A stretch of 64,000 nt of DNA from Microcoleus sp. AS-A8 (GCA_039962225.1 JAMPKV010000012.1:62001-126000); one strand, 5' to 3'; shown: positions 1-64,000, counted from the first letter of the stretch. Program-made: numbers and translations. Notes: generated from the sequence alone by a model not told the origin.

Positions 1-574
1 CGTGTTCAGCTTCTTGTCTTGCGCTCAACCCTTCGACTTGACGAATCACCCCACGAGTTTGAGGAAAGCTGACATCACTCACCCGCACATCTTCTAACGC
101 AAAGCCTAAGCTATAAGACACTTCCGAATGGTCGAGGCTGTATTGGCGGATTTGTGCTCGTCCTTGAGTAGTCAACTGTTGCACCGTAAGCTGACCAATT
201 GCCACTCCTAGATTATCTTTGATGGCACTGGTGAGAGCTGCGATTGGGTCAGATAATTCTAAAGCAACCCGTTTTGCATCCACCACCTGGTACATGACAT
301 TCAGGGAAACATTAATCAAAAACTGGTCACGAGATAAAAAGTCCCCGTGAGAGACAATCTCCAGGTTCCGAACCTTACTATCGACTAGAATCAATTCGCA
401 CTGTTCAAGCAGGGGTAAGGCAAAGCTAAAATGACGCCCCGGTTTTAAGGTTCGCACCAGCCGACCATTTTTGACCAATAAACCTGTATATCCTGCCCCG
501 ATAAAGTCCATACTCAACCCAACCCAGCGCTCCGGGTTCAGCGTTTGGATCAGAGGGGAAGAGTGGCTAGACAT
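1..574 (-). CDS. SPFH/Band 7 domain protein (cut by window edge)
   Basis: The reverse strand reads open from an ATG at 574 to the window edge, giving about 191 residues of a protein whose C-terminus lies outside. The N-terminus (MSSHSSPLIQ) leads into a stretch typical of SPFH/Band 7 (stomatin-prohibitin-flotillin) proteins: a loop with GLLVKNGRLVRTLKPGRH, then beta-strand-like sequence with LILVDSKVRNLEI, then LTVQQLTTQGRAQI, the segment matching the usual end of the domain. Such proteins oligomerise on membranes and are often linked to protease control or membrane microdomains. No transmembrane segment is visible in the part present, and no good ribosome binding site precedes the ATG. The family call is fairly safe; the specific role is unknown. 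Confidence 0.72.
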   Translation of the reverse strand, partial: MSSHSSPLIQTLNPERWVGLSMDFIGAGYTGLLVKNGRLVRTLKPGRHFSFALPLLEQCELILVDSKVRNLEIVSHGDFLSRDQFLINVSLNVMYQVVDAKRVALELSDPIAALTSAIKDNLGVAIGQLTVQQLTTQGRAQIRQYSLDHSEVSYSLGFALEDVRVSDVSFPQTRGVIRQVEGLSARQEAEH

Positions 575-834
575 TAGGGTATAGGAGGAGTAATAGGGGA
601 AATGTCCTTCTTTAAGACTAACAAAGCTTTGTTCGGAGCGGCTTTGCTTTAGGCCAAGGGAATTTCATCTGTAATGTTATAGCTAGGTTGAGGAAGGCAG
701 AAGGCTTTCATGTTTTGTGAAGAAGGGGATTCAAACCTTCAGTCGTCAGCAAAGGTCAAGGCATTCCTTCTGCCTTCTGTCCTCTGCCTTTTTTGGTCGA
801 TGCTCTGGGTTAGGCCAATCAACACCTGAGTGGC

Positions 835-2250
835 TCAGGCTTTAAACCACCAAGGGTCAGAAACCACCTCGGTTTTAATCAAAAATGCTTTTTTTCGCAG
901 AAACCGCTTCAGTGCCGCAGCGCCCATCCGTGAGCCGCCCATGCCGGAAAATTTGTAGGAGTTTTTCTCGGCTTCGTGTATCAGTGCGGTTAATCCTGCA
1001 TCGTTGATACTGATGCCACCGGCATCGATATGGCGTGCTACTGCCAGTGCTTCTTCTACCGAACCCGCAAACACCGCCGCACTCAGTCCATAGAGCGTAT
1101 CGTTGGCTAGTGCGATCGCTTCCTCCATCGTGGAAAATGACATGACAGGCATAATCGGGCCAAAGGTTTCTTCCGTCATCACCTGCATCGAATGGTTAAC
1201 CTGCCTCAGCACTGTAGGACGGCACCACATACCCCCATCCAATTCTTCAACAACGCCGCCACAGCAAACAACGGCTCCCTTCTCAACCGCATCCTGTAAG
1301 TGTTCGCTAATGATTGCCGCCTGTCTTTGTGCAATAATCGGGCCAATTTCTCCACTTTCAACTGAGGGATAAGCTAATTGAACACGTTGTGCCTTTTCGA
1401 CCAGTTGCTCGACAAACGCCTCAACAATGGATTGTGCCACATAAATCCGCTCAATCGAGAGGCATGATTGCCCTGTGTTAGCAACTGAACCCCACAAAAT
1501 TGCCGATGTCGCTAACTCTAAATCCGCTGATTCTAAGACGAGCGCAGGGTCTTTTCCTCCCAACTCTAAAAAAGCAGGAATAAACCGCTTAGCGGCTGCC
1601 TCTGCTACTTTTCGACCCGTCGCCACACTTCCCGTAAAGCAGACTAAATCCACGGATTCAATTAAAGCCGCACCTGTGTCGCCCGCCCCTTCGACATAAA
1701 CCAAAACATCCCGCAATTGGGGAACGGCGGCAATCGTTTCTACCAGGGGTTCAATGAAGCGAGGAGCGATTTCACTCGGCTTAATCACAACAGAACAGCC
1801 TGCTAACAAGGCGGGTATGGTATCAATATTGGAAAGCAACAACGGAAAATTCCACGGGCTGATGACACCAACTAAGGGGTAAGGAATGAGTTGGTTTTGC
1901 CGCCGGACAAATGGAATTGCAGTTGCTGTTTCATCCTCAATCAACAATTCCGGTGCTAATCGGCACCAGCGATCAATGCTGGAGATGAAGGAGTCAATTT
2001 CCAGTAGGGAGACGGATAACCTCCCCGTGTCGGTGACTAATGCTTTGAGCAGTTGATCTTTATGAGATAAAACTGCTTGTTTCCACTGTTGCAACGCTTC
2101 AATTCGTGGCGCTAAACCTCCCTTTTGCCATGCCACTTGTGCATCTCGCAATTGGTTACATTGTTCAGTTAGTTGAGTGGATGTCGGCGGTGAAATCCAA
2201 TAATCAACATTTCCATGGCGAGGATTACGAACAGCAATTTTTTCACCCAT
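835..2250 (-). CDS. NAD(P)-dependent aldehyde dehydrogenase family protein
   Basis: A 471-residue protein of normal aldehyde dehydrogenase length. It has the core signatures: SPWNFP with Asn134 (transition-state stabilisation), the cofactor-binding FTGS around 206, ELGGK with general base Glu229, and NTGQSC with catalytic Cys263, then EETFGP and the C-terminal substrate-loop region. The family oxidises aldehydes to carboxylates with NAD(P)+ in the cytoplasm. The substrate cannot be read from the sequence; the short N-terminus fits fatty-aldehyde or apocarotenal-type enzymes of cyanobacteria as well as semialdehyde dehydrogenases. The ATG at 2250 is preceded by AGGAAT at a fitting distance. 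The gene stands alone, facing away from the methyltransferase pair behind it. Confidence 0.9.
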   Translation of the reverse strand: MGEKIAVRNPRHGNVDYWISPPTSTQLTEQCNQLRDAQVAWQKGGLAPRIEALQQWKQAVLSHKDQLLKALVTDTGRLSVSLLEIDSFISSIDRWCRLAPELLIEDETATAIPFVRRQNQLIPYPLVGVISPWNFPLLLSNIDTIPALLAGCSVVIKPSEIAPRFIEPLVETIAAVPQLRDVLVYVEGAGDTGAALIESVDLVCFTGSVATGRKVAEAAAKRFIPAFLELGGKDPALVLESADLELATSAILWGSVANTGQSCLSIERIYVAQSIVEAFVEQLVEKAQRVQLAYPSVESGEIGPIIAQRQAAIISEHLQDAVEKGAVVCCGGVVEELDGGMWCRPTVLRQVNHSMQVMTEETFGPIMPVMSFSTMEEAIALANDTLYGLSAAVFAGSVEEALAVARHIDAGGISINDAGLTALIHEAEKNSYKFSGMGGSRMGAAALKRFLRKKAFLIKTEVVSDPWWFKA

Positions 2251-2389
2251 TTTTTGATTCCTGAGAGATTATACTGAGTTGCTGTTTAACGTAGAATTTA
2301 ACGTACCACAGAGGCACAGAGTACGCTGAGGTAAGAGAAAGAGAGAGTTATACGTTTGAATGCAACTTGGTATTCGTGAGCAGATGCGC

Positions 2390-2671
2390 TTACCGAAGGG
2401 AATCCACCTCTTCCTCTATAACCCGCAACACCCGCGCAATATACTCCCTGCGCCATTGCTCTCGCTCTTGAGCCACTTGCTCATCCGGCTGGTAAGCCTC
2501 TATCTCCTCGAGCGATACAATCCCTTTGGCTTGGGCTATACGTTCGAGGGTGTCGAGACGTTCATGCAGGACAGATACTTCACCCACCAGCGCCATCACC
2601 ATCGCCAGTAACTTGTCGCTCTGAGCGTCATCAAAGTAAACCGGTCGTTTTCCTTTGGCTTTCTTTGCCAT
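2390..2671 (-). CDS. small basic/coiled-coil hypothetical protein
   Basis: About 93 residues, starting MAKKAKGKRPVYFDD. The ATG at 2671 is chosen because GGAGAGG lies 11 bases upstream; a longer version from 2716 would run into the end of the methyltransferase gene. After a lysine-rich start the protein is predicted to be mostly helical with heptad-like leucines (LLAMVMALVGEVSVLHERL), followed by an acidic linker and a basic amphipathic C-terminal helix. No catalytic motif is visible. It follows the methyltransferase after about 16 bases on the same strand and is probably co-transcribed with it. I do not recognise a family. Confidence 0.6.
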   Translation of the reverse strand: MAKKAKGKRPVYFDDAQSDKLLAMVMALVGEVSVLHERLDTLERIAQAKGIVSLEEIEAYQPDEQVAQEREQWRREYIARVLRVIEEEVDSLR

Positions 2672-2687
2672 GCAATCTGCCTCTCCG

Positions 2688-3851
2688 TTATTGACATTTA
2701 GTGGCAGCGAAGACAAACCAAGTGCCCCGACTGTTTATGCCGGCACTTTGAGCATTGTTCGTAGAATATTTGGCTTTCCATGCACCGTTGGGGACAAACG
2801 TGTGAATCACCTGATCTGCCTGAAAGCCTGCCTCTGTGGCAACTTTCATCAAGTCCAAATCCCGCATTGCGCTCCAGAAGGGTTCGTTGTTGTTAGCCGT
2901 TTGCCAATCGTACATAAAGGCTGTGAACGTATCCATGTCGCGATACAGAGGAGCCTCCCCATGAATCATCATCCCACCCGGAGCCAGCAGGCGATAACAC
3001 TCACGCATAACGTTGCGAATCGCTGGCGTCGGTATTTCATGCAACAGAATATGGGAGACAACCAAGTCAAAGGACTCGTCTGGGAAGTCAGTGCGTTCGG
3101 CATTCTGTTGAGAAAAGTGTACCCGCTTCCCTAAAGATTCTGCCCGTGCATGGGCATAACGCAGCATGGGAGCACCAATATCGATGGCATGAACTTCTGC
3201 ATCCGGGTAGGCATCGACGTAGGGCAAGGTACTGTGACCTACAGAACATCCCATGTCGAGAATTTTGCCAGGTCGGAACTCAGGATACTCCTTTTCCAGG
3301 TAATTGTGGACGATAGATAGACCCATGTCATCGTTGAGCGGACCTAACCAACCCCTGCCATAAACGTAGGTTCCGCGATCGTACACGGCAGCAACCGTCA
3401 CATCATCTTCCACGAACTCACTGTGATATCCACCCGGCATACAGTGAATGTCTACAGCCGTTTGGTAAGCAGGGGTTTTAAAATTGGGGTCGAGGGTTAA
3501 AGAACCGAATTTACTACCCTGATTTTGAGCACGCTCGATCAGCTTGGGAAGCTGGTGTTCCACACTAGAGGTGACCGACTCCCACATCATCTCCTGCTGA
3601 ATCCGCTGTAGGGCACTCCACCAACGATAGTAGGGTTGATTGAGCATCGCTTGGCGAATTTCATGACGATTGTTGGGTGGGTGCTGATGTTCCTGCTCAA
3701 ACTGTGGCTTGGCTACTTTTTCATAAATAACCTTATTGCCCGGAGATATTTGACTAAGAATGTGAGCTTTCAGGCTTTGCACAAAGTTTTGGCGTGCTAA
3801 CTCGTCATGGGTGGTGACGGGTAGCATAGCGTGTTTGAATTGTTGGTTCAT
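2688..3851 (-). CDS. class I SAM-dependent methyltransferase
   Basis: A 387-residue protein. Residues about 195-300 form a Rossmann-type methyltransferase core: motif I ILDMGCSVGHST (197-208), the acidic end of strand 2 HAIDIG, motif LVVSHILLHEIP (263-274) and the post-core RECYRLLAPGGMM. The first 160 residues are not part of the minimal fold; they are helical and carry the odd segment MPGGYHSE, so this is not a plain Methyltransf_11 protein. The methyl acceptor is unknown. N-terminal extensions of this kind are seen in small-molecule methyltransferases, but that is only suggestive. The downstream small coiled-coil gene is probably in the same transcript. Confidence 0.8.
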   Translation of the reverse strand: MNQQFKHAMLPVTTHDELARQNFVQSLKAHILSQISPGNKVIYEKVAKPQFEQEHQHPPNNRHEIRQAMLNQPYYRWWSALQRIQQEMMWESVTSSVEHQLPKLIERAQNQGSKFGSLTLDPNFKTPAYQTAVDIHCMPGGYHSEFVEDDVTVAAVYDRGTYVYGRGWLGPLNDDMGLSIVHNYLEKEYPEFRPGKILDMGCSVGHSTLPYVDAYPDAEVHAIDIGAPMLRYAHARAESLGKRVHFSQQNAERTDFPDESFDLVVSHILLHEIPTPAIRNVMRECYRLLAPGGMMIHGEAPLYRDMDTFTAFMYDWQTANNNEPFWSAMRDLDLMKVATEAGFQADQVIHTFVPNGAWKAKYSTNNAQSAGINSRGTWFVFAATKCQ

Positions 3852-3903
3852 GATGCCACCTTCAATACAGTATTTTCAGTCTACTGTGCCCTTGGTTGGA
3901 GGT

Positions 3904-6507
3904 TCACATCATATTCAATGGATTGACATCAATCGTTAGGCTGATATCTTTCGGACAACGCTCACGCAACTGTGCCAAGTTCGGTAACACTACAGGCACA
4001 TCGAGCGGAAACTTCAGCAAAATCTGCCAACGATAGCGACGAGCAACCCGCATAATACTTGCAGGTGCTGGCCCCAATATTTCATAACCGGACTCAGTCG
4101 TACTTAATTGATCGACTAGCGCAACAGCCGTGTTCTCCACATCGGCTGCATCCAAACCACTCAACCGCAAGAGAATCAGATGCCCATAGGGGGGATATTG
4201 CAGGGCTGCGCGTTGTTCTAATTCTGTTTGAGCGAAGGATTCATAGTCGTGACCCCTGACGGCTTGAATCACGGGATGTTGGGGAGAGTAAGTTTGAATA
4301 ATCACCCGACCCGGCTCATCACCACGACCGGCACGACCCGCAACCTGAGTCAGGGTTTGAAATGTCCGTTCGGCGGCTCTATAATCGGCTAAATTCAGCA
4401 GTCCATCGGCGGAAACAACCCCTACCAGAGTTACCTGAGCGATATCTAACCCTTTGGTCAGCATTTGGGTGCCAATTAAAAGGTCAGCTTCCCCATGAGC
4501 AAATTTGGTCAGCAGCGTTCGGTGTGCCCCCTTCGTCCGGGTGGTGTCGCTATCAAACCGGATGATCCGCAGCTGGGGAAATTGTTGGGTTAATTCTTGG
4601 GCAAGGCGTTGGGTACCACTGCCGAAAAACTTCAGGTAAGGGGATGTGCATTCAGGGCAATGAGGAGGATGGAGTTGCGTATGGTTGCAATAGTGACATC
4701 GAAGTAATTGAGTCGCTCCCTCGTGGGTGTAGTGATAGGAGAGTGAAACATCACAGTTCGGGCATTCTACCACATAGCCACAACTCCGACAAGAGACAAA
4801 AGTACTGTGTCCCCGTCGGGGAATAAATAAGATGCCTTGTTGACCCTGTGATTGTAACTGTTGTAATGCCCTGTAAAGCGATCGACTAAAAATGGAGCGA
4901 TTCCCCTGTTGTAATTCTTGCCGCATGTCTACAATTTCCACGGGCGGCATGGGTCGGGATTGAATGCGTTCTGGGAGGGAGAGGTAATAGGCGGTTGAAG
5001 GTTGCAGGTTAGAAGGTTGTTCGCCAAAGGCGTTCCCGAAGGGTAGGTTGGTTTGGGTTACAGGTTGCAGGCTATTTTTCAAACCTTCAACGTTCAACCT
5101 TCCAACGTTTAACTCTACCCAGGTTTCGAGGGAGGGGGTGGCGGAACCTAGAATCAGAGGGCAGTTTTCGAGTTCAGCACGCCATTTGGCGACAGTACGG
5201 GCGTGGTAGGTGGGGGCAGGTTGGTCTTGCTTAAAGCTGGAGTCGTGTTCTTCATCCAAGACCATTAAACCCAGTTTGGGCAAGGGGGCAAAGATGGCAC
5301 TGCGAGTACCAATGACGACTTGTGGTTCCCCAGTCAGCATCTGTCGCCAAGTGTCGTAGCGTTCCCCATCCGAGAGGGCGCTGTGATAAACGTTGACTTT
5401 GTTGCCGAAACGGGCGCGGAAACGGTCGGTGAGTTGGGGCGTTAAGCCAATTTCCGGGACGAGGACAAGAGCCGATTTGCCTTGCTGTAGGATGGGTGCG
5501 ATCGCTTGTAAATAAACTTCCGTTTTTCCCGAACCCGTCACCCCATGCAACAGCACTTGGGCACAGTGATCAAGACCCGTAATCACCTGCAACGCCTCTG
5601 CCTGTTGCCCTGTTAAGGCTTTCGGTCGATCGCCGGCTACGACGGGTTCTGTAGAAGTTCGTAAAACTTCCCTTTCTTGAATCACCACATACCCTTTCTC
5701 CTCTAGCTTCTTGAGGGTTGAAGAGGTTGTATGGCACGTTTGTAGCAATTCGGTCAGCCATAAATCACCGCCGCGACGCCTGAGTACATCCAGAATTTCC
5801 TGTTGCCGCTGCGTTAAGTCACTGGTAAAGGTATATCCGACTAGGGTTACGGCTTGTTTAAGTTTGGGACGTGTTGGCTTAGGGTGTTCGAGATAACTTT
5901 CTACCCAACCGCGTTTAATTAAGTCCTTTAACCCCCAACTAGCTCCTCTCACTTGGCGTTGGAGGTATTTCCAGCTAAAGTCTCCATCCGCTTGAGTTTT
6001 AAGAATGGCTAAAATTTGACCTGCGGCTGGATGGACAACGGTATCGGCATTGTTGGGAAGTTTTTCAGGATGGAGGCGAATGCGACGCTGCGATCGCGCA
6101 AGTAATCCTGGAGGTAGAGCTACTCGGATGACTGAGATCAAAGGAGTGCAATAATATTGAGCCACTCCTTCTAACAGTTTCCAGTAGTAAGTCGGGAAAA
6201 AGCCCGAACCAATAACCTCCTCAACCTCCCGAATTTTATCGGGTGCTAAGTCAAGAGGTGGTGAGTCCAAAAGACGGATGGCGATCGCACCAATCTGCTG
6301 CGACCCAAATGGCACACTCAAAATATCCCCTGGTTGTACATCTAACTCCGATGGCAACCGATAAGTATATAGTTTCTGCTCTTGCTGTTGGTCTTGCTGT
6401 ACTCCCGGACAATCCACCAGCACTTCAACCCATCGATTCTCACGCGCACCAGAGCGATAAGACGCCCCAGGCTCAGCCAGAATCAGACCACTAGGGGAAT
6501 TAGACAT
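3904..6507 (-). CDS. priA: primosomal protein N' (replication restart helicase PriA)
   Basis: PriA reloads the replication machinery at stalled forks. The sequence shows the N-terminal DNA-binding part (from MSNSPSGLILAEPG), a superfamily 2 helicase core with Walker A GVTGSGKTE and the DEEHD box, and a zinc-binding insert with four CxxC pairs (CRSC, CPNC, CHYC, CPEC), ending in the conserved C-terminal domain. I take the ATG at 6507; an in-frame TTG at 6573 would add 22 residues that do not look like PriA. Unusual: between the conserved SATPSLETW and YYLSLPERI stretches there is a low-complexity insert of about 35 residues (DNA about 4995-5118) made of LNV-GLN-like and NLQPS-like units that look like a translated dispersed repeat. 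Confidence 0.95.
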   Translation of the reverse strand: MSNSPSGLILAEPGASYRSGARENRWVEVLVDCPGVQQDQQQEQKLYTYRLPSELDVQPGDILSVPFGSQQIGAIAIRLLDSPPLDLAPDKIREVEEVIGSGFFPTYYWKLLEGVAQYYCTPLISVIRVALPPGLLARSQRRIRLHPEKLPNNADTVVHPAAGQILAILKTQADGDFSWKYLQRQVRGASWGLKDLIKRGWVESYLEHPKPTRPKLKQAVTLVGYTFTSDLTQRQQEILDVLRRRGGDLWLTELLQTCHTTSSTLKKLEEKGYVVIQEREVLRTSTEPVVAGDRPKALTGQQAEALQVITGLDHCAQVLLHGVTGSGKTEVYLQAIAPILQQGKSALVLVPEIGLTPQLTDRFRARFGNKVNVYHSALSDGERYDTWRQMLTGEPQVVIGTRSAIFAPLPKLGLMVLDEEHDSSFKQDQPAPTYHARTVAKWRAELENCPLILGSATPSLETWVELNVGRLNVEGLKNSLQPVTQTNLPFGNAFGEQPSNLQPSTAYYLSLPERIQSRPMPPVEIVDMRQELQQGNRSIFSRSLYRALQQLQSQGQQGILFIPRRGHSTFVSCRSCGYVVECPNCDVSLSYHYTHEGATQLLRCHYCNHTQLHPPHCPECTSPYLKFFGSGTQRLAQELTQQFPQLRIIRFDSDTTRTKGAHRTLLTKFAHGEADLLIGTQMLTKGLDIAQVTLVGVVSADGLLNLADYRAAERTFQTLTQVAGRAGRGDEPGRVIIQTYSPQHPVIQAVRGHDYESFAQTELEQRAALQYPPYGHLILLRLSGLDAADVENTAVALVDQLSTTESGYEILGPAPASIMRVARRYRWQILLKFPLDVPVVLPNLAQLRERCPKDISLTIDVNPLNMM
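4995..5118. repeat. in-frame repeat insertion within priA
   Basis: Inside priA, GGTTG/AACCTTC-type units recur: aggttgcaggttagaaggtt, then ggttacaggttgcaggc, then aaccttcaacgttcaacctt, flanking a gttcgccaaaggcgttcccg segment. The last piece resembles a separate dispersed repeat type (compare ccctacggggaaggcgttagcg near 10842). Length is a multiple of three and the frame is kept. It lies in the variable loop between helicase motif III and the next conserved block, so the protein may tolerate it. Confidence 0.6.
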
Positions 6508-7218
6508 ATCATCAACCCTACTCACCAACAAGATCTCCAAGGCTTTCGGAGGTCGTGCCTTGCCACTTGTCAATTTTAGCTGGCTGTTGTGGAGAAACGA
6601 CGGGTCAGCCCGAATCAGACGCCCCTCTTGGGAGATGAGAGAGCCGCAAAGGGGCAGAGTGGTTGAGCCATAGGAGTTAGCCTTTTCTCACTATGGGTAG
6701 AGAGGACAGCCTCAGCGTGTATGAGATTCTGTTTCTATAGCAAAGTTAATTTAAAGAAACGATTTCACTGGGATTAGTTCCCGCTTTATCACACTCATCA
6801 TCTAAGTTCAGTGTTCAATTTTTGGTAGGTTGTTGTCAAATGTAAAAACTCTTATCAATGTCAGGAATTCTGAAAATTGCCGAGTTTGCCTTGGCTCTAG
6901 GATTGCAATGGTTTGGTTTTTCACCCAATACACCAATCTTGTTTATTTTTTTGTAATCAAAGAGCTAGCCAAATACATTCTGGTAGCCTTAAAATCAGAG
7001 TTTTCCACTCCCTAAAATCTGGCTCATCACTGGATGAAGGTTGTGGCACAATCGCTTATATCTCCTGTTTCTCTGCCTTTTTGGAGCTTCTTCACAAGCT
7101 AACCCTCTCTTTATTAAAACTTGCGTCGAGGAAAGCCTGTTTTTCGTTACAGCTAAGGCTAAACCCCTTAGTCCAACCTTCTCCAAATCCTTTCTACGCT
7201 CATCCCTCAATTTACGCT
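6508..7218. other. intergenic region between priA and the sigma factor gene
   Basis: This 711-base stretch separates the divergent priA and sigma-factor genes and must hold both promoters. I see no convincing gene: the open frames on either strand lack ribosome binding sites and protein-like composition. The part from about 6720 to 7010 is AT-rich. The frame of the sigma gene is open upstream to about 6913 but reads as unrelated sequence before the ATG at 7219. No clear -35/-10 pair or known RNA motif could be assigned. Confidence 0.5.
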
Positions 7219-8346
7219 ATGAATATTACTGAGTTGAACCAAGCCGATACTCTCAAGTTTACAGAAGATCCAGAATTTTTTAACAATGACAATTTAGAGA
7301 TAGAGGAACCGGATTTAGCTCTTGTAGAAGTCGAGTTCTCTGACTCCAAAGACACACTAACAACAGGTCGTCGTTCTTCGGGTTATAGCAAAACGAGTTC
7401 GGATGACACAGTGGGCGCTTTCTTTAAAGAAATGGCTCGTTACCCCTTGCTTAAGCCCGAAGAAGAGGTAGAGCTAGCCAAGAATGTCCAGTTCTTAGTA
7501 GAAATTGATCAACTCCAGGAACGCTTGCAGGCTAACTTAGGCCGCAGGCCAGCTAAAGCTGAACTGGCTAAACAACTGAATATGACAGAACGTCAGTTGG
7601 AAAACCGCCTCTATCGGGGGCGTGTAGCCAAGCGCAAAATGATTCGTTCTAACCTACGCTTAGTGGTTTCAATTGCTAAGCGGTACTTAAACCGAGGAGT
7701 GCCTTTTCTGGATTTGATTCAAGAAGGTGCCTTGGGATTGAATCGTGCGACGGAAAAATTCGACCCAGAGAAAGGCTACAAATTCTCGACTTATGCTTAC
7801 TGGTGGATTCGTCAGGCCATTACCCGCACAATTGCCAACGATGCACGCACTATCCGTTTGCCGATTCATATTGTTGAAAAACTCAATAAACTCAAAAAAG
7901 CTCAGCGCGAACTCAAGCAAGGGCTGCAACGGAACCCGAATGAAGAAGAATTAGCGAAAGCGTTAGATATTACGCCTTCTAATTTGCGCCAATTGCTACA
8001 ATTACGCAGGCGATCGCTCTCTCTGAATCATCGAGTGGGTAAGGGAGAAGATACAGAACTCGTGGATTTGCTCGAAGACAACGAACTGCGGTTGCCGGAA
8101 GAGCAAATGAGCGAAACCATGATGCGCCAAGAAATTTGGGAAGTCTTGAGTGATGTGCTCACGGAGCGGGAAAAAGATGTCATTTCGCTACGCTATGGTT
8201 TAGCCAGTAGTGAACCCTACACCCTAGAAGAAGTCGGCGGGATGTTCAATCTTTCCCGCGAACGCGTGCGCCAAATTCAAAGCAAAGCGATGCGTAAACT
8301 ACGTCGTCCTCAAGTGGCTCGACGCCTGAAAGGTTGGTTGACTTAG
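7219..8346 (+). CDS. sigC: group 2 RNA polymerase sigma factor, SigC-like
   Basis: A 375-residue sigma-70 family protein. An acidic N-terminal tail (about 1-60) precedes region 1.2 (DTVGAFFKEMARYPLL), region 2 with the core-binding and -10 recognition helices (NLRLVVSIAKRYLNRG, FSTYAYWWIRQAI), region 3, and region 4 with its helix-turn-helix (TLEEVGGMFNLSRERVRQI). Region 1.1 of the primary sigma factor is missing, which makes it group 2. The FFKEMARYPLL form of region 1.2, instead of the YLxxIGRxxLL usual in SigA/B/D/E, and the spacer with LGRRPAKAELAKQLN argue for SigC, which is linked to stationary phase, heat and nitrogen/carbon responses in cyanobacteria. The exact group 2 member is inferred. 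The start is the ATG after tttacgct. Confidence 0.85.
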   Translation: MNITELNQADTLKFTEDPEFFNNDNLEIEEPDLALVEVEFSDSKDTLTTGRRSSGYSKTSSDDTVGAFFKEMARYPLLKPEEEVELAKNVQFLVEIDQLQERLQANLGRRPAKAELAKQLNMTERQLENRLYRGRVAKRKMIRSNLRLVVSIAKRYLNRGVPFLDLIQEGALGLNRATEKFDPEKGYKFSTYAYWWIRQAITRTIANDARTIRLPIHIVEKLNKLKKAQRELKQGLQRNPNEEELAKALDITPSNLRQLLQLRRRSLSLNHRVGKGEDTELVDLLEDNELRLPEEQMSETMMRQEIWEVLSDVLTEREKDVISLRYGLASSEPYTLEEVGGMFNLSRERVRQIQSKAMRKLRRPQVARRLKGWLT

Positions 8347-8430
8347 AACTCATGCCGTAACGGGTCATTAGTTGTTAGTAAAACCCTGTACAATAAGGCG
8401 TTTGGCTAATGACTAATGACTTGACTTTTT

Positions 8431-8934
8431 ATGGGTGAGTTCACGATACGGCCTGCAACACCAATAGATGTGCCTGTGCTGTTTAATTTAATTCAGGCAC
8501 TGGCAGAGTATGAAAAACTTTCCCACGCCGTTACTGGCAATCCGGAGGCGCTCCTGGATCATCTATTTGGTGCCAAACCTTATGCAGAGGCGATACTGGC
8601 AGAGGACGCTGGGCAAGCCGTGGGATTTGCCTTGTTTTTCCCGAACTACTCCACTTTTTTAACCAAACCAGGAATTTATCTCGAAGATTTATTTGTCCTG
8701 CCGGAGTTTCGGCGCAAGGGTATTGGTAAAGCCATTCTGCAATACCTGGCGCGGTTAGTGGTTGAGCGGGACTTTGGGCGTTTGGAATGGAGTGTACTGG
8801 ATTGGAATGAGCCTGCGATCGCATTTTATGAGACACTAGGAGCCTCAGTCTTACCGGACTGGCGAATTTGCCGGGTGATGGGCGATTCTCTCACTCAGCT
8901 TGCCACGTCCATCTTCCCAGACCCTATCGGCTAA
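8431..8934 (+). CDS. GNAT family N-acetyltransferase
   Basis: A 167-residue single-domain acetyltransferase starting MGEFTIRPATPIDV. The acetyl-CoA binding motif A is clear (VLPEFRRKGIGKAIL) and followed by the C-terminal strand-helix WNEPAIAFYETLGA. The pattern LIQALAEYEKL near the N-terminus and LEDLFV before motif A match the diamine/thialysine N-acetyltransferase branch (SSAT-like), so a small amine is the likely acceptor; this is family-based inference. It lies 84 bases behind the sigma factor gene on the same strand. The spacer contains a short ctaatgactaatgac direct repeat, so joint transcription is uncertain. Confidence 0.88.
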   Translation: MGEFTIRPATPIDVPVLFNLIQALAEYEKLSHAVTGNPEALLDHLFGAKPYAEAILAEDAGQAVGFALFFPNYSTFLTKPGIYLEDLFVLPEFRRKGIGKAILQYLARLVVERDFGRLEWSVLDWNEPAIAFYETLGASVLPDWRICRVMGDSLTQLATSIFPDPIG

Positions 8935-9081
8935 TCTATCGAAAGATGAACTTCTGTTGATAGATGCTGATAAATTATCAACAAGTGTATCTTTGTTAGT
9001 TGCAGTAGAGACTGTTCGGGAGAAAATAAGTACATCTACTCAAGATTCAATCAAAGTATTTCGAGTTGAGAGGAGAATATT

Positions 9082-9288
9082 ATGACTATTTGGGTGAATG
9101 AACAGCTTGATCCATCGGGTCTCCTCTATTCCTGTATTGCCTGTTGCGATGAACAGCAAGCGCAGGATTGCCATGAGTCTTTCGAGCAGAATTTGACAGA
9201 CGATCAAAAGTTAGCGGGTTGGGTAGCACGTTTGAGAACGGTGAGTTCCTGGGATGAAGTGCCAGTTAATGCGTTGAAGTTGGATTAG
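9082..9288 (+). CDS. small acidic cysteine-containing hypothetical protein
   Basis: A 68-residue protein starting MTIWVNEQLDPSG, with a good ribosome binding site (gagaggag) about 7 bases before the ATG. It is acidic and has four cysteines in the first third (CIACC and DC). No signal peptide or membrane segment is visible. The compact composition and clear translation signal make it a credible gene, but I do not recognise a family. It sits 147 bases behind the acetyltransferase gene. Confidence 0.6.
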   Translation: MTIWVNEQLDPSGLLYSCIACCDEQQAQDCHESFEQNLTDDQKLAGWVARLRTVSSWDEVPVNALKLD

Positions 9289-10551
9289 TGCTTGACGTAA
9301 TCGCCTCATCATGACATGGGCAGAATGCTCCTTTTGTCTTACTTTTCCCTGCCCAAAAACCCAACATCCTCAGGCAAAAGCGATCGCTTCTGCTCTCTCT
9401 TACTCCCCCCTGACCCAGGGGGGTATTAAAGAAAGATAAGCTTTTATTGAGTCAGTTGGAATTAGATTTTTCAGGTTTACACATGATGATGCCTATAAGT
9501 ATTTAGAGGGTGTTTTAGAGAGGATTATTCAGAAGATTGGGGAATTACGAAATGACCCTCCCGCAGCTCCCCTTATTAAGGGGGGAGTAAGATAAGATAG
9601 CGGTGTCAGGTATCGGAAAGTTAAAAATAGTGAAGTCTGCGGGAAATCTTCTTTTCTATAAGTAGGTAGAAGAAATTAAACACAGCCATGGGAAGATACA
9701 GCGGATCGCAAGGAAGTGGAGTCGAGTTAATTTAGTGCCATTTCGCTTGAAGTTAAAAGTTAAACCTCAAAAGTTCTTTGAGTGGATAGTGTTTAACTAC
9801 TTGGCAAGTTCGTGACTTATTTGGAGCCGCGTTGCACTTAGCAGCTTTCTTCCACACTCGCCCAACTTTACAAAAGCTTCATAGGGTATTAGGACAATCC
9901 ATTCAGACTACAAACTTATATAAAGGTTCCAAAATCAACAAGATGGCTCTTTTCTTGTTCGTTTTTACGCTCTTGCTCTAACCTTTAACATATATTTGCA
10001 ATTTATCTTAATGAAATCTCTGTAAAGATTTCTGGTAAGGAGTTTCATGTTCTTTCTAAAACATGCAATAGTTTTAGCCATGAGGAGTCAACGATAAATA
10101 CTAAATAAAAAGATTACTGAACTGAGTAATCCCCTAGCTTCCTACTGAGTTTATTTTTTTTCCAAAGGTTAACGAGTATTTGTCGAAACCACTCACCTCA
10201 ATCCGCAAAAAATCAACTCAATAAGCTTCCTGATGCCTGAGATGGCAAAGTTGTTAACGATTAGTTGCTAAACAATTGCTGTCAAACGGAGAGACGTGAC
10301 TTCATTGGCTGACGTAAATTTATAGTTAGTTGCGCGATAAGCCAAAAGAAGTATTACTAATTTTTGGCCATTCAGGAAAAACGGATTTTTAGTCTCAACT
10401 GAGCATGAGTTGGGATAAGTTTTCTGTTTCACTATTTCACCAGTAATAGAAATTCAGAGGCAATCTAATTTCTATCTGTTTATTCGTGAAAAGAAGCTTA
10501 ATTCAATCTGAAGTAAGTTGGCAATCTGAATAACACATACGAGGTAATACG
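9289..10551. other. long intergenic region with repeats and gene debris
   Basis: About 1.26 kb without an intact gene. It contains two palindromic repeats of the cyanobacterial CCCCC...GGGGG kind (about 9406-9424 and 9566-9587), a HIP1 octamer near 9380, and between the repeats the tail of a DUF559-type gene (separate entry). From about 9660 to 10540 it is AT-rich, with stops in all frames and no recognisable RNA gene. The last 60 bases must carry the promoter of the small exported protein at 10552. Confidence 0.6.
9440..9595 (+). pseudogene. C-terminal remnant of a DUF559 (VSR-like nuclease fold) gene
   Basis: An open frame without a start codon reads FIESVGIRFFRFTHDDAYKY, then LEGVLERIIQKI, then a repeat-derived tail PPAAPLIKGG and a stop. 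The first part matches the end of DUF559 proteins, where a strand (GIRFLRF) and a helix (VLExI) close the endonuclease-like fold. The preceding catalytic half is absent: an in-frame stop lies at 9437-9439 and no trace of it appears upstream. The call rests on one short conserved segment. Confidence 0.5.
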
Positions 10552-10776
10552 ATGAAGTTTATCCAAAAAAGCCTTGCTCTATTAGCTTTTGTTTTCACTG
10601 CTATCCTTGGCATGTTGGGAACTGCGATATTGGTTTACGCTAGCGAGAATGGCAGCGAGGATGATGAGTACTACGAGAGCTATAGTTCGCGCTCGCAGAC
10701 ATCGGAAAGTACTCACTCTAGGGCTACGAATTCCTCTCCTATTGACAGCGTAGTTGTGATGTCTGTCCCATCTTAG
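10552..10776 (+). CDS. small exported or membrane-anchored hypothetical protein
   Basis: A 74-residue protein. Residues 1-30 form a signal peptide or membrane anchor (MKFIQKSLALLAFVF, then a hydrophobic run ending VYAS), followed by a very acidic stretch (ENGSEDDEYYES) and a Ser/Thr-rich tail. A GAGGT motif lies about 8 bases before the ATG. VYA-S resembles a signal peptidase I site, so a mature peptide of about 45 residues may be released. No family is recognised. It is isolated between long non-coding DNA and a decayed Uma2 gene. Confidence 0.5.
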   Translation: MKFIQKSLALLAFVFTAILGMLGTAILVYASENGSEDDEYYESYSSRSQTSESTHSRATNSSPIDSVVVMSVPS

Positions 10777-10885
10777 ACAGGCAGCGCGAACGGGGTTGGA
10801 TGTGTGAGGCAGGAGGGGATGTCGAAGGCAGGACTCTTTGAGAATCCCTACGGGGAAGGCGTTAGCGGAAGTGGCACGTTAGCTA

Positions 10886-11127
10886 CTAGCAACCCGACTC
10901 AAAGCTTAGCCGTGGCTGCATCAACCCCCCAATGCTTAATTTTCTTCCCCTACGCGGGCTTTGTTCCATGAGGTGCAGCATGACTCCGAAACCGTAAAGC
11001 AGCAGCCGCATAAACAACTCCTTCAATCCGTTCAGCTTTCTTGAGAGAGGGCATCGCGTTGTAACGACGCTCAAATTCATAGCGATTTAAGCAATCTGCC
11101 TGACGCTTGTTTGCCCTTGGCGTCTAA
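10886..11127 (-). pseudogene. decayed 5' part of a Uma2-family (DUF820) gene
   Basis: On the reverse strand the frame reads CLNRYEFERRYNAMPSLKK, then AERIEGVVYAAAALRFRSHA, then APHGTKPA and an amber stop. This is the N-terminal block of one Uma2 subfamily (FERRYxAMPxLKKAELIEG...SPxRFxxHxxPH). After the stop, a shifted frame still shows HWGVDAATAKL, matching the next block (WLGVYxAATPGV). The gene therefore carries a stop and a frameshift and lacks its catalytic C-terminal half. Uma2 proteins have a restriction-endonuclease-like fold. Another broken copy lies at 19163 and an intact one at 39734. Confidence 0.65.
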
Positions 11128-11167
11128 GTCCTCATTGCGAATTTGTAATGGTGGGGTTTAGCTAATG

Positions 11168-12331
11168 TCAACCATACCAAAGAGATTCGATTTCTTTGGC
11201 GATCGCCTGTGCCTCAGAGGGTTCTTGAGAATCTAGTAAAACCGTAACATGACCTAACTTACGTCCAGGGCGAGATTCGCTTTTTCCGTACCAATGGACA
11301 ACAGTTCCTGGCAGACTCGCCAACTTTTGCCGCTTTTCCAGATAGTCATTCTGGGAATATTCATAACCCAAAAGATTCACCATCAGCGCACTGTTACATT
11401 TAAGCGTTGGACTTCCCAAAGATACACCTGTAACCGCCCTTAGTTGTTGTTCAAACTGAGAGGTTTCACAAGCATCGAGGGTGTAATGCCCGGAATTGTG
11501 GGTGCGAGGCGACACCTCATTCACCAACACCTTGCCATCCGTAGTCAAAAACAGTTCCAGCCCGAAGATACCGACAACTTGTAGACTATTCAAGAGAGTA
11601 TGTGCGATCGCCTCAACTTCGGCCACCACCTCTGCACTCACCTGTGCAGGTACAATTACGCGACGACAAACCTGTTCTTCTTGCTGAGTTTCCACTACCG
11701 AATAAACAACAACATCTCCAGCCACAGAACGGGCAGCCATCACTCCTAACTCTCGTTCAAAAGGAATAAATTCCTCTAGCAAAACAGGTGTATGTCCTAA
11801 CTTTTTCCAAGTTTCCTGTAAGCTACTGCTGTCTTTAATAATAAAAGTGCCTTGACCATCATAACCGTGGCGTCGCGCTTTGAGGACAAGGGGAAAATCT
11901 AACTCATTTAGATTCATCGGTTGCCCAAAGGATGCCGCATGAAGGAATTCCTCACTCCCCACTTCTCCTTCAAGCGTCATAAAACCAGGCTGAGGTATAC
12001 CAATCTCTTCCAAATAACAGCGCTGGTGATACTTATCCAACAATGGCGTTAACGCTTCTAAGCGTGGGCGAAAGCAGACACCCTGCTGTGCCAAAGGCAT
12101 CAACGCTTCTAAATTGATAAACTCATTCTCAAAAGTGATCACATCACAGCGAGTTGCGAGTTCAGCGGTAGCAGCAGCATCATCAATGGGGGCAAAAATC
12201 GTTTCAGTGGCGATTTCAACCGCTGGATCGGTAGGATGGGGCGTCTGAATAATGAGTTCAATCCCTAATGCCTGACGCGCACCTGCCATCATCCAAGCGA
12301 GTTGCCCTCCACCAATCACACCAACACGCAT
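11168..12331 (-). CDS. purK: 5-(carboxyamino)imidazole ribonucleotide synthase (PurK)
   Basis: A 387-residue ATP-grasp enzyme of purine synthesis that makes N5-carboxyaminoimidazole ribonucleotide from AIR, bicarbonate and ATP. The N-terminal nucleotide-binding motif MRVGVIGGGQLAWMM is diagnostic, followed by CDVITFENEFI, the ATP-grasp region with LKARRHGYDGQGT and LEEFIPFERELGVMAARS, and the metal-binding ELFLTTDGKVLVNEVSPRTH. Length is normal for the family. The start is ATG. The gene stands alone; its carboxylate-shifting partner purE is not in the window. Confidence 0.95.
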   Translation of the reverse strand: MRVGVIGGGQLAWMMAGARQALGIELIIQTPHPTDPAVEIATETIFAPIDDAAATAELATRCDVITFENEFINLEALMPLAQQGVCFRPRLEALTPLLDKYHQRCYLEEIGIPQPGFMTLEGEVGSEEFLHAASFGQPMNLNELDFPLVLKARRHGYDGQGTFIIKDSSSLQETWKKLGHTPVLLEEFIPFERELGVMAARSVAGDVVVYSVVETQQEEQVCRRVIVPAQVSAEVVAEVEAIAHTLLNSLQVVGIFGLELFLTTDGKVLVNEVSPRTHNSGHYTLDACETSQFEQQLRAVTGVSLGSPTLKCNSALMVNLLGYEYSQNDYLEKRQKLASLPGTVVHWYGKSESRPGRKLGHVTVLLDSQEPSEAQAIAKEIESLWYG

Positions 12332-12612
12332 AATCTTTATTCTGTGCTACTACATGAGAACCAATATTTTCTCACTTTAATCGATTATTCACTTACTTTT
12401 CTTCCGGTAAGGAGATAGTTGAACATCTCTGCCTTTTCTTTGACATCAATCACACCCCCTTATTAAAACAGATATAGCAGTCCTCAATAATCTCTAAGAA
12501 CCTTCCTTTCTCTTCTGTGCGCTCTCTGTGCCTGGAGTGGTTCGTTAAAAAAAGCCAATCTCACAAATGATTTAGGATTTCATAGTTATAAAGATAGTCT
12601 GAAACAAAACAA

Positions 12613-13113
12613 TCAACGACAACCCAAAGAGTCACGAGTTGGTACACCCGTTTGTGAATTCACGCCCGTTGCCTTGGTACAGAGTTCTTTGATTTGGGCA
12701 CCATCGAGAATTGCATCACTGAAATCAGCACCCGTAATATCAACATTGTCAAAGGTGGAGCGCAGCATGATACTCTCAGTGAGAACAGCATCACTTAAAT
12801 CGGCATTGGTGAAGTTCACCTGATCGACCATTGCATTACTTAAATTTGCCCCATGTAAATTGGCCTGAGTCATCACCGAAGCACTAAAAATTGTTCCTTG
12901 CAAATCAGCATCAGTAAAGTTAGTTCGTTCTAAATTAGCATTAGAAAATTCAGCAGAGCGTAAGGTTTGACCCGAAAAATCCTTACCTTTTAGTTCTGCA
13001 TTGCTATAAGACAAAGGAGGCGGATAATATTTAGTCGCCTGTGCTAATGCAGGTAGGGGACAGCACAAAACAATCAATGCCAAGAGGAAGGTAGCGAGTC
13101 GCCGAAAAATCAT
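12613..13113 (-). CDS. exported pentapeptide-repeat protein
   Basis: About 166 residues. The ATG at 13113 (MIFRRLATFLLAL) is preferred because it begins the signal peptide directly; a GTG at 13131 would add six residues. The signal peptide ends around PALAQA. Residues about 40-140 consist of A(N/D)LXX/FXX pentapeptide repeats (LERTNFTDADLQGTIF, ANLHGANLSNAM), which fold into a right-handed quadrilateral beta helix. The C-terminus has two cysteines in LCTKATGVN...SLGC, the closing element seen in thylakoid lumen pentapeptide proteins of cyanobacteria and plants. A lumen or periplasm location is likely; the function of this group is unknown. Confidence 0.85.
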   Translation of the reverse strand: MIFRRLATFLLALIVLCCPLPALAQATKYYPPPLSYSNAELKGKDFSGQTLRSAEFSNANLERTNFTDADLQGTIFSASVMTQANLHGANLSNAMVDQVNFTNADLSDAVLTESIMLRSTFDNVDITGADFSDAILDGAQIKELCTKATGVNSQTGVPTRDSLGCR

Positions 13114-13312
13114 AGTTAATTCACACTCCACATGGGTAGTGAGTCGCTCTCAATCGCTAAATTTGAGCGCAAATCTACTTTGCCTAGTGTCGCATCGAAC
13201 GGTTAAACCACAAATCCTGCTTTAGAGGCAAAGCATTGCAAACACTCGCGGACGAAGAGGCCAGTCTCCAGGTAGGATGAGGATACTGTATAGAAGTTGT
13301 TCAACAAAGGTC

Positions 13313-13660
13313 ATGCCAAACTTCTTGTTGACTTGGCTACTCGCGGCTGTGTCATTGGTGATTACAGCCTATCTAGTACCGGGCTTTGTGATCCAAAGTT
13401 TTGTAGCTGCTTTGATAGCATCGGTGATTTTAGGGTTAGTCAATGCGATCATCAAACCGATTTTAGTCCTTCTGACACTACCGATCACAATTGTGAGCCT
13501 AGGCTTGTTTCTGTTTGTTGTAAACGCCATCACAATTTGGCTAGCGGGTTATCTCACCCCTGGTTTTGATGTGAGAGGCTTTATTCCTGCTTTAATCGGT
13601 TCAATCGTACTCACTATAGTGAGCAGTGTACTTAACCATCTGGTTGGCGATCGCGCTTAG
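13313..13660 (+). CDS. phage holin family 4-like small membrane protein (YvlD type)
   Basis: A 115-residue integral membrane protein with four hydrophobic helices: FLLTWLLAAVSLVITAYLVP, a second around AALIASVILGLVNAII, a third around ITIVSLGLFLFVVNAITIWL, and a fourth near the C-terminus. The NAIIKPILxxLTLPI stretch and GFDVRGF are typical of the DUF360/Phage_holin_4_2 family, common in bacteria and not specific to phages. The ATG at 13313 has AAAGG just upstream. Its last 29 bases overlap the end of the convergent cbiG-cobJ gene. Confidence 0.82.
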   Translation: MPNFLLTWLLAAVSLVITAYLVPGFVIQSFVAALIASVILGLVNAIIKPILVLLTLPITIVSLGLFLFVVNAITIWLAGYLTPGFDVRGFIPALIGSIVLTIVSSVLNHLVGDRA

Positions 13661-15680
13661 GTGAATTCAGTCCTGTTGATTCGCTCTCAAAGCCGAGATA
13701 ACCTCGTGGGGTAATCATCCAATCCCCATGAGTTCTGGTACTTTCGTTGCCAATCAGCACTGTCGTGAGCATATCAATGGGCGCTTCCAGGAGTTTTTCT
13801 AAGGTGGTGAGAGTAATCTGTTCCTCTTGGCGATAGGCGGAGCGAACCAGTGCCACTGGAGTCATTGGCTTGCGATACTTTAAAAAGATCGCTCTGGCTG
13901 TGGCTATCTGCTCGGTGCGAGTACGCGATCGCGGATTATACAACGCCGTGACAAAATCAGCTTGGGCAGCAGCAATTAGACGCTTTTCAATCATTTCCCA
14001 AGGCGTTAACAAGTCGCTTAAGCTAATCGCACAGAAGTCATGCATCAACGGCGCACCCACACGAGACGCCGCCGATTGCAAGGCGGTAATTCCCGGAAAT
14101 ACCTGTACCCCTGGAGTCTTCCCATCCCAACCTTGGGCACGAAGTTCTTCTAACACTAATCCCGCCATGCCGTAGATCCCACAATCCCCAGAGGAGACAA
14201 CGGCTACCGTTAAACCCCACTGTGCTAATTCAATGGCTCTTTCTGCCCGTTGCCGTTCCTGCGTAATCGGTAGGGCTTCCACAATCTGCCCCGGACGTAG
14301 CACAGGGGTAATTAAATCAATATAAAGAGAGTAGCCAATCACGACATCCGCACGAGAGATGGCAGTTTGAGCCGCAGGCGTGATCTGGTCTAATTGTCCT
14401 GGCCCCGTACCCACGAGTAATAATTGACCAATACGCCCCGTATATTCTCGTTCCGATTGGGCGATCGCAACTGTCACCGCCCCTGGTTGCCCTTCTAATT
14501 TAAAAATTTGTTTTGCCACCCGTAGAGGCACCCCTTGTGGCTGCCCTACTTGTGGTTGCCCTACGCCGTCGGAAAGGGCAGGCATAAAACCTGCCCCTAC
14601 GATTGCTGCGGCTTCGGCAACACTGGGCGTTCCGACTTCTTTGTCCACAATTGCTGAGGGATTGGGGACTTTAACGGAGCGTAGCACTTCTGCTGGGAAG
14701 GTGCGTAAAGGCCAATGGCGTTCGCGGCATAATTCGACTAATCCCACTTCATCGGCTTTAATATCGATGGTGGCAAGTCCTGCGATCGCACTTTCAGCTA
14801 AATGATTTTGCTGACAAACCTGCTGAATCGCTGTCTCAATCAACGCTCTGGATGTCCCTCGCTCGCAACCAATGCCCACCCACAACACCCGTGGATGCCA
14901 CTGGACTTCTGGGAAATCCGATTCGGGTGAAAATCGCCTTTGTATGGGGCTAATCCAAATCCTCGCTTTGGGCATCAAATTGGGATTTTGGCTCCCCCCC
15001 TTAATCAGGGGGGGTAAGGGGGAGTGGGATGTTGGATGATTCGGTTGTTCTTTAGACTCAACAATCTCTGATTCGGTTGCAGGAGATTCAGGACATCTCA
15101 AGTTAAATGGATGTGCCTGGGGAAGATGATTTTGCCACAGTTTTGAGCCTGCCTCTTGCATCACCAGGACGGATTCACCTCGCGCCACCGCAGCACTCAC
15201 CCCCGTCCAATCTCCCTCCCCTCGTTGCCAACCGAAGGGAACGCCCAACATATCCACTCCCGGTAAGCCTAACCCAGCAGAGGCACCTGTTAAAACAGGA
15301 GTTGCCCCCAGTTGGAGCGCAATCATTCTTGCCAATTGCTCCGCTTTCCCTTGGTGTCCACTACATAAACTGATGACAAACTGCCCCTGTTCATCAACGA
15401 CAACAACGGCGGGATCGCGGGATTTATCCTCTAGAAGGGGAGCAATCAACCGCACTACGGCTCCAGTAGCTAAGCAAAATACAAAGGCACGGTGGTGGTG
15501 CCATAAGCTGGCAATATGGTCTTTGAGAGAACCTGTGTAGTTTTGAGCCTGTGCAATGCTCAGTGACTCTGGCACCCAAAGGCTTGCGCCACTGGTTTGA
15601 CACAGAGGTTGCAATCGTTGGGCACCTGTGGGGGTGGTGGCGACAAGGGCTAGGGGTTGAAAATCTTGGAAAAGCAACAC
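13632..15680 (-). CDS. cobJ: CbiG-CobJ fusion: cobalt-precorrin-5A hydrolase-like domain plus precorrin-3B C17-methyltransferase
   Basis: A 682-residue bifunctional protein of cobalamin synthesis. Residues about 1-390 are CbiG-like (FCLATGAVVRLIAPLL, VVVVDEQGQFVISLCSGHQG, then the C-terminal VGIGCERGTS module); residues about 415-660 are a CobJ methyltransferase (LLLVGTGPGQLDQIT, VVSSGDCGIYGMAG, VFPGITALQSAASRVGAPL, ALYNPRSR). CobJ uses SAM to methylate C17 and contracts the ring; this fusion is usual in cyanobacteria. The start is a GTG. Two stretches look like translated repeats: SPLPPLIKGGS (DNA about 14983-15030), and GAGFMPALSDGVGQPQVGQP with its continuation (about 14525-14606), both in linkers. 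The gene converges on the holin-like gene with a 29-base overlap. Confidence 0.93.
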   Translation of the reverse strand: MLLFQDFQPLALVATTPTGAQRLQPLCQTSGASLWVPESLSIAQAQNYTGSLKDHIASLWHHHRAFVFCLATGAVVRLIAPLLEDKSRDPAVVVVDEQGQFVISLCSGHQGKAEQLARMIALQLGATPVLTGASAGLGLPGVDMLGVPFGWQRGEGDWTGVSAAVARGESVLVMQEAGSKLWQNHLPQAHPFNLRCPESPATESEIVESKEQPNHPTSHSPLPPLIKGGSQNPNLMPKARIWISPIQRRFSPESDFPEVQWHPRVLWVGIGCERGTSRALIETAIQQVCQQNHLAESAIAGLATIDIKADEVGLVELCRERHWPLRTFPAEVLRSVKVPNPSAIVDKEVGTPSVAEAAAIVGAGFMPALSDGVGQPQVGQPQGVPLRVAKQIFKLEGQPGAVTVAIAQSEREYTGRIGQLLLVGTGPGQLDQITPAAQTAISRADVVIGYSLYIDLITPVLRPGQIVEALPITQERQRAERAIELAQWGLTVAVVSSGDCGIYGMAGLVLEELRAQGWDGKTPGVQVFPGITALQSAASRVGAPLMHDFCAISLSDLLTPWEMIEKRLIAAAQADFVTALYNPRSRTRTEQIATARAIFLKYRKPMTPVALVRSAYRQEEQITLTTLEKLLEAPIDMLTTVLIGNESTRTHGDWMITPRGYLGFESESTGLNSPKRDRQPDG
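14525..14606. repeat. dispersed repeat inserted in frame in cbiG-cobJ
   Basis: The DNA holds cagaggcaccccttgtggct, gccctacttgtggttgccct and ggcaggcataaaacctgccc in sequence. The last part is a short inverted repeat (GGGCAGG...CCTGCCC) of a kind widespread between genes in filamentous cyanobacteria. Here it is translated as part of a linker between the CbiG-like and CobJ domains. Confidence 0.55.
14983..15030. repeat. CCCCCCTTAATCAGGGGGGG-type palindrome inside cbiG-cobJ
   Basis: The sequence ccccccttaatcaggggggg is a near-perfect palindrome in the cbiG part. It is read as PPLIKGG and sits in a Pro/Ser/His-rich linker between the two halves of the CbiG-like region. Related palindromes occur at 9566-9587, in the kinase gene near 27860-27896, and between genes at 44816-44890. 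Confidence 0.6.
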
Positions 15681-15805
15681 AAAAAATTAATTAGAGCCAG
15701 GAATTTTCACAAACGCCAATTTTATCTTCAAATAAGTTAATTTTCTGGCCCTAAAAGAATTTCCGACTAATCAATGGGTTCCCTGACCACTCATCACCTT
15801 TGATT

Positions 15806-17293
15806 TCACACCTCTGAAACCACCTCTTGCCCAAGTTTGCTGATAGCCGCTTGATAAGGCTCAAACGTCAGGGTTGTGTCTCCACTCAATCCCCGCAAAG
15901 CATTGGCACGGCTTTCAAAAAGCTGCTCTACCGCGTCGATGACTGTCCCGATCGCCTGATGGTCACATTCTCTCAGAAATTCATCCGTGGAAAGGGTGCC
16001 GGCAAAGAAGTCTTTTGCTCGTTGGATCAGGTGTCGCACGGAGGGAAACCCCATAGCGTTGACAATAAATGTTGCGATCGGGGAATTTTTGAGATCATAA
16101 GAGGAGTCCTGATTTCGTCCCTTCCTCAACAGCTCTAACACCTCATGTTCCAGCGCCGTTTCCGGGGGGTGAATGCTGGGAATATCGGGCAAAAATTGTT
16201 CCAAGGAGGGGGTTTTGAGTCCTGGTGTGGGTAATTCTCCCATCATGGTTGAAAGGGGAATATCGCGATCGCGTCCTCCCAATCGCATAGAAAGTGCCTC
16301 AATAATTGCGATCGAGACGAGTTTGCATCCTAAATATAGCTTTGCTACCTCTAGATTTTTGCGAGTTTTCAATATCAGTTCTGCATAAGTTTCCTCATCT
16401 GGCTCTCCCATAAACCGCTGAAACACCTTTTCTGGAGACAGGAAATTCATGAATCCTTCCATATTTTGCAGCGATCGGCGATAGCCAGCAACCGTGTAGG
16501 AATTGGCATGAATTAGCTCATGATTGGTTTCGGGCAACAAGTTCCAGGTATTGTCTAAAAAATCGGCTGAATTGGGATAAGCAAAATTCTCCACATCCCG
16601 GTTGGATAGTTGCACACAGCGTTTAACAATTTCAATAATTTCAGCCTCGCTCCATCCAAAGTTAAATTGATGATTCGCTGCGATTAATCGTTGGTACAAC
16701 ATCTCGCTAGGAGTTAAACCGGATGCAGACAACGGACGAAACGGAATCGTTGCTTCGATACAAGCAACGATTTGAGCAATCATACCAGGACTCAAAACAG
16801 GCTCCAAAGACCGTGCTGCAATTAGCGCGCTCAAGAATTCATTTTGCCCTGCCATGGGAGAAAGCACCTGACTCGGCGAAAACCCAAATATCGTTGCAAC
16901 AATATCAAACATTAGTGACGCCGGCATGTCAGTGGCTTCTCGAATTACCAACTGCCCTTTGGTTGCCTTACCTTTAGCTTCCTTAACCTCCGTCCCTTTA
17001 ACTTCCTTAACAAAAGGAGCGATGTAACTGCCGATGTTGATACTGACACCGTGATCGACTTGCACATACACAAGGTCATGAAATAAAGCCGCTAAGACCT
17101 CAATAGCGTTAACTGACCCACCGACCTCAAAAATGTGATCGGGAGTATGAAAATAGCGCCAAGGACCGGTCATGGTTTGGATAATCAACTCGGTAATAGT
17201 CTCAAGTTGTGTCGGCTCGACTTTGCCTTGTAGCTGTTCAATCGCCCAAACCAAACGATCTTTGCAACGAGTGTGAGCAACCTCTAAATCCAT
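15806..17293 (-). CDS. HD-type hydrolase-like hypothetical protein
   Basis: About 495 residues. The ATG at 17293 is chosen because AGGGTGG lies just upstream; a GTG nine bases earlier is possible. The N-terminal part has WRYFHTPDHI (His49, His53) and LAALFHDLVY (His72-Asp73), the metal-ligand layout of the HD superfamily and close to predicted HD phosphohydrolases with HTxxHI...FHDxVY. The remaining 400 residues are helical and unfamiliar; no second enzyme domain is evident. Residues about 95-113 form a low-complexity Lys/Glu/Ala insert (KEVKGTEVKEAKGKATKG) encoded by near-repeats, absent from the expected fold. The substrate is unknown. Confidence 0.65.
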   Translation of the reverse strand: MDLEVAHTRCKDRLVWAIEQLQGKVEPTQLETITELIIQTMTGPWRYFHTPDHIFEVGGSVNAIEVLAALFHDLVYVQVDHGVSINIGSYIAPFVKEVKGTEVKEAKGKATKGQLVIREATDMPASLMFDIVATIFGFSPSQVLSPMAGQNEFLSALIAARSLEPVLSPGMIAQIVACIEATIPFRPLSASGLTPSEMLYQRLIAANHQFNFGWSEAEIIEIVKRCVQLSNRDVENFAYPNSADFLDNTWNLLPETNHELIHANSYTVAGYRRSLQNMEGFMNFLSPEKVFQRFMGEPDEETYAELILKTRKNLEVAKLYLGCKLVSIAIIEALSMRLGGRDRDIPLSTMMGELPTPGLKTPSLEQFLPDIPSIHPPETALEHEVLELLRKGRNQDSSYDLKNSPIATFIVNAMGFPSVRHLIQRAKDFFAGTLSTDEFLRECDHQAIGTVIDAVEQLFESRANALRGLSGDTTLTFEPYQAAISKLGQEVVSEV

Positions 17294-17721
17294 AATTACC
17301 ACCCTTTTCCCCGATCTAAATCATTCCTGAAAGACACGGACTCAGCAGCGCTTGAGACACTGACACTAGCAACCCATTCCTTGACATCCTGTGGCGAACA
17401 GCGCCATCCCGCCACTGCTGTTAGTAGTTACCTTACTTTACTCGATGAAGACGGGAACTGCCGTGAAGACTATTGGGAGAATTATGGTTTAGCTCTGAGT
17501 CAGGGAAATCTTAAGAAAAAACAAAATTTTAACTTCTCCCCTTCTGCCATCTGCCTCCTGCCATCTGCCGTTTTTGTAAAAGTCAGGGCATAGCCACAGG
17601 TCATGCTTGCATTACATTTAGTACTCAAGGCTTGACATGCTGGATGGGGGGTTATAGATTTTTTGTGTCAATACTTTCCCCAACAACGAGATGGTAGGGT
17701 TGGTCATTGGAGGTAGCTGAT
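17294..17721. other. intergenic region upstream of the EAL gene
   Basis: About 430 bases between the divergent HD-type and EAL genes. It contains a CTTCTGCC-type dispersed repeat (about 17538-17572, ttctgccatctgcctcctgc) and a likely sigma-70 promoter at 17632-17660. The open frame starting with a TTG near 17381 looks spurious because it runs through the repeat and has no ribosome binding site. Confidence 0.5.
17632..17660 (+). promoter_or_regulatory. predicted sigma-70 type promoter of the EAL gene
   Basis: TTGACA at 17632-17637 is a perfect -35 hexamer; TAGATT at 17655-17660 is a 4/6 match to the -10 at a 17-base spacing, with TATAGA overlapping at 15. It lies about 60 bases before the GTG start of the EAL protein, an appropriate distance. 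Confidence 0.45.
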
Positions 17722-18552
17722 GTGCTACACAATATTCCTCAAGGGTCAATAAGTAGTAAAGCACTACAAGCCGCCCTATTAGAAAATCGTTTTTGCCTAT
17801 ATTCTCAGCCCATCATGCCGCTAACGCCTCAAGAAGGCTCCCTCATTCACCAGGAAATTTTATTACGAATGGTAGGGCATGATGGTCAAATCATTCCGCC
17901 CAACAACTTTCTCCCCCATGCCGAACAATATGGATTAATGCCAGCGATTGACCGCTGGGTGTTAGAATCCTTCTTCAATAACCTTCCTAGCCCTAATCAG
18001 TGTATGAGCTGTTGGGCGAGGGGTGATTATTGTGGTTGTCTGAATTCTTTAAATTTATCAGGCTCCAGTATTAACGACGAAGAATTTTTGAAGTTTCTGG
18101 AAGAAGCTGTAGCCAGTCATCTAGTTCCCCCTCAAAGCCTATTGTTTGAAATCACAGAAACAGTCGCTTTGTCGAACATCGAAAAAACTAGGCAATTTAT
18201 CTGCCGATTACAGCAAATTGGTTGTCAATTTGCTCTGGATGATTTTGGGACAGGGATGGCGAGTTTAGCCTATCTCAAAGAATTACCCCTGAACTTTGTC
18301 AAAATTGATGGGATGTTTGTGCGGGACTTAACGACTAACCCTGTTTCGGAAGCTATTGTGTCTGCTATTGTGCAAATTACCCAGGTGAAGGGAACTCAGA
18401 CAATTGCCGAATATGTAGAAAATGCGGCGATTTTGGAACGATTGAAAGCCTTAGGCGTTGGCTATGCTCAGGGGTTTTACTTAGGTAAGCCACAACCCAT
18501 TAGCTGGTTTAACCCAGAAGTCGCTTTCCTGGGGCAGCAACGGAGGTCATGA
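17722..18552 (+). CDS. EAL domain protein (putative cyclic-di-GMP phosphodiesterase)
   Basis: A 276-residue stand-alone EAL protein. The GTG at 17722 is chosen because GGAGG ends 8 bases upstream; an earlier TTG at 17707 overlaps that site. The signature motif reads EIL (Glu45) instead of EAL, an accepted variant. Other catalytic elements are present: NLSG, FEITET, DDFGTG (metal-binding Asp pair), KIDG, the IAEYVEN glutamate and GYAQGFYLGKP. Activity on c-di-GMP is therefore plausible. Odd: before NLSG there is a cysteine cluster (Cys94, 97, 104, 106; CMSCWARGDYCGC) that could bind metal or sense redox state. There is no sensor, GGDEF or membrane domain. Confidence 0.88.
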   Translation: MLHNIPQGSISSKALQAALLENRFCLYSQPIMPLTPQEGSLIHQEILLRMVGHDGQIIPPNNFLPHAEQYGLMPAIDRWVLESFFNNLPSPNQCMSCWARGDYCGCLNSLNLSGSSINDEEFLKFLEEAVASHLVPPQSLLFEITETVALSNIEKTRQFICRLQQIGCQFALDDFGTGMASLAYLKELPLNFVKIDGMFVRDLTTNPVSEAIVSAIVQITQVKGTQTIAEYVENAAILERLKALGVGYAQGFYLGKPQPISWFNPEVAFLGQQRRS

Positions 18553-18635
18553 CGATTGCACTTCAATGGAGCAAGTGGTGCAAGATCTGAGTAAACTTAA
18601 CTTCTGCTCAAAGTCACCACACCAATCACAGCAAT

Positions 18636-19097
18636 ATGGATAAAACAGGAACGACGCGCCAACTTGCTATTCTTGCCCCCGTACCAGAGGAACACCTTCT
18701 TTCTTGGCAAAAAGAGGGAGAACAGGCAAAAGTAGCTTTTGGCAGCATGGCTTTTGAAGTGTTCCGTCAAGCCGATGAACTTCGGGGAGATAAAACTGTG
18801 GAGGTGTTTATCTATGCATCCTTGGCGGAAAATCGACCTTTGAACTCAGAAGTCTCATGGCACGGCTTGTATGTGGGCCATGTTCAGTCTCGTGGCGGTA
18901 GACACCCGCAGGGCATGAAATATCGCCCTCCTTCTACGGCTAGCGAAAAGCCAAGATGGGCTATTTTTTGGGAAGTTGAAGAACTTCAACCTCTATCATC
19001 GCCAATTGCGATCGCCTCTTTCAAAGGATTTGGTAAAAAGTCTAACTACCCGTCTCGTTTTACACCGGAAGAACCCTTGCTGATTGCCTATCCTTAG
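18636..19097 (+). CDS. hypothetical protein, possibly cyanobacteria-specific
   Basis: A 153-residue soluble protein (MDKTGTTRQLAILAPVPEEH). It shows alternating strands and short helices, with VEVFIYASLAENRPLNSEVS, GLYVGHVQSRGGRHP and WAIFWEVEELQPL as the better-ordered pieces, and no signal peptide or membrane helix. The composition and codon use look like a real gene. It lies 83 bases behind the EAL gene on the same strand and may be read from the same promoter. I do not recognise a family or catalytic motif. Confidence 0.65.
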   Translation: MDKTGTTRQLAILAPVPEEHLLSWQKEGEQAKVAFGSMAFEVFRQADELRGDKTVEVFIYASLAENRPLNSEVSWHGLYVGHVQSRGGRHPQGMKYRPPSTASEKPRWAIFWEVEELQPLSSPIAIASFKGFGKKSNYPSRFTPEEPLLIAYP

Positions 19098-19162
19098 CGT
19101 CTGCGAAAGCAGAGTTGCCCCTACGTTAAGAGCTGAGTGAGCGGTAGCCGAAAAGGGTTGTT

Positions 19163-19404
19163 ATGAGCCAAATACAAGCTAAACTCCCAACCGATATCTG
19201 GGTGAATGCAACCTGGGACGAATACATCAAGGCGCTCAGCGCTCCAACCTACGAAAACGCTAGGGGCTACTACTATAACCGACGCATGAGGTTGGAGATG
19301 TCTGCACTGGGGAATGCCCATCCCGCGATCACCTAATTGTTATCCATGCTGTTTGCCTATGCTTCCCGGTTTGGAGCGGATGGATATCGTCATATAAAAA
19401 CTGA
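19163..19404 (+). pseudogene. truncated, frameshifted Uma2-family gene
   Basis: From an ATG at 19163 the frame reads MSQIQAKLPTDIWVNATWDE, then YIKALSAPTYENARGYYYN and RRMRLEMSALGNAHP, and stops at 19336. This is the N-terminal part of Uma2/DUF820 proteins (PTDxWVxATWDEFI...YENAKGYYxxGxMRIEM). Just before the stop, the next frame carries on with DHLIVIHAVCL up to 19404, as expected after a one-base shift. The catalytic (D/E)xK half is missing. A structured RNA element begins at the next base. Confidence 0.7.
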
Positions 19405-19505
19405 CAAAAAAATAGAGAGTCGCAAAAAGTGACTCTCTCGATGATCAGGGTGCTTTTGATAACCCCAGTATTGCATTCTGCTCTGAGGGGCTTCACCCTC
19501 TATTT
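19405..19505 (-). ncRNA. structured 3' element with intrinsic terminator, copy 1
   Basis: Read on the minus strand, 37 bases behind the topA stop codon, the element begins with a GAGGGTGAAGCCCCTC hairpin, continues through a conserved linker (ATGCAATA, GGTTAT, GCACCCTGAT) and ends in hairpin GAGAGTCACTTTTTGCGACTCTC followed in the DNA by TATTTTTTT, a textbook intrinsic terminator. The same architecture recurs at 34559-34657 behind another minus-strand gene, with about four fifths identity over the 75 bases compared and different but still pairing stems. It may be a small RNA or a repeated 3' untranslated element. I cannot match it to a named RNA family. Confidence 0.55.
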
Positions 19506-19541
19506 ATCAAAGGTCGCTGAAATTTAAGCACGGCTAATTGA

Positions 19542-22214
<2,673 letters not shown>

Positions 22215-22821
22215 AGCAACTTTTGGAAAAATAGCGGCTGGCTAAACAGTCAAATTGGATGAAGAGGGGGCGAAATGTCAAGAGGGCTGATTTAATAACG
22301 ATGTTCAGAGCATGATCAACGAGAAGCGTCAGCGCAGCGATTCCGCCCTGAGAATCGCCAGCCCTCTTGCTAGATGTAGCTTGAGCTCCTTGTCTCTACT
22401 TATAGCCGATATCAACGGCGACCCCCACCTCTGGGGATTGTGCCAGAACCAATGCCAAGCCCGATCAAGCATGAATTAGGGCTTGGAGATCGGAACTTTC
22501 CTTGGAAGATAAATTCATGCAACCAATTCGACCAGGCGATGTGATTTTACTATCTGTAGCACAGATTGTTAGTACAGTGGCTCCGCAAGAGTTCATGACA
22601 ACGCTAACTCACTTGACCTTAGCAGAAGGTGCGGTGACTGGGTACTAGTGCAGGGTGGCGCAAATAACTCACCCGTTGGGAGTGGGCCGGAGCGAAGCGT
22701 GAGGATGGGGGAAGCGCCCCGCTTCGCTCAGTAAACTAAAGCTTATTTAACCTTTGAGCCTGAAATTTATTTCAAGACTTTTAATGGAGTGTCATTCCTC
22801 TTAAGTCAGTGACATTCCTAT
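22215..22821. other. intergenic region between topA and the giant kinase gene
   Basis: About 600 bases. It holds the topA promoter region, a few repeat-like runs (aacgagaagcgtcagcgcag near 22319, cggagcgaagcgtgagga near 22689) and one short open frame at 22517-22648. I see no RNA gene or terminator hairpin with a T tract. Confidence 0.5.
22517..22648 (+). CDS. possible 43-residue peptide
   Basis: A short frame MQPIRPGDVILLSVAQIVST continues to TLAEGAVTGY and a stop. A GGAAGA motif lies 8 bases before the ATG and the composition is protein-like (even hydrophobic spacing), but it is short, has no recognised relatives and lies in a region with repeat debris. It could equally be the remnant of a longer gene. 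Confidence 0.25.
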   Translation: MQPIRPGDVILLSVAQIVSTVAPQEFMTTLTHLTLAEGAVTGY

Positions 22822-25800
22822 TCAAATTGTTTTGAGAAATTCTCGAATTTGTTTTCCTTTAAATTCTTTAGCCAGTTGACGCAGATGGGTTGCAAACGGT
22901 ACCCATTGCTGATCTAACTCCTCCAATTGAGTCGCCCGCTTAGCCAGCCCTCTGAGGTCGCCCCTCCTGGCCATATCGAGCAATGCAGCGACCTCTTGGG
23001 CAGGCGGAACAATCAATTTTGCATGTGGAGTTTCAGATTCGGGATGAAGCTCCTTTGGTTCTGGGCTATCGCTCGTTGTCTCCTCGTAAATCCATTCCAG
23101 TCCCAAATGAAGGCGTAATTTCTCTAAAAGCTCCGCTTCCCGAATTGGCTTGGGCAGAAAATCATCACAACCAACTTCCTGACTCTGCTGGCGATCAAAA
23201 TTAAATACGCTAGCCGAGATGGCAATCACCACGACATCTTTAAGCTCTGGTAACGTCCTGAGGCGACGAGTCGCTTCAAATCCGTCCATCACGGGCATCA
23301 CCAAATCCATAAATATTACATCTGGCTTAAACTCATGCACTTTATTAAGAGCGTCTAAGCCGTTGGCTACTTCAACTACTTCAAACCCTAAAGGCTCTAG
23401 TATATTGACGAGGACAGAGCGATTCATCCACTTGTCATCTACGACTAAAACCCTGCGTTTTTTACCTTTGAAAGTACTAATGTTACGTTCCCGACCCTTA
23501 GCAATATTATCTCTGAAGGCAACCTCAGGTACATCTAAATCAAACCAGAAAATACTTCCTTTACCTAAGGTACTCTTGACATTAATTGACGTATTCATCA
23601 ACTCAATTAATTGACGGCTAATTGCCAGCCCCAATCCCGTTCCTTCAGTCTTCCGACTTTCCTCACCCACCTGCTGAAAGGGCAAAAAGATTTCTTCTAA
23701 TTGCTGCTGGGCAATGCCAATGCCTGTATCTTCCACTTGAAACCGTAGTTTCCCCTCCTGATACCCTACTTTGAACGTTACACTTCCTCTTTCAGTGAAC
23801 TTGACAGCATTGCCCACTAAGTTAATCAAAACTTGCCGCAACCTTTTTTCATCAGCTCGGATACCTTGAGGGAGTGGGGAAAGAGTTTCGTAAAGTAACT
23901 CGATACCCTTTTGCTCGGCACGGATATGGCAGATTTCATAAATGCCATTAATAAATTCAGGAAAATCAAATTCTTTGGGGTAAAGCTCCATTTTTCGAGC
24001 TTCGATTTTAGAGAGGTCTAAAATATCGTTGATCAGGGTCAGTAGATGTTCGCCGCACTGATGAATAATACCAATACCATTCTTTTGCTGCTCCGTTAAA
24101 TTTTTATACTTTTTAAAGATTTGGGTGTAACCCAATATCCCATTGAGCGGAGTGCGGAGTTCGTGGCTCATGTTAGCCAGGAATTCACTCTTGGCACGGT
24201 TAGCGGCTTCGGCGGCTTCTTCAGCTCGCTGGCGTTCGTGAATTTCTGCTTGTAGCCGTAAATTGTTTTCCTGTAACTCCAAGGTGCGCTGTTGTACTTT
24301 GGTTTCCAAATTTTGCAGAGCTTCTTCTAAATCTGTATAAAGACGCGCATTTTCGATTGATATGGCGGCCTGTGATGATAAAACTCTTAATACTTCTAAT
24401 CGCTCAGAGGTGAAAGCATCAGTCATTAAATTATTTTCTAAATAAAGAATACCGATGAGTTTACCTTGGTGGATTAGCGGTGTACATAAAACGGATTTTG
24501 GTTGATTGCTAAGTATGTAAATATCTGTACTAAAGATGCTGGAAGCAGAAGCATCCTTTAAAACCACATCTTTATGAGTTCTTTCGACATAGTTAATTAT
24601 AGATATAGGTAATTGCTGACCGCCACACACGGGAATTGACTGCAATAATATAACGTTATTTTGTTCAATATTAGTTTGTGCTTCTATAAAAAGATTGCCT
24701 AATTTATCTAAAATTAAAATTCCTTTTTCCGCACCAGCATTCTCAATAGCAATGTTCATTAATTGACTTAATAAATTACTTAATACTATTTCACCTGAAA
24801 TAGTTTGAGAGGCTTTCATAACAGTGGCTAAGTCTAAGCTACTATTCGTTCTGGAATGACTGGTAGTAGTTAGAGAATTGGTTATTTGGTTAACTGTAGT
24901 TTGGGTTCGGCTTCTAGCTGAAGTTCCAGTCAATAAATAGGGGTATTTTTCTTCTAAATCATCAACTTTACGTTTAGCGCCCCAAACTTGATAAGCGTAA
25001 TGAGCCTTTTGCATATAAAGTTGGGCGATCGCGTCTTTCCCCCATGATAGGTAGAATTTGGCAGCGAGTTCGTGAGCAAGGGCTTGTTCATTGATGTACT
25101 CATTGTCTTTAGCTAAAGCAATGGATTTGTCGTACATTTCCATTGCCTCAATTTTTTCGCCTAAAACTCGATGGCGTTCTGCCTCCACTAGATAGTATTT
25201 ATGCAAATAATTCATTGGAGCATAATGCGCCCATTTTTGTATTTTTTCTTGATTCGTTTGTACTCGATTAAGAATGTCCTGTTGCTCAGACTGTGAAGTT
25301 TCAGAATATACAGCGACGCGTACTAGAGAATCATAAAAATAAAAAATAATAGCCGTTGGTTGCCCTGCCGATGCGCCGAAAGAACTCTCTATGTGAGGGA
25401 TATGCTTCAAGGCTTCTGGGTAATTTTCAAACCCATAACAAAGCGCAAGTTTGTGCAAATATAAGTAATGAATTGCCAGTTGATCGTTCGTTTGCTGATG
25501 TAGGGGCAGCATTTCCTCTTCATCGTAGACCTCCCCCTTTAGCTGACACTGATTGTGGCTTCTTCCCATCAGAGTTAGGACGGCTTGCCAACAAATTTTT
25601 ATACTATTAAGAGCTGTCTCTTGGCTGATTTGACGAACAGCATCTGCGTAAGTGGCGAGTTCTCGTTCAAATTGGATAAGTTCCTTGCCAGCAAAAAACG
25701 AGTAGTGGCTCCAGACCATGATGGCAAAGCCAGCATATTCTAAATCTCCAGTTTCCAGCCCGCTAGAGAAAGCTGAAAGGAGAGGTTCTAAGGTATTCCT

Positions 25801-28800
25801 GGCATGTTCTTTCCAATGTAGGACACCCGCAGGCACCATGTGGTATGTCTTGGTTTCGATCTCCTTAGCATTTAACTTGGATACTAGACGTAACGCTAAT
25901 TGACCGAACTCATAGCCCCGATCAATGTCTCCTACGATCGCGCAAAGCAGAAGACCATATAAAGCATAGGCAAAAGGAGATACAGACGCATTGCCATATT
26001 GCACAGATAAATCAATCTGCTTACACACGGTTAAAGGCGCTAGTAAAGGCATGCCACAATAGCAAACAGCAAATATTCTTGACAGAATTCTGATGGCTGC
26101 CAGTCGATGAGGATCTGTCATTTCAGGGAGATCGATTAATTCCTCAGTTCGCGTTCCGCTCAAAATTGCCGCCGTTTCTCCTAATGCCTGCCCAATATCT
26201 GATGGGTTTGGCGAGTCAGGAAATTCTAGCCCTAACTGCTTTAAGACTTGCAATCCTGTATTCAGCGCTTCCAGCAGCTTGTTCTGCCCCATATAGGCTT
26301 GAATCTGGACTTCGTACACTTTTACGCTATCCAGTAGTGTTTTGGCGCGAGCTTGCACGATTTCAGCCAATCTCTGCATTGCTTCAACGTCACCGTTCAG
26401 ATAGGCTGCTTCTGCCGCTTCAGTATGCAGCGATAACGTTAGTTCGTACTCAGTCTCCCAACTGAAATCTGCTAACAGTACTAAACCCGCTTGCAAATAT
26501 TTGGTAGCGGCAGCATGAGCCGCTGCTGCTTTGGCTTTCTGTCCAGCCATTAAGTTAAGTTTGGCGATTTCAGTTCGTTCGGATTTATCGCTAATTAGTT
26601 CACGTCCCAAGTTTAGATGATCGACGATTTCAAATATCTTTTTTAGCCGTGCCTCTGACGCAGTGTTTTGCCAGAGTAAACGACCAATTTGCAAGTGAGT
26701 GACTTGCTTATAGCTGTCATTAATGAGAGCATAAGCGGCTTGTTGCACGCGGTCATGGAGAAACTTAAATTCCAGACTAACTAGATGTGTATCGATGATG
26801 TCTTCTGGTATGCTTTTCAAGCCAGAAATAGGTAATATTAAGCCTTCCTGAATTGCTCCCCAAAGATGGCGATACGCAACTGCTGCCGACCGCTTGTAGA
26901 TAATCGAGAGAGTTTGTAAGTCAAACGTGTTGCCAACACAAGCCGCCAACTGCAAAATCTGCTGTGTAGAATCAGGCAATTTTCGCAACTTCCGAATCAT
27001 CAACTCCACAACATTACCAGTAATACCCATCGCCTCAATGTTTGAGATATCCCATTGCCAAAAAGCTTGGCTGTCTTGGGACGGGAGGGTAAACGTTAAC
27101 AGGTTTTCCTGATACAGAGTTTTGAGAAATTGATTAACAAAGAAAGGATTGCCAGAAGTTTTCCTGATTACTAATTCGGCTAAGGGTTTGACGGCAATGG
27201 TATCACTGTGTAGTGTGTCAGCAATTAGATTCCTAAGATGGTCAAGTGCTAAGGGAGCTAAGGTGATGTTATTAATAATGACACCTTGGGAACGAAGCGA
27301 ATCAAGAGTAATCATTAAGGGATGCGTCCGATTAACTTCGTTATCTCGATACGCTCCGATAAAGAATAAATAGCCCGTTTCTGCATCTGTGATTATCACT
27401 TCTAGTAACTTCAGGGTTGCAGAATCCGTCCATTGCAAATCATCTAAAAAGATAACTAAAGGATGCTCTTGTGAGCAGAATACACGGATGAAGTTCTGAA
27501 ATACTAAATTAAAACGGTTTTGTGCTTCGATTGGCGCTAGCTCTGGAGCGGCTGGCTGCTTACCAATAATGAGTTCTACTTCCGGAACTACATCAATAAT
27601 GACTTGTGCATTTGTCCCAAGGACAGCTAAAATTTTTTCTTGCCATTGAGCGAGTTGTGCTTCACTTTCAGTTAGTAGTTGCTTTACTAATGATTGAAAA
27701 GTATCGATGATAGCCGAGTAAGGAATATTGCGTTGAAATTGGTCAAATTTACCGGAAATGAAGTAGCCCCGCGCCGCGACAATTGGTTTATGAATTTCAT
27801 TCACTAAAGAAGATTTACCAATTCCGGAGTAGCCGGAAATAAGCATCATCTCGATCCCTCCCTTCCCCTGCCTACCAAGGGGAGGTTGAGGGGGGTTACT
27901 GATTCGCTCAAAGGCATCCATTAACAGACTAACTTCCTGTTCACGCCCATACAGTTTTTGCGAAATATAAAATTGGCTAAATAAATCCAACTCTCCCACC
28001 TTAAAACGAGAAATATCGCCAGATGTTTGCAGCATCTTTAGACAAATCTCCAAATCAGCTTTAAGACCTAGCGCACTCTGATAGCGCTCTTCTGCTGTCT
28101 TGGCAAGTAATTTCATCACAATCTCAGACAGCACCTCTGGAATTTCTGAATTTATAAGGTGGGGAGGTACTGGTGTTTTAGCAATATGACAGTGAACTAA
28201 TTCCAGGGAGTCAGTTGCTTGAAAGGGTAGCTGTCCCGTCAGCATTTCATAAAAGGTAACGCCTAAGGAATAAAAGTCAGTGCGGTAGTCAATTGAGCGG
28301 TTCATCCTCCCAGTTTGCTCAGGCGACATATAAGGAAGGGTACCTTCGAGCAAATTGGGATTACTGATGCTTTGGTTTTCTTCCGACAGGCGTGATGAAA
28401 TACTAAAGTCTATAATTGTAACTTTACCGATTTTGAGATTTATCAGAATATTGTGAGGTTTAATATCTTTATGAATAATATTGTTTTGATGGAGCTGGGC
28501 TAGCGTTGAAGCTAATTGAATAGCAATATGCAAAAACTGACTTAGCTCGAACTTTTGACTAGTGATAAAGTTTTTCAGCGTTTCTCCGCCAAAGTCTGGC
28601 AAAATTAACGCCAGACCGTTTTGATAGCTCTCTAAAGCTATAGGTTTAACAATTTCTTCGATCTCTAGGGCTTGGAGTAGTTCATACTCATGTCTTAATC
28701 GAGTAAGTTCTTCTAGAGTGGGATACTCAGCTTTAAGAGTTTTAATAATTACCGAAACTTGCTCTGCCTCCTGGGAAGCACGATAAACGCAAGTAGTGGT

Positions 28801-28851
28801 ACCTTCATAAAGGGTTTCGATCAGGCTGTAGCCGACAATAGTGATACTCAT
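22822..28851 (-). CDS. Ser/Thr kinase - AAA ATPase - GAF - hybrid histidine kinase
   Basis: A protein of about 2009 residues. The ATG at 28851 ([17 protein letters not shown]) fits the usual start of this family; a TTG at 28911 would add 20 residues. Order: Ser/Thr kinase (about 1-260; [12 protein letters not shown] with Asp129, DFS replacing DFG), ATPase (Walker [11 protein letters not shown] near 340), a long helical TPR-like region to about 1250, GAF (about 1350-1490), HisKA ([10 protein letters not shown] near 1560), HATPase ([24 protein letters not shown]) and a receiver domain ([11 protein letters not shown] near 1845). Such proteins are known from filamentous cyanobacteria. Between kinase and ATPase lies [14 protein letters not shown], a translated repeat. 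The input signal is unknown; the protein is probably cytoplasmic. Confidence 0.93.
27859..27896. repeat. dispersed palindromic repeat inside the giant kinase gene
   Basis: The DNA cccctgcctaccaaggggag with flanking ccctccctt and gaggggggtt is a CCCCT...AGGGG palindrome of the same broad type as those at 9566 and 14991. It is translated as [10 protein letters not shown] in a linker just ahead of the ATPase Walker A motif, with the frame kept. Confidence 0.55.
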
Positions 28852-29323
28852 TTTCGTCTTTCGGGCGGATGAGCTTGATAGGCGAAAGCTATTAGCTTCC
28901 ACCGATGACAAGTTCTGGCGTTGCTAATTTAACATGCTGACACCCATTTCGCTTTCCACAGCCATTCAACCTGCGTGTAAATCTATCGCTTTTTAACACT
29001 CACCCACCCAACTCTCCTGCTTTGAATCGTCCCTACCTGACGGGTGCGTTAGAGTGGAACATTACTTTCGATTACGAAATTTTACTTTGAGTTACACAAT
29101 AGAGCTATACCCCAGACAGAGGAAAAAATTGATGTTATTCCTAAACTCAAACAGAAAAGCTTGTGCCGCGTTCGCTAACCCCCTCACTTTCCGAATGTAA
29201 CCGCGCTAAAGTATTACTAAAAGAGTAGGATAAAAATGGGTGTTGTTTGTAGCCCATTCCCGTTGAGTAGCTAAATGCCTTCACCAAAAAAATTGGAAGA
29301 TTATAAAAGATCAAGAGGAATTA
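28852..29323. other. intergenic region between two divergent sensor-kinase genes
   Basis: About 470 bases that must contain both divergent promoters. I find no open frame with coding character, no clear palindrome and no recognised promoter pair. It is AT-rich from about 29040 to 29320. Confidence 0.45.
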
Positions 29324-31690
29324 ATGAGTTTTGAACCTATACAAAAAAGTGTAATTTTACTCGTCGATGACACTCCCATTAATCTGGAAATTTTGCTCGA
29401 TTTATTAGAGGATTCCGATTTCAAAGTTGTGGTCGCCGAAGATGGGGAAAGTGCGCTTGAAATGGCGGAATATGCCCCACCCGACTTAATTTTGTTGGAC
29501 GTACTGATGCCAGGAATAGACGGTTTTGAAACTTGCCGTCGATTGAAAGCGAATCCAACCACTCAAGATATTCCTGTAATTTTCATGACTGCCCTGGCTG
29601 AGAAGGTGGATAAGGTCAAAGGGTTGAATCTTGGGGCAGTGGATTACATCATCAAACCGCTAGAGCATGAAGAGGTTTTAGCCCGCGTTAACATCCATCT
29701 ACGCTTGCGGCACCTGACGAAGAGACTCACAGAACAAAATGAGCGATTACAACAAGAAATCTCTGAGCGCAAGCGAGCACAAGAGGAACGAGAGCAAGCC
29801 TTTGCAGCACTGCGGCAAAGTGAATCCCGGTTTAGGCGATTAGTTGAATCCAATATCATTGGGATTATTTGTACAGACGTTAACGGCAGTATCACCGATG
29901 CTAACGACGCCTTTCTACAAATGGTGGGATACGATAGCTCCGAACTCCTAAAAGGAGATTTGCGTTGGGACGAAATGACTCCATTAGAATATCGCGGTTT
30001 GGATGAAAAGGCGCTCGCAGAATTACTTACTTCTGGAGTTTGTACTCCCTACGAGAAAGAATTTATTCACTCTGATGGTAGCCACATTCCTATTATGATT
30101 GGAGGTGTTCTTCTAGAGGAGTCTCAACAGAGCGCAGTCGGTTTTGTCCTCGACCTCAGCGAACGCAAGATTGCCGAACAGAAAATCCGCGAACAAGCTG
30201 CTCTGCTCGATATCACGACAGATGCAATACTCGTGCGAGACTTGAACAAGAAAATCCGATTTTGGAACAAAGGAGCTGAACGTCTATACGGATGGAAAGC
30301 CCAAGAAGTGATCGGCAAAAATGTTCATGAGCTTCTGTATCGACGGGAAACCTTAGATCAACTCGAAGACAGTTGGAAAAGTCTCGCTGAATGTGGCTCG
30401 TGGCAAAGTGAATTAATACAATTCACCCAAGAAGGCAAAGAGATCATCGTTGCCAGTCGATGGACATTAGTGCGCGATGAAAATGGGCAACCCAAATCCA
30501 TTCTTACGGTCAACACCGATATTACAGAGAAAAAACAACTCGAATCACAGTTTCTCCGAACCCAGCGAATGGAGAGTCTGGGAACCCTAGCCAGCGGTAT
30601 TGCTCACGACCTCAACAATGCACTGACACCGATGATGATGGCAGCTCAACTTCTGGAATGTAAACTCCCAGATGAACAGAGCCAACAGTGGCTTTCGATC
30701 CTAGAAACCAATGTGAAACGTGCCGCAGATTTAGTCAAACAAGTACTGTTATTTTCACGAGGAGTCGCCGGTAAGCACACTCCCTTAGACGTAAAATACT
30801 TAATTCATGAAATTGAGAAAATTGTTAAACAGACATTTTCTAGAGCGATTGAAATTCGCAGTGAACTCCCAACACAAAATCTGGGGACTATCTCTGGCGA
30901 TATGACTCAGTTACACCAAGTGTTAATGAACCTCTGCGTTAATGCTCGTGATGCTATGCCAGATGGGGGTACCCTCCAGATTTCTGCCAGAAATTTCTGG
31001 GTTGATGCTCACTATGCACAGATGAATATTGAGGCTAAGGTTGGTCCTTACATTGTGATTACTGTATCCGATACAGGTATGGGGATTTCCAAGGAAATAA
31101 TAGATAGAGTTTTTGAGCCGTTTTTTACGACAAAAGAATTGGGAAAAGGCACAGGTCTTGGTCTTTCAACGGCGATTGGTATTATTAAAAGCCACGGCGG
31201 TTTTGTTAAAGTCTTAAGCAAAGTGGGAAAAGGAACACAATTTCAAGTGTACTTACCTGCAATGCCAACAACAACGATTCATTGTCCATCAGAAAGTCAC
31301 GATGAATTACCCACAGGGCATGGAGAATTAATTCTCGTGGTTGATGACGAAGATTCAATTCGTGACATTACTAAAACCTTACTAGAAACTTATGGCTACA
31401 AAGTTTTACAGGCGAGTGACGGAATTGGCGCGATTGCTCTATATACACAACATAAGGAAAAAATTAATGTTGTGTTGATTGACATGATGATGCCCAATAT
31501 AGATGGCCCAACGGCGATCGGCGTCTTACAAAAAATTAACCCCCAAGTCAAAATTATAGCCATTAGTGGGCTTGTGTCGAACCATAAGCTCGGTCAATTT
31601 CTAGGTAATAGCGTCAAAACTTTTTTGCCAAAGCCCTACACATCAGATGAATTGTTGAGAAACTTACAGCTCGTTCTCAGCATAGACTAG
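29324..31690 (+). CDS. hybrid histidine kinase: receiver-PAS-PAS-kinase-receiver
   Basis: A 788-residue soluble protein with AGAGGAA just before its ATG. Order: receiver (about 10-130; LLVDDTPINLEILLDLLED, phospho-Asp in LILLDVLMPGIDG, KPL), a coiled coil, two PAS domains (about 165-285 and 290-405), HisKA of the HDLNN type (GIAHDLNNALTP near 425), HATPase (LMNLCVNARDAMPDGG, DTGMGI, GTGLGLST) and a second receiver (LVVDDEDSIRDI, VLIDMMMPNIDG, KPY). It probably works in a phosphorelay. It lies head to head with the giant kinase gene at 22822, so the two may share regulation; no separate output regulator adjoins. Confidence 0.93.
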   Translation: MSFEPIQKSVILLVDDTPINLEILLDLLEDSDFKVVVAEDGESALEMAEYAPPDLILLDVLMPGIDGFETCRRLKANPTTQDIPVIFMTALAEKVDKVKGLNLGAVDYIIKPLEHEEVLARVNIHLRLRHLTKRLTEQNERLQQEISERKRAQEEREQAFAALRQSESRFRRLVESNIIGIICTDVNGSITDANDAFLQMVGYDSSELLKGDLRWDEMTPLEYRGLDEKALAELLTSGVCTPYEKEFIHSDGSHIPIMIGGVLLEESQQSAVGFVLDLSERKIAEQKIREQAALLDITTDAILVRDLNKKIRFWNKGAERLYGWKAQEVIGKNVHELLYRRETLDQLEDSWKSLAECGSWQSELIQFTQEGKEIIVASRWTLVRDENGQPKSILTVNTDITEKKQLESQFLRTQRMESLGTLASGIAHDLNNALTPMMMAAQLLECKLPDEQSQQWLSILETNVKRAADLVKQVLLFSRGVAGKHTPLDVKYLIHEIEKIVKQTFSRAIEIRSELPTQNLGTISGDMTQLHQVLMNLCVNARDAMPDGGTLQISARNFWVDAHYAQMNIEAKVGPYIVITVSDTGMGISKEIIDRVFEPFFTTKELGKGTGLGLSTAIGIIKSHGGFVKVLSKVGKGTQFQVYLPAMPTTTIHCPSESHDELPTGHGELILVVDDEDSIRDITKTLLETYGYKVLQASDGIGAIALYTQHKEKINVVLIDMMMPNIDGPTAIGVLQKINPQVKIIAISGLVSNHKLGQFLGNSVKTFLPKPYTSDELLRNLQLVLSID

Positions 31691-31922
31691 AAATTAGAAT
31701 AGATCAGGAGTAGATTCCGAGAGAGTGACGTTGCAAACCTAAATTTTTTTTCGGAATCAACAACTTCAGAACACCAACAATGATATGGCTACTCAAACAC
31801 ACGAATATCGCCTGACACAGCCCTCTAGAGCAAACTTGGCTGCTCAACCGATGGCAATCACCGATATGATAAGAACGTTAATGTTGAGACAAACATAACC
31901 ATAGACAATAACAATAGAACCT

Positions 31923-33494
31923 ATGGATTTTGCCACTATTGCTGCCCAGCTGAATGCCGGGATAATTTTGCCAGAGGGAATTATACTAGTTACCCTCGTG
32001 CTGGTTTTATTGATTGACCTGATTTCGGGGAGAAGCGCTACTCAGACACTGCCCTATGTGGCGATTGGCGGTCTTCTGCTTGCCCTAGTCGCCCTCTACT
32101 ACCAATGGGATGTTGCCGACCCCATTGCCTTTTTAGGGGAGTTCAACGGCGACGCCATGAGTATAGCGTTTCGCGGCATCATCGCCCTGTCAACGGCTGT
32201 CACGATTTTGATGTCGATTCGCTACGTGCAGCAAGCTGGCACGTCTTTAGCTGAGTTTATCGGCATTTTGCTCAGCGCGACCTTGGGGGCGATGTTCCTA
32301 TCGGGAGCTAATGAGTTGGTGGCGATTTTTGTCTCCCTCGAAACGTTAAGTATTTCATCGTACCTCTTGACAGGTTACATGAAGCGTGACCCGCGTTCTA
32401 ATGAGGCCGCGTTGAAATACTTGCTGATTGGGGCATCAAGCTCAGCCGTATTTCTCTATGGCGTCTCGTTGTTATACGGTTTGTCTGGAGGAGAGACGAA
32501 CTTAAATGCGATCGCCACAAATGTCGCGATTTTAGAAGCCGGTCAATCCCTAGGAATTTTAATTGCTTTGGTGTTTGCGATCGCCGGGATTGCCTTTAAA
32601 ATCTCAGCCGTTCCCTTCCACCAATGGACACCAGACGTTTACGAAGGGTCTCCCACTCCCGTGGTAGCCTTCCTCTCCGTCGGTTCCAAAGCCGCTGGTT
32701 TTGCCCTTGCCATTCGTTTGATGACCACCGCCTTCCCCTTGGTTACCGAACAGTGGCATTTTGTGTTCACCGCACTAGCCATCTTGAGCCTTGTTTTAGG
32801 GAACGTCGTCGCCCTGACTCAAACCAGCATGAAGCGCCTGTTAGCTTATTCTTCCATCGCTCAAGCTGGGTTTGTCATGATTGGTCTGATTGCCGGGACA
32901 GACGCCGGTTATGCCAGCATGATCTTTTACCTGCTGGTTTATTTATTCATGAACCTGGGCGGCTTTATCTGCGTGATTCTCTTCACCCTACGCACGGGAA
33001 CTGACCAAATTAGCGAGTACGCGGGTTTATATCAAAAAGACCCCCTCTTAACGTTGGGATTGAGCATTTGTTTGCTCTCTTTAGGAGGAATTCCGCCTCT
33101 AGCCGGATTCTTCGGCAAAATCTACTTGTTCTGGGCCGGTTGGCAAGCCGGACTGTATGGTTTAGTCATACTCGGTTTGCTAGCGAGTGTAGTTTCAATT
33201 TACTACTACATCCGCGTCGTCAAGATGATGGTGGTAAAAGAACCCCAAGAAATGTCCGACGCCGTGAAGGATTATCCCGAAATCCGCTGGAACCTTCCTG
33301 GAATGCGCCCCTTGCAAGTGGGTTTAATCCTAACCGTTATTGCCACTACTCTGGCAGGGATTCTATCGAATCCTCTGTTTGAGTTGGCGAATAGTTCTGT
33401 TACCCGCACCCCAATGCTGCAACAAGCGGTGATTAGCCATCAGCAACCTGCTGTCAGCATTCAGCCGATTCAGAATGTAGACGCCCAGATTTAA
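31923..33494 (+). CDS. ndhB: NAD(P)H-quinone oxidoreductase subunit 2 (NdhB)
   Basis: A 523-residue membrane subunit of the photosynthetic complex I (NDH-1), which moves electrons from ferredoxin to plastoquinone and pumps protons in thylakoids. It has the expected string of about 14 hydrophobic helices and the proton-channel signatures: [60 protein letters not shown] and [16 protein letters not shown]. Length matches cyanobacterial NdhB. The start ATG follows aatagaacct. It is monocistronic and closed by a strong intrinsic terminator at 33548. Confidence 0.97.
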
Positions 33495-33547
33495 CCTACT
33501 CGTCGAAAAATCCCCCTGACACGCTTGGTGACTAGGGGCTAATAAGA

Positions 33548-33578
33548 CGCCTAACTCATTAGAGTTAGGCGTTTTTTT
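33548..33578 (+). terminator. intrinsic terminator of ndhB
   Basis: A perfect 10-bp stem CGCCTAACTC / GAGTTAGGCG with loop ATTA is followed by seven T residues. It lies 54 bases after the ndhB stop. Confidence 0.9.
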
Positions 33579-33663
33579 GATTTGATTCAGTTTTTATAGC
33601 AGTTGTTTTATAGCAGTCGCCAAGGCAACTCTTGACTCTCGCCAAATACTGAAACCTTGATCC

Positions 33664-33716
33664 GTCAATATGCAACCCTTCTGCCTTCTGCCTTCTACCT
33701 GCTCGTATGATCTCCG
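33664..33716. repeat. CTTCTGCC repeat with TCGTATGATCTCCGGT tail
   Basis: The run aacccttctgccttctgcct leads into acctgctcgtatgatctccg. An inverted counterpart (aggcagaccggagctcatac preceded by tandem aggcaga units) lies at 44937-44990, so this is one of two copies of the same compound repeat. Simple CTTCTGCC units also occur near 765-791 and 17538-17572. Confidence 0.6.
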
Positions 33717-33746
33717 GTGCCTTTCGCTATAACTGGACTGTTGAGG

Positions 33747-34118
33747 TTAGTGGAACAACTTGCGTTTTTGAGGACAGTAATCAGAGCAATTAACCGCATT
33801 TTCAGTGAGAGCCATACCAGGGTGAACCGCACACGGAAGATAAGGATTGCTTGAAAAGAACTGACAGTTCCGACAAGGAACTTGAGATATAGGCTCTAGA
33901 CTAAAAATTTCAGAACGGACAACCGTGAAAATCGCCGACATCATCAAACTAAAAATGACCCAACCCAGAACAACATAAAAGGGATGCTCGAACATCAAGA
34001 CACTGGGTAGCATTATGCCATCGGTTTGAGTCTGATTGGCTTGAACTTCGCTGTGAGTAGTCTGATTAATCTTTATTTCTCCTAGGGGAGAGCGCTTTAT
34101 AAATCCATTAGCCTGCAT
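33747..34118 (-). CDS. small membrane protein with conserved cysteine motifs
   Basis: A 123-residue protein with one clear transmembrane helix (about 47-67; FYVVLGWVIFSLMMSAIF). The C-terminal domain has five cysteines in CRNCQFF (82, 85), LPCAVHP (96), AVNCSDYC (111, 115), a spacing suited to a zinc or iron-sulfur site, or a redox pair. I recall the pattern PCRNCxFFxxNPYLxCAV...ALTExAxNCxDY as recurring in cyanobacterial hypothetical proteins, without a function. The start ATG is clear. It faces ndhB across the terminator. Confidence 0.65.
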   Translation of the reverse strand: MQANGFIKRSPLGEIKINQTTHSEVQANQTQTDGIMLPSVLMFEHPFYVVLGWVIFSLMMSAIFTVVRSEIFSLEPISQVPCRNCQFFSSNPYLPCAVHPGMALTENAVNCSDYCPQKRKLFH

Positions 34119-34558
34119 ATTACTTCTTGCTGGTCATCCGTATCTACGCTATGCGTTTTTCCCCTTGTAGTCTGTCGATTCTATTCCCTGGAAACATCCT
34201 ATTTAGCAAGAGAATGCTAGGGACTTAGACATAACCCTTAATGTCTTTCTCTTCATTGACGACTCAGGACTTGACACTTATAGGTATAGCCGAAGACAAA
34301 TGTAGAGGTCTCTGTCCAGAGTTTTACTTCTCATTTAGCTCTATATAACTAGAGGAATAGATGACCAAGAGCCAATGATTCAGGAGATTAAAAACACTTT
34401 CATTTCCTCCCCGGCCTCATACCACAATGATTGTTGCCTTTGCTCCAGCGTGTTCAAGAGTGCAACTTCATGCCTTAATGTGGTGGGGTGGCTCAGGAAA
34501 GTCCAACCAAACAAAGCCCAAGGGTAACCTCGCGCCGACTTTTCGGGTAAATTCACAC
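34119..34558. other. intergenic region with no recognised gene
   Basis: Short open frames here on both strands (for example across 34380-34649) run into the structured element at 34559 and lack translation signals. No terminator or RNA gene other than that element is seen. Confidence 0.45.
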
Positions 34559-34657
34559 AAAAAAAAAGAGAGCCACTTGTGGCGACTCTCCCGATCATCA
34601 GGGTGCATCTAATAACCTTATTATTGCATTTGGGGGTGAGGGGTGTCACCCTCTATT
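34559..34657 (-). ncRNA. structured 3' element with intrinsic terminator, copy 2
   Basis: Minus-strand reading, 43 bases behind the stop of the peptidoglycan-binding gene: hairpin GGGTGACACCCCTCACCC, linker with ATGCAATA, GGTTAT and GCACCCTGAT, then terminator hairpin GAGAGTCGCCACAAGTGGCTCTC followed by nine or more T. Linker boxes are the same as in copy 1 (19405-19505). In the terminator hairpin, inner pairs differ between copies yet remain paired (CCA/TGG here, TC/GA there), which suggests selection on RNA structure. Confidence 0.55.
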
Positions 34658-34700
34658 TTAAAGATGTGATGAAGTTTAAGCAGGCGCTACTGTATAAGAC

Positions 34701-35228
34701 TCATCGCCATTTGCGGAAATCAAACGTCCACCGAGTTGGTTTGGCAGGAGTCGGTATGGGGGGATTCCCTTGCAGAACAGTCCAAGTTGTAGGGTCTACC
34801 AAGCCAGTGGGTTTTAACTTATGTCTCTCCTGAAAAGCCATAACAGCGCGCTGCGTAGAAGCCCCAAAGTTGCCATTGCAAGGGACGTTATACCCCTGGA
34901 TTTGTAATAGTCCTTGTAAGTAACGAACATCAGTCCCTGTGCGACCGATGCTAAGTCTGCGAGTTCCAGGCTTGACGGTTGTTTTTAAGGCCGCCCAAGT
35001 TTTTGAACCCACAACGCCGTCAACTGTCAGTCCCTGTGCCCGTTGATAGGCGGCGACGGCCTTTTCGGTTAAACTGCCAAACTCCCCATCGACTCGGAGG
35101 TTAAACCCATGAGCGCGTAACAGCTCTTGCAATTCAATCACAGCAGGCCCCGAATCCCAGGGATATACCTTTGGACTGATTAGAGTAGCATTGCCAACGG
35201 TATTAACCAGTTCTGAATTGGTATGCAT
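34701..35228 (-). CDS. double peptidoglycan-binding (PG_binding_1) domain protein
   Basis: A 175-residue protein with two PG_binding_1 modules: residues about 25-80 (VIELQELLRAHGFNLRVDGE; FGSLTEKAVAAYQRAQGL) and about 95-155 (VRYLQGLLQIQGYNVPCNGN; FGASTQRAVMAFQERHKL). These three-helix units bind cell wall peptidoglycan. No catalytic domain is attached and there is no obvious signal peptide. The start is set at the ATG at 35228, because GGGAGG lies 8 bases before it, rather than at an upstream ATG at 35285 without a ribosome site. The C-terminal tail is Pro-rich, then basic. Confidence 0.87.
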   Translation of the reverse strand: MHTNSELVNTVGNATLISPKVYPWDSGPAVIELQELLRAHGFNLRVDGEFGSLTEKAVAAYQRAQGLTVDGVVGSKTWAALKTTVKPGTRRLSIGRTGTDVRYLQGLLQIQGYNVPCNGNFGASTQRAVMAFQERHKLKPTGLVDPTTWTVLQGNPPIPTPAKPTRWTFDFRKWR

Positions 35229-35883
35229 GAATGCATCCTCCCTTACAATATGGGTCAGTCCCAGACGCATCTGGGTTTCCGTCATCAGTACGGCGCTCGA
35301 TAAGATTTCAGTTCCAGCACGATGCTACAAACTTCTTAGGGTGTCCTGATCGAGCCTAGCTTTAGAGATACTAGTGAGTTGTTTGCCATCAAGATCGCCA
35401 TGTTCTAATCGCGGGTAAAGCCTCTATTGAGAGGCTTTACATCACCTATTTATGGCGATTTTCACAGCAAATAGCTCTCCAGGGAGCAGATGCTATATTT
35501 ATGATTGTTCTCTATGAAGATAGAACCAGTTTAACCGCAGTGCAGTTTTATGCCAATGCGCGCTTGGAATCGGCTAATTTTTTTCATTTACCTTTAAGAA
35601 CTCTACAACTTAGTGGTCTATTGCACAAGTTTTGCCGAGTTCCCAAATCCCAGCTCTGTTAGTATCCAGTGTCTCTAGAAGGGATTGACTCCTCACCAGG
35701 AAGTAGATACATCCAATTAAATGTGAGATGTAGAGTGTGTGAAGCGAAGCCGTAACGCACTCAACTGTAAGGTTTAATGCATTAAACTGGCGAAGAGAGC
35801 ATCCTACAGAACATTGGGTTGTCTTACTTAGTACTCTGCTACTGATAAAGATTGGGACTCATCATCGCCACACCCCAAGTACT
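35229..35883. other. intergenic region with hairpin, repeat and a start-less open frame
   Basis: About 655 bases. A perfect 11-bp inverted repeat GTAAAGCCTCT-ATTG-AGAGGCTTTAC lies at 35415-35440 without a T tract. A frame open from about 35376 to a stop at 35660-35662 has no usable early start codon; it reads IERLYITYLWRFSQQIAL and later FMIVLYEDRTSLTAVQFYAN, which looks coding but unfamiliar, so it may be a gene remnant. At about 35734-35768 lies a GTGTGTGAAGCGAAGCCGTAACGCAC-type dispersed repeat. Confidence 0.4.
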
Positions 35884-36093
35884 TTACGAGTTTTTCATGC
35901 GGTTTTGCCAGAGCTGCACGACCCAATACAGTACCGTACAACTCAGCATCACTGGAGAAAGCCACTGTAGCCCGTTGAGATGAAGTCCTAGTCGGGAGAG
36001 TAAGAGCAGCAAAGCATCATCTAATAAACCGAGTACAAAGGGGAATAAGTGACTCCAGAAACAAGGAAAAAGTTGCTCTTGGTTAATATCCAT
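35884..36093 (-). CDS. small hypothetical membrane protein
   Basis: A 69-residue protein with two hydrophobic segments (FPFVLGLLDDALLLLLSRLG and PVMLSCTVLYWVVQLW) joined by a short loop, probably a helical hairpin in the membrane. It begins MDINQEQLF at an ATG with no strong ribosome site. Its hydrophobic pattern is gene-like; no family is recognised. Confidence 0.4.
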   Translation of the reverse strand: MDINQEQLFPCFWSHLFPFVLGLLDDALLLLLSRLGLHLNGLQWLSPVMLSCTVLYWVVQLWQNRMKNS

Positions 36094-36495
36094 GTTGGCA
36101 ATAAGGCTGAAGGCAACATTTTTTTGATATTTCTCTTGTAAAAAAATGAATTTATTTTTGAGCGTTCATCGAACTTCTAGTTTTATCAAATCCGTTGAGA
36201 GCTTATTGAGAATACGCAGGCTCATCAAGACAGGATTAAAAAAATAGGCGTAATGAATCGATCTACCTTTTGCCGTACATTTCAGGCTAAGACGCAATAG
36301 TTTTAAAGAGTACGTTTCTCTGCTCTAAGATTATCTACGACAAGACTTTGAGATAGACACTCCTGAGGTATAACCGCAGCCATCCATTAGTTATAAATTT
36401 GCGGCGGCTCAATCTCTATCCTCTGAAAAGCCATTTATTGCTAATAATGAATAGGAATCGCCTTTAGGCGTGGGATTGTCAAAAGAGGAATAAGC
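36094..36495. other. intergenic region upstream of the S9 peptidase gene
   Basis: About 400 bases, AT-rich from 36110 to 36260. No gene, terminator or repeat of note is seen; the promoter of the S9 peptidase gene should be in its last 100 bases. Confidence 0.45.
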
Positions 36496-38475
36496 ATGAG
36501 CCAATCGCAAATAGCACCCTATGGTTCTTGGAAATCACCCATTACGGCTGACTTGATTGTCACAGGTACAATTGGGATAGGCGGTATTGCCCTTGATGGA
36601 GATGATGTCTACTGGAGCGAGGGGCGACCTGCTGAAGCGGGACGGAATGCGATCGCAAGACGAACACCCGATGGCACCATTACTGATGTAACGCCACTTC
36701 CCTTCAACGTTCGTACCCGCGTTCACGAGTATGGTGGTGGTTCTTTCACCGTTAAAGATGGCATCATTTACTTCTCCAACTTTGCCGATCAACGCCTCTA
36801 TAAGGGCACAGGGGCAGCGCCTCTACAGGAACCGCAACCTATTTCTAAGGAGTCAGGGGGAAATCTGCGCTATGCGGATGCGGTGATTGACACGGGACGG
36901 GGGCGGATTATTTGTGTGTGCGAAGACCACACCGCAGGAGGTCATGAACCCACAAACACGTTGGTCAGCATTAACTTGGACAATGGTGAAGATGTCCAAG
37001 TGTTAGCTTCTGGCAATGATTTTTACGCCTCGCCGCGCCTGAGTCCCGATCGCACTCAGTTAGCATGGCTGAGTTGGAATCATCCGAATATGCCTTGGGA
37101 TGGTACTCAACTCTGGGTTGCTCCGATTCAAGCCGATGGTTTATTGGGTGAACCTCAGCTAGTAGCTGGAGGCGTTGAGGAGTCCGTCTTTCAGCCAGAA
37201 TGGTCACCGGATGGTGTATTGTACTTTGTTTCTGACCGCACGGGTTGGTGGAATCTTTACCGCTGGAACCCCCCCCTTGCTCAGGAGAGTGTAGGAGAGA
37301 TTGAACCATTATGTGAAATGGAAGCTGAGTTTGGGCTTCCCCAGTGGGTGTTTGGCATGTCTACCTATGCCGTTGAGTCCGTTAATCGCATTATTTGTAC
37401 TTACACCCAAGAAGGCATTTGGTACTTGGCGAGTCTGGATACCCAGACAAAACAGCTAGAAGTGATTGAGACAGCTTACACGGATATTTCATCCGTTCAT
37501 GCGGTAAATAATCGCGCTGTGTTCATGGCGGGTTCAGCCACAGAACCGACGGCGGTGGTTCAGATGGACTTAGCAACGCGACAACTAGAAGTCTTGCGGC
37601 GATCAAGTCAGTTAGAGATAGATACCGGATATCTCTCCGTACCCCAAGCGATCGCATTCCCAACTGAGAATAATCTCACCGCGTATGCCTTCTTCTACCC
37701 ACCCAACAACCAAGACTACACCGCACCGACTGGGGAAAAGCCGCCACTGATTGTTAAAAGTCACGGGGGGCCAACCGCCTCTACCTCCAGTGCATTTAAC
37801 TTAAAAATTCAATATTGGACAAGTCGCGGCTTTGCCTTTGTTGATGTTAACTATGGGGGTAGCACAGGATACGGACGAGACTATCGTCAACGGCTCAAAG
37901 ATAATTGGGGAATTGTGGATGTGGACGATTGCGCCAATGCTGCCAAGTATCTGGCTGAGCAAGGATTAGTGGATGGTGAGCGACTGGCGATCGCAGGGGG
38001 CAGTGCTGGAGGCTACACAACCTTAGCTGCTCTTACTTTCCGGGATATCTTTAAGGCCGGTGCCAGTTACTACGGCGTCAGTGATTTGGAGGTATTGGCG
38101 AAGGATACCCATAAATTTGAGGCACGCTACCTGGATGGGTTAATTGGCCCTTACCCGGAACGCAAAGATTTGTATGAAAAGCGATCGCCGATTCACTTCA
38201 CCGACCAACTTTCTTGTCCTGTTATTTTCTTCCAAGGACTAGAAGATAAAGTTGTACCGCCTAACCAGGCAGAGATGATGGTCGAAGCCTTAAAAGCGAA
38301 AGGATTGCCTGTGGCTTATGTTGCTTATGAGGGAGAACAACACGGATTCCGTCGTGCCGAGAATATCAAACGCACCTTAGATGGTGAGTTTTACTTCTAC
38401 TCCCGTGTCTTTGGTTTTGAACCCGCTGAGACGATTGAACCGGTTGCGATCGAGAATCTAGGAAATAGAGCCTAG
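36496..38475 (+). CDS. S9 family prolyl oligopeptidase-like peptidase
   Basis: A 659-residue cytoplasmic serine peptidase. Residues about 1-390 form the beta-propeller that gates access (repeated WSPDG/LSPD-type turns such as [17 protein letters not shown] and [15 protein letters not shown]). The C-terminal alpha/beta hydrolase domain has KSHGGPTA (oxyanion region), the nucleophile in AGGSAGGYT (Ser503), an aspartate in GLEDKVVPP (about 584) and the histidine in [10 protein letters not shown] (about 616). It most resembles acylaminoacyl-/dipeptidyl-type S9C peptidases. An AGAGGAA site precedes the ATG, and no signal peptide is seen. It is probably transcribed alone. Confidence 0.93.
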
Positions 38476-38496
38476 AAAACCTAAAAAAATATGAGC

Positions 38497-38577
38497 ATTT
38501 AGGGTGTGTTAAGCAAAGCCGTAACGCACCGATGAAGCGAGGAATGGTGCGTTAATTTAACATAACGCACCCTACAA
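38497..38577. repeat. GTGCGTTACGGCTTTGC-type dispersed repeat
   Basis: The run ggtgtgttaagcaaagccgt, then aacgcaccgatgaagcgagg, aatggtgcgttaatttaaca and taacgcaccctac forms nested inverted repeats (GGTGCGTTA/TAACGCACC). A related piece is at 35734-35768. Such elements are scattered between genes in many cyanobacteria. Confidence 0.65.
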
Positions 38578-38639
38578 AGGTTGTATATTTTATTGGGCTG
38601 ACTATACAGCAATCCTAATTGACTCATTAAACTCTCTTA

Positions 38640-38690
38640 GCTCTACTATCTCTGCGTTCTCTGTGCCTCTGTGGTTCGTTATTTTTCACC
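38640..38690. repeat. dispersed repeat CTCTGTGCCTCTGTGGTTCGTTA
   Basis: The sequence tctgcgttctctgtgcctct followed by gtggttcgtta is one copy. Others lie at about 12511-12546 (tgtgcgctctctgtgcctgg agtggttcgtta) and, inverted and partial, at about 2303-2324 (taccacagaggcacagagta). All are intergenic. Confidence 0.6.
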
Positions 38691-38820
38691 AACAACAAAC
38701 AACACGATACGGATGCACAACCCTTGATTCCCATGTGGAATTGACTAATTGCCCTGCTTGGACTTGCTAACCTGGAAACATCCACACACATCAAAAACAG
38801 GCTATCCCAGAGGCAAAGCT

Positions 38821-39426
38821 ATGAGCAGGGAAGACAGAAAAGCCATCCTCCGCACCGAAACAGGAGCGATCGCCCGTGAATTGAAAACCCAAGGCAAAAT
38901 CCTCGGTGGATTCGTTGCCACCATCTGGGTTTTAGGGATTGCAGATTTGGCTTTGGGTGGGGCACTCAACGTTTACGGAATTGCTCCACGTCACATTATT
39001 GGTTTGCGTGGCATTTTGTTTGCCCCTTTCCTACATGGTGGTTTGGGTCACCTAATTGCCAACACCATCCCTTTTATCGTTCTGGGTTGGTTTGTGATGT
39101 TGCAAGAAACCAGAGACTTTTTTAGGGTTAGCGCCATTACCATGCTGGTGAGTGGCTTAGGGACTTGGGTGTTTGGTTCACCCAACTCGATTCACATTGG
39201 TGCAAGTGGTCTGATCTTCGGTTACCTGGGTTTTTTGCTTCTGCGGGGCTACTTTGAACGCAACTTTCCCTCAATCTTGCTCTCCCTCGTCGTCGGTTTC
39301 CTCTACGGGAGTACGATCTGGGGCGTGTTGCCAACGCGACCCGGAATATCCTGGGAAGGACACTTATTTGGCTTTATCGGCGGTGTGATCGCGGCACGCC
39401 TCTTGGCACGGAAGAAACTATCATGA
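38821..39426 (+). CDS. rhomboid family intramembrane serine protease
   Basis: A 201-residue protein with about six transmembrane helices. The rhomboid signatures are present: HGGLGHLIANTIPF (72-85, with the loop histidine and the HxxxN pattern), catalytic Ser129 in HIGASGLIFGYLG, and catalytic His181 in SWEGHLFGFIGG. These enzymes cleave other membrane proteins within the bilayer. The ATG at 38821 (MSREDRKAIL) is chosen over an upstream TTG because the extra residues look non-coding. The short charged N-terminus is cytoplasmic. Substrates are unknown. Confidence 0.93.
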   Translation: MSREDRKAILRTETGAIARELKTQGKILGGFVATIWVLGIADLALGGALNVYGIAPRHIIGLRGILFAPFLHGGLGHLIANTIPFIVLGWFVMLQETRDFFRVSAITMLVSGLGTWVFGSPNSIHIGASGLIFGYLGFLLLRGYFERNFPSILLSLVVGFLYGSTIWGVLPTRPGISWEGHLFGFIGGVIAARLLARKKLS

Positions 39427-39461
39427 GAAATGTTAATAAATATTAAGCCTTGGATTTAGGA

Positions 39462-39737
39462 ATGCCAAAAAAGCAAAAATTCCCTTACCTCGTGGGTTCT
39501 AAATGGACATCCAGGCAGAAAACCTGGGGCTGGCGGCACTTTCAAGTTGTCAACCGCAAAAACCAAGGGGATTTAGTCTTTGCCGAAATGGTTGCATCCT
39601 GCGACCCCAATGTCCGTTTTTGGCTCAATGCCAAACAACTGAAAAACCCTTCCTTATGGCAAGCAGGTTGGCAATCTCTGGAAGAAATGAAGGAGGAAGA
39701 AGAGGAAGAAATGAACGAGATGGAGGTGATCCAATGA
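39462..39737 (+). CDS. TIGR02450-type tryptophan-rich conserved protein
   Basis: A 91-residue protein beginning MPKKQKFPYLVGSKWTS. It is rich in tryptophan in a fixed pattern (KW...KTWGWRHFQV...RFW...LWQAGWQSL), matching the small family named TIGR02450, found in cyanobacteria and other bacteria and without known function. The C-terminus is a run of glutamates (EEMKEEEEEEMNEME). Its stop overlaps the start of the Uma2 gene (ATGA), and the ribosome site of Uma2 (GGAGGTGAT) lies in its last codons, so the two are translationally coupled. Confidence 0.8.
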   Translation: MPKKQKFPYLVGSKWTSRQKTWGWRHFQVVNRKNQGDLVFAEMVASCDPNVRFWLNAKQLKNPSLWQAGWQSLEEMKEEEEEEMNEMEVIQ

Positions 39738-40297
39738 CCGTTTCAGCCTCCAAACCTATTACGCTGGATGAGTTTCTAAAACTCCCTGAAACGAAGCCAG
39801 CTAGCGAATACATTGACGGTGAAATTATCCAGAAGCCGATGCCAAAGGGGAGACACAGCCGTTTGCAGGGTAAACTTTGTGCTGCCGTTAACCAAGTGAC
39901 TGAGGATGCTAAGATTGCCTACGCTTTCCCTGAACTGCGGTGTAGCTTTGGTAGTCGGTCAATTATCCCTGATGTAGCGGTGTTTCAGTGGCATCGCATT
40001 CCTTTCAATACAAATGGAGAGGTGCCTGATGATTTTAAACTGCCTCCAGACTGGACAATTAAGATTCTTTCTCCTGAACAGAAGCCTAATAAAGTAATTG
40101 GTAATATTCTCTACTGTCTACAGCATGGATGCCGATTAGGTTGGTTTGTTGACCCCGATGATCGCAGCATACTGGTATTTTTGTCGGGTCAGCAACCTGA
40201 ACTGATGCAAGGGAGCGATCGCTTAGTAATACTGGAGGAGATTGAACTAGAGTTAACAGTAAATCATGTTTTTGGATGGCTCAAGATGGAAAGATAA
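39734..40297 (+). CDS. Uma2 family endonuclease-like protein (DUF820)
   Basis: A 187-residue protein of the Uma2 group, which has a PD-(D/E)XK nuclease-like fold and is greatly expanded in cyanobacteria. Visible landmarks: TLDEFLKLPETKPASEYIDG, the RHSRLQGKLCAAVN helix, the core strand SIIPDVAVFQW (metal-ligand Asp), and WTIKILSPEQKPNKVI, where the usual E(I/V)LSPxxS catalytic strand has IKILS; the expected acidic residue there is lysine, so activity is uncertain. The ATG at 39734 follows a perfect GGAGGTGAT and overlaps the stop of the upstream Trp-rich gene. It is the only full-length Uma2 gene in the window. Confidence 0.85.
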   Translation: MTVSASKPITLDEFLKLPETKPASEYIDGEIIQKPMPKGRHSRLQGKLCAAVNQVTEDAKIAYAFPELRCSFGSRSIIPDVAVFQWHRIPFNTNGEVPDDFKLPPDWTIKILSPEQKPNKVIGNILYCLQHGCRLGWFVDPDDRSILVFLSGQQPELMQGSDRLVILEEIELELTVNHVFGWLKMER

Positions 40298-40475
40298 GAC
40301 ATACTATTAAAAACGAACAAGATGCCCGCCCCACAAGAAATAAGCTAAATACCAACGAATTCATTAAATGCGTAACAGCTTATTGCTACGCGCTAGAGCT
40401 AATATTCAACCTGCTATTCTCTCAGCAGTGATAGGCTAGACTTTAGACCCTACTAGACCAGTAGAATCTCTCATC

Positions 40476-40727
40476 ATGACCTCTCCTACCCTAAGCGAGA
40501 TTGAAAAATCCATTAGTCTCTTATCTTATGAAGAGCAATTGTGGCTAGTTGAGCGAATTATTCACAATTTGCGATTTACTCCAACCAGCAACAATCTCAG
40601 CAACAAACCACATAATTTTGAAGAACAACTTTCACAAATGGCAAATGACCCAGCTATTCAGGAGGAACTTAAGGCAATTGAGCGGGAATTTGCAATTACT
40701 GAAATGGATGGTTTGTCAGAATTGTGA
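40476..40727 (+). CDS. antitoxin of a MazF/PemK-type pair
   Basis: An 83-residue protein (MTSPTLSEIEKSISLLSYEE) with an N-terminal helix pattern LSxEEQLWLVERI found in small cyanobacterial antitoxins that precede MazF or RelE-type toxins. The C-terminal half is acidic and likely disordered until it binds the toxin. Its TGA overlaps the GTG of the toxin gene (GTGA), as is usual for toxin-antitoxin operons. A DNA-binding fold is not obvious, so autoregulation may need the complex. Confidence 0.75.
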   Translation: MTSPTLSEIEKSISLLSYEEQLWLVERIIHNLRFTPTSNNLSNKPHNFEEQLSQMANDPAIQEELKAIEREFAITEMDGLSEL

Positions 40728-41071
40728 GCATTCAGCGAGGCGAAATCTATTTTGTAAATCTTAATCCAGTTCAAGGTAGAGAACAGGCAGGCCAACGTCC
40801 TGTCGTTGTTCTTTCAGTTGATGAAATTAACCGCCTGCCTTTGGTGGTAACCGTCGTTGTTGGAACAAAAGGAGAAAATATCCAACGCGATTATCCAACT
40901 AATGTTCGAGTTTCTGCGGCAGAAAGTGGTTTACCAGTTGAAACAGTTTTCTTGTGTTTTCAACTTCGCTCCCTCGATCAAAGACGTTTTCCAGAACAAC
41001 CAGCAGGTAGACTTTCTGAACAAGTTATGTCACGGGTAGAGGCAGCAACTCGCTATTGCTTGGGATTGTGA
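40724..41071 (+). CDS. mazF: MazF/PemK family mRNA endonuclease toxin
   Basis: A 115-residue protein starting with GTG: MSIQRGEIYFVNLNPVQGRE, then AGQRPVVVLSVDEIN. These are the signatures of the MazF/PemK fold (RGEIxxVxLxPxxGxEQxGxRPVVVLS), including the loop arginine. The strand TNVRVSAAESGLPVETVFLC with the QLRSLDQRRF segment completes it. MazF toxins are ribosome-independent endoribonucleases. It overlaps the antitoxin gene by four bases. Confidence 0.9.
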   Translation: MSIQRGEIYFVNLNPVQGREQAGQRPVVVLSVDEINRLPLVVTVVVGTKGENIQRDYPTNVRVSAAESGLPVETVFLCFQLRSLDQRRFPEQPAGRLSEQVMSRVEAATRYCLGL

Positions 41072-41437
41072 ATGAGGCGAAAAGAATGTGCGATCGCATT
41101 CTGCCACACTATCCACAAAGGCGATTGCTTTATATCTAAAATCGAGCAACTCGGTGATTTTCCTAAAGATTTGTAAACAAAACTTGACCCTTGAGCAGAA
41201 ATCACTCAATCTGCTAAGGTAATCTTGATACACTAAAAACCTAAAAATCTTAGCGCCACTCAAAGCTGTTAGCACCAGCTAGGAGCGGCTAACCCCCAAA
41301 CTGCAATAACCAGTCTGGAAGCTAGAAGAATGGTAACACTCCTCGACGCCCCCCGACTTCTTATGTCAACTAATGCGGGGTGGCTTGGATTTTGGGTCAC
41401 GACACCGAATACCCAAAACAGGAGTGAATTTACCATC
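41072..41437. other. intergenic region behind the toxin gene
   Basis: About 365 bases. It has a HIP1-like gtgcgatcgcattc near 41088 and an inverted repeat TTTTGGGT...ACCCAAAA at about 41390-41420, close before the next gene. In-frame codons upstream of 41438 are open but do not look coding. Nothing else is recognised. Confidence 0.45.
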
Positions 41438-42031
41438 ATGTCCCAGAACTTAATCACCTCTGGGGTGATTGATCCACGACAATTACCCCTTGACCAAATA
41501 CGGCAGCAAGTCGCCACTTTTCTCAACATTCCCCTCAACCAAATTGAGCGCATAGAGTGCTGGAAGCATCAAATCTGGGTCAAATTGGTGGAATCTCGCG
41601 CTAAATTCATCAGTTATCGCTGCTTGCCCCTCTGGATTGAGCAAGGAATTGCTGCCATCCAAAACTGCACCTCCCGTTCTACCCTCGATCAACTTGGTGA
41701 AATCTTACGCACAGAACGGGATTGGTACGAGGAACACGAAATGCCGGAAGCTGTACAACCCTGGCGAGACGCTTGGGCAAAACGATCGCAATATTTGCGG
41801 GAAGAAGACGATCGCCTCCAACCAATTCACGCCCATCAACAAGCGGGACTAGAGTGGTATTCCGCTTGGCAGCGAGTATTGCACAGTTGCCGAGATTGTG
41901 TCGGACTCAAAGGATTAGCCCCAGAACTTCAACGGCAAAGCAAAGACTTTGCCGACTTACCGGACGTCATGCAAGCCATGCAACAGCTGTGGCAACAACG
42001 CTGGCAGGAACTCATTGATGCGATCGCGTGA
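41438..42031 (+). CDS. hypothetical protein, predicted helical
   Basis: A 197-residue soluble protein. The ATG at 41438 (MSQNLITSGVIDPRQL) is preferred over an upstream one at 41330, because GGAG lies about 14 bases before it and the upstream part overlaps a likely hairpin. The sequence is rich in Trp, Gln and Glu (WKHQIWVKLVESRAKFISY, RDWYEEHEMPEAVQPWRDAW) and mostly helical, with no membrane segment or catalytic motif. It converges with the S8 protease gene 50 bases on. No family is recognised. Confidence 0.65.
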   Translation: MSQNLITSGVIDPRQLPLDQIRQQVATFLNIPLNQIERIECWKHQIWVKLVESRAKFISYRCLPLWIEQGIAAIQNCTSRSTLDQLGEILRTERDWYEEHEMPEAVQPWRDAWAKRSQYLREEDDRLQPIHAHQQAGLEWYSAWQRVLHSCRDCVGLKGLAPELQRQSKDFADLPDVMQAMQQLWQQRWQELIDAIA

Positions 42032-42080
42032 AGCCCATGCCACTTATGCACTCAGGTGAAAAATCCTGGAGTTGACTGGA

Positions 42081-43682
42081 TTACCGAGGGACTGTCCACC
42101 AAGCGAGGGCATACGGTTGGGATGGTTTATTCATCTGTTTGCGATACTGAACGCGGATTTTGTAGCGACCAGCAGTCGGGACTGGGCAGAAAATATGCTG
42201 TACACTATCCACCGCACTGATGGAAGAACAGACACTTTTGCTCGTGTTATTCTCATCCACTGGCATGAGGTAAAGGTCAAGGTGATTCAATCCGCGATCG
42301 CGAAAACTCTCCCCCACATCAAAGGCATTATTTTGATTCTTGTCTTGCAACTCCACGAGACGATTCCACGCCAACGTCAGAGACACAAAACTTTTTTCCT
42401 TCACGGGTTTGTCTAACACATAATCCTTAAAGGATGACGCCTCTACTGTCGCATAATCCCAACCAATGGGTTGTACGGCAGCCGTTGACCTCCATTGACC
42501 CGGGCTAAATTGCTGGTAAGCACGGAAGGCATTCAGTTGTCCGGTTCCCATCTGGTAATCTAACGGAATTTTGGGGTCTTTATAGGCATCAGAGTCTAAC
42601 CAGGTGCGGTTATCTTTGCTCAAAATGGTACGGCTCATTCCCAAGTGCAACCCATTGCCGCTATCCTGGATTTTCTCAGCCGAGTTGAGTAACACCGCTT
42701 TCATCACTTCGTGACGTCGGGAGTCTGTACTCCAATTTCTCTGCTTGGATTGGAGTTGACGGTCGCCAAATTCTTGAAGCAACGCTACTGTTCCTGTAAT
42801 ATGAGGAGCCGCAAAACTCGTCCCACTCACCTCAGTCTTTTTCCCGTCCAAACTGTACGCCGCAATTTTGCTACCGGGAGCAACAATACTAATGGAGCGG
42901 CGATCGCCAACATTAATCTCGCGTTCAATCAAACGTCTGCCAATCCCAACTGGCGCAGCACTTAAATTCGGAAAGTCCACTTTCGTGAACACTCCCTGTC
43001 GCTTGGTTGAGTAAGCGGTATTCACCCCATTGTAGTTATCTGTCGGGATCGGAATACCCCCGTCCCCCTGGTTCCCGGCAATCACAAACAGCGTGTTGTG
43101 AACGGTGGATAACCAATCAATGCATTGAGTCAAAAGCGCATTCCCATCCAATGTGGCATCCGGTCTGGTGTCTCGTTCCAACGGTTCGCCAAAACTAAAA
43201 TTAATCGCCCGCACATCTCCCCCATTTTGCAGGGTGACATACTGAGCGGATAGACACTCTTCCGGTTGTCCTCCCTTGGTGGGTGAACCCACGGCTGTAG
43301 AATAGAGCCTTGCTCCGGGTGCGACTCCTGGTAAACCTTTGTCTCGACTGACCATTACCCCTGCCACCATTGCAGCATGAGCATCCACATTGGTATCGGA
43401 TTTAGCCGGACCGTTGCGATAAAAGGCTCGTTCCAGAGGGGTGGGAGGATTCCAGGCAACGGCTTTGTCAAAACCAAAAACTCCAGGTCTACCAATTTCC
43501 ACCTGACCAATGGCAATTTTACGACCGATTAAGTTGTAGGGAGGGTTATGTAGTTTACGTGCTTCGATCCCCGCTTCTCCGATTGAAGATATTGATGAAG
43601 CGATCACTGGGGTAACGACGTAGGAGGCACTTAACCCTCCCATGATCCATCCTAATTTGCGAACAATCTGCCAGTGAGCCAA
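42081..43682 (-). CDS. exported S8 (subtilisin-like) serine protease with altered catalytic Asp
   Basis: A 533-residue protein. The start is TTG at 43682, supported by AAGGAG 8 bases upstream; the next ATG would remove the basic part of the export signal. Residues 1-35 resemble a signal sequence. The S8 core is recognisable by His102 in DAHAAMVAGV, Asn204 in FVIAGNQGDGG (oxyanion hole) and nucleophile Ser289 in SGTSFAAPHITG. At the position of the first catalytic aspartate (usually VAVIDTG) the sequence is IAIGQVEIG, with Glu62. HGTH is also reduced to AHAA. It may be a slow or specialised protease. The C-terminal 140 residues look like a P/homB-type beta domain. Confidence 0.85.
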   Translation of the reverse strand: MAHWQIVRKLGWIMGGLSASYVVTPVIASSISSIGEAGIEARKLHNPPYNLIGRKIAIGQVEIGRPGVFGFDKAVAWNPPTPLERAFYRNGPAKSDTNVDAHAAMVAGVMVSRDKGLPGVAPGARLYSTAVGSPTKGGQPEECLSAQYVTLQNGGDVRAINFSFGEPLERDTRPDATLDGNALLTQCIDWLSTVHNTLFVIAGNQGDGGIPIPTDNYNGVNTAYSTKRQGVFTKVDFPNLSAAPVGIGRRLIEREINVGDRRSISIVAPGSKIAAYSLDGKKTEVSGTSFAAPHITGTVALLQEFGDRQLQSKQRNWSTDSRRHEVMKAVLLNSAEKIQDSGNGLHLGMSRTILSKDNRTWLDSDAYKDPKIPLDYQMGTGQLNAFRAYQQFSPGQWRSTAAVQPIGWDYATVEASSFKDYVLDKPVKEKSFVSLTLAWNRLVELQDKNQNNAFDVGESFRDRGLNHLDLYLMPVDENNTSKSVCSSISAVDSVQHIFCPVPTAGRYKIRVQYRKQMNKPSQPYALAWWTVPR

Positions 43683-43919
43683 GGATGCTGCTCCTTAAAT
43701 TAAATAGGTTTGAGTCATTTATTTGTTAAGGGGTGGGTCAAAGAAATGTCACTTGTCTGTGTCCCGTCTTTCCTGCCGTTGTCGCGGAGTGAGAGAAAGC
43801 GCCACGCCAGATTAAATTCTGTCACGCGAACGCAAAGGTTCAGGTTAAGTTGGGGAAAGGCTAAAGATTTTGTTAAGATCAATAAATAAAACTGAGGACG
43901 CAGGAGAGTATCACCAGTC

Positions 43920-44627
43920 ATGACCCAAACGCAATCCCAAAAACCCATCGTTGTTGCCCCTTCTATCCTATCAGCGGACTTTAGCCGATTGGGAGAAGAA
44001 ATTAGAGCCGTGGATGCCGCTGGTGCTGACTGGATTCATGTGGATGTGATGGATGGTCGGTTTGTCCCCAACATCACGATTGGTCCTCTGATTGTGGAAG
44101 CGATTCGTCCGGTTACCCAAAAGCCCCTGGATGTCCACCTGATGATTGTGGAACCAGAAAAATATGTGGAAGACTTCGCCAAGGCCGGAGCCGATATTAT
44201 TTCCGTACACTGTGAACACAACGCCTCTCCCCATCTACACCGCACTCTCTGTCAGATTAAAGAATTGGGTAAGCAAGCCGGTGTAGTGCTAAACCCCTCA
44301 ACGCCGTTAGAGTTGATTGATTATGTATTAGAAGTCTGCGACTTGGTGCTGATTATGAGCGTCAATCCCGGCTTTGGTGGTCAGAGCTTTATTCCTGCGG
44401 TACTCCCCAAAATCCGCAAACTGCGTCAAATGTGTGATGAGCGTGGACTCGATCCTTGGATTGAAGTCGATGGCGGACTCAAGGGAAACAATACCTGGCA
44501 AGTGTTAGAAGCGGGAGCCAATGCAATTGTGGCGGGTTCAGCTGTCTTCAAGGCCAAAGATTATGCAGAAGCCATCGAGGGGGTTCGCAATAGCAAGCGC
44601 CCTGAACCTCAGTTAGCGGCGGTTTAA
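43920..44627 (+). CDS. rpe: ribulose-phosphate 3-epimerase
   Basis: A 235-residue TIM-barrel enzyme that interconverts ribulose 5-phosphate and xylulose 5-phosphate in the Calvin and pentose phosphate cycles. Signatures: [38 protein letters not shown] (metal-binding His and Asp), [25 protein letters not shown] and [11 protein letters not shown]. Length is standard. The ATG is the only good start. The gene is monocistronic and ends at a strong terminator at 44736. Confidence 0.97.
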
Positions 44628-44735
44628 ATCGGTTTAATCTTAAAAAGCTGCTGACTAGAAAATAAGCTTAAGATTTTTCGCTTCATTTCCTGAAAGCTGA
44701 TTGAATCGAAAAAATTCCCTAACCAGTCAAAGCCT

Positions 44736-44770
44736 GCCCACCCAACCTCCTGGAGGGTGGGCATTTTTTT
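44736..44770 (+). terminator. intrinsic terminator of rpe
   Basis: The stem GCCCACCC / GGGTGGGC encloses a short loop with its own AACCTCCTGGA pairing and is followed by ATTTTTTT. It lies about 110 bases after the rpe stop. Confidence 0.85.
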
Positions 44771-44815
44771 AAAGTTTATTCATGTTTATTTATAAAACCT
44801 CTTGCATAAATCCAG

Positions 44816-44892
44816 GAATGCCCCCTAAATCCCCCAATTTTGGGGGACTTTGAATTCAGGTTCCCCCCAGAATTGGGGGGTTAGGGGGGCGA
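44816..44892. repeat. C-run/G-run palindromic dispersed repeat
   Basis: The pieces aatgccccctaaatccccca, attttgggggactttgaatt, caggttccccccagaattgg and ggggttaggggggcg build two nested inverted repeats (CCCCCAATTTTGGGGG and CCCCCC...GGGGGG). It is the intergenic cousin of the palindromes found inside cbiG-cobJ and the giant kinase gene. Confidence 0.7.
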
Positions 44893-44936
44893 AAATCGAA
44901 TGAGAGCAAGAGGTCTATTCATAAAACCTAATCTGA

Positions 44937-44990
44937 AAATAAGGCAGAAGGCAGAAGGCAGAAGGCAGACCGGAGCTCATACGAGGACAG
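44937..44990. repeat. AGGCAGA tandem repeat with ACCGGAGCTCATACGA tail
   Basis: Three tandem aggcaga/aggcag units are followed by accggagctcatacgaggac. It is the inverted copy of the compound repeat at 33664-33716. It lies behind the rpe terminator in a stretch of about 300 bases without genes. Confidence 0.65.
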
Positions 44991-45072
44991 AAGGGATAAG
45001 AATTTTCATTCTTTCGTTGTGTGCGTCAGTGTATGGTGCCTATCTGGAAAGTCTACTTTCATCCTTGTCTCG

Positions 45073-45678
45073 TTAAGCTTTTTGCAGGATGCAAAATAAG
45101 GCGTGTGGAAGTGGCGACAGTGTACCGTGATAGACGGTTTCTTGAACCGATAGAACGTTGAATTGACCGCTGAAAATGTCCTTGATTTCGTCGGGTGTAA
45201 ATCGATAAGGCCCCTCTGGACGTGTTTCTAAGTGGCTAAAGCATTTCAGGAATAGATAACCCTGAGGCTTAATCAAGTTAATGACAACCTGAATGTAATT
45301 GGCTCTTTGCTCCGGGGGAAACACATGGAAACAGCCGCGATCGAGTACAAAGTAAAATTCTTGGTTTAGAGTACTGTTGAGGATATCATCCTGTTTCCAA
45401 ACAATATCTAAACCTTTTTCTTGGGCAACCTGTTGTGCCTTCTGGATAGCTGTTACAGAAAGATCGGTTGCTGTGACTTGAAAGCCTCGCTGGGCTAATG
45501 CCATCGCTTGAGTACCCGGCCCTGTGCCCAGATCTAAGGCTGTAGTACTATGAAGGTTCAGTTGGGTTAACGCTTGATCCAGATCTGGATCGAGATCAGG
45601 GTTGAACCAAGGCATGGATTCTACATTCTTTTCCTGATACAACTGTTCCCAGTCAGGTAGCTCGCGTCGTTGATTCAT
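45073..45678 (-). CDS. class I SAM-dependent methyltransferase (TehB/thiopurine-like)
   Basis: A 201-residue protein starting MNQRRELPDWEQLYQEKNVE. The ATG at 45678 has GAGG 5 bases upstream; another ATG at 45702 has no ribosome site. The Rossmann core shows motif I ALDLGTGPGTQAMALAQRG, the acidic residue in VTATDLS, DDILN and VLDRGCFHVFPPEQR. The DWEQLYQ...PW start and DRGCFHV are typical of the TPMT/TehB-related group that methylates small thiols, selenium or tellurium compounds; the acceptor here is unknown. Confidence 0.85.
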   Translation of the reverse strand: MNQRRELPDWEQLYQEKNVESMPWFNPDLDPDLDQALTQLNLHSTTALDLGTGPGTQAMALAQRGFQVTATDLSVTAIQKAQQVAQEKGLDIVWKQDDILNSTLNQEFYFVLDRGCFHVFPPEQRANYIQVVINLIKPQGYLFLKCFSHLETRPEGPYRFTPDEIKDIFSGQFNVLSVQETVYHGTLSPLPHALFCILQKA

Positions 45679-45744
45679 GGATTCCTCTAGATTCAATTTC
45701 ATCGTTAGAGCTGTCGCTCATATCACTGTAACTTGGGTGCTATA

Positions 45745-45862
45745 GAACGCGATCGGCTTTGCCGGTGCGCTACGCGCAATCGCTTCGCCCCTCCCTTTTG
45801 GGCAATCCGCTTTGTCGGTACGCTAGACTGCGTCTGGCTAGGTGCTACGCGCCTGTGATATA
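45745..45862. repeat. intergenic GC-rich repeat cluster (gctacgcgc / gcaatcgctt type)
   Basis: The run gcgatcggctttgccggtgc, gctacgcgcaatcgcttcgc, gctttgtcggtacgctagac and ggctaggtgctacgcgcctg contains repeated GCTTTG(C/T)CGGT and GCTACGCGC units. It lies in the divergent space between a methyltransferase and the GAF-PAS gene and looks like repeat accumulation rather than a regulatory site. Confidence 0.5.
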
Positions 45863-45948
45863 ACGTGGGACTTTTTTGTCTCTACATGCTATAGCGCTTA
45901 AAGTTGAAAGGAAGAAGCATCCAAAACCAAGAGCTCAGTCGTCTTCTC

Positions 45949-46971
45949 ATGACCGAGGTAAATGTGAATGATTGCGATCGATCCAAAGAAGAGCTAATTG
46001 AAGAATTGGCTTCACTCCAGCAAAAAGTTGGCGAACTTCAAGCTAAAAAAATAGCATTCGATACTCTTCATGAATTACTTCTAGCCTCAATTACAACGGC
46101 GAAAACGGCGACTGGAACGCTGATGATCCGTACCGTTTTACAACAGATTTTAAAAATTGCGATCAGCTTAACCAACGCTGACGAAAGTAGCCTATTTTTA
46201 CTCGATGCTGAGGGACGAGTCAGTGAAAGTATCTTAGCTCGCGGTGCCGTTATCCGAGACATCAAGCAAAGGCTTGTCGGTATGGTTTTGGATAAAGGTC
46301 TTGCAGGCTGGGTGAGTCGCAACCGCAAAGTCGGACTTGTGACCGACACAATGAAGGATGAGCGCTGGCTGACGCTCCCTAATGAGCCTTACACCGTTCG
46401 TTCTGCACTCAGTATACCGATTTGTCGGGGGAAAGTGCTGATGGCTGTGATCACCCTGATGCATCCCGATCCGGGACATTTTAGCTCACAAACCGCTCAG
46501 TTAATGCAGTTATGTGCGGAGCAAATGGCTCTAATTATAGAAAATGCCTTACTTTATGTTGAACGCCATCCTTCAGAGCCGAAATCCAGCCAGACTGTAC
46601 AGCAGAAAGACTTGGAATTAAACGTCACCCATGAGCAACTCTCTCCTGAGGAACAACTCTCGTTGCTCGGTATTTACATCATGTTTAATGATGGAAAATT
46701 TATGTATACCAATCCGGGTGTAGCCGCTATTTTTGGATACAGTTTTATTGAATTTATTACAGTCGAATCTATATTTGAACTCATATTATCTAACTATCAT
46801 GATTTAGTGATGACTCATATCAATCAGTGCTTTAAATCTCAAAATAAGTATCTTTATTGTAAATTCAAAGGCCAACGAAAAAATGGCACTTCAATTGATG
46901 TACAAGCTTATGGAACAAAAACAAAGTTAAGCGGCAAGGCAGTGATTGTGGGATATCTCACTATGACTTGA
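45949..46971 (+). CDS. GAF-PAS sensory protein without output domain
   Basis: About 340 residues from the ATG at 45949 (MTEVNVNDCDRSKEEL); a TTG at 45904 is an alternative start. A short coiled coil is followed by a GAF domain (about 45-205; TNADESSLFLLDAEGR, GLAGWVSRNRKVGLV, ALSIPICRG) and a PAS domain (about 225-335; LGIYIMFNDGKFMYTNPGVA, AIFGYSFIEF, VIVGYLTM). No histidine kinase, GGDEF or helix-turn-helix follows, so it must act through partners or is cut short: the gene directly behind it is the wreck of an unrelated protein. It could supply a signal to the response regulator cassette on the opposite strand. Confidence 0.75.
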   Translation: MTEVNVNDCDRSKEELIEELASLQQKVGELQAKKIAFDTLHELLLASITTAKTATGTLMIRTVLQQILKIAISLTNADESSLFLLDAEGRVSESILARGAVIRDIKQRLVGMVLDKGLAGWVSRNRKVGLVTDTMKDERWLTLPNEPYTVRSALSIPICRGKVLMAVITLMHPDPGHFSSQTAQLMQLCAEQMALIIENALLYVERHPSEPKSSQTVQQKDLELNVTHEQLSPEEQLSLLGIYIMFNDGKFMYTNPGVAAIFGYSFIEFITVESIFELILSNYHDLVMTHINQCFKSQNKYLYCKFKGQRKNGTSIDVQAYGTKTKLSGKAVIVGYLTMT

Positions 46972-47204
46972 ATTTTGCAAGTTTCAGTTTCACATTCCTA
47001 TCAGAAGTTGGGTATGCAGGGAAAAATAGTATTAACCTACCCCATCAACTGCAAACGGATTTAAGCGGATATGACTTTTCTCATCTAACCCTTTGGCAAG
47101 CCGATTTACCAGGAGTGCAATTACACCAAGTCAAATTGGCTCATTCCCATCTCAGTAAGTCGGTTTTTGATGAAGTCATCACCATTACTTTATCTTTCGA
47201 GTAA
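46968..47204 (+). pseudogene. orphan fragment of an NB-ARC/WD40 repeat protein
   Basis: The frame contains GYAGKNSINLPHQLQTDLSG, then YDFSHLTLWQADLPGVQL and HQVKLAHSHLSKSVF. This is the short pentapeptide-like joint between the NTPase domain and the WD40 propeller in large cyanobacterial proteins (GYAxGNxINLLxQLQxDLSGYDFSHLTVWQAxL...LAKSVF). Here neither the ATPase nor the WD40 repeats adjoin: upstream is the GAF-PAS gene and downstream a stop follows the first degraded strand. Its 3' end overlaps the convergent response regulator gene by 15 bases. Confidence 0.6.
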
Positions 47205-47609
47205 ATTAAGCGCCTGCAACACCTCAGCTAATGAGTTAGCTTCTGCTGGCTTGAGTAAGTAGAAGTCGAGTCCTAACTCATAAGCACGGGGTAAATCGCG
47301 ATTGCCGTATGCTGTGAAAGCAATGATTGGTAACTCTTTGAAGAGTGGCTGTTGGCGTATCCACTTGAGCAGATCTAGACCGGACATTCCCGGCAGTCTC
47401 AGATCTAGGATGAGCAAGACAGGTAGAGGGTATTGGGCGCGATCGCTATAAGGTTCCTTTCCCTCAAGATAGAAAACTGCTTCCTGTCCAGTTTCGACAA
47501 CCTGAAGCACAAATTCTGACCCCAATTGCCGAAACGCCCGTTCTAGGGAAAACAGGTCAGAGCGCTCATCTTCAACCACTAAAACTGTCTTTGGCTGTAG
47601 TTGTTTCAC
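47190..47609 (-). CDS. single-domain response regulator (receiver), second of a pair
   Basis: A 139-residue stand-alone receiver starting with GTG (MKQLQPKTVLVVEDERSD). Acidic pocket Glu-Asp at VVEDE, phospho-acceptor Asp in LLILDLRLPGMSGLDLL, Thr in IIAFTAYG and Lys in YLLKPAE are all present. The insert YLEGKEPYSDRAQYPLPVLL after the second strand is typical of Rcp1-type regulators that pair with phytochrome-like kinases. It lies 50 bases behind a paralogous receiver gene and the kinase. Confidence 0.9.
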   Translation of the reverse strand: MKQLQPKTVLVVEDERSDLFSLERAFRQLGSEFVLQVVETGQEAVFYLEGKEPYSDRAQYPLPVLLILDLRLPGMSGLDLLKWIRQQPLFKELPIIAFTAYGNRDLPRAYELGLDFYLLKPAEANSLAEVLQALNLLER

Positions 47610-47659
47610 CTCTACTATTCCCTTTTATTCTTCCACAGAGGAAAGATCTTAATTCATTC

Positions 47660-48103
47660 CTATCCGAGTGAACGATTAAAAGAAAGCCAATAGAGTCCAA
47701 CTACCCGTACCATTTCTAGTAGAGCATCAGGAGCGGGCGGCTTAGTCAAGTAAGAATTCGCTCCCAGTGCGTAGGCACGCTCAATATCAACCGGCTGGTC
47801 GGAAGACGTTAGAACCACAACTGGCAGATGTTTGATAGTAGACTCATTCCTCAGCCAGCTAAGCACTTCAAAGCCAGAGCGTCGCGGCAGTTTGAGGTCG
47901 AGCAGCATCAACACTGGCAGTGGATAGCGATCGCGGTCTTGATAGGGTTCCTCTCCATTCAGGTAGTAAATTGCTTTTTCTCCATCGGTGACAACCTCTA
48001 GAGAACTGTCTAAGTTGGATTTGCGGAATGCCCGTTGAATTCTAAACACATCTCCCGGATCGTCTTCCACCAGCAAAATCGTCGAACTGTAACAACTGTT
48101 CAT
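47660..48103 (-). CDS. single-domain response regulator (Rcp1-like), first of a pair
   Basis: A 147-residue receiver (MNSCYSSTILLVEDDPGDVF). The ATG at 48103 is chosen because it overlaps the kinase stop codon (ATGA) and has AGGAG just upstream. It has LVEDDPGD, YLNGEEPYQDRDRYPLPVLM, LLDLKLPRRSGFEVL, VVLTSS and YLTKP. The ATGA overlap implies coupling to the kinase at 48100, so it is probably its direct phosphate acceptor. It resembles the regulator at 47190 closely enough to be a local duplicate. Confidence 0.92.
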   Translation of the reverse strand: MNSCYSSTILLVEDDPGDVFRIQRAFRKSNLDSSLEVVTDGEKAIYYLNGEEPYQDRDRYPLPVLMLLDLKLPRRSGFEVLSWLRNESTIKHLPVVVLTSSDQPVDIERAYALGANSYLTKPPAPDALLEMVRVVGLYWLSFNRSLG

Positions 48104-51100
48104 CTCACTCCTTGCAACTCCACCCAAAATCGACTGCCTCTTCCTGGTGTTGACTCTACACCAGTCTGGCCACCCAACCGTTCTGCTCCTTTTCGCACAA
48201 TGGCTAATCCAATCCCCGTCCCTGGATAAGCCTCCCTGCCATGCAACCGCTCGAAGACGCCAAATATTTGCTCCTGGTATTGTGGTTCAATGCCAATGCC
48301 GTTGTCTTCAATCCACAGACGCACCCAGTTGTCCTGCTCTTGAGTCCAAACCCGGATTTGCGGTTGGACTCCCGGAACCACAAACTTCATGCCGTTCGAC
48401 AGCAGGTTAACAACCATTTGCACCAGGATAGGACGATGCCCCATCACGTTAGGCAAAGGTTCTGTAACGGTGATTTCGGCTTGGCGATCGCGTAACTCTG
48501 ATTGCAGTTGCGCTTGGGCTTCTGCCACAATCTGTGTCAAACGAACCGACGTAAGCCTGATTTGCTCACGGCTGAGGCGGCTGTATGCCAGCAGATCTTG
48601 AACGAGTTCGTTCATGCGATCGGTGCCCTCAAAAATATACTGAATATACTCCTGCGCTGTTTCGTCCAATCGATCGCCATAATCCTCAACTAAGGCTTGA
48701 GCAAACCCTTGAATTCCCCGTAGCGGTGCCCGCAGGTCATGAGCCACCGTATAGGAGAACGCTTCTAATTCCTTATTGGCTTCTTGCAGTTGGGCAGTGC
48801 GTTCCTCAACCCGCTGTTCTAGCGTGGCGTTGAGTTGTCTGACTTGTGCCTCTGCTTGCTTGCGATCGCTAATATCCAAAAAGGCAGCCACGCAACCTCT
48901 AGACTTGCCTGCTTCATCAAACAACGGCGCAGCATATTCCAACAAGGTCACCACTTTGCCATCATCGCGAACGACATCAACCTCCAAATCCAACACCTCA
49001 ACTCCGTGAGCAACGGCATACTGCATGGGTAGCTCCTCTGGGGATAGTTCTCGACCGTCAGTGTAAACTTTGAAACTGCTTGGCTTTTCCTGATTCGGCG
49101 CACTGAGCGAGGCATTTTCTGTCGAGGGAATCCCCAATTGCCTTGCAAAAGCGGGGTTGACGCGAATGTTTTTGCATTCTGGATCGGTAGCAATGCCAAT
49201 ACCAATCGGGATGACTTCCAGCAGCGTTTGAGATTCTGTCAGTTGGCGCTGGAGTTCTCGGTTCAAGTCAAGAATCGCTTCCTCTGCGCGTTTGCGCTCT
49301 CGAATGTCACGGGCAACGGTAGCAATACTCAACGGCTGACCGGTTTGGCGATCGCGGTTTACAAAGGCAATCTGATGAACGGGGATTAACTGTCCAGTTT
49401 GGAAGTGACGCATCAGTGATTCTCCCTCCCAAAATCCCTGCTCGATCATGGTGTGAAGGATGTTATGTTGCATGTCATCCTCATACTCAGGGGGATGAAA
49501 ATCCCTTCCCCGCAGGTGGTTCACTGGTGCTGTCGGTTCTAGCCCAACCATTGAGCGACCGGCTAAGTTGAGGTAAATCAACTGCCCATCCAGGTTGGCT
49601 GTGCCAATAAAGTCAGGGCTATTTTCGACAATGGAAGCTAATCGATGCTGCTCTTGTTCAACCAACCGCTGCTCTGTCACATCGATCGCCGTCGTAATCA
49701 CTAGACATCTGCCGTCAGGTAGCTTACCGAGGGGCGCGGAGTAAAAATCCCAGAGGCGCTTTTCACCTGTGCGAGTTGTGAGCGCGTATTCTCCCTCAAA
49801 GACACGGTGTTCAAAATGGTATAGGCGCTTAACATCTGCCTGAACCAACGAGCTTTGGCTACCATAAGCTTTTTCCGTCCATTCTGCGATCGTGCGAAGT
49901 TCTTCAGGGCGGTATCCAGTAATGTCTGTCCAGGCATGATTCACCTGCACAACCTCTCCGTCCTCAGCATGGAGCATTATGGGCAGGGGCGCATCCAGAA
50001 TGGCACGTCGGAACCGTTCTTCAGTTTGTCGGAGTGCGGCTTCGGCTTGTTTGCGTTCGGTAATATCAAATATATTGACAATCCGGTACAGCGCATTGCC
50101 TTGCTCATCTGTGACTATCGTTACGTCGATAAATACCGGAAACACGGTTCCATCTTTACGGACATGGCTCGACTCATAGGTAAGGTGTCCAGCTTCGTTA
50201 AGCTGTTGTATAAAAGCGATAGTCTCTGTATGGCACTCAGACGGATACAAATCCAGGATGGGCTTGCCCAATAATTCCTCGACGGTATAACCATGCATAT
50301 GAGCAAACGCAGGATTTACCCTGTCGAACATGGTTCCCCTACTAATGGCTAAACCGTGTTCTGCAAATTGAAAAATGTCTTTGTATTTCTGTAAATCTAC
50401 TTCGGCTTGCTTGCGTTCGGTGATATCGCGATTGACTTCTAAAAATCCGGTTGGTATTCCCTGTTCGTTGCGAATCAACACTTGACGGCTCTCGACGATA
50501 ATTTGCTGACCCTCTTTGCAAGCGTGGGTCAACTCACCCTGCCAGCGTTCCTGCTGCAAAAGAATTTTGTCGAAATCAACCCATGGCTCTGGAAACTGGG
50601 TGTGCAAAAAGCTGTGAGTCACATGACCGATCGCTTCTTCTCGCATCCAGCCATACATCTCTTCTGCACCCCGGTTCCAGTAAGTAATCGCTCCTTGCTC
50701 ATCCCGGACAATAATTGCCTCGTATGTCAACTCCAGCAGGTCAGCCTGTCTCTGCAAGGTGGTTGCCTGTTGCTCTAGCTGTTGCTCTGCTTGCTTACGA
50801 GCCGTCACGTCCCGCGCAACGGAATACAGCAAACCATTTTCAGGACTCGCAACCGATGCCCAGGAAAGCCACTTGTATGACCCATCTTTACAACGGTAGC
50901 GATTTTCAAAGTTGACTGCGGGCGTACGACGCGCATGTCTTTCAGCCTCTACACTCGTTCTCGCCCGGTCTTCGGGGTGAACAAAGCTGACAAACGGTTG
51001 AGCCATGAGTTCTGCCTGAGTATAGCCAAGGATTCTTTCCCAGGCTGGATTGAGCTGTTTGAAGTAGCCATCGACCCCGGCAATGCACAGCATATCGAGG

Positions 51101-52488
51101 GAAAGGGTAAAGAAGCGATCGCGCTCCTCTTGCGCCTGTTTTTTCTCCGTATTGTCGAAGAGAATGCCAATAAAGCGCACGGCTTGACCGACCTCATTGT
51201 AGAAGAAACGCCCAAACACTCTCAGCCAAACCACCTGACCGTTATCTGCTCGGATAATGCGATGCTCTGGACAAAAGAGTGTTTGTTCGCGTTGGGCGCG
51301 TTCCATTGCCTGCATAACTCGCGTCAAGTCATCCGAATGAACCCGACTTCGCCACATCTCTATCGTTGCCTCGCCACTGGCGACAGGTTCATAGCCCATC
51401 AATTTGAAATGCTGGGCTGACCATAATAGCTTGTCTGTTTGCAGATCCAAATCCCAAGTCGCCATGCCAGCCCCTTCGATCGCTAGGCTCAAACGTTCTT
51501 CGCTTTGCGTAAGGCGATTGTCGGTTTCCCTCAGTTCGGTGGTGCGCTGCCCAATCCTGGCTTCTAGCTCATCATTGGCTTGCTGTAGAGCTTTAACAGC
51601 CGATTGCCGTTGCAAATCGATGCGATGCAACTGTTGAGCATTCCAGAGAATCAATCCAGCGAAGATGCTAATGTACAATACAATCAGTATGGACATGCCA
51701 AACGCTGGCTGAACTAAACCCATGCGCTCACTCGTAATCCGGAGCCATCCCAAAATCAAGGGAATAGCGATCGCCGCAGGTAGAAGGCGACGAGCAATAA
51801 CGCCTCCAGCACTGTCTGCCGTCATCACCCGCACTAACCCATGATGCGGATGAGCCAACAAAATACCGACGCTTAACACGACAAAGCAGAGCGCTGTATG
51901 TACTGCCATGTGGGTATAAACAATGAAACCAAGAATGGCTTGAACTTGGTAAAGATAAGCAATGAGTACCTGTACTGCACTGAGACTGGTCAAAACAGAT
52001 AAGACTTCAACCCAACGAATTAGAGCTGTAGTCACCTGTCGTGTCTTTGCTCCACTCAGCCATAAAGCAATACCAATCCAAGTGAAGCACACAGCCGTAA
52101 GCGGAGACATCCGACCAGGACTCAACGTGTTAATTGGCTGCGGATCATCGGTAGCCAGCAATTGATCAATGCCAAGATTCCACCCCAAAACGTACTCAAC
52201 CAGCGTTGCTAAGCAAATCGCAATCACAAAAAGGCTGCATAGCCGTCCCGCTAAACGCTGTTTGGAGGAAGGCTCTATTAACAGAAATAGGGATGTTCCA
52301 GACAGAACAAAGCCCAATGCCGTGTTCGCCTTCATGGTGGCTAAACCGGGCAGCACGCTCTTGAGAATGTCAATGTCCAGAATCCAGCCGATCAGTACTA
52401 GACAGCCAATGCTAACCACAAAGGCAGCCGCCACTTTAGCAACCCTTTGTAAGGAGGGCATAGTTGAGGGACTAACTAAATGATTCAT
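48100..52488 (-). CDS. membrane histidine kinase with seven PAS domains
   Basis: A protein of about 1462 residues. The start is ATG at 52488 (GGAAGG 4 bases upstream); a GTG one codon earlier is possible. Residues 1-290 hold about eight hydrophobic helices, a membrane sensor of unknown type. After a coiled coil come seven successive PAS domains (about 330-1200), most ending in the DxTExK/DITERKQ motif. HisKA reads FSYTVAHDLRAPLRG (His near 1255), as in phytochrome-like kinases; HATPase has MVVNLLSNGMKF, DNGIGI and GTGIGLAIV. Output is presumably via the two adjoining receivers. The gene overlaps the upstream ribbon-helix-helix gene by 17 bases, so all four form one operon. Confidence 0.93.
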   Translation of the reverse strand: MNHLVSPSTMPSLQRVAKVAAAFVVSIGCLVLIGWILDIDILKSVLPGLATMKANTALGFVLSGTSLFLLIEPSSKQRLAGRLCSLFVIAICLATLVEYVLGWNLGIDQLLATDDPQPINTLSPGRMSPLTAVCFTWIGIALWLSGAKTRQVTTALIRWVEVLSVLTSLSAVQVLIAYLYQVQAILGFIVYTHMAVHTALCFVVLSVGILLAHPHHGLVRVMTADSAGGVIARRLLPAAIAIPLILGWLRITSERMGLVQPAFGMSILIVLYISIFAGLILWNAQQLHRIDLQRQSAVKALQQANDELEARIGQRTTELRETDNRLTQSEERLSLAIEGAGMATWDLDLQTDKLLWSAQHFKLMGYEPVASGEATIEMWRSRVHSDDLTRVMQAMERAQREQTLFCPEHRIIRADNGQVVWLRVFGRFFYNEVGQAVRFIGILFDNTEKKQAQEERDRFFTLSLDMLCIAGVDGYFKQLNPAWERILGYTQAELMAQPFVSFVHPEDRARTSVEAERHARRTPAVNFENRYRCKDGSYKWLSWASVASPENGLLYSVARDVTARKQAEQQLEQQATTLQRQADLLELTYEAIIVRDEQGAITYWNRGAEEMYGWMREEAIGHVTHSFLHTQFPEPWVDFDKILLQQERWQGELTHACKEGQQIIVESRQVLIRNEQGIPTGFLEVNRDITERKQAEVDLQKYKDIFQFAEHGLAISRGTMFDRVNPAFAHMHGYTVEELLGKPILDLYPSECHTETIAFIQQLNEAGHLTYESSHVRKDGTVFPVFIDVTIVTDEQGNALYRIVNIFDITERKQAEAALRQTEERFRRAILDAPLPIMLHAEDGEVVQVNHAWTDITGYRPEELRTIAEWTEKAYGSQSSLVQADVKRLYHFEHRVFEGEYALTTRTGEKRLWDFYSAPLGKLPDGRCLVITTAIDVTEQRLVEQEQHRLASIVENSPDFIGTANLDGQLIYLNLAGRSMVGLEPTAPVNHLRGRDFHPPEYEDDMQHNILHTMIEQGFWEGESLMRHFQTGQLIPVHQIAFVNRDRQTGQPLSIATVARDIRERKRAEEAILDLNRELQRQLTESQTLLEVIPIGIGIATDPECKNIRVNPAFARQLGIPSTENASLSAPNQEKPSSFKVYTDGRELSPEELPMQYAVAHGVEVLDLEVDVVRDDGKVVTLLEYAAPLFDEAGKSRGCVAAFLDISDRKQAEAQVRQLNATLEQRVEERTAQLQEANKELEAFSYTVAHDLRAPLRGIQGFAQALVEDYGDRLDETAQEYIQYIFEGTDRMNELVQDLLAYSRLSREQIRLTSVRLTQIVAEAQAQLQSELRDRQAEITVTEPLPNVMGHRPILVQMVVNLLSNGMKFVVPGVQPQIRVWTQEQDNWVRLWIEDNGIGIEPQYQEQIFGVFERLHGREAYPGTGIGLAIVRKGAERLGGQTGVESTPGRGSRFWVELQGVR

Positions 52489-52732
52489 CACGCCTTCCTG
52501 CCTTTGCTGGAAATGCTTTTGAACAGGCTCTACTCGTACCTGTTGGGATAAGTTGAACCTTACCCCGACCTAACAGTTCGAGAAAAGCCGATCGCCCCTT
52601 AACGCCATAGCATTGAGCTAATGCATCCAATCCCGCGATCGCTTTTGGGGTCAGACTGATGGAAACCTGTTGCTTTGGCTCCTCAAAATACCGCGCCAGC
52701 TTCCCAGACCGATCTCGTTGATAATTCGCCAT
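52472..52732 (-). CDS. ribbon-helix-helix-like small regulator
   Basis: An 86-residue basic protein. QQVSISLTPKAIAGLDALAQ, then CYGVKGRSAFLELLGRGKV, fits a strand-helix-helix (CopG/MetJ-like) DNA-binding fold with a strand of alternating polar residues. The C-terminal tail is basic and probably flexible. It is the first gene of a four-gene signalling operon: its end overlaps the histidine kinase gene. A perfect palindrome (52755-52770) lies 22 bases before its ATG, in the right place for an autoregulatory operator. It could alternatively be an antitoxin that lost its toxin. Confidence 0.7.
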   Translation of the reverse strand: MANYQRDRSGKLARYFEEPKQQVSISLTPKAIAGLDALAQCYGVKGRSAFLELLGRGKVQLIPTGTSRACSKAFPAKAGRRDESFS

Positions 52733-52754
52733 GACCCCGCTGTTCTCTTGATCG

Positions 52755-52770
52755 CCTTATATATATAAGG
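52755..52770. promoter_or_regulatory. 16-bp perfect palindrome, candidate operator
   Basis: CCTTATATATATAAGG is perfectly self-complementary. It lies 22 bases upstream of the ribbon-helix-helix gene and 105 bases from the divergent RNA ligase start. Ribbon-helix-helix dimers bind such short inverted repeats. The central TATATA could also be part of a promoter. Confidence 0.45.
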
Positions 52771-52875
52771 TTAAGAAACTCTACTTGAAAGGCATCTCCC
52801 ATTGGGCTTGAACAGAATGCTCAACTCTGACGGTCAATCGAGAAACGCTATATATTAACAAAAAATTATTAATTC

Positions 52876-53970
52876 ATGAATATGGGAAAAGGTAACAGCA
52901 CTGACTGGACGTATGTGAGTTATGAAAAAATATCAGAAAATTTGAATAAATGGCATCTTACAGAATCCGATTATCGAGTCTTCAAAAAAAACAATTGGGT
53001 CGTAACCGAAAAAATCCATGGCGCTAATTTTGGCATAGTCACCGATGGCTCAGAGGTTCGTTTTGCCAAACGAAAAGAATTTTTACAGCCAGAAGAAGAT
53101 TTCTTTGATTATAAATCTTTGAAAGCTCAATTAGTTGAGCAAGCCAAGAAAATATTCAATATTTTGCAAGCAGAACGAAATGACTTACTAAAACTGTTTA
53201 TATACGGTGAATTATTTGGGGGAGAATATCCTCATCCAGAGGTTCCTTCTATTCCTCATATCCAGGCCGTTCAAACAGGTATTTTTTACTGTCCGACAAT
53301 CGAATACTGTGCCTTTGATATGGCGGTTGAAAGGATCGGTAATGGGTTAACACGAGATTACCTAAATTATGACAAAGCGCTAAGCCTATTTCAGCAAGTC
53401 GGCATGATCGGCGCTGAACCATTATTCATCGGTAAATATGAGGACGCCTTGGCATATAGTCCAGAATTTGATTCTACTATCCCGGCTTTATTAAATTTAC
53501 CGAAGTTGTCGTTCAGAAATCCGGCAGAAGGGATTGTGATTAAACCCGTTAAGTTAATTCATGTAGAAACTCCTAAGGGGAAAGTTAGACCGATTTTGAA
53601 GATAAAGATTCCAGAATTTGCTGAAGATAGGCGATTTCATCAGGCAACAAAATGGAATTCTCAAAAATTTAGTCCTCTTCCAACTCCAACTCAAGGATTG
53701 AGTATTGAAGAGGAGTTGAGTCAGGAAATGCTAGCGCTAGTTACAAAAAAACGATTAAGTAATGTTATCTCGAAAATTGGGAGAGTATCAGGAAGCGATG
53801 AAGGAAGAAAGCCGCAAATTGTTCAATTATTGATGCAGGATATTTTAGAACTATTTAATGAAGAGTGGGAAAGCATTTTCAGTGCTTTATCGGGTGAGAG
53901 TCAGCAAATTCTGATGGAACAGTTGCATCAGGAATCTCAGAAGTTGGTTGAGGTTTACTTGAGTCAGTAG
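52876..53970 (+). CDS. RNA ligase, Rnl2-like family
   Basis: A 364-residue nucleotidyltransferase-type ligase that would seal nicks in RNA with ATP. Motif I is VVTEKIHGANFG with the AMP-accepting Lys46 (KxHG form), motif III IYGELFGG (109-116), motif IV EGIVIKP (219-225) and motif V LKIKIPEF with Lys242 and Lys244. This set, with the KIHG and GELFGG forms, is that of T4 Rnl2 and the RNA-editing ligases (RNA_ligase family), not DNA ligase. The C-terminal 110 residues are helical. No polynucleotide kinase or methyltransferase partner is next to it. Composition is AT-rich compared with neighbours. The ATG at 52876 is followed by a second at the third codon. Confidence 0.9.
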   Translation: MNMGKGNSTDWTYVSYEKISENLNKWHLTESDYRVFKKNNWVVTEKIHGANFGIVTDGSEVRFAKRKEFLQPEEDFFDYKSLKAQLVEQAKKIFNILQAERNDLLKLFIYGELFGGEYPHPEVPSIPHIQAVQTGIFYCPTIEYCAFDMAVERIGNGLTRDYLNYDKALSLFQQVGMIGAEPLFIGKYEDALAYSPEFDSTIPALLNLPKLSFRNPAEGIVIKPVKLIHVETPKGKVRPILKIKIPEFAEDRRFHQATKWNSQKFSPLPTPTQGLSIEEELSQEMLALVTKKRLSNVISKIGRVSGSDEGRKPQIVQLLMQDILELFNEEWESIFSALSGESQQILMEQLHQESQKLVEVYLSQ

Positions 53971-54347
53971 ATGCGATCGCGCTGCCACTCCTCTTGAAGA
54001 ATCACGCTTTGGCTTTGTGATGTTGGGATGCGATCGCCACCAGCGCTACTTTGTCAACAAAACTTGACTGACATCTTGCACTATTCTCAACAAGACCTGA
54101 AAAATCGGGTTTCTCAACGAATAATCAAGGTTTGCAGGTTGCAACAATCGCAATAAACCCAGTTTTTAGCGCTAGTGCAAGATATGAGTTGACATACCTA
54201 GATGGAGAGTCCATTATTCCCTGCCAGGGGGTTATTACTGAACTCTCCAGTGAGCTCATGCCGACAATTTGAGTAATTTTATAGAGGAAATAGCCAGCTA
54301 TATAGAGAAGAATTTGGACAACACCTGAAAAAAATAGACGAAACAAG
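53971..54347. other. intergenic region before the paralogue-TPR cluster
   Basis: About 375 bases. It has two HIP1-like octamers near 53973 and 54030 and the remains of small repeats (cgggtttct near 54107). A reverse-strand frame across 54125-54346 begins with TTG, has no ribosome site and is not supported. The promoter of the downstream operon should lie in its last 150 bases; I could not define it. Confidence 0.4.
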
Positions 54348-55616
54348 ATGAAGGTTAGTACTGACGATCAGAATCAGGAAGGTATACCCACCGACTCGAT
54401 AGGGAAGGATGAACAGGATAGTATAGGCGGAATCACGGTATCGTCTCAGCTACCTGAGAACACTAACCAGCAGCAATCTGCTGACAAACAAAGCACTGAT
54501 GTTGAGCAAATATCTCGGCCACAGGAAACTAACGCCAAAGCTACCTATGGCGAGAAAACAGATAGAATCCAAGCCTGGGTTCAATTTATCAGAACACTAG
54601 CCCCTTTTATCTGGGCGAGCGTGATTCTGGTTGTGATTATTCCCCTTGTCGGTCAACTATTTATAGCCAAAGCCTTTTCAACTAAAAGTATTACTACAGA
54701 GACTAAGCACCCGGTAGAAGTCGTTGAACAGCGTCAAGTTGACTGGAGCAAAGTTAATGAAGCCATGAAACTGTCGCTTGATAATGCCTATAACAGTGCC
54801 GAGGATTATGCCTCTAAAGAACTCGATCTCTGGGTTGATGAATTAATGGGTAGAGTTGATAGTAGCTTTTTAGATTGGTATTTCGGCTACTTCAATCAGA
54901 AGCAGATCGAGTACAAGAGTCTTTTTGTTCAACTCACATCAGGTGCGAGTCGTTTATTAAATCCCAATAATCCAACCCCAGCCGAAAAAGTTGCTGAAGT
55001 CATTACTGAAGATTTTCAGAAAGAATTTGCTAAACGGGTACTCCTACCACAAACGTCCCAACTCAGACTAGAACGCATAACCCAACAAGCTGTTAAGCAC
55101 TACCTCGATGAGTTAAAGGAGAACATCAACAGTATTCCAGTACGTTACAACCTACCCCAGGCAGATTGGGAGCGCTATCTCAATGAGATTGCCATCACCA
55201 TTAATGATACTGAAGGTAAAATCTCGAATCTTTCTTTGAAGGTGTTGGCTGGTGGTGGTAGCTATTTAGCTCTAAAACCTTTAGTTGCTCCGCTTGTCTT
55301 AAAAGTTGGTAGTAAGGTTGTTACTAAACTGGCTAGTAAGGCTGGCGCAAAAGTTGCTACAAAGACGGGTGCAGTTCTGGCTGGTAAGTTAGGGGCAGCG
55401 ATTTTAGATTCTACGGTTGGTGTGGGCATCATTCTTTGGGATGTCTGGGACACTAACCACACAGCTCATGTGGAAAAGCCAATTTTGCATGACAATCTTG
55501 CCGCTTACTTGCAAGAAGTAAAATTTTCCCTTCTCAACAACCGTGAGAACGGAATTATGACCGTAATTGACCAAATACAAAATAAGATTGTGCCAAATCT
55601 CAATAAGTTCATGTAA
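54348..55616 (+). CDS. unrecognised membrane protein, paralogue A of a tandem pair
   Basis: A 422-residue protein. Residues 1-80 are polar and probably disordered (Gln/Asn/Asp-rich); 84-106 form one transmembrane helix (IWASVILVVIIPLVGQLFIA). The large C-terminal domain contains ELDLWVDELMGRVDSSFLDW, YFGYFNQKQIEY, the segment LPQADWERYLNEI, then an Ala/Gly/Lys-rich amphipathic stretch (VVTKLASKAGAKVATKTGAV) and VGVGIILWDVWDT. The Ala/Gly part has the pattern of glycine-zipper or membrane-inserting helices. Paralogue B (55699) aligns along this whole C-terminal domain. I recall similar unnamed proteins in other bacteria but no function. It is probably the first gene of a three-gene operon. Confidence 0.75.
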   Translation: MKVSTDDQNQEGIPTDSIGKDEQDSIGGITVSSQLPENTNQQQSADKQSTDVEQISRPQETNAKATYGEKTDRIQAWVQFIRTLAPFIWASVILVVIIPLVGQLFIAKAFSTKSITTETKHPVEVVEQRQVDWSKVNEAMKLSLDNAYNSAEDYASKELDLWVDELMGRVDSSFLDWYFGYFNQKQIEYKSLFVQLTSGASRLLNPNNPTPAEKVAEVITEDFQKEFAKRVLLPQTSQLRLERITQQAVKHYLDELKENINSIPVRYNLPQADWERYLNEIAITINDTEGKISNLSLKVLAGGGSYLALKPLVAPLVLKVGSKVVTKLASKAGAKVATKTGAVLAGKLGAAILDSTVGVGIILWDVWDTNHTAHVEKPILHDNLAAYLQEVKFSLLNNRENGIMTVIDQIQNKIVPNLNKFM

Positions 55617-55698
55617 TTAAGAGATTGATGGGGAGATACCCGATTAACACTCTCCCCATTCCCTTATCGATCATCAAATTAGTGACAAGGAAAATAAC

Positions 55699-56754
55699 AT
55701 GTTTCACCGTCGATTATTTAAGCTGCTTGTCTGTCTAACTCTTAGCCTTCTCTTAACTTTAACTGGACTGGTTCCAGCTCTTGGAAAAATTTATCCAGCT
55801 TATGCCGTTGATGTACTAAAAACACCTAGAGGGAATGTAACTGCTTTCGCGAGTACTAATGAATCAACCGACTGGTATCAAATTGACAAAGAGCTGATAG
55901 ATGCAGTCAGAAGATCACATGATAGTACGGAAGAGTTTGCGGCTTATGAATTAGATGATTGGCTCAATAAATTAATGGTTAAGGTAGATCATAAATTTCT
56001 AAATTGGTACTTTAGCTATTTTAATCAGAAAGCGATGGAATTTGGCATTCCTTTCGCTTGGTTAGCATTTAAAGCAGACTTCCTGAACTTATTAAAGAAA
56101 GAAGATGAAACACATATAAATGCAAATCAAATTTTACAAAGAAGAATGATTAATGATTTGCAAAATAAATTTAGTGAACTCGTATTAAGCCCAGAAGAAG
56201 CCCAAACATCTTTATCAAGATTAACAGAAAGGGTTGCCCGTAATTATGCTTCAGGGCTAGGTATGCAGTTAGCTACAATCAAAAACTCCTACAAAATTCC
56301 AGATAGAGAGTGGGAAAGATATTTAAATACTCTTGCCAGCCTAGTCTATGACACTGGGGCTAGTAACTATAGTTTGTCACCAGAAAGTATAACAAGTAAT
56401 CTAGCAACTAAATCAATAATTGTTGGTACAGCAGGCATAGGTGGTAAATTAGCTCTAAATTTTGCTGCTAAAGCGGCTGCCAAGATAGCGGCGAAAGCTG
56501 GAGGTGCAATAGCGACTAAGGTGGCTGCTCAACTTATAGATCCCGTTTTGGCAGTAGGAATTTTGATTTGGGATACATGGGATTACAACAACATGGTTAA
56601 TGCATCTCGACCCGTACTCCGTCAAAATATTCTGGAACACTTAAATGAAGTAAAGCTATCAATTCTTGATTCACCTGAGAACAGTATCATGGCATCCATT
56701 GAAGATGTGGAACGCAAAATAATCACTGCATTGGAATCTAGCCCAACTTCTTAA
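55699..56754 (+). CDS. unrecognised exported protein, paralogue B of a tandem pair
   Basis: A 351-residue protein. The N-terminus is a signal peptide (MFHRRLFKLLVCLTLSLLLT, ending near AYAVD) rather than the cytoplasmic arm and anchor of paralogue A. The mature part follows A block by block: ELDDWLNKLMVKVDHKFLNW with YFSYFNQKAMEF, IPDREWERYLNTL, the Ala/Lys-rich AAKAAAKIAAKAGGAIATKV, LAVGILIWDTWDYN, and the closing LNEVKLSILDSPENSIM. The shared domain therefore lies outside the cytoplasmic membrane in both, if A has its N-terminus inside. The gene is more AT-rich than A. It starts 82 bases after A and is probably co-transcribed. Confidence 0.75.
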   Translation: MFHRRLFKLLVCLTLSLLLTLTGLVPALGKIYPAYAVDVLKTPRGNVTAFASTNESTDWYQIDKELIDAVRRSHDSTEEFAAYELDDWLNKLMVKVDHKFLNWYFSYFNQKAMEFGIPFAWLAFKADFLNLLKKEDETHINANQILQRRMINDLQNKFSELVLSPEEAQTSLSRLTERVARNYASGLGMQLATIKNSYKIPDREWERYLNTLASLVYDTGASNYSLSPESITSNLATKSIIVGTAGIGGKLALNFAAKAAAKIAAKAGGAIATKVAAQLIDPVLAVGILIWDTWDYNNMVNASRPVLRQNILEHLNEVKLSILDSPENSIMASIEDVERKIITALESSPTS

Positions 56755-56819
56755 ATAAAATGTGTAAGTTTTAAGAATAGGAATAACGGCACTATTGGTC
56801 GAAGAAAGAATCCTCAAAA

Positions 56820-57542
56820 ATGTCTAAAGTTAACCAAGTAATTGAATCGCTTATGTCTAAAATTAAGCAGGTAATTCAAGGGATTGAGCGCTGGGCTAAT
56901 CTGATTGGACTTATCATCGCTGTGATTGCGCTGATTTATACTATCCTTCCCTATTACAATGGCTCAGTCAATGTTACGAATTTTGATGGCTCAGTCAAAG
57001 TTACAAATTTTCAAGAGGCTAACCTCTGTAACGGATACCTGGTTAACGATCCCTTATCTGACGTGCTGACGAACACTAGTCTCAGCGACAAGGAAAAAGA
57101 CTATCTGGAAAGCAAAATCAACTGCTATCGCGATCAAATACAGAAGAACCGCAACGATGCAGGATTATACACGAATATAGGCGAAGCTGAGCGACGATTA
57201 GGCAATTTGGAAGCTGCTCGTAAAGCTCATCAAAAAGCCTTGGAGTTAAAACCAGACTTGCCAGAAGCAAGAATAGGGTTGGCACTGGTAGAGCAAGACA
57301 TGGAAAATACGGTAGCTGCTAACCAAGCGATTCAAGGAGTGTTAGCTGTACATCCTAGGAATGCAATCGCTCATTTCTACCAAGGTACGATTCTTTATGC
57401 TCAAAACCAGTTGAAGGATGCAACAGTAGCGTGGCAAAAGGCGAAAGAATTAGATCCAAAGCTGCCTAAGCTCGTCAGCAGTTGGAAATTGCCTAATATG
57501 AAACATGTACTAGGCTGGCAAAAGAACGAGCCAAGTGTTTAG
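56820..57542 (+). CDS. membrane-anchored TPR protein
   Basis: A 240-residue protein with an amphipathic start, one transmembrane helix (about 27-46; LIGLIIAVIALIYTILPYY), a duplicated motif (SVNVTNFDG / SVKVTNFQE) and three or so tetratricopeptide repeats (about 118-225: AGLYTNIGEAERRLGNLEAA, RKAHQKALELKPDLPEARIG, NAIAHFYQGTILYAQNQLKD). TPRs bind partner proteins. It follows paralogue B by 65 bases on the same strand. With A and B it may form one envelope complex in which the TPR domain, probably on the outer side of the membrane, docks the shared domain; this is inference from the arrangement. Confidence 0.78.
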   Translation: MSKVNQVIESLMSKIKQVIQGIERWANLIGLIIAVIALIYTILPYYNGSVNVTNFDGSVKVTNFQEANLCNGYLVNDPLSDVLTNTSLSDKEKDYLESKINCYRDQIQKNRNDAGLYTNIGEAERRLGNLEAARKAHQKALELKPDLPEARIGLALVEQDMENTVAANQAIQGVLAVHPRNAIAHFYQGTILYAQNQLKDATVAWQKAKELDPKLPKLVSSWKLPNMKHVLGWQKNEPSV

Positions 57543-57735
57543 CCTAATTGCTAAGAAATTTTTTCTTACCTCGTTATAATTCCTTACCTACCTCTACTCC
57601 TCCGGATTGAGGGAAAAATAAAAGAAACAGGATTAAACTAACTAGATTAGTTGCCAAAACTGTAACCACTGGAACACCTCTCACTGAAACAGGTCATCTT
57701 AAAAGAGGAAATGCATCAGCAAGTGAGGTAGTGGG

Positions 57736-59022
57736 ATGAATCGACAAAAACTCAATCGAGTGGGTGCTATTGTGGCAGCAGGGATTGTTCTCTCAGGACT
57801 AGTGGGAGGGTTGATGGCGCAGAAAATCGACGCTCTTGACTCCCACCCTAACTCCCAAAAACCTGAGAATTCACGTTTAATGGCACAATCGCCCAATCGA
57901 CCCGTGGATTCAAAGCTTGTTGATGCGAATACAAAATTTGGTTTCAAGCTGTTCCAAGAGGTTCTTAAAGAGGACAGCAACAAGAATGTTTTTGTCTCGC
58001 CTACCAGTATAGCGATCGCACTTTCCATGACTTACAACGGGGCGAGTGGCGAAACGCAACAAGGAATGGCAAAAGCGCTGGAACTCCAAGGCATAAGCTT
58101 ACAAGACATCAACCAGGCGAATGAAACTTTAAAATCCTCCTTAGAAAAAGCTGATCCTGATGTTCAGCTATCCATTGCCAACTCCCTCTGGGCTAAGCAA
58201 GGCACCCCATTCAAGCCGGAATTTATACAAAGAAATCAACAATTTTATAAGGCCAAAGTAACTGAACTAAACTTTGCGAGTCCTGACGCCGCTAAAACTA
58301 TAAACGGTTGGGTTCAAGAAAATACTCGTGGAAAAATAGATCAAATTGTTAATCAAATTCAACCCGAAGATGTTCTCTTTTTAATTAACGCTGTTTATTT
58401 CAAAGGGAACTGGACAAAGCAGTTCGATAAAAGTCAAACCGCTGAACGCCCATTCTATCTGTCGAATGGTAGCCAGAAGCAACATCCCATGATGTCTCAG
58501 TCCGGTAAGTATCGATATTATGAAAATGACTCTTTCCAGGCGGTGAGTCTACCTTACGGGAAAGGGCGTCTGAGTTTGTATGTTTTCCTGCCCAAAAAAG
58601 ATACCAATTTAGTCGCTTTTCAACAGCAACTCTCTCTCGAAAACTGGCAACTATGGATGAACCAATTCCAAATGCGGTCTGGTTCACTTCAGTTGCCTCG
58701 CTTCAAATTTGACTACAATATTCAACTCAACAGCGCCCTAAAAGCCCTGGGGATGGAGTCGGCTTTCAATACTGGAGCCAATTTTTCAAATATGACTTCA
58801 GCTTCAGTTGCCATTGATCAAGTCAGGCACAAAACCTTCGTAGAAGTGAATGAAGAAGGCACAGAAGCCGCTGCGGCAACCTCTGTGGGTGTAATGCTAA
58901 CCTCAGCCCAAATGCCAACAGAACCCTTCCAAATGGTGGTTGACCGCCCCTTCTTCTGTGCGATTCGGGATAATCAAACAGGAACGCTTCTATTCATGGG
59001 TTCCATCAAAGAACCGAAGTAA
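57736..59022 (+). CDS. exported serpin (serine/cysteine protease inhibitor)
   Basis: A 428-residue serpin. Residues 11-28 are a signal peptide or anchor without a lipobox cysteine, then a linker and the serpin fold from about 60 (NVFVSPTSIAIALSMTYNGA, SIANSLWAKQG, VNQIQPEDVLFLINAVYFKG). The reactive loop is intact: hinge EEGTEAAAATS (373-383) with small residues, as in inhibitory serpins. Counting from P17 (Glu373), P1-P1' would be Thr389-Ser390 (VMLTSAQM), which suggests an elastase- or papain-like target. The end FFCAIRDNQTGTLLFMGSI matches the shutter region. A GAGG site precedes the ATG. An extracellular or periplasmic role is likely. Confidence 0.95.
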   Translation: MNRQKLNRVGAIVAAGIVLSGLVGGLMAQKIDALDSHPNSQKPENSRLMAQSPNRPVDSKLVDANTKFGFKLFQEVLKEDSNKNVFVSPTSIAIALSMTYNGASGETQQGMAKALELQGISLQDINQANETLKSSLEKADPDVQLSIANSLWAKQGTPFKPEFIQRNQQFYKAKVTELNFASPDAAKTINGWVQENTRGKIDQIVNQIQPEDVLFLINAVYFKGNWTKQFDKSQTAERPFYLSNGSQKQHPMMSQSGKYRYYENDSFQAVSLPYGKGRLSLYVFLPKKDTNLVAFQQQLSLENWQLWMNQFQMRSGSLQLPRFKFDYNIQLNSALKALGMESAFNTGANFSNMTSASVAIDQVRHKTFVEVNEEGTEAAAATSVGVMLTSAQMPTEPFQMVVDRPFFCAIRDNQTGTLLFMGSIKEPK

Positions 59023-59037
59023 AAAGATTATCTAACA

Positions 59038-60009
59038 ATGAAATCCATGAAATTTTGGGTAGGGGGAACTGATAATGATTGGTTTCAATTTTTATCAAAA
59101 AAATTGCCAGATGAAGTAAATTTTTGGCAACCAAGTGGAGAACCACCATTCACAACAGCAGTTGAACCAGGAGCGCCTTTCCTATTTAAATTGAAGCGTC
59201 CCTACCATGACATCGCAGATGGAGGAATCTTTGTTAAGCATACAAATCTTCCCGTTTCACTTGCATGGGAAATTTTTGGAGAGAAAAATGGCACATCTAG
59301 TTATGGAGAGTTATTGGATAAAATTTTAAGCTATACAAAAAATAAAGGTCAAACTCAAATAGATCCCTCCATTACCTGTGTTGTAGTCACCCAGCCATTC
59401 TTTTTTAACCAAAATGATTGGATTCCAGCCCCAGAGAATTTGAGTCGTTCCGTAGTTAGGGGGAAGAAGTATGGTACTGATGAACCAATAGGAGCAAGAT
59501 TGTGGGCAGATGTGCAAGCACAATTAAATGGAGTTTCCCCAGATATAAGCGAGATAGAATCTACTTCAGTCTCTGAAGAGGGTGGACGTTATGGTTCTCC
59601 ATACCTGCGGGCTAATCGTTTAGGTCAAGGTGCTTTTCAAGTTATTGTAAGGGATGCCTACAATAGACAATGTGCAATCACTGGAGAACCTCTACTCCAT
59701 GTATTAGATGCAGCTCATATCAAACCCTATTCTGAATCAGGGCCACATACCGTTAATAATGGTCTTTTACTAAGGGTAGATTGGCATAGGCTATTTGATA
59801 GGTTTTTCATCACAATTAAGGAATCTAAAAATAAAGACTTTCGGATAGAAGTTAGTAAGCGTATTAGAGAAGACTGTGAGAATGGTGGATATTATTATGG
59901 GTTTCATAGAGAACCTTTAAAAGTGTTACCTTCTCAAACTGAAGATTTACCTGCCAAAGAGTACCTTGAATGGCACAATAATAACTTTGATTGTAGAGAG
60001 TACCACTAA
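59038..60009 (+). CDS. HNH endonuclease with N-terminal EVE/PUA-like domain
   Basis: A 323-residue protein starting 15 bases after the serpin stop. Residues 1-140 (FWVGGTDNDWFQFLSKKLPD, VNFWQPSGEPPF, VSLAWEIFGEKNG) match the N-terminal domain of a common group of putative HNH restriction enzymes and have a PUA/EVE-like layout often tied to modified-base recognition. The HNH domain is around 200-265: QCAITGEPLLHVLDAAHIKP (HNH first His), NNGLLLRVDWHRLFD (Asn and final His). No methyltransferase gene is adjacent, which fits a modification-dependent (type IV-like) nuclease; this is inference. The short distance to the serpin gene suggests a shared transcript. Confidence 0.85.
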   Translation: MKSMKFWVGGTDNDWFQFLSKKLPDEVNFWQPSGEPPFTTAVEPGAPFLFKLKRPYHDIADGGIFVKHTNLPVSLAWEIFGEKNGTSSYGELLDKILSYTKNKGQTQIDPSITCVVVTQPFFFNQNDWIPAPENLSRSVVRGKKYGTDEPIGARLWADVQAQLNGVSPDISEIESTSVSEEGGRYGSPYLRANRLGQGAFQVIVRDAYNRQCAITGEPLLHVLDAAHIKPYSESGPHTVNNGLLLRVDWHRLFDRFFITIKESKNKDFRIEVSKRIREDCENGGYYYGFHREPLKVLPSQTEDLPAKEYLEWHNNNFDCREYH

Positions 60010-60079
60010 ATTAAAAATTTAGTAGGGGCTTCCGTCTTTCATTACGAATTACGAATTAGTAATTATTTGATTACACTAT

Positions 60080-60916
60080 TTAGTTGGGTGTCTTGCTAAC
60101 AATCCCCGACCACTGAACTTTTTTGAGCTTATCCCGGCGATAGGAAAAGAAATGTTCAGGTTCCTGATAAGTGCAGTAAGGCGCGATCGCAACTTGCTCA
60201 GAAGGGATACCCAATTGTTCTAGCTGCATCGCATTCACCCGCCGCACATCTAAGCGCACTCGTCCCGGATGCGCGTCTTCGAGTATCGGGGAGTCGGGTA
60301 GCTGCTGCAAGAAATCAAGAATAGCATCTGGAGATTCTGCTTTATCTTGTGGTATAATGCTTGCCCCTACTTCAGCCGCAACCGTCTCGGATACCTGATA
60401 CACCTCACCCGCGATCGCAGGCCCCATGGCAATCCGCAAATCTTCCAAGCGGCTACCGGAGTCCATAAGTCGTGCGATCGCATTGGGTACGATTCGAGTC
60501 GCCGTACCCCGCCAACCCGCATGTACGGCAGCAACCTGTCCGGTTTTTTCATCCGCAATCAACACAGGCGTACAATCTGCCGTACAAACCCACACGGCCT
60601 GCTGAGGTTGCTCTGTGAGGATACCATCAGCCGAGGGTCGTTCCGGCTCCTCTTGAGCGTCGTTGTTTACAGAAACCGCGCTTTCAATCTCAGAAGGCGT
60701 CAGTACTGTGTTGCCATGCACCTGTTTAACGCGATAAACCTGAGCTTCAGGCCGGAGGACGCTCACCATTTCCGACGGCAAACGGGGCGAAAAGGCTGAA
60801 GTGAAAAAGCCATGTTCCCAGTCTTGCAGAAGGCTACAGGTCAGATAAGGCATGTCTTCCCAGGTTTGCCAGTACCAAGTATGCATCACAGTTTTTTGAA
60901 TAATTGTTTCAATCAC
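60080..60916 (-). CDS. pgeF: peptidoglycan editing factor PgeF / YfiH-type laccase-fold enzyme
   Basis: A 278-residue protein of the YfiH family (COG1496). Metal-site residues are in place: His67 in KQVHGNTVL, Cys115 in CTADCTPVLI and His132 in VHAGWRGTA. E. coli PgeF removes non-canonical L-Ser from peptidoglycan precursors; family members also show purine nucleoside phosphorylase/deaminase activity. The GTG at 60916 has AGGG upstream; an ATG ten codons later (MHTWYWQTWEDMPYL) is an equally good start by comparison with the family. It lies back to back with birA. Confidence 0.92.
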   Translation of the reverse strand: MIETIIQKTVMHTWYWQTWEDMPYLTCSLLQDWEHGFFTSAFSPRLPSEMVSVLRPEAQVYRVKQVHGNTVLTPSEIESAVSVNNDAQEEPERPSADGILTEQPQQAVWVCTADCTPVLIADEKTGQVAAVHAGWRGTATRIVPNAIARLMDSGSRLEDLRIAMGPAIAGEVYQVSETVAAEVGASIIPQDKAESPDAILDFLQQLPDSPILEDAHPGRVRLDVRRVNAMQLEQLGIPSEQVAIAPYCTYQEPEHFFSYRRDKLKKVQWSGIVSKTPN

Positions 60917-61024
60917 GCTCGATGACCCTGTAGAAAAGCTGCCCTAAAATCTAAAATCAGGATTTCTTTAAATTCTGATTGATCTATGCTAACGTAGGCA
61001 ACAATTTCCTTTGTTCCCGTAATA

Positions 61025-61849
61025 ATGGGATTTAACCAGCAACAGTATAAGATAGCTCTCGAAGAAGTGGGGGAACGGCTATCTGTGGGGAGCAACGTCC
61101 CAGGAATTGGGGAACCCCAAGAGCTGTCCCTCCATCTATTTGCAATGCTCCCTTCCACCAACCAAACCTTGTGGGACTTACTCAACCAGGGTGCAAGCCA
61201 TGGAACCGTTGTGATTGCTGCTCAACAAACAGCAGGACGGGGCCAGTGGGGGCGTCAATGGGAATCAACATTGGGTGGACTATACTTATCCGTGGCCTTA
61301 ACGCCCCAACTTCAGGCATCCAATAGTGCTCAGCTAACCATGTCGAGTGCATGGGGAATTGCTACGGCCTTAAGGAGTTACGATATTCCAGTCGCCCTCA
61401 AGTGGCCGAATGATTTACTACTTTTGGGGCGAAAGTTAGGGGGTATTCTCACCGAAACCCGTGTGCATCAGGGTGAAATTACCAAAGCCGTCGTTGGTGT
61501 CGGGATTAACTGGAGCAATCGTGTCCCTGAATGGGGTATCACTCTGCAATCCTTTTATGAAACACACTTAAGCACAAGGGTTACTTCCTTAGAAGTGTTA
61601 GCCGCCATTGTGATCCAAGGACTCAGATTGGGATACCAACGCTGGTTAGAGCAAGGAATAGAAAGCTTGCTACCATCTTATCTGGAGTTCCTACAGATTC
61701 AAGGACGCCAAGTGATTGTTGATGGCAATCCCGGCATAATTACGGGGGTAACCCCCATAGGGGACCTACGCATCTGCTTAAACTCAGCGACAGCCCCTAC
61801 AGAAATTTGCCTCAAGCCCGGTACAATCAGTCTTGGTTATCGCTGGTAA
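61025..61849 (+). CDS. birA: biotin-[acetyl-CoA-carboxylase] ligase
   Basis: A 274-residue biotin protein ligase that attaches biotin to the BCCP subunit of acetyl-CoA carboxylase. The nucleotide/biotin loop is AAQQTAGRGQWGRQW, then GGLYLSVAL, the catalytic KWPNDLLLLGRKLGGIL and VVGVGINWSNRV. No N-terminal helix-turn-helix is seen, so it is a monofunctional enzyme (group I), not a repressor. The C-terminal SH3-like domain ends ICLKPGTISLGYRW. The ATG is the first possible start and follows aata. Confidence 0.95.
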   Translation: MGFNQQQYKIALEEVGERLSVGSNVPGIGEPQELSLHLFAMLPSTNQTLWDLLNQGASHGTVVIAAQQTAGRGQWGRQWESTLGGLYLSVALTPQLQASNSAQLTMSSAWGIATALRSYDIPVALKWPNDLLLLGRKLGGILTETRVHQGEITKAVVGVGINWSNRVPEWGITLQSFYETHLSTRVTSLEVLAAIVIQGLRLGYQRWLEQGIESLLPSYLEFLQIQGRQVIVDGNPGIITGVTPIGDLRICLNSATAPTEICLKPGTISLGYRW

Positions 61850-61957
61850 TTCTTAAAGGGTGAATCACCAGAGCCAATTCGTATTGATCAGCACATTGAT
61901 TGACTGAAATTCTTTATTCTTCCAAATAAATTAAAATTGATGAGGAGTGAGTCGGAA

Positions 61958-63802
61958 ATGACAAAAAAAACTGCATCTGGGTCTGGTTGCACCCTTTTAA
62001 GCGTCTTCTATCGGTCTCCTCGACTGATGCTGGGGCTAAGTTTATTGAGTGGGTTCAGTATCCTCAGCAGCGGCTTTGTTATCGCCCAGACAGATTCATT
62101 GGTCGATACGGGAACGGCACCCCCCTCGACCTCTGTCAAAGCGGCACCCGCACCGGCACCAGAACCCCCAGCCAGCCGCAAGCCCGTGGTGACCACGATT
62201 ATCGTGCCAGAGACCCCAGCACCCAGAGCCAATCGGGAACATGTAGCCCCAGCTAAACCCCCCGCACCGGTGGCTGCAAAAAAACCAGTTTCTCCATCAC
62301 GAACATCAGAGACAGCCACCCGGAAACCTTCAAGCCAACGAGGAACGCCAGAAACAGCATTTAAAAAACCTTCAAGCCAACGGCGAACACCAGAAACAGC
62401 ATTTAAAAAACCTTCAAGCCAACGGCGAACACCAGAAACAGCATTTAAAAAACCCTCTAGCCAACGACAAACACCAGAAACAGCGCTGAGGAAGCCTCCT
62501 ACCCTACGACGCACCGCTGAGGCCCTAGGCCCCATCATTGCCGTTCGGAAAAAACCCATCTTGGCTGCTCCCGATCTGTCTATACCCGACACTGAAACGG
62601 TAGCGAAGCCTCCTAAGTTGTATCTCAGCCCAGATCGAATCCCAGAGAGCGCACAAGTTCCCAATTTGCCGACAAATCGCTACATTGACCGCACTGACTA
62701 CAATATTGGTGCAAGTCATGGGGATAAGAAACCGCCCTCTGTCGTCCTGAGTGACCGCTCAACCGGTTGTAGAACGGTGTCGCAAAATGGACGACTTTTG
62801 AGTGGAAGCTGTAGGGTTGCTGTGCCTAATCAACCAACAGCGATGCGACAAACGGCGAGGAGAGACATCACGAGAGACATCACGAGAGACATCACGAATA
62901 AACAATCACCCAACCGAGCAATCGCTAACCGACAAACGGATAACGTCAGAATTATCATTCACGAACCACGGCTAGCTAAAGTAACCACTCAGGCACTCCA
63001 ACTGGCTAGACTAACCACTCAAGACGCTGAACTCAATGAAGTAACGACTCAAGAACCTCAGTTGGTTGGAGTAAAAAGACTACCAGCGCCAGCCGTTGCA
63101 TCGACCAAGTCAGTTAACCCTCGTTCAGCGCGATTGAGGCTCAGAGGTATTCGTCGCCCTCGGCAGAAGACCTACTCCGCGTATTCTCCCCGACCCGTCG
63201 ATTTATTGCCGGCTTCGTCCTTCTCTTTCCCTGAAGCTTCAGGGGAAGCTTTGACTTCACCAGGGGGTCAGTCTTACTACAATGTGACCAGCCGACCCGC
63301 AGGGCGTCCCAATGTCGGCAACGCTAATTTCATGTTCCCTCTAGCGATTCCTAACGCCATCACTTCCCTATTTGGTTGGCGGATTCATCCAATTGCAGGT
63401 GATTACCGCTTCCACGCGGGTACTGATATTGGCGCACCCGAAGGGACACCCGTACTCGCGGCGGTTGCGGGTCAGGTGATTACGGCTGACTTCATGGGCG
63501 GCTATGGTCTGACGGTGGTTGTGCAGCATCAGGACGGCAATAACTTAAGCCTCTACGGTCACCTTTCCGAAATCTTTGTCCAACCCGGTGAGCAGGTGGA
63601 ACAGGGCAATGTGATTGGACGGGTTGGCACGACGGGTTATTCTACCGGGCCTCACCTGCACTTTGAATGGCGACATCTGACTCCCAATGGCTGGGTGGCG
63701 TTGGATGCAAGACCCAATATTGAATATGCTTTGGGTCAATTTATCAAATCGCTACAAGTCGCGCAGGCTACGCCGGAGTCAGTCCCGCAACGCGGTTTTT
63801 AA
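61958..63802 (+). CDS. M23 family metallopeptidase with Pro-rich repeat region (LytM-like)
   Basis: About 614 residues. The ATG at 61958 is preferred (GAGGAG about 10 bases upstream). An N-terminal signal/anchor (LMLGLSLLSGFSILSSGFVI) is followed by a long disordered Pro/Ala/Lys-rich region. It contains four to five 14-residue repeats (KPSSQRRTPETAFK), RDIT x3 and looser VTTQ/LTTQ repeats. The last 130 residues are the peptidase: HAGTDIGAPEGTPVLAAVAG with the HxxxD metal motif, GYGLTVVVQHQDGNNLSLYG, and GPHLHFEWR with the HxH motif. These cut peptidoglycan cross-links or act as envelope regulators. The exported repeat region probably spans the cell wall. Confidence 0.93.
   Translation: MTKKTASGSGCTLLSVFYRSPRLMLGLSLLSGFSILSSGFVIAQTDSLVDTGTAPPSTSVKAAPAPAPEPPASRKPVVTTIIVPETPAPRANREHVAPAKPPAPVAAKKPVSPSRTSETATRKPSSQRGTPETAFKKPSSQRRTPETAFKKPSSQRRTPETAFKKPSSQRQTPETALRKPPTLRRTAEALGPIIAVRKKPILAAPDLSIPDTETVAKPPKLYLSPDRIPESAQVPNLPTNRYIDRTDYNIGASHGDKKPPSVVLSDRSTGCRTVSQNGRLLSGSCRVAVPNQPTAMRQTARRDITRDITRDITNKQSPNRAIANRQTDNVRIIIHEPRLAKVTTQALQLARLTTQDAELNEVTTQEPQLVGVKRLPAPAVASTKSVNPRSARLRLRGIRRPRQKTYSAYSPRPVDLLPASSFSFPEASGEALTSPGGQSYYNVTSRPAGRPNVGNANFMFPLAIPNAITSLFGWRIHPIAGDYRFHAGTDIGAPEGTPVLAAVAGQVITADFMGGYGLTVVVQHQDGNNLSLYGHLSEIFVQPGEQVEQGNVIGRVGTTGYSTGPHLHFEWRHLTPNGWVALDARPNIEYALGQFIKSLQVAQATPESVPQRGF
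62320..62503 (+). repeat. tandem 42-bp repeats inside the M23 peptidase gene
   Basis: About four copies of a 42-base unit (aaaccttcaagccaacggcg followed by aacaccagaaacagcattta) follow one another, the middle two identical or nearly so and the outer ones diverged. The unit is in frame (14 residues). The near identity of the inner copies points to recent slippage or unequal crossing-over. Confidence 0.85.
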
Positions 63803-63847
63803 GCAGTCGCCTATTTAACTTGCCAGTTAGTCTTGAGCAGATTTCTG

Positions 63848-63877
63848 TGGGACGGGCATCTTGCCTGTCCCACGGTT
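63848..63877. repeat. GTGGGACGGGCATCTTGCCTGTCCCAC inverted repeat
   Basis: A hairpin-forming repeat with stem GTGGGACGGGCA / TGCCTGTCCCAC, loop TCT, between the convergent M23 gene and the last partial gene. It could stop transcription, but no T tract follows. Repeats with this core are common in filamentous cyanobacteria. Confidence 0.6.
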
Positions 63878-63899
63878 GTTTGTCCAAACTCTCACCCTT

Positions 63900-64000
63900 T
63901 CAAAGATACCCATGTTCTGCCAGAAAGGCGGGTGTAATGTCCTCTTGTCGGTTCGTTCCGCCTACGCGATGACCTAGCAGCTTATCTACATACTTGCCGA
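63900..64000 (-). CDS. C-terminal end of an unrecognised gene (cut by window edge)
   Basis: The reverse strand is open from the window edge to a TGA at 63900-63902 and reads GKYVDKLLGHRVGGTNRQED, then ITPAFLAEHGYL. The composition is protein-like and the hairpin repeat follows directly, as expected between convergent genes. With 32 residues the family cannot be told. Confidence 0.5.
   Translation of the reverse strand, partial: GKYVDKLLGHRVGGTNRQEDITPAFLAEHGYL

What the first reader, a model, noticed from the sequence alone, without database searches (positions are those of the whole stretch)
54348..57542. Three-gene cluster: two paralogous envelope proteins plus a membrane TPR protein
Paralogues A and B share a 250-residue domain (LD-W---LM--VD--FL-WYF-YFNQK, later WERYLN, then an Ala/Gly/Lys-rich helix stretch and VG(I/V)(G)I(I)(L)WD(V/T)WD). 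A carries it behind a transmembrane anchor with a long polar arm, B behind a signal peptide. The Ala/Gly/Lys helices look able to insert into membranes. A TPR protein with its own anchor follows. The set suggests a dedicated envelope complex or a membrane-active effector with a docking partner. I know no described system with this layout.
Basis: partly seen in the sequence, partly recalled or inferred. Interest (0 to 1): 0.66.

Follow-up and report, generated by a model that had tools for sequence, protein, structure and literature searches.

The report
Paired exported dynamin-stalk-like proteins, no GTPase
Two neighbouring cyanobacterial genes make related helical proteins that face the outside of the cell membrane and resemble, weakly, the membrane-bending arm of dynamin proteins without the dynamin motor; if true, bacteria have a motor-less outer-side version of a membrane-shaping machine.

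Summary
Genes A (54348-55616), B (55699-56754) and a membrane-anchored TPR gene (56820-57542) are real. A and B are paralogues (34% identity) of a helical family with no convincing Pfam, NCBIfam, PHROG or PDB-sequence match. The family occurs in 68 of 291 sampled genomes of the window's order. The A-B pair is conserved: all 8 B-type genes found lie 4-83 bp behind an A gene. The TPR gene accompanies it only in one congeneric genome, so the "trio" is local.
A is membrane-anchored with its N-terminus inside; B has a signal peptide. Both therefore present the helical domain outside the cytoplasm. Predicted models of A and B (moderate confidence) resemble dynamin-superfamily stalks more than other folds. 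Bacterial-dynamin profiles (LeoA type best) score forward family sequences well above reversed or shuffled ones, in one stalk-paddle-C-terminus register. Profile-profile comparison is not significant. No GTPase domain exists.
My best reading: an extracytoplasmic, GTPase-less, dynamin-stalk/paddle-like heteromeric pair that binds and shapes or tethers membranes. Kinship is probable rather than proven, and function is inferred. One sub-clade is divergently paired with an HTH-NB-ARC STAND ATPase, suggesting regulated deployment.

The parts
54348..55616 (+). Gene A, 422 aa: membrane-anchored paralogue
   Evidence: dN/dS 0.20; homologues in 68/291 order genomes
54348..54602 (+). A residues 1-85: polar, probably cytoplasmic arm, variable between homologues
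   Evidence: positive-inside statistics
54609..54665 (+). A residues 88-106: transmembrane helix (IWASVILVVIIPLVGQLFI)
   Evidence: mean hydropathy 2.53; N-in in 39 of 47 A-type members
55245..55436 (+). A residues 300-363: Ala/Gly/Lys stretch with lysine every 4th residue, proposed paddle
   Evidence: spacing-4 Lys/Arg pairs 159 seen, 31 expected in shuffles; register with LeoA paddle
55699..56754 (+). Gene B, 351 aa: exported paralogue
   Evidence: B-type genes always directly behind A in 8/8 loci; dN/dS 0.25
55699..55806 (+). B residues 1-36: signal peptide, predicted cleavage after AYA
   Evidence: sequence; AxA-type motif in all 8 B-type members (sequences printed, read by eye)
56380..56568 (+). 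B residues 228-290: Ala/Gly/Lys stretch, proposed paddle, ends before WDTWD
   Evidence: low-confidence part of the model
56820..57542 (+). TPR protein, 240 aa, TM helix at residues 25-43, TPR repeats about 104-218, two Cys (70, 102)
   Evidence: orthologue next to A-B only in G202
54189..54217 (+). Candidate sigma-70-like promoter before A (10 of 12); number of such sites in the region is not above chance

Best explanation
A and B are a co-inherited pair of extracytoplasmic, mostly helical proteins related to the stalk and paddle of bacterial dynamin-like proteins (LeoA/BDLP type) but without the GTPase domain. A is held in the inner (or thylakoid) membrane by one TM helix, with its domain on the periplasmic or lumenal side; B is exported through a signal peptide and is soluble or peripheral on the same side. 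I infer that they assemble with each other through the helical stalk, as proposed for anchored/soluble dynamin pairs (LeoBC/LeoA; Mgm1 long/short). I infer that the lysine-ladder Ala/Gly-rich paddle dips into the facing leaflet, so that the assembly bends, tethers or seals membrane without GTP. Shown: paralogy, pairing, selection, absence of a GTPase domain, sequence signals for topology. Supported but not proven: dynamin stalk/paddle kinship. Inferred: assembly, membrane insertion, remodelling. The TPR protein may be a genus-specific partner.
For: Models of B and A (mean pLDDT 65 each, pTM 0.59-0.60) both rank dynamin-superfamily stalks at the top of VIA-align: MxB 4whj Z 11.1 (rmsd 4.1, 199 residues) for B and 10.4 for A, then MxA, dynamin, Drp1, SynDLP, BDLP, C. 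jejuni DLP and, for A, IniA and LeoA. Foldseek's first hit for B is BDLP 2j68 (prob 0.87). HMMs of cyanobacterial LeoA-type DLPs score family members up to 19.0, 13.3 and 11.5 bits, against at most 2.7 for the same sequences reversed and 3.0 shuffled; 46 of 56 score better forward than reversed. Thirteen unrelated profiles plus two helical controls (PspA/IM30, MCP) show no comparable scores. In a database of about 1,300 ORFs and reversed ORFs the LeoA HMM's top hits are family members and two ORFs that also match the BDLP profile, one a Dynamin_N protein. The detailed hits share one register: stalk, then 'vlgpalavv' on 'LIDPxxxVGIxxWDxWD', then C-terminal helix. PADLOC LeoBC hits 3 members, best 5e-5, behind its GTPase part. 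Topology: K/R excess on the N side of the TM in 39 of 47 A-type members; AxA signal peptides in B. A-B pairing in 8/8 B loci, each type in its own clade. Precedent: LeoA was found mainly in the periplasm, and its authors compared LeoBC/LeoA with anchored and soluble Mgm1 (PMC4159319).
Against: hhalign profile-profile comparison with LeoA, LeoBC and BDLP profiles is not significant (P 0.004 to 0.033, probability under 10%); a first deeper LeoA profile reached 24.5% but contained unrelated ORFs, and the cleaned one gave 3.0%, with 1 of 60 shuffles reaching the true score. Z about 11 lies within the range the tool warns may only mean a common helical bundle; the designed bundle 4uos scores Z 10.5. 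Both models rest on the same six sequences. E. coli LeoA alone scores 1.9 bits, reached by 60 of 2000 shuffles. The family's own HMM gives reversed family sequences up to 18.9 bits, so repetitive composition is a hazard. No membrane or assembly data exist, and no A-B complex was predicted.
Confidence: 0.45

Rival explanations
1. A/B are a two-component alpha-pore-forming protein of the ClyA / tripartite (AhlB, SmhB) type: long helices carry a hydrophobic head that inserts and oligomerises into a pore, with A as anchored member and B as diffusible member.
For: Paralogous tandem genes and a signal peptide fit; ClyA is Foldseek's first hit for A (E 0.009, TM-score only 0.13); AhlB, SmhB, MakB and MakE appear at Z 5-6.
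Against: Fit is much worse than to dynamin stalks (rmsd mostly 10-11 against mostly 4-6). A has a cytoplasmic arm and TM anchor, unusual for a secreted pore former. A-type genes mostly stand alone.
Confidence: 0.15
2. The proteins are regulated effectors of a STAND-type conflict or cell-death system: an NB-ARC ATPase with an HTH-like N-terminus controls the membrane protein, which disrupts the membrane when deployed.
For: In one sub-clade all 7 members lie next to a divergent HTH-NB-ARC gene while outer neighbours mostly vary (NB-ARC), and these neighbours are often the closest mutual relatives among 12-57 copies per genome. Patchy distribution in the order.
Against: The window's pair has no STAND neighbour; the HTH part may mean plain transcriptional control; most members lack the link; no PADLOC defence system is matched beyond the weak LeoBC similarity.
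Confidence: 0.2
3. The proteins are structural envelope scaffolds (helical spacer or adaptor proteins) unrelated to dynamins; the helical-bundle resemblance is convergence and the Ala/Gly/Lys stretch only packs helices.
For: Profile-profile comparison is not significant; a designed bundle scores almost as well as dynamins; Ala/Gly/Lys stretches with a similar AWDTHD end occur in an unrelated protein (L147).
Against: The top forward scores are far above reversed and shuffled ones only for the DLP profiles, LeoA most clearly, and not for helical controls PspA and MCP; the LeoA hits examined keep one register.
Confidence: 0.2

Closest known systems
LeoA / LeoBC bacterial dynamin-like proteins (E. 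coli ETEC; cyanobacterial relatives)
   Same: Helical stalk, Gly-rich hydrophobic paddle, C-terminal helix in the same order; tandem paralogous pair, one member with a membrane anchor; periplasmic location reported for LeoA (PMC4159319)
   Different: A and B have no GTPase domain; B has a clear signal peptide, which Leo proteins lack; sequence similarity is marginal
BDLP1 (Nostoc), SynDLP, C. jejuni DLP pair
   Same: Among the best-ranked structural matches for the predicted models; BDLP1 has a membrane-inserting paddle
   Different: They are GTPases with a G domain; sequence identity in the structural alignments is only 6-12%
Mgm1/OPA1 long and short forms
   Same: Anchored plus soluble form on the side topologically equal to the periplasm (comparison made for LeoBC/LeoA in PMC4159319)
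   Different: GTPases, two forms of one gene product, eukaryotic
ClyA / tripartite alpha-pore-forming proteins
   Same: Long helices with one hydrophobic stretch; tandem paralogues in the tripartite systems
   Different: Poor structural fit (rmsd mostly 10-11); A has a TM anchor with a cytoplasmic arm

Membership tests
Dynamin superfamily / bacterial DLP | N-terminal GTPase (Dynamin_N) domain with P-loop | tested here: not met
   No Dynamin_N match in any of 43 members; A and B lack GxxxxGK[ST]
Dynamin superfamily / bacterial DLP | Helical stalk (neck/trunk) fold | tested here: inconclusive
   Top VIA-align rows are dynamin stalks, Z 8-11, but within helical-bundle background
Dynamin superfamily / bacterial DLP | Hydrophobic Gly-rich paddle between stalk helices | tested here: inconclusive
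   LeoA HMM hits align paddle on the Ala/Gly/Lys stretch in one register; hhalign not significant
Dynamin superfamily / bacterial DLP | Genes in tandem pairs (typical for bacterial DLPs) | tested here: met
   A-B pair in 8/8 B-type loci; most A-type genes are single
Dynamin superfamily / bacterial DLP | Nucleotide-driven oligomerisation and membrane remodelling | not testable with these tools
   needs purified protein
Alpha-pore-forming proteins (ClyA, AhlB type) | ClyA-like fold with hydrophobic head | tested here: inconclusive
   Z 5-6, rmsd mostly 10-11
PspA/IM30 (Vipp1) family | PspA_IM30 profile match | tested here: not met
   No Pfam match; PspA HMM scores forward no better than reversed
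STAND/NB-ARC-linked effector | Adjacent NB-ARC ATPase gene | tested here: not met
   Absent at the window; present in one sub-clade, 7/7
TPR protein (third gene) | TPR repeats over Pfam cut-off | tested here: met
   TPR_11 49.5 bits against cut-off 26.8

The most novel reading that the evidence does not exclude
A widespread bacterial family of exported dynamin-like proteins that lack the GTPase: anchored A plus soluble B form stalk-and-paddle assemblies that reshape membrane from the periplasmic or lumenal side without nucleotide, in some lineages under control of a STAND ATPase.
Probability: 0.35. Interest if true: 0.75.

Novelty: new variant of a known kind. Interest (0 to 1): 0.5.

Why it matters
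Dynamins are recognised by their GTPase, and a survey of cyanobacterial dynamins used that domain as the marker (PMC5827413), so a stalk/paddle family without it would have been invisible. LeoA poses an open puzzle: its authors located a GTPase in the periplasm, where nucleotides are absent, and found no signal sequence (PMC4159319). A family that is plainly exported and has no GTPase would make it directly testable whether dynamin-like stalks and paddles can shape membranes without GTP.

Tried and rejected
Pfam, NCBIfam, PHROGs, PADLOC and PDB-sequence searches with A, B or the 43-member family: no convincing match. Viral contigs and phages: none. A hit outside the class (G446, E 9e-5) proved to be an unrelated Ala/Lys-repeat protein. 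Viral predicted structures: nothing significant. The conserved N-terminal domain of the STAND-linked sub-clade occurs nowhere else in nine genomes searched, so it gave no functional clue. hhalign against LeoA, LeoBC and BDLP profiles: not significant; a first run used global mode by mistake and was discarded. A conserved trio was rejected. A P-loop pattern GxxxxGK[ST] occurs in three other family members; I take it as a chance match in Gly/Lys-rich proteins, not checked further. Literature phrases for GTPase-less dynamins: no papers.

Full report
CHECK OF THE OBSERVATION. The window lies in a 7.75 Mb genome; named homologue records place it among cyanobacteria. The three ORFs are exactly where stated: A 54348-55616 (422 aa), B 55699-56754 (351 aa), TPR 56820-57542 (240 aa), with gaps of 82 and 65 bp. 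B matches A at E 4e-56, 34% identity over residues 21-345. Against the congeneric copy (L053, genome G202), dN/dS is 0.20 for A, 0.25 for B, 0.39 for TPR: real genes under purifying selection.

FAMILY AND NEIGHBOURHOOD. A-like or B-like proteins occur in 68 of 291 genomes of the order and in 8 of 145 sampled across the class. Two alphaproteobacterial plasmids (Microvirga ossetica, Methylobacterium bullatum) also carry relatives. No phage or viral match was found. Of about 50 loci examined, most have one A-type gene; eight carry an A-B pair. In all eight B is directly behind A, 4-83 bp apart. The A genes of these loci and the B genes of these loci form two separate clades, each at 100/100 support, the A clade holding one extra single gene, which fits one ancient duplication followed by co-inheritance. 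Two further loci have other tandem copies that are not of the B type (L058, L064). The TPR gene is beside the pair only in the window and in G202; its N-terminal part has one other moderately similar relative (G199, 48% over 98 residues) and otherwise only weak matches. The unit is therefore A-B, not the trio.

TOPOLOGY. In A-type members the best hydrophobic segment has more K/R on its N side than on its C side in 39 of 47 and fewer in 2, so the N-terminal arm should be cytoplasmic and the helical domain outside. All eight B-type members start with a hydrophobic segment followed by an A-x-A type motif (sequences printed, read by eye). The arm differs between lineages: low-complexity in the window, a folded-looking domain of about 110 residues in one sub-clade. 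The TPR protein has a TM helix with K/R on the N side only (3 against 0), which suggests that its TPR part also faces out.

THE ALA/GLY/LYS STRETCH. In 51 members, the 60 residues before WDxWD hold 19% Ala, 15% Gly, 11% Lys. Lys/Arg pairs four residues apart number 159 against 31 in shuffled segments, and eight apart 170 against 29. Relatedness inflates the z-scores (25 and 28), but the pattern is plain: a lysine ladder on a small-residue helix, an arrangement that suits an interfacial membrane-inserting helix (inference).

WHAT IT RESEMBLES. Curated libraries give no convincing match, except that PADLOC's LeoBC dynamin model hits three members, best 5e-5; for A the match covers LeoBC positions 302-503, behind the GTPase part. 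AlphaFold models of B and A (mean pLDDT 65) are almost all-helical. In VIA-align, dynamin-superfamily stalks fill nearly all top rows for both. The caution is explicit: Z 11 can be background for helical bundles, a designed bundle reaches 10.5, and both models used the same six sequences.

SEQUENCE TEST. I therefore built profiles of cyanobacterial LeoA-type, LeoBC-type and BDLP-type proteins and scored 56 family members forward, reversed and locally shuffled. LeoA: forward top 19.0, 13.3, 11.5, 9.6; reversed at most 2.7; shuffled at most 3.0; forward better than reversed in 46 of 56. BDLP: 14.1 against 8.3. LeoBC: 9.1 against 4.5. Thirteen other protein clusters reach at most 5.4 forward, although one of them also scores forward above reversed in 43 of 56. 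PspA/IM30 and MCP, long-helix controls, reach 4.5 and 0.2 and do not prefer forward sequences. In a mixed set of about 1,300 ORFs and reversed ORFs the LeoA profile retrieves family members and two ORFs that also match the BDLP profile, one of them a Dynamin_N protein. The three LeoA alignments printed share the same register through the paddle. Against this, profile-profile comparison stays non-significant. I rate kinship with the dynamin stalk/paddle at roughly 0.55, and the full mechanistic statement at 0.45.

MECHANISM. No member tested has a Dynamin_N domain, and the compartment would offer no GTP (stated for the periplasm in PMC4159319). The arrangement, one anchored and one soluble paralogue on the outer face, mirrors LeoBC/LeoA and the Mgm1 long/short pair discussed there. 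The most economical mechanism is stalk-mediated co-assembly with paddle insertion, producing curvature, tethering or sealing. Only the gene and sequence facts are shown; assembly and membrane action are inferred.

REGULATION. Seven members form a 100/100 clade, all beside a divergent gene (intact in five, truncated or split in two) encoding an N-terminal HTH-like region and an NB-ARC ATPase. Such genes number 12-57 per genome in these strains, so seven of seven adjacencies are far beyond chance even allowing for common descent, and outer neighbours mostly differ. This suggests regulated expression or deployment in that lineage. The window's pair lacks this neighbour.

NOVELTY. No paper was found for GTPase-less bacterial dynamins with the phrases tried, within an open-access library only. 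If kinship holds, it is a new variant of a known kind; if not, it is an uncharacterised envelope helical family.

Noticed in passing
window 57736-59022: A secreted-looking serpin (Pfam Serpin 8.8e-126) directly downstream of the TPR gene, kept in the same place in the congeneric genome.
   Followed up: no
window 52876-53970: T4 RNA ligase 2-type protein (RNA_ligase 1e-21, T4_Rnl2_C 2.5e-20) upstream of A, also kept in G202.
   Followed up: no
window 59038-60009: HNH endonuclease protein similar to PADLOC HNH and type II restriction models (4e-13), absent from the corresponding position in G202.
   Followed up: partly
L074, L076, L077, L078, L079, L082, L083: HTH-like plus NB-ARC STAND genes divergent from the family gene; truncated or split in L077 and L078; a short remnant of the same protein family also lies upstream of the A-B pair in L002.
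   Followed up: partly
genome G197: 57 matches to the HTH-NB-ARC protein in one genome, a large expansion.
   Followed up: no
L147:568-2310: Unrelated 581-aa Ala/Lys-repeat protein ending in a glycine-rich segment with AWDTHD.
   Followed up: partly
L019:12967-15531: A GTPase-bearing dynamin-like protein (Dynamin_N 7e-15) about 5 kb downstream of a family member; seen once, may be chance.
   Followed up: partly
L141, L146 (genome G152): LeoA-type dynamins in very long open frames (1713 and 1411 aa), possibly fused tandem dynamins.
   Followed up: no
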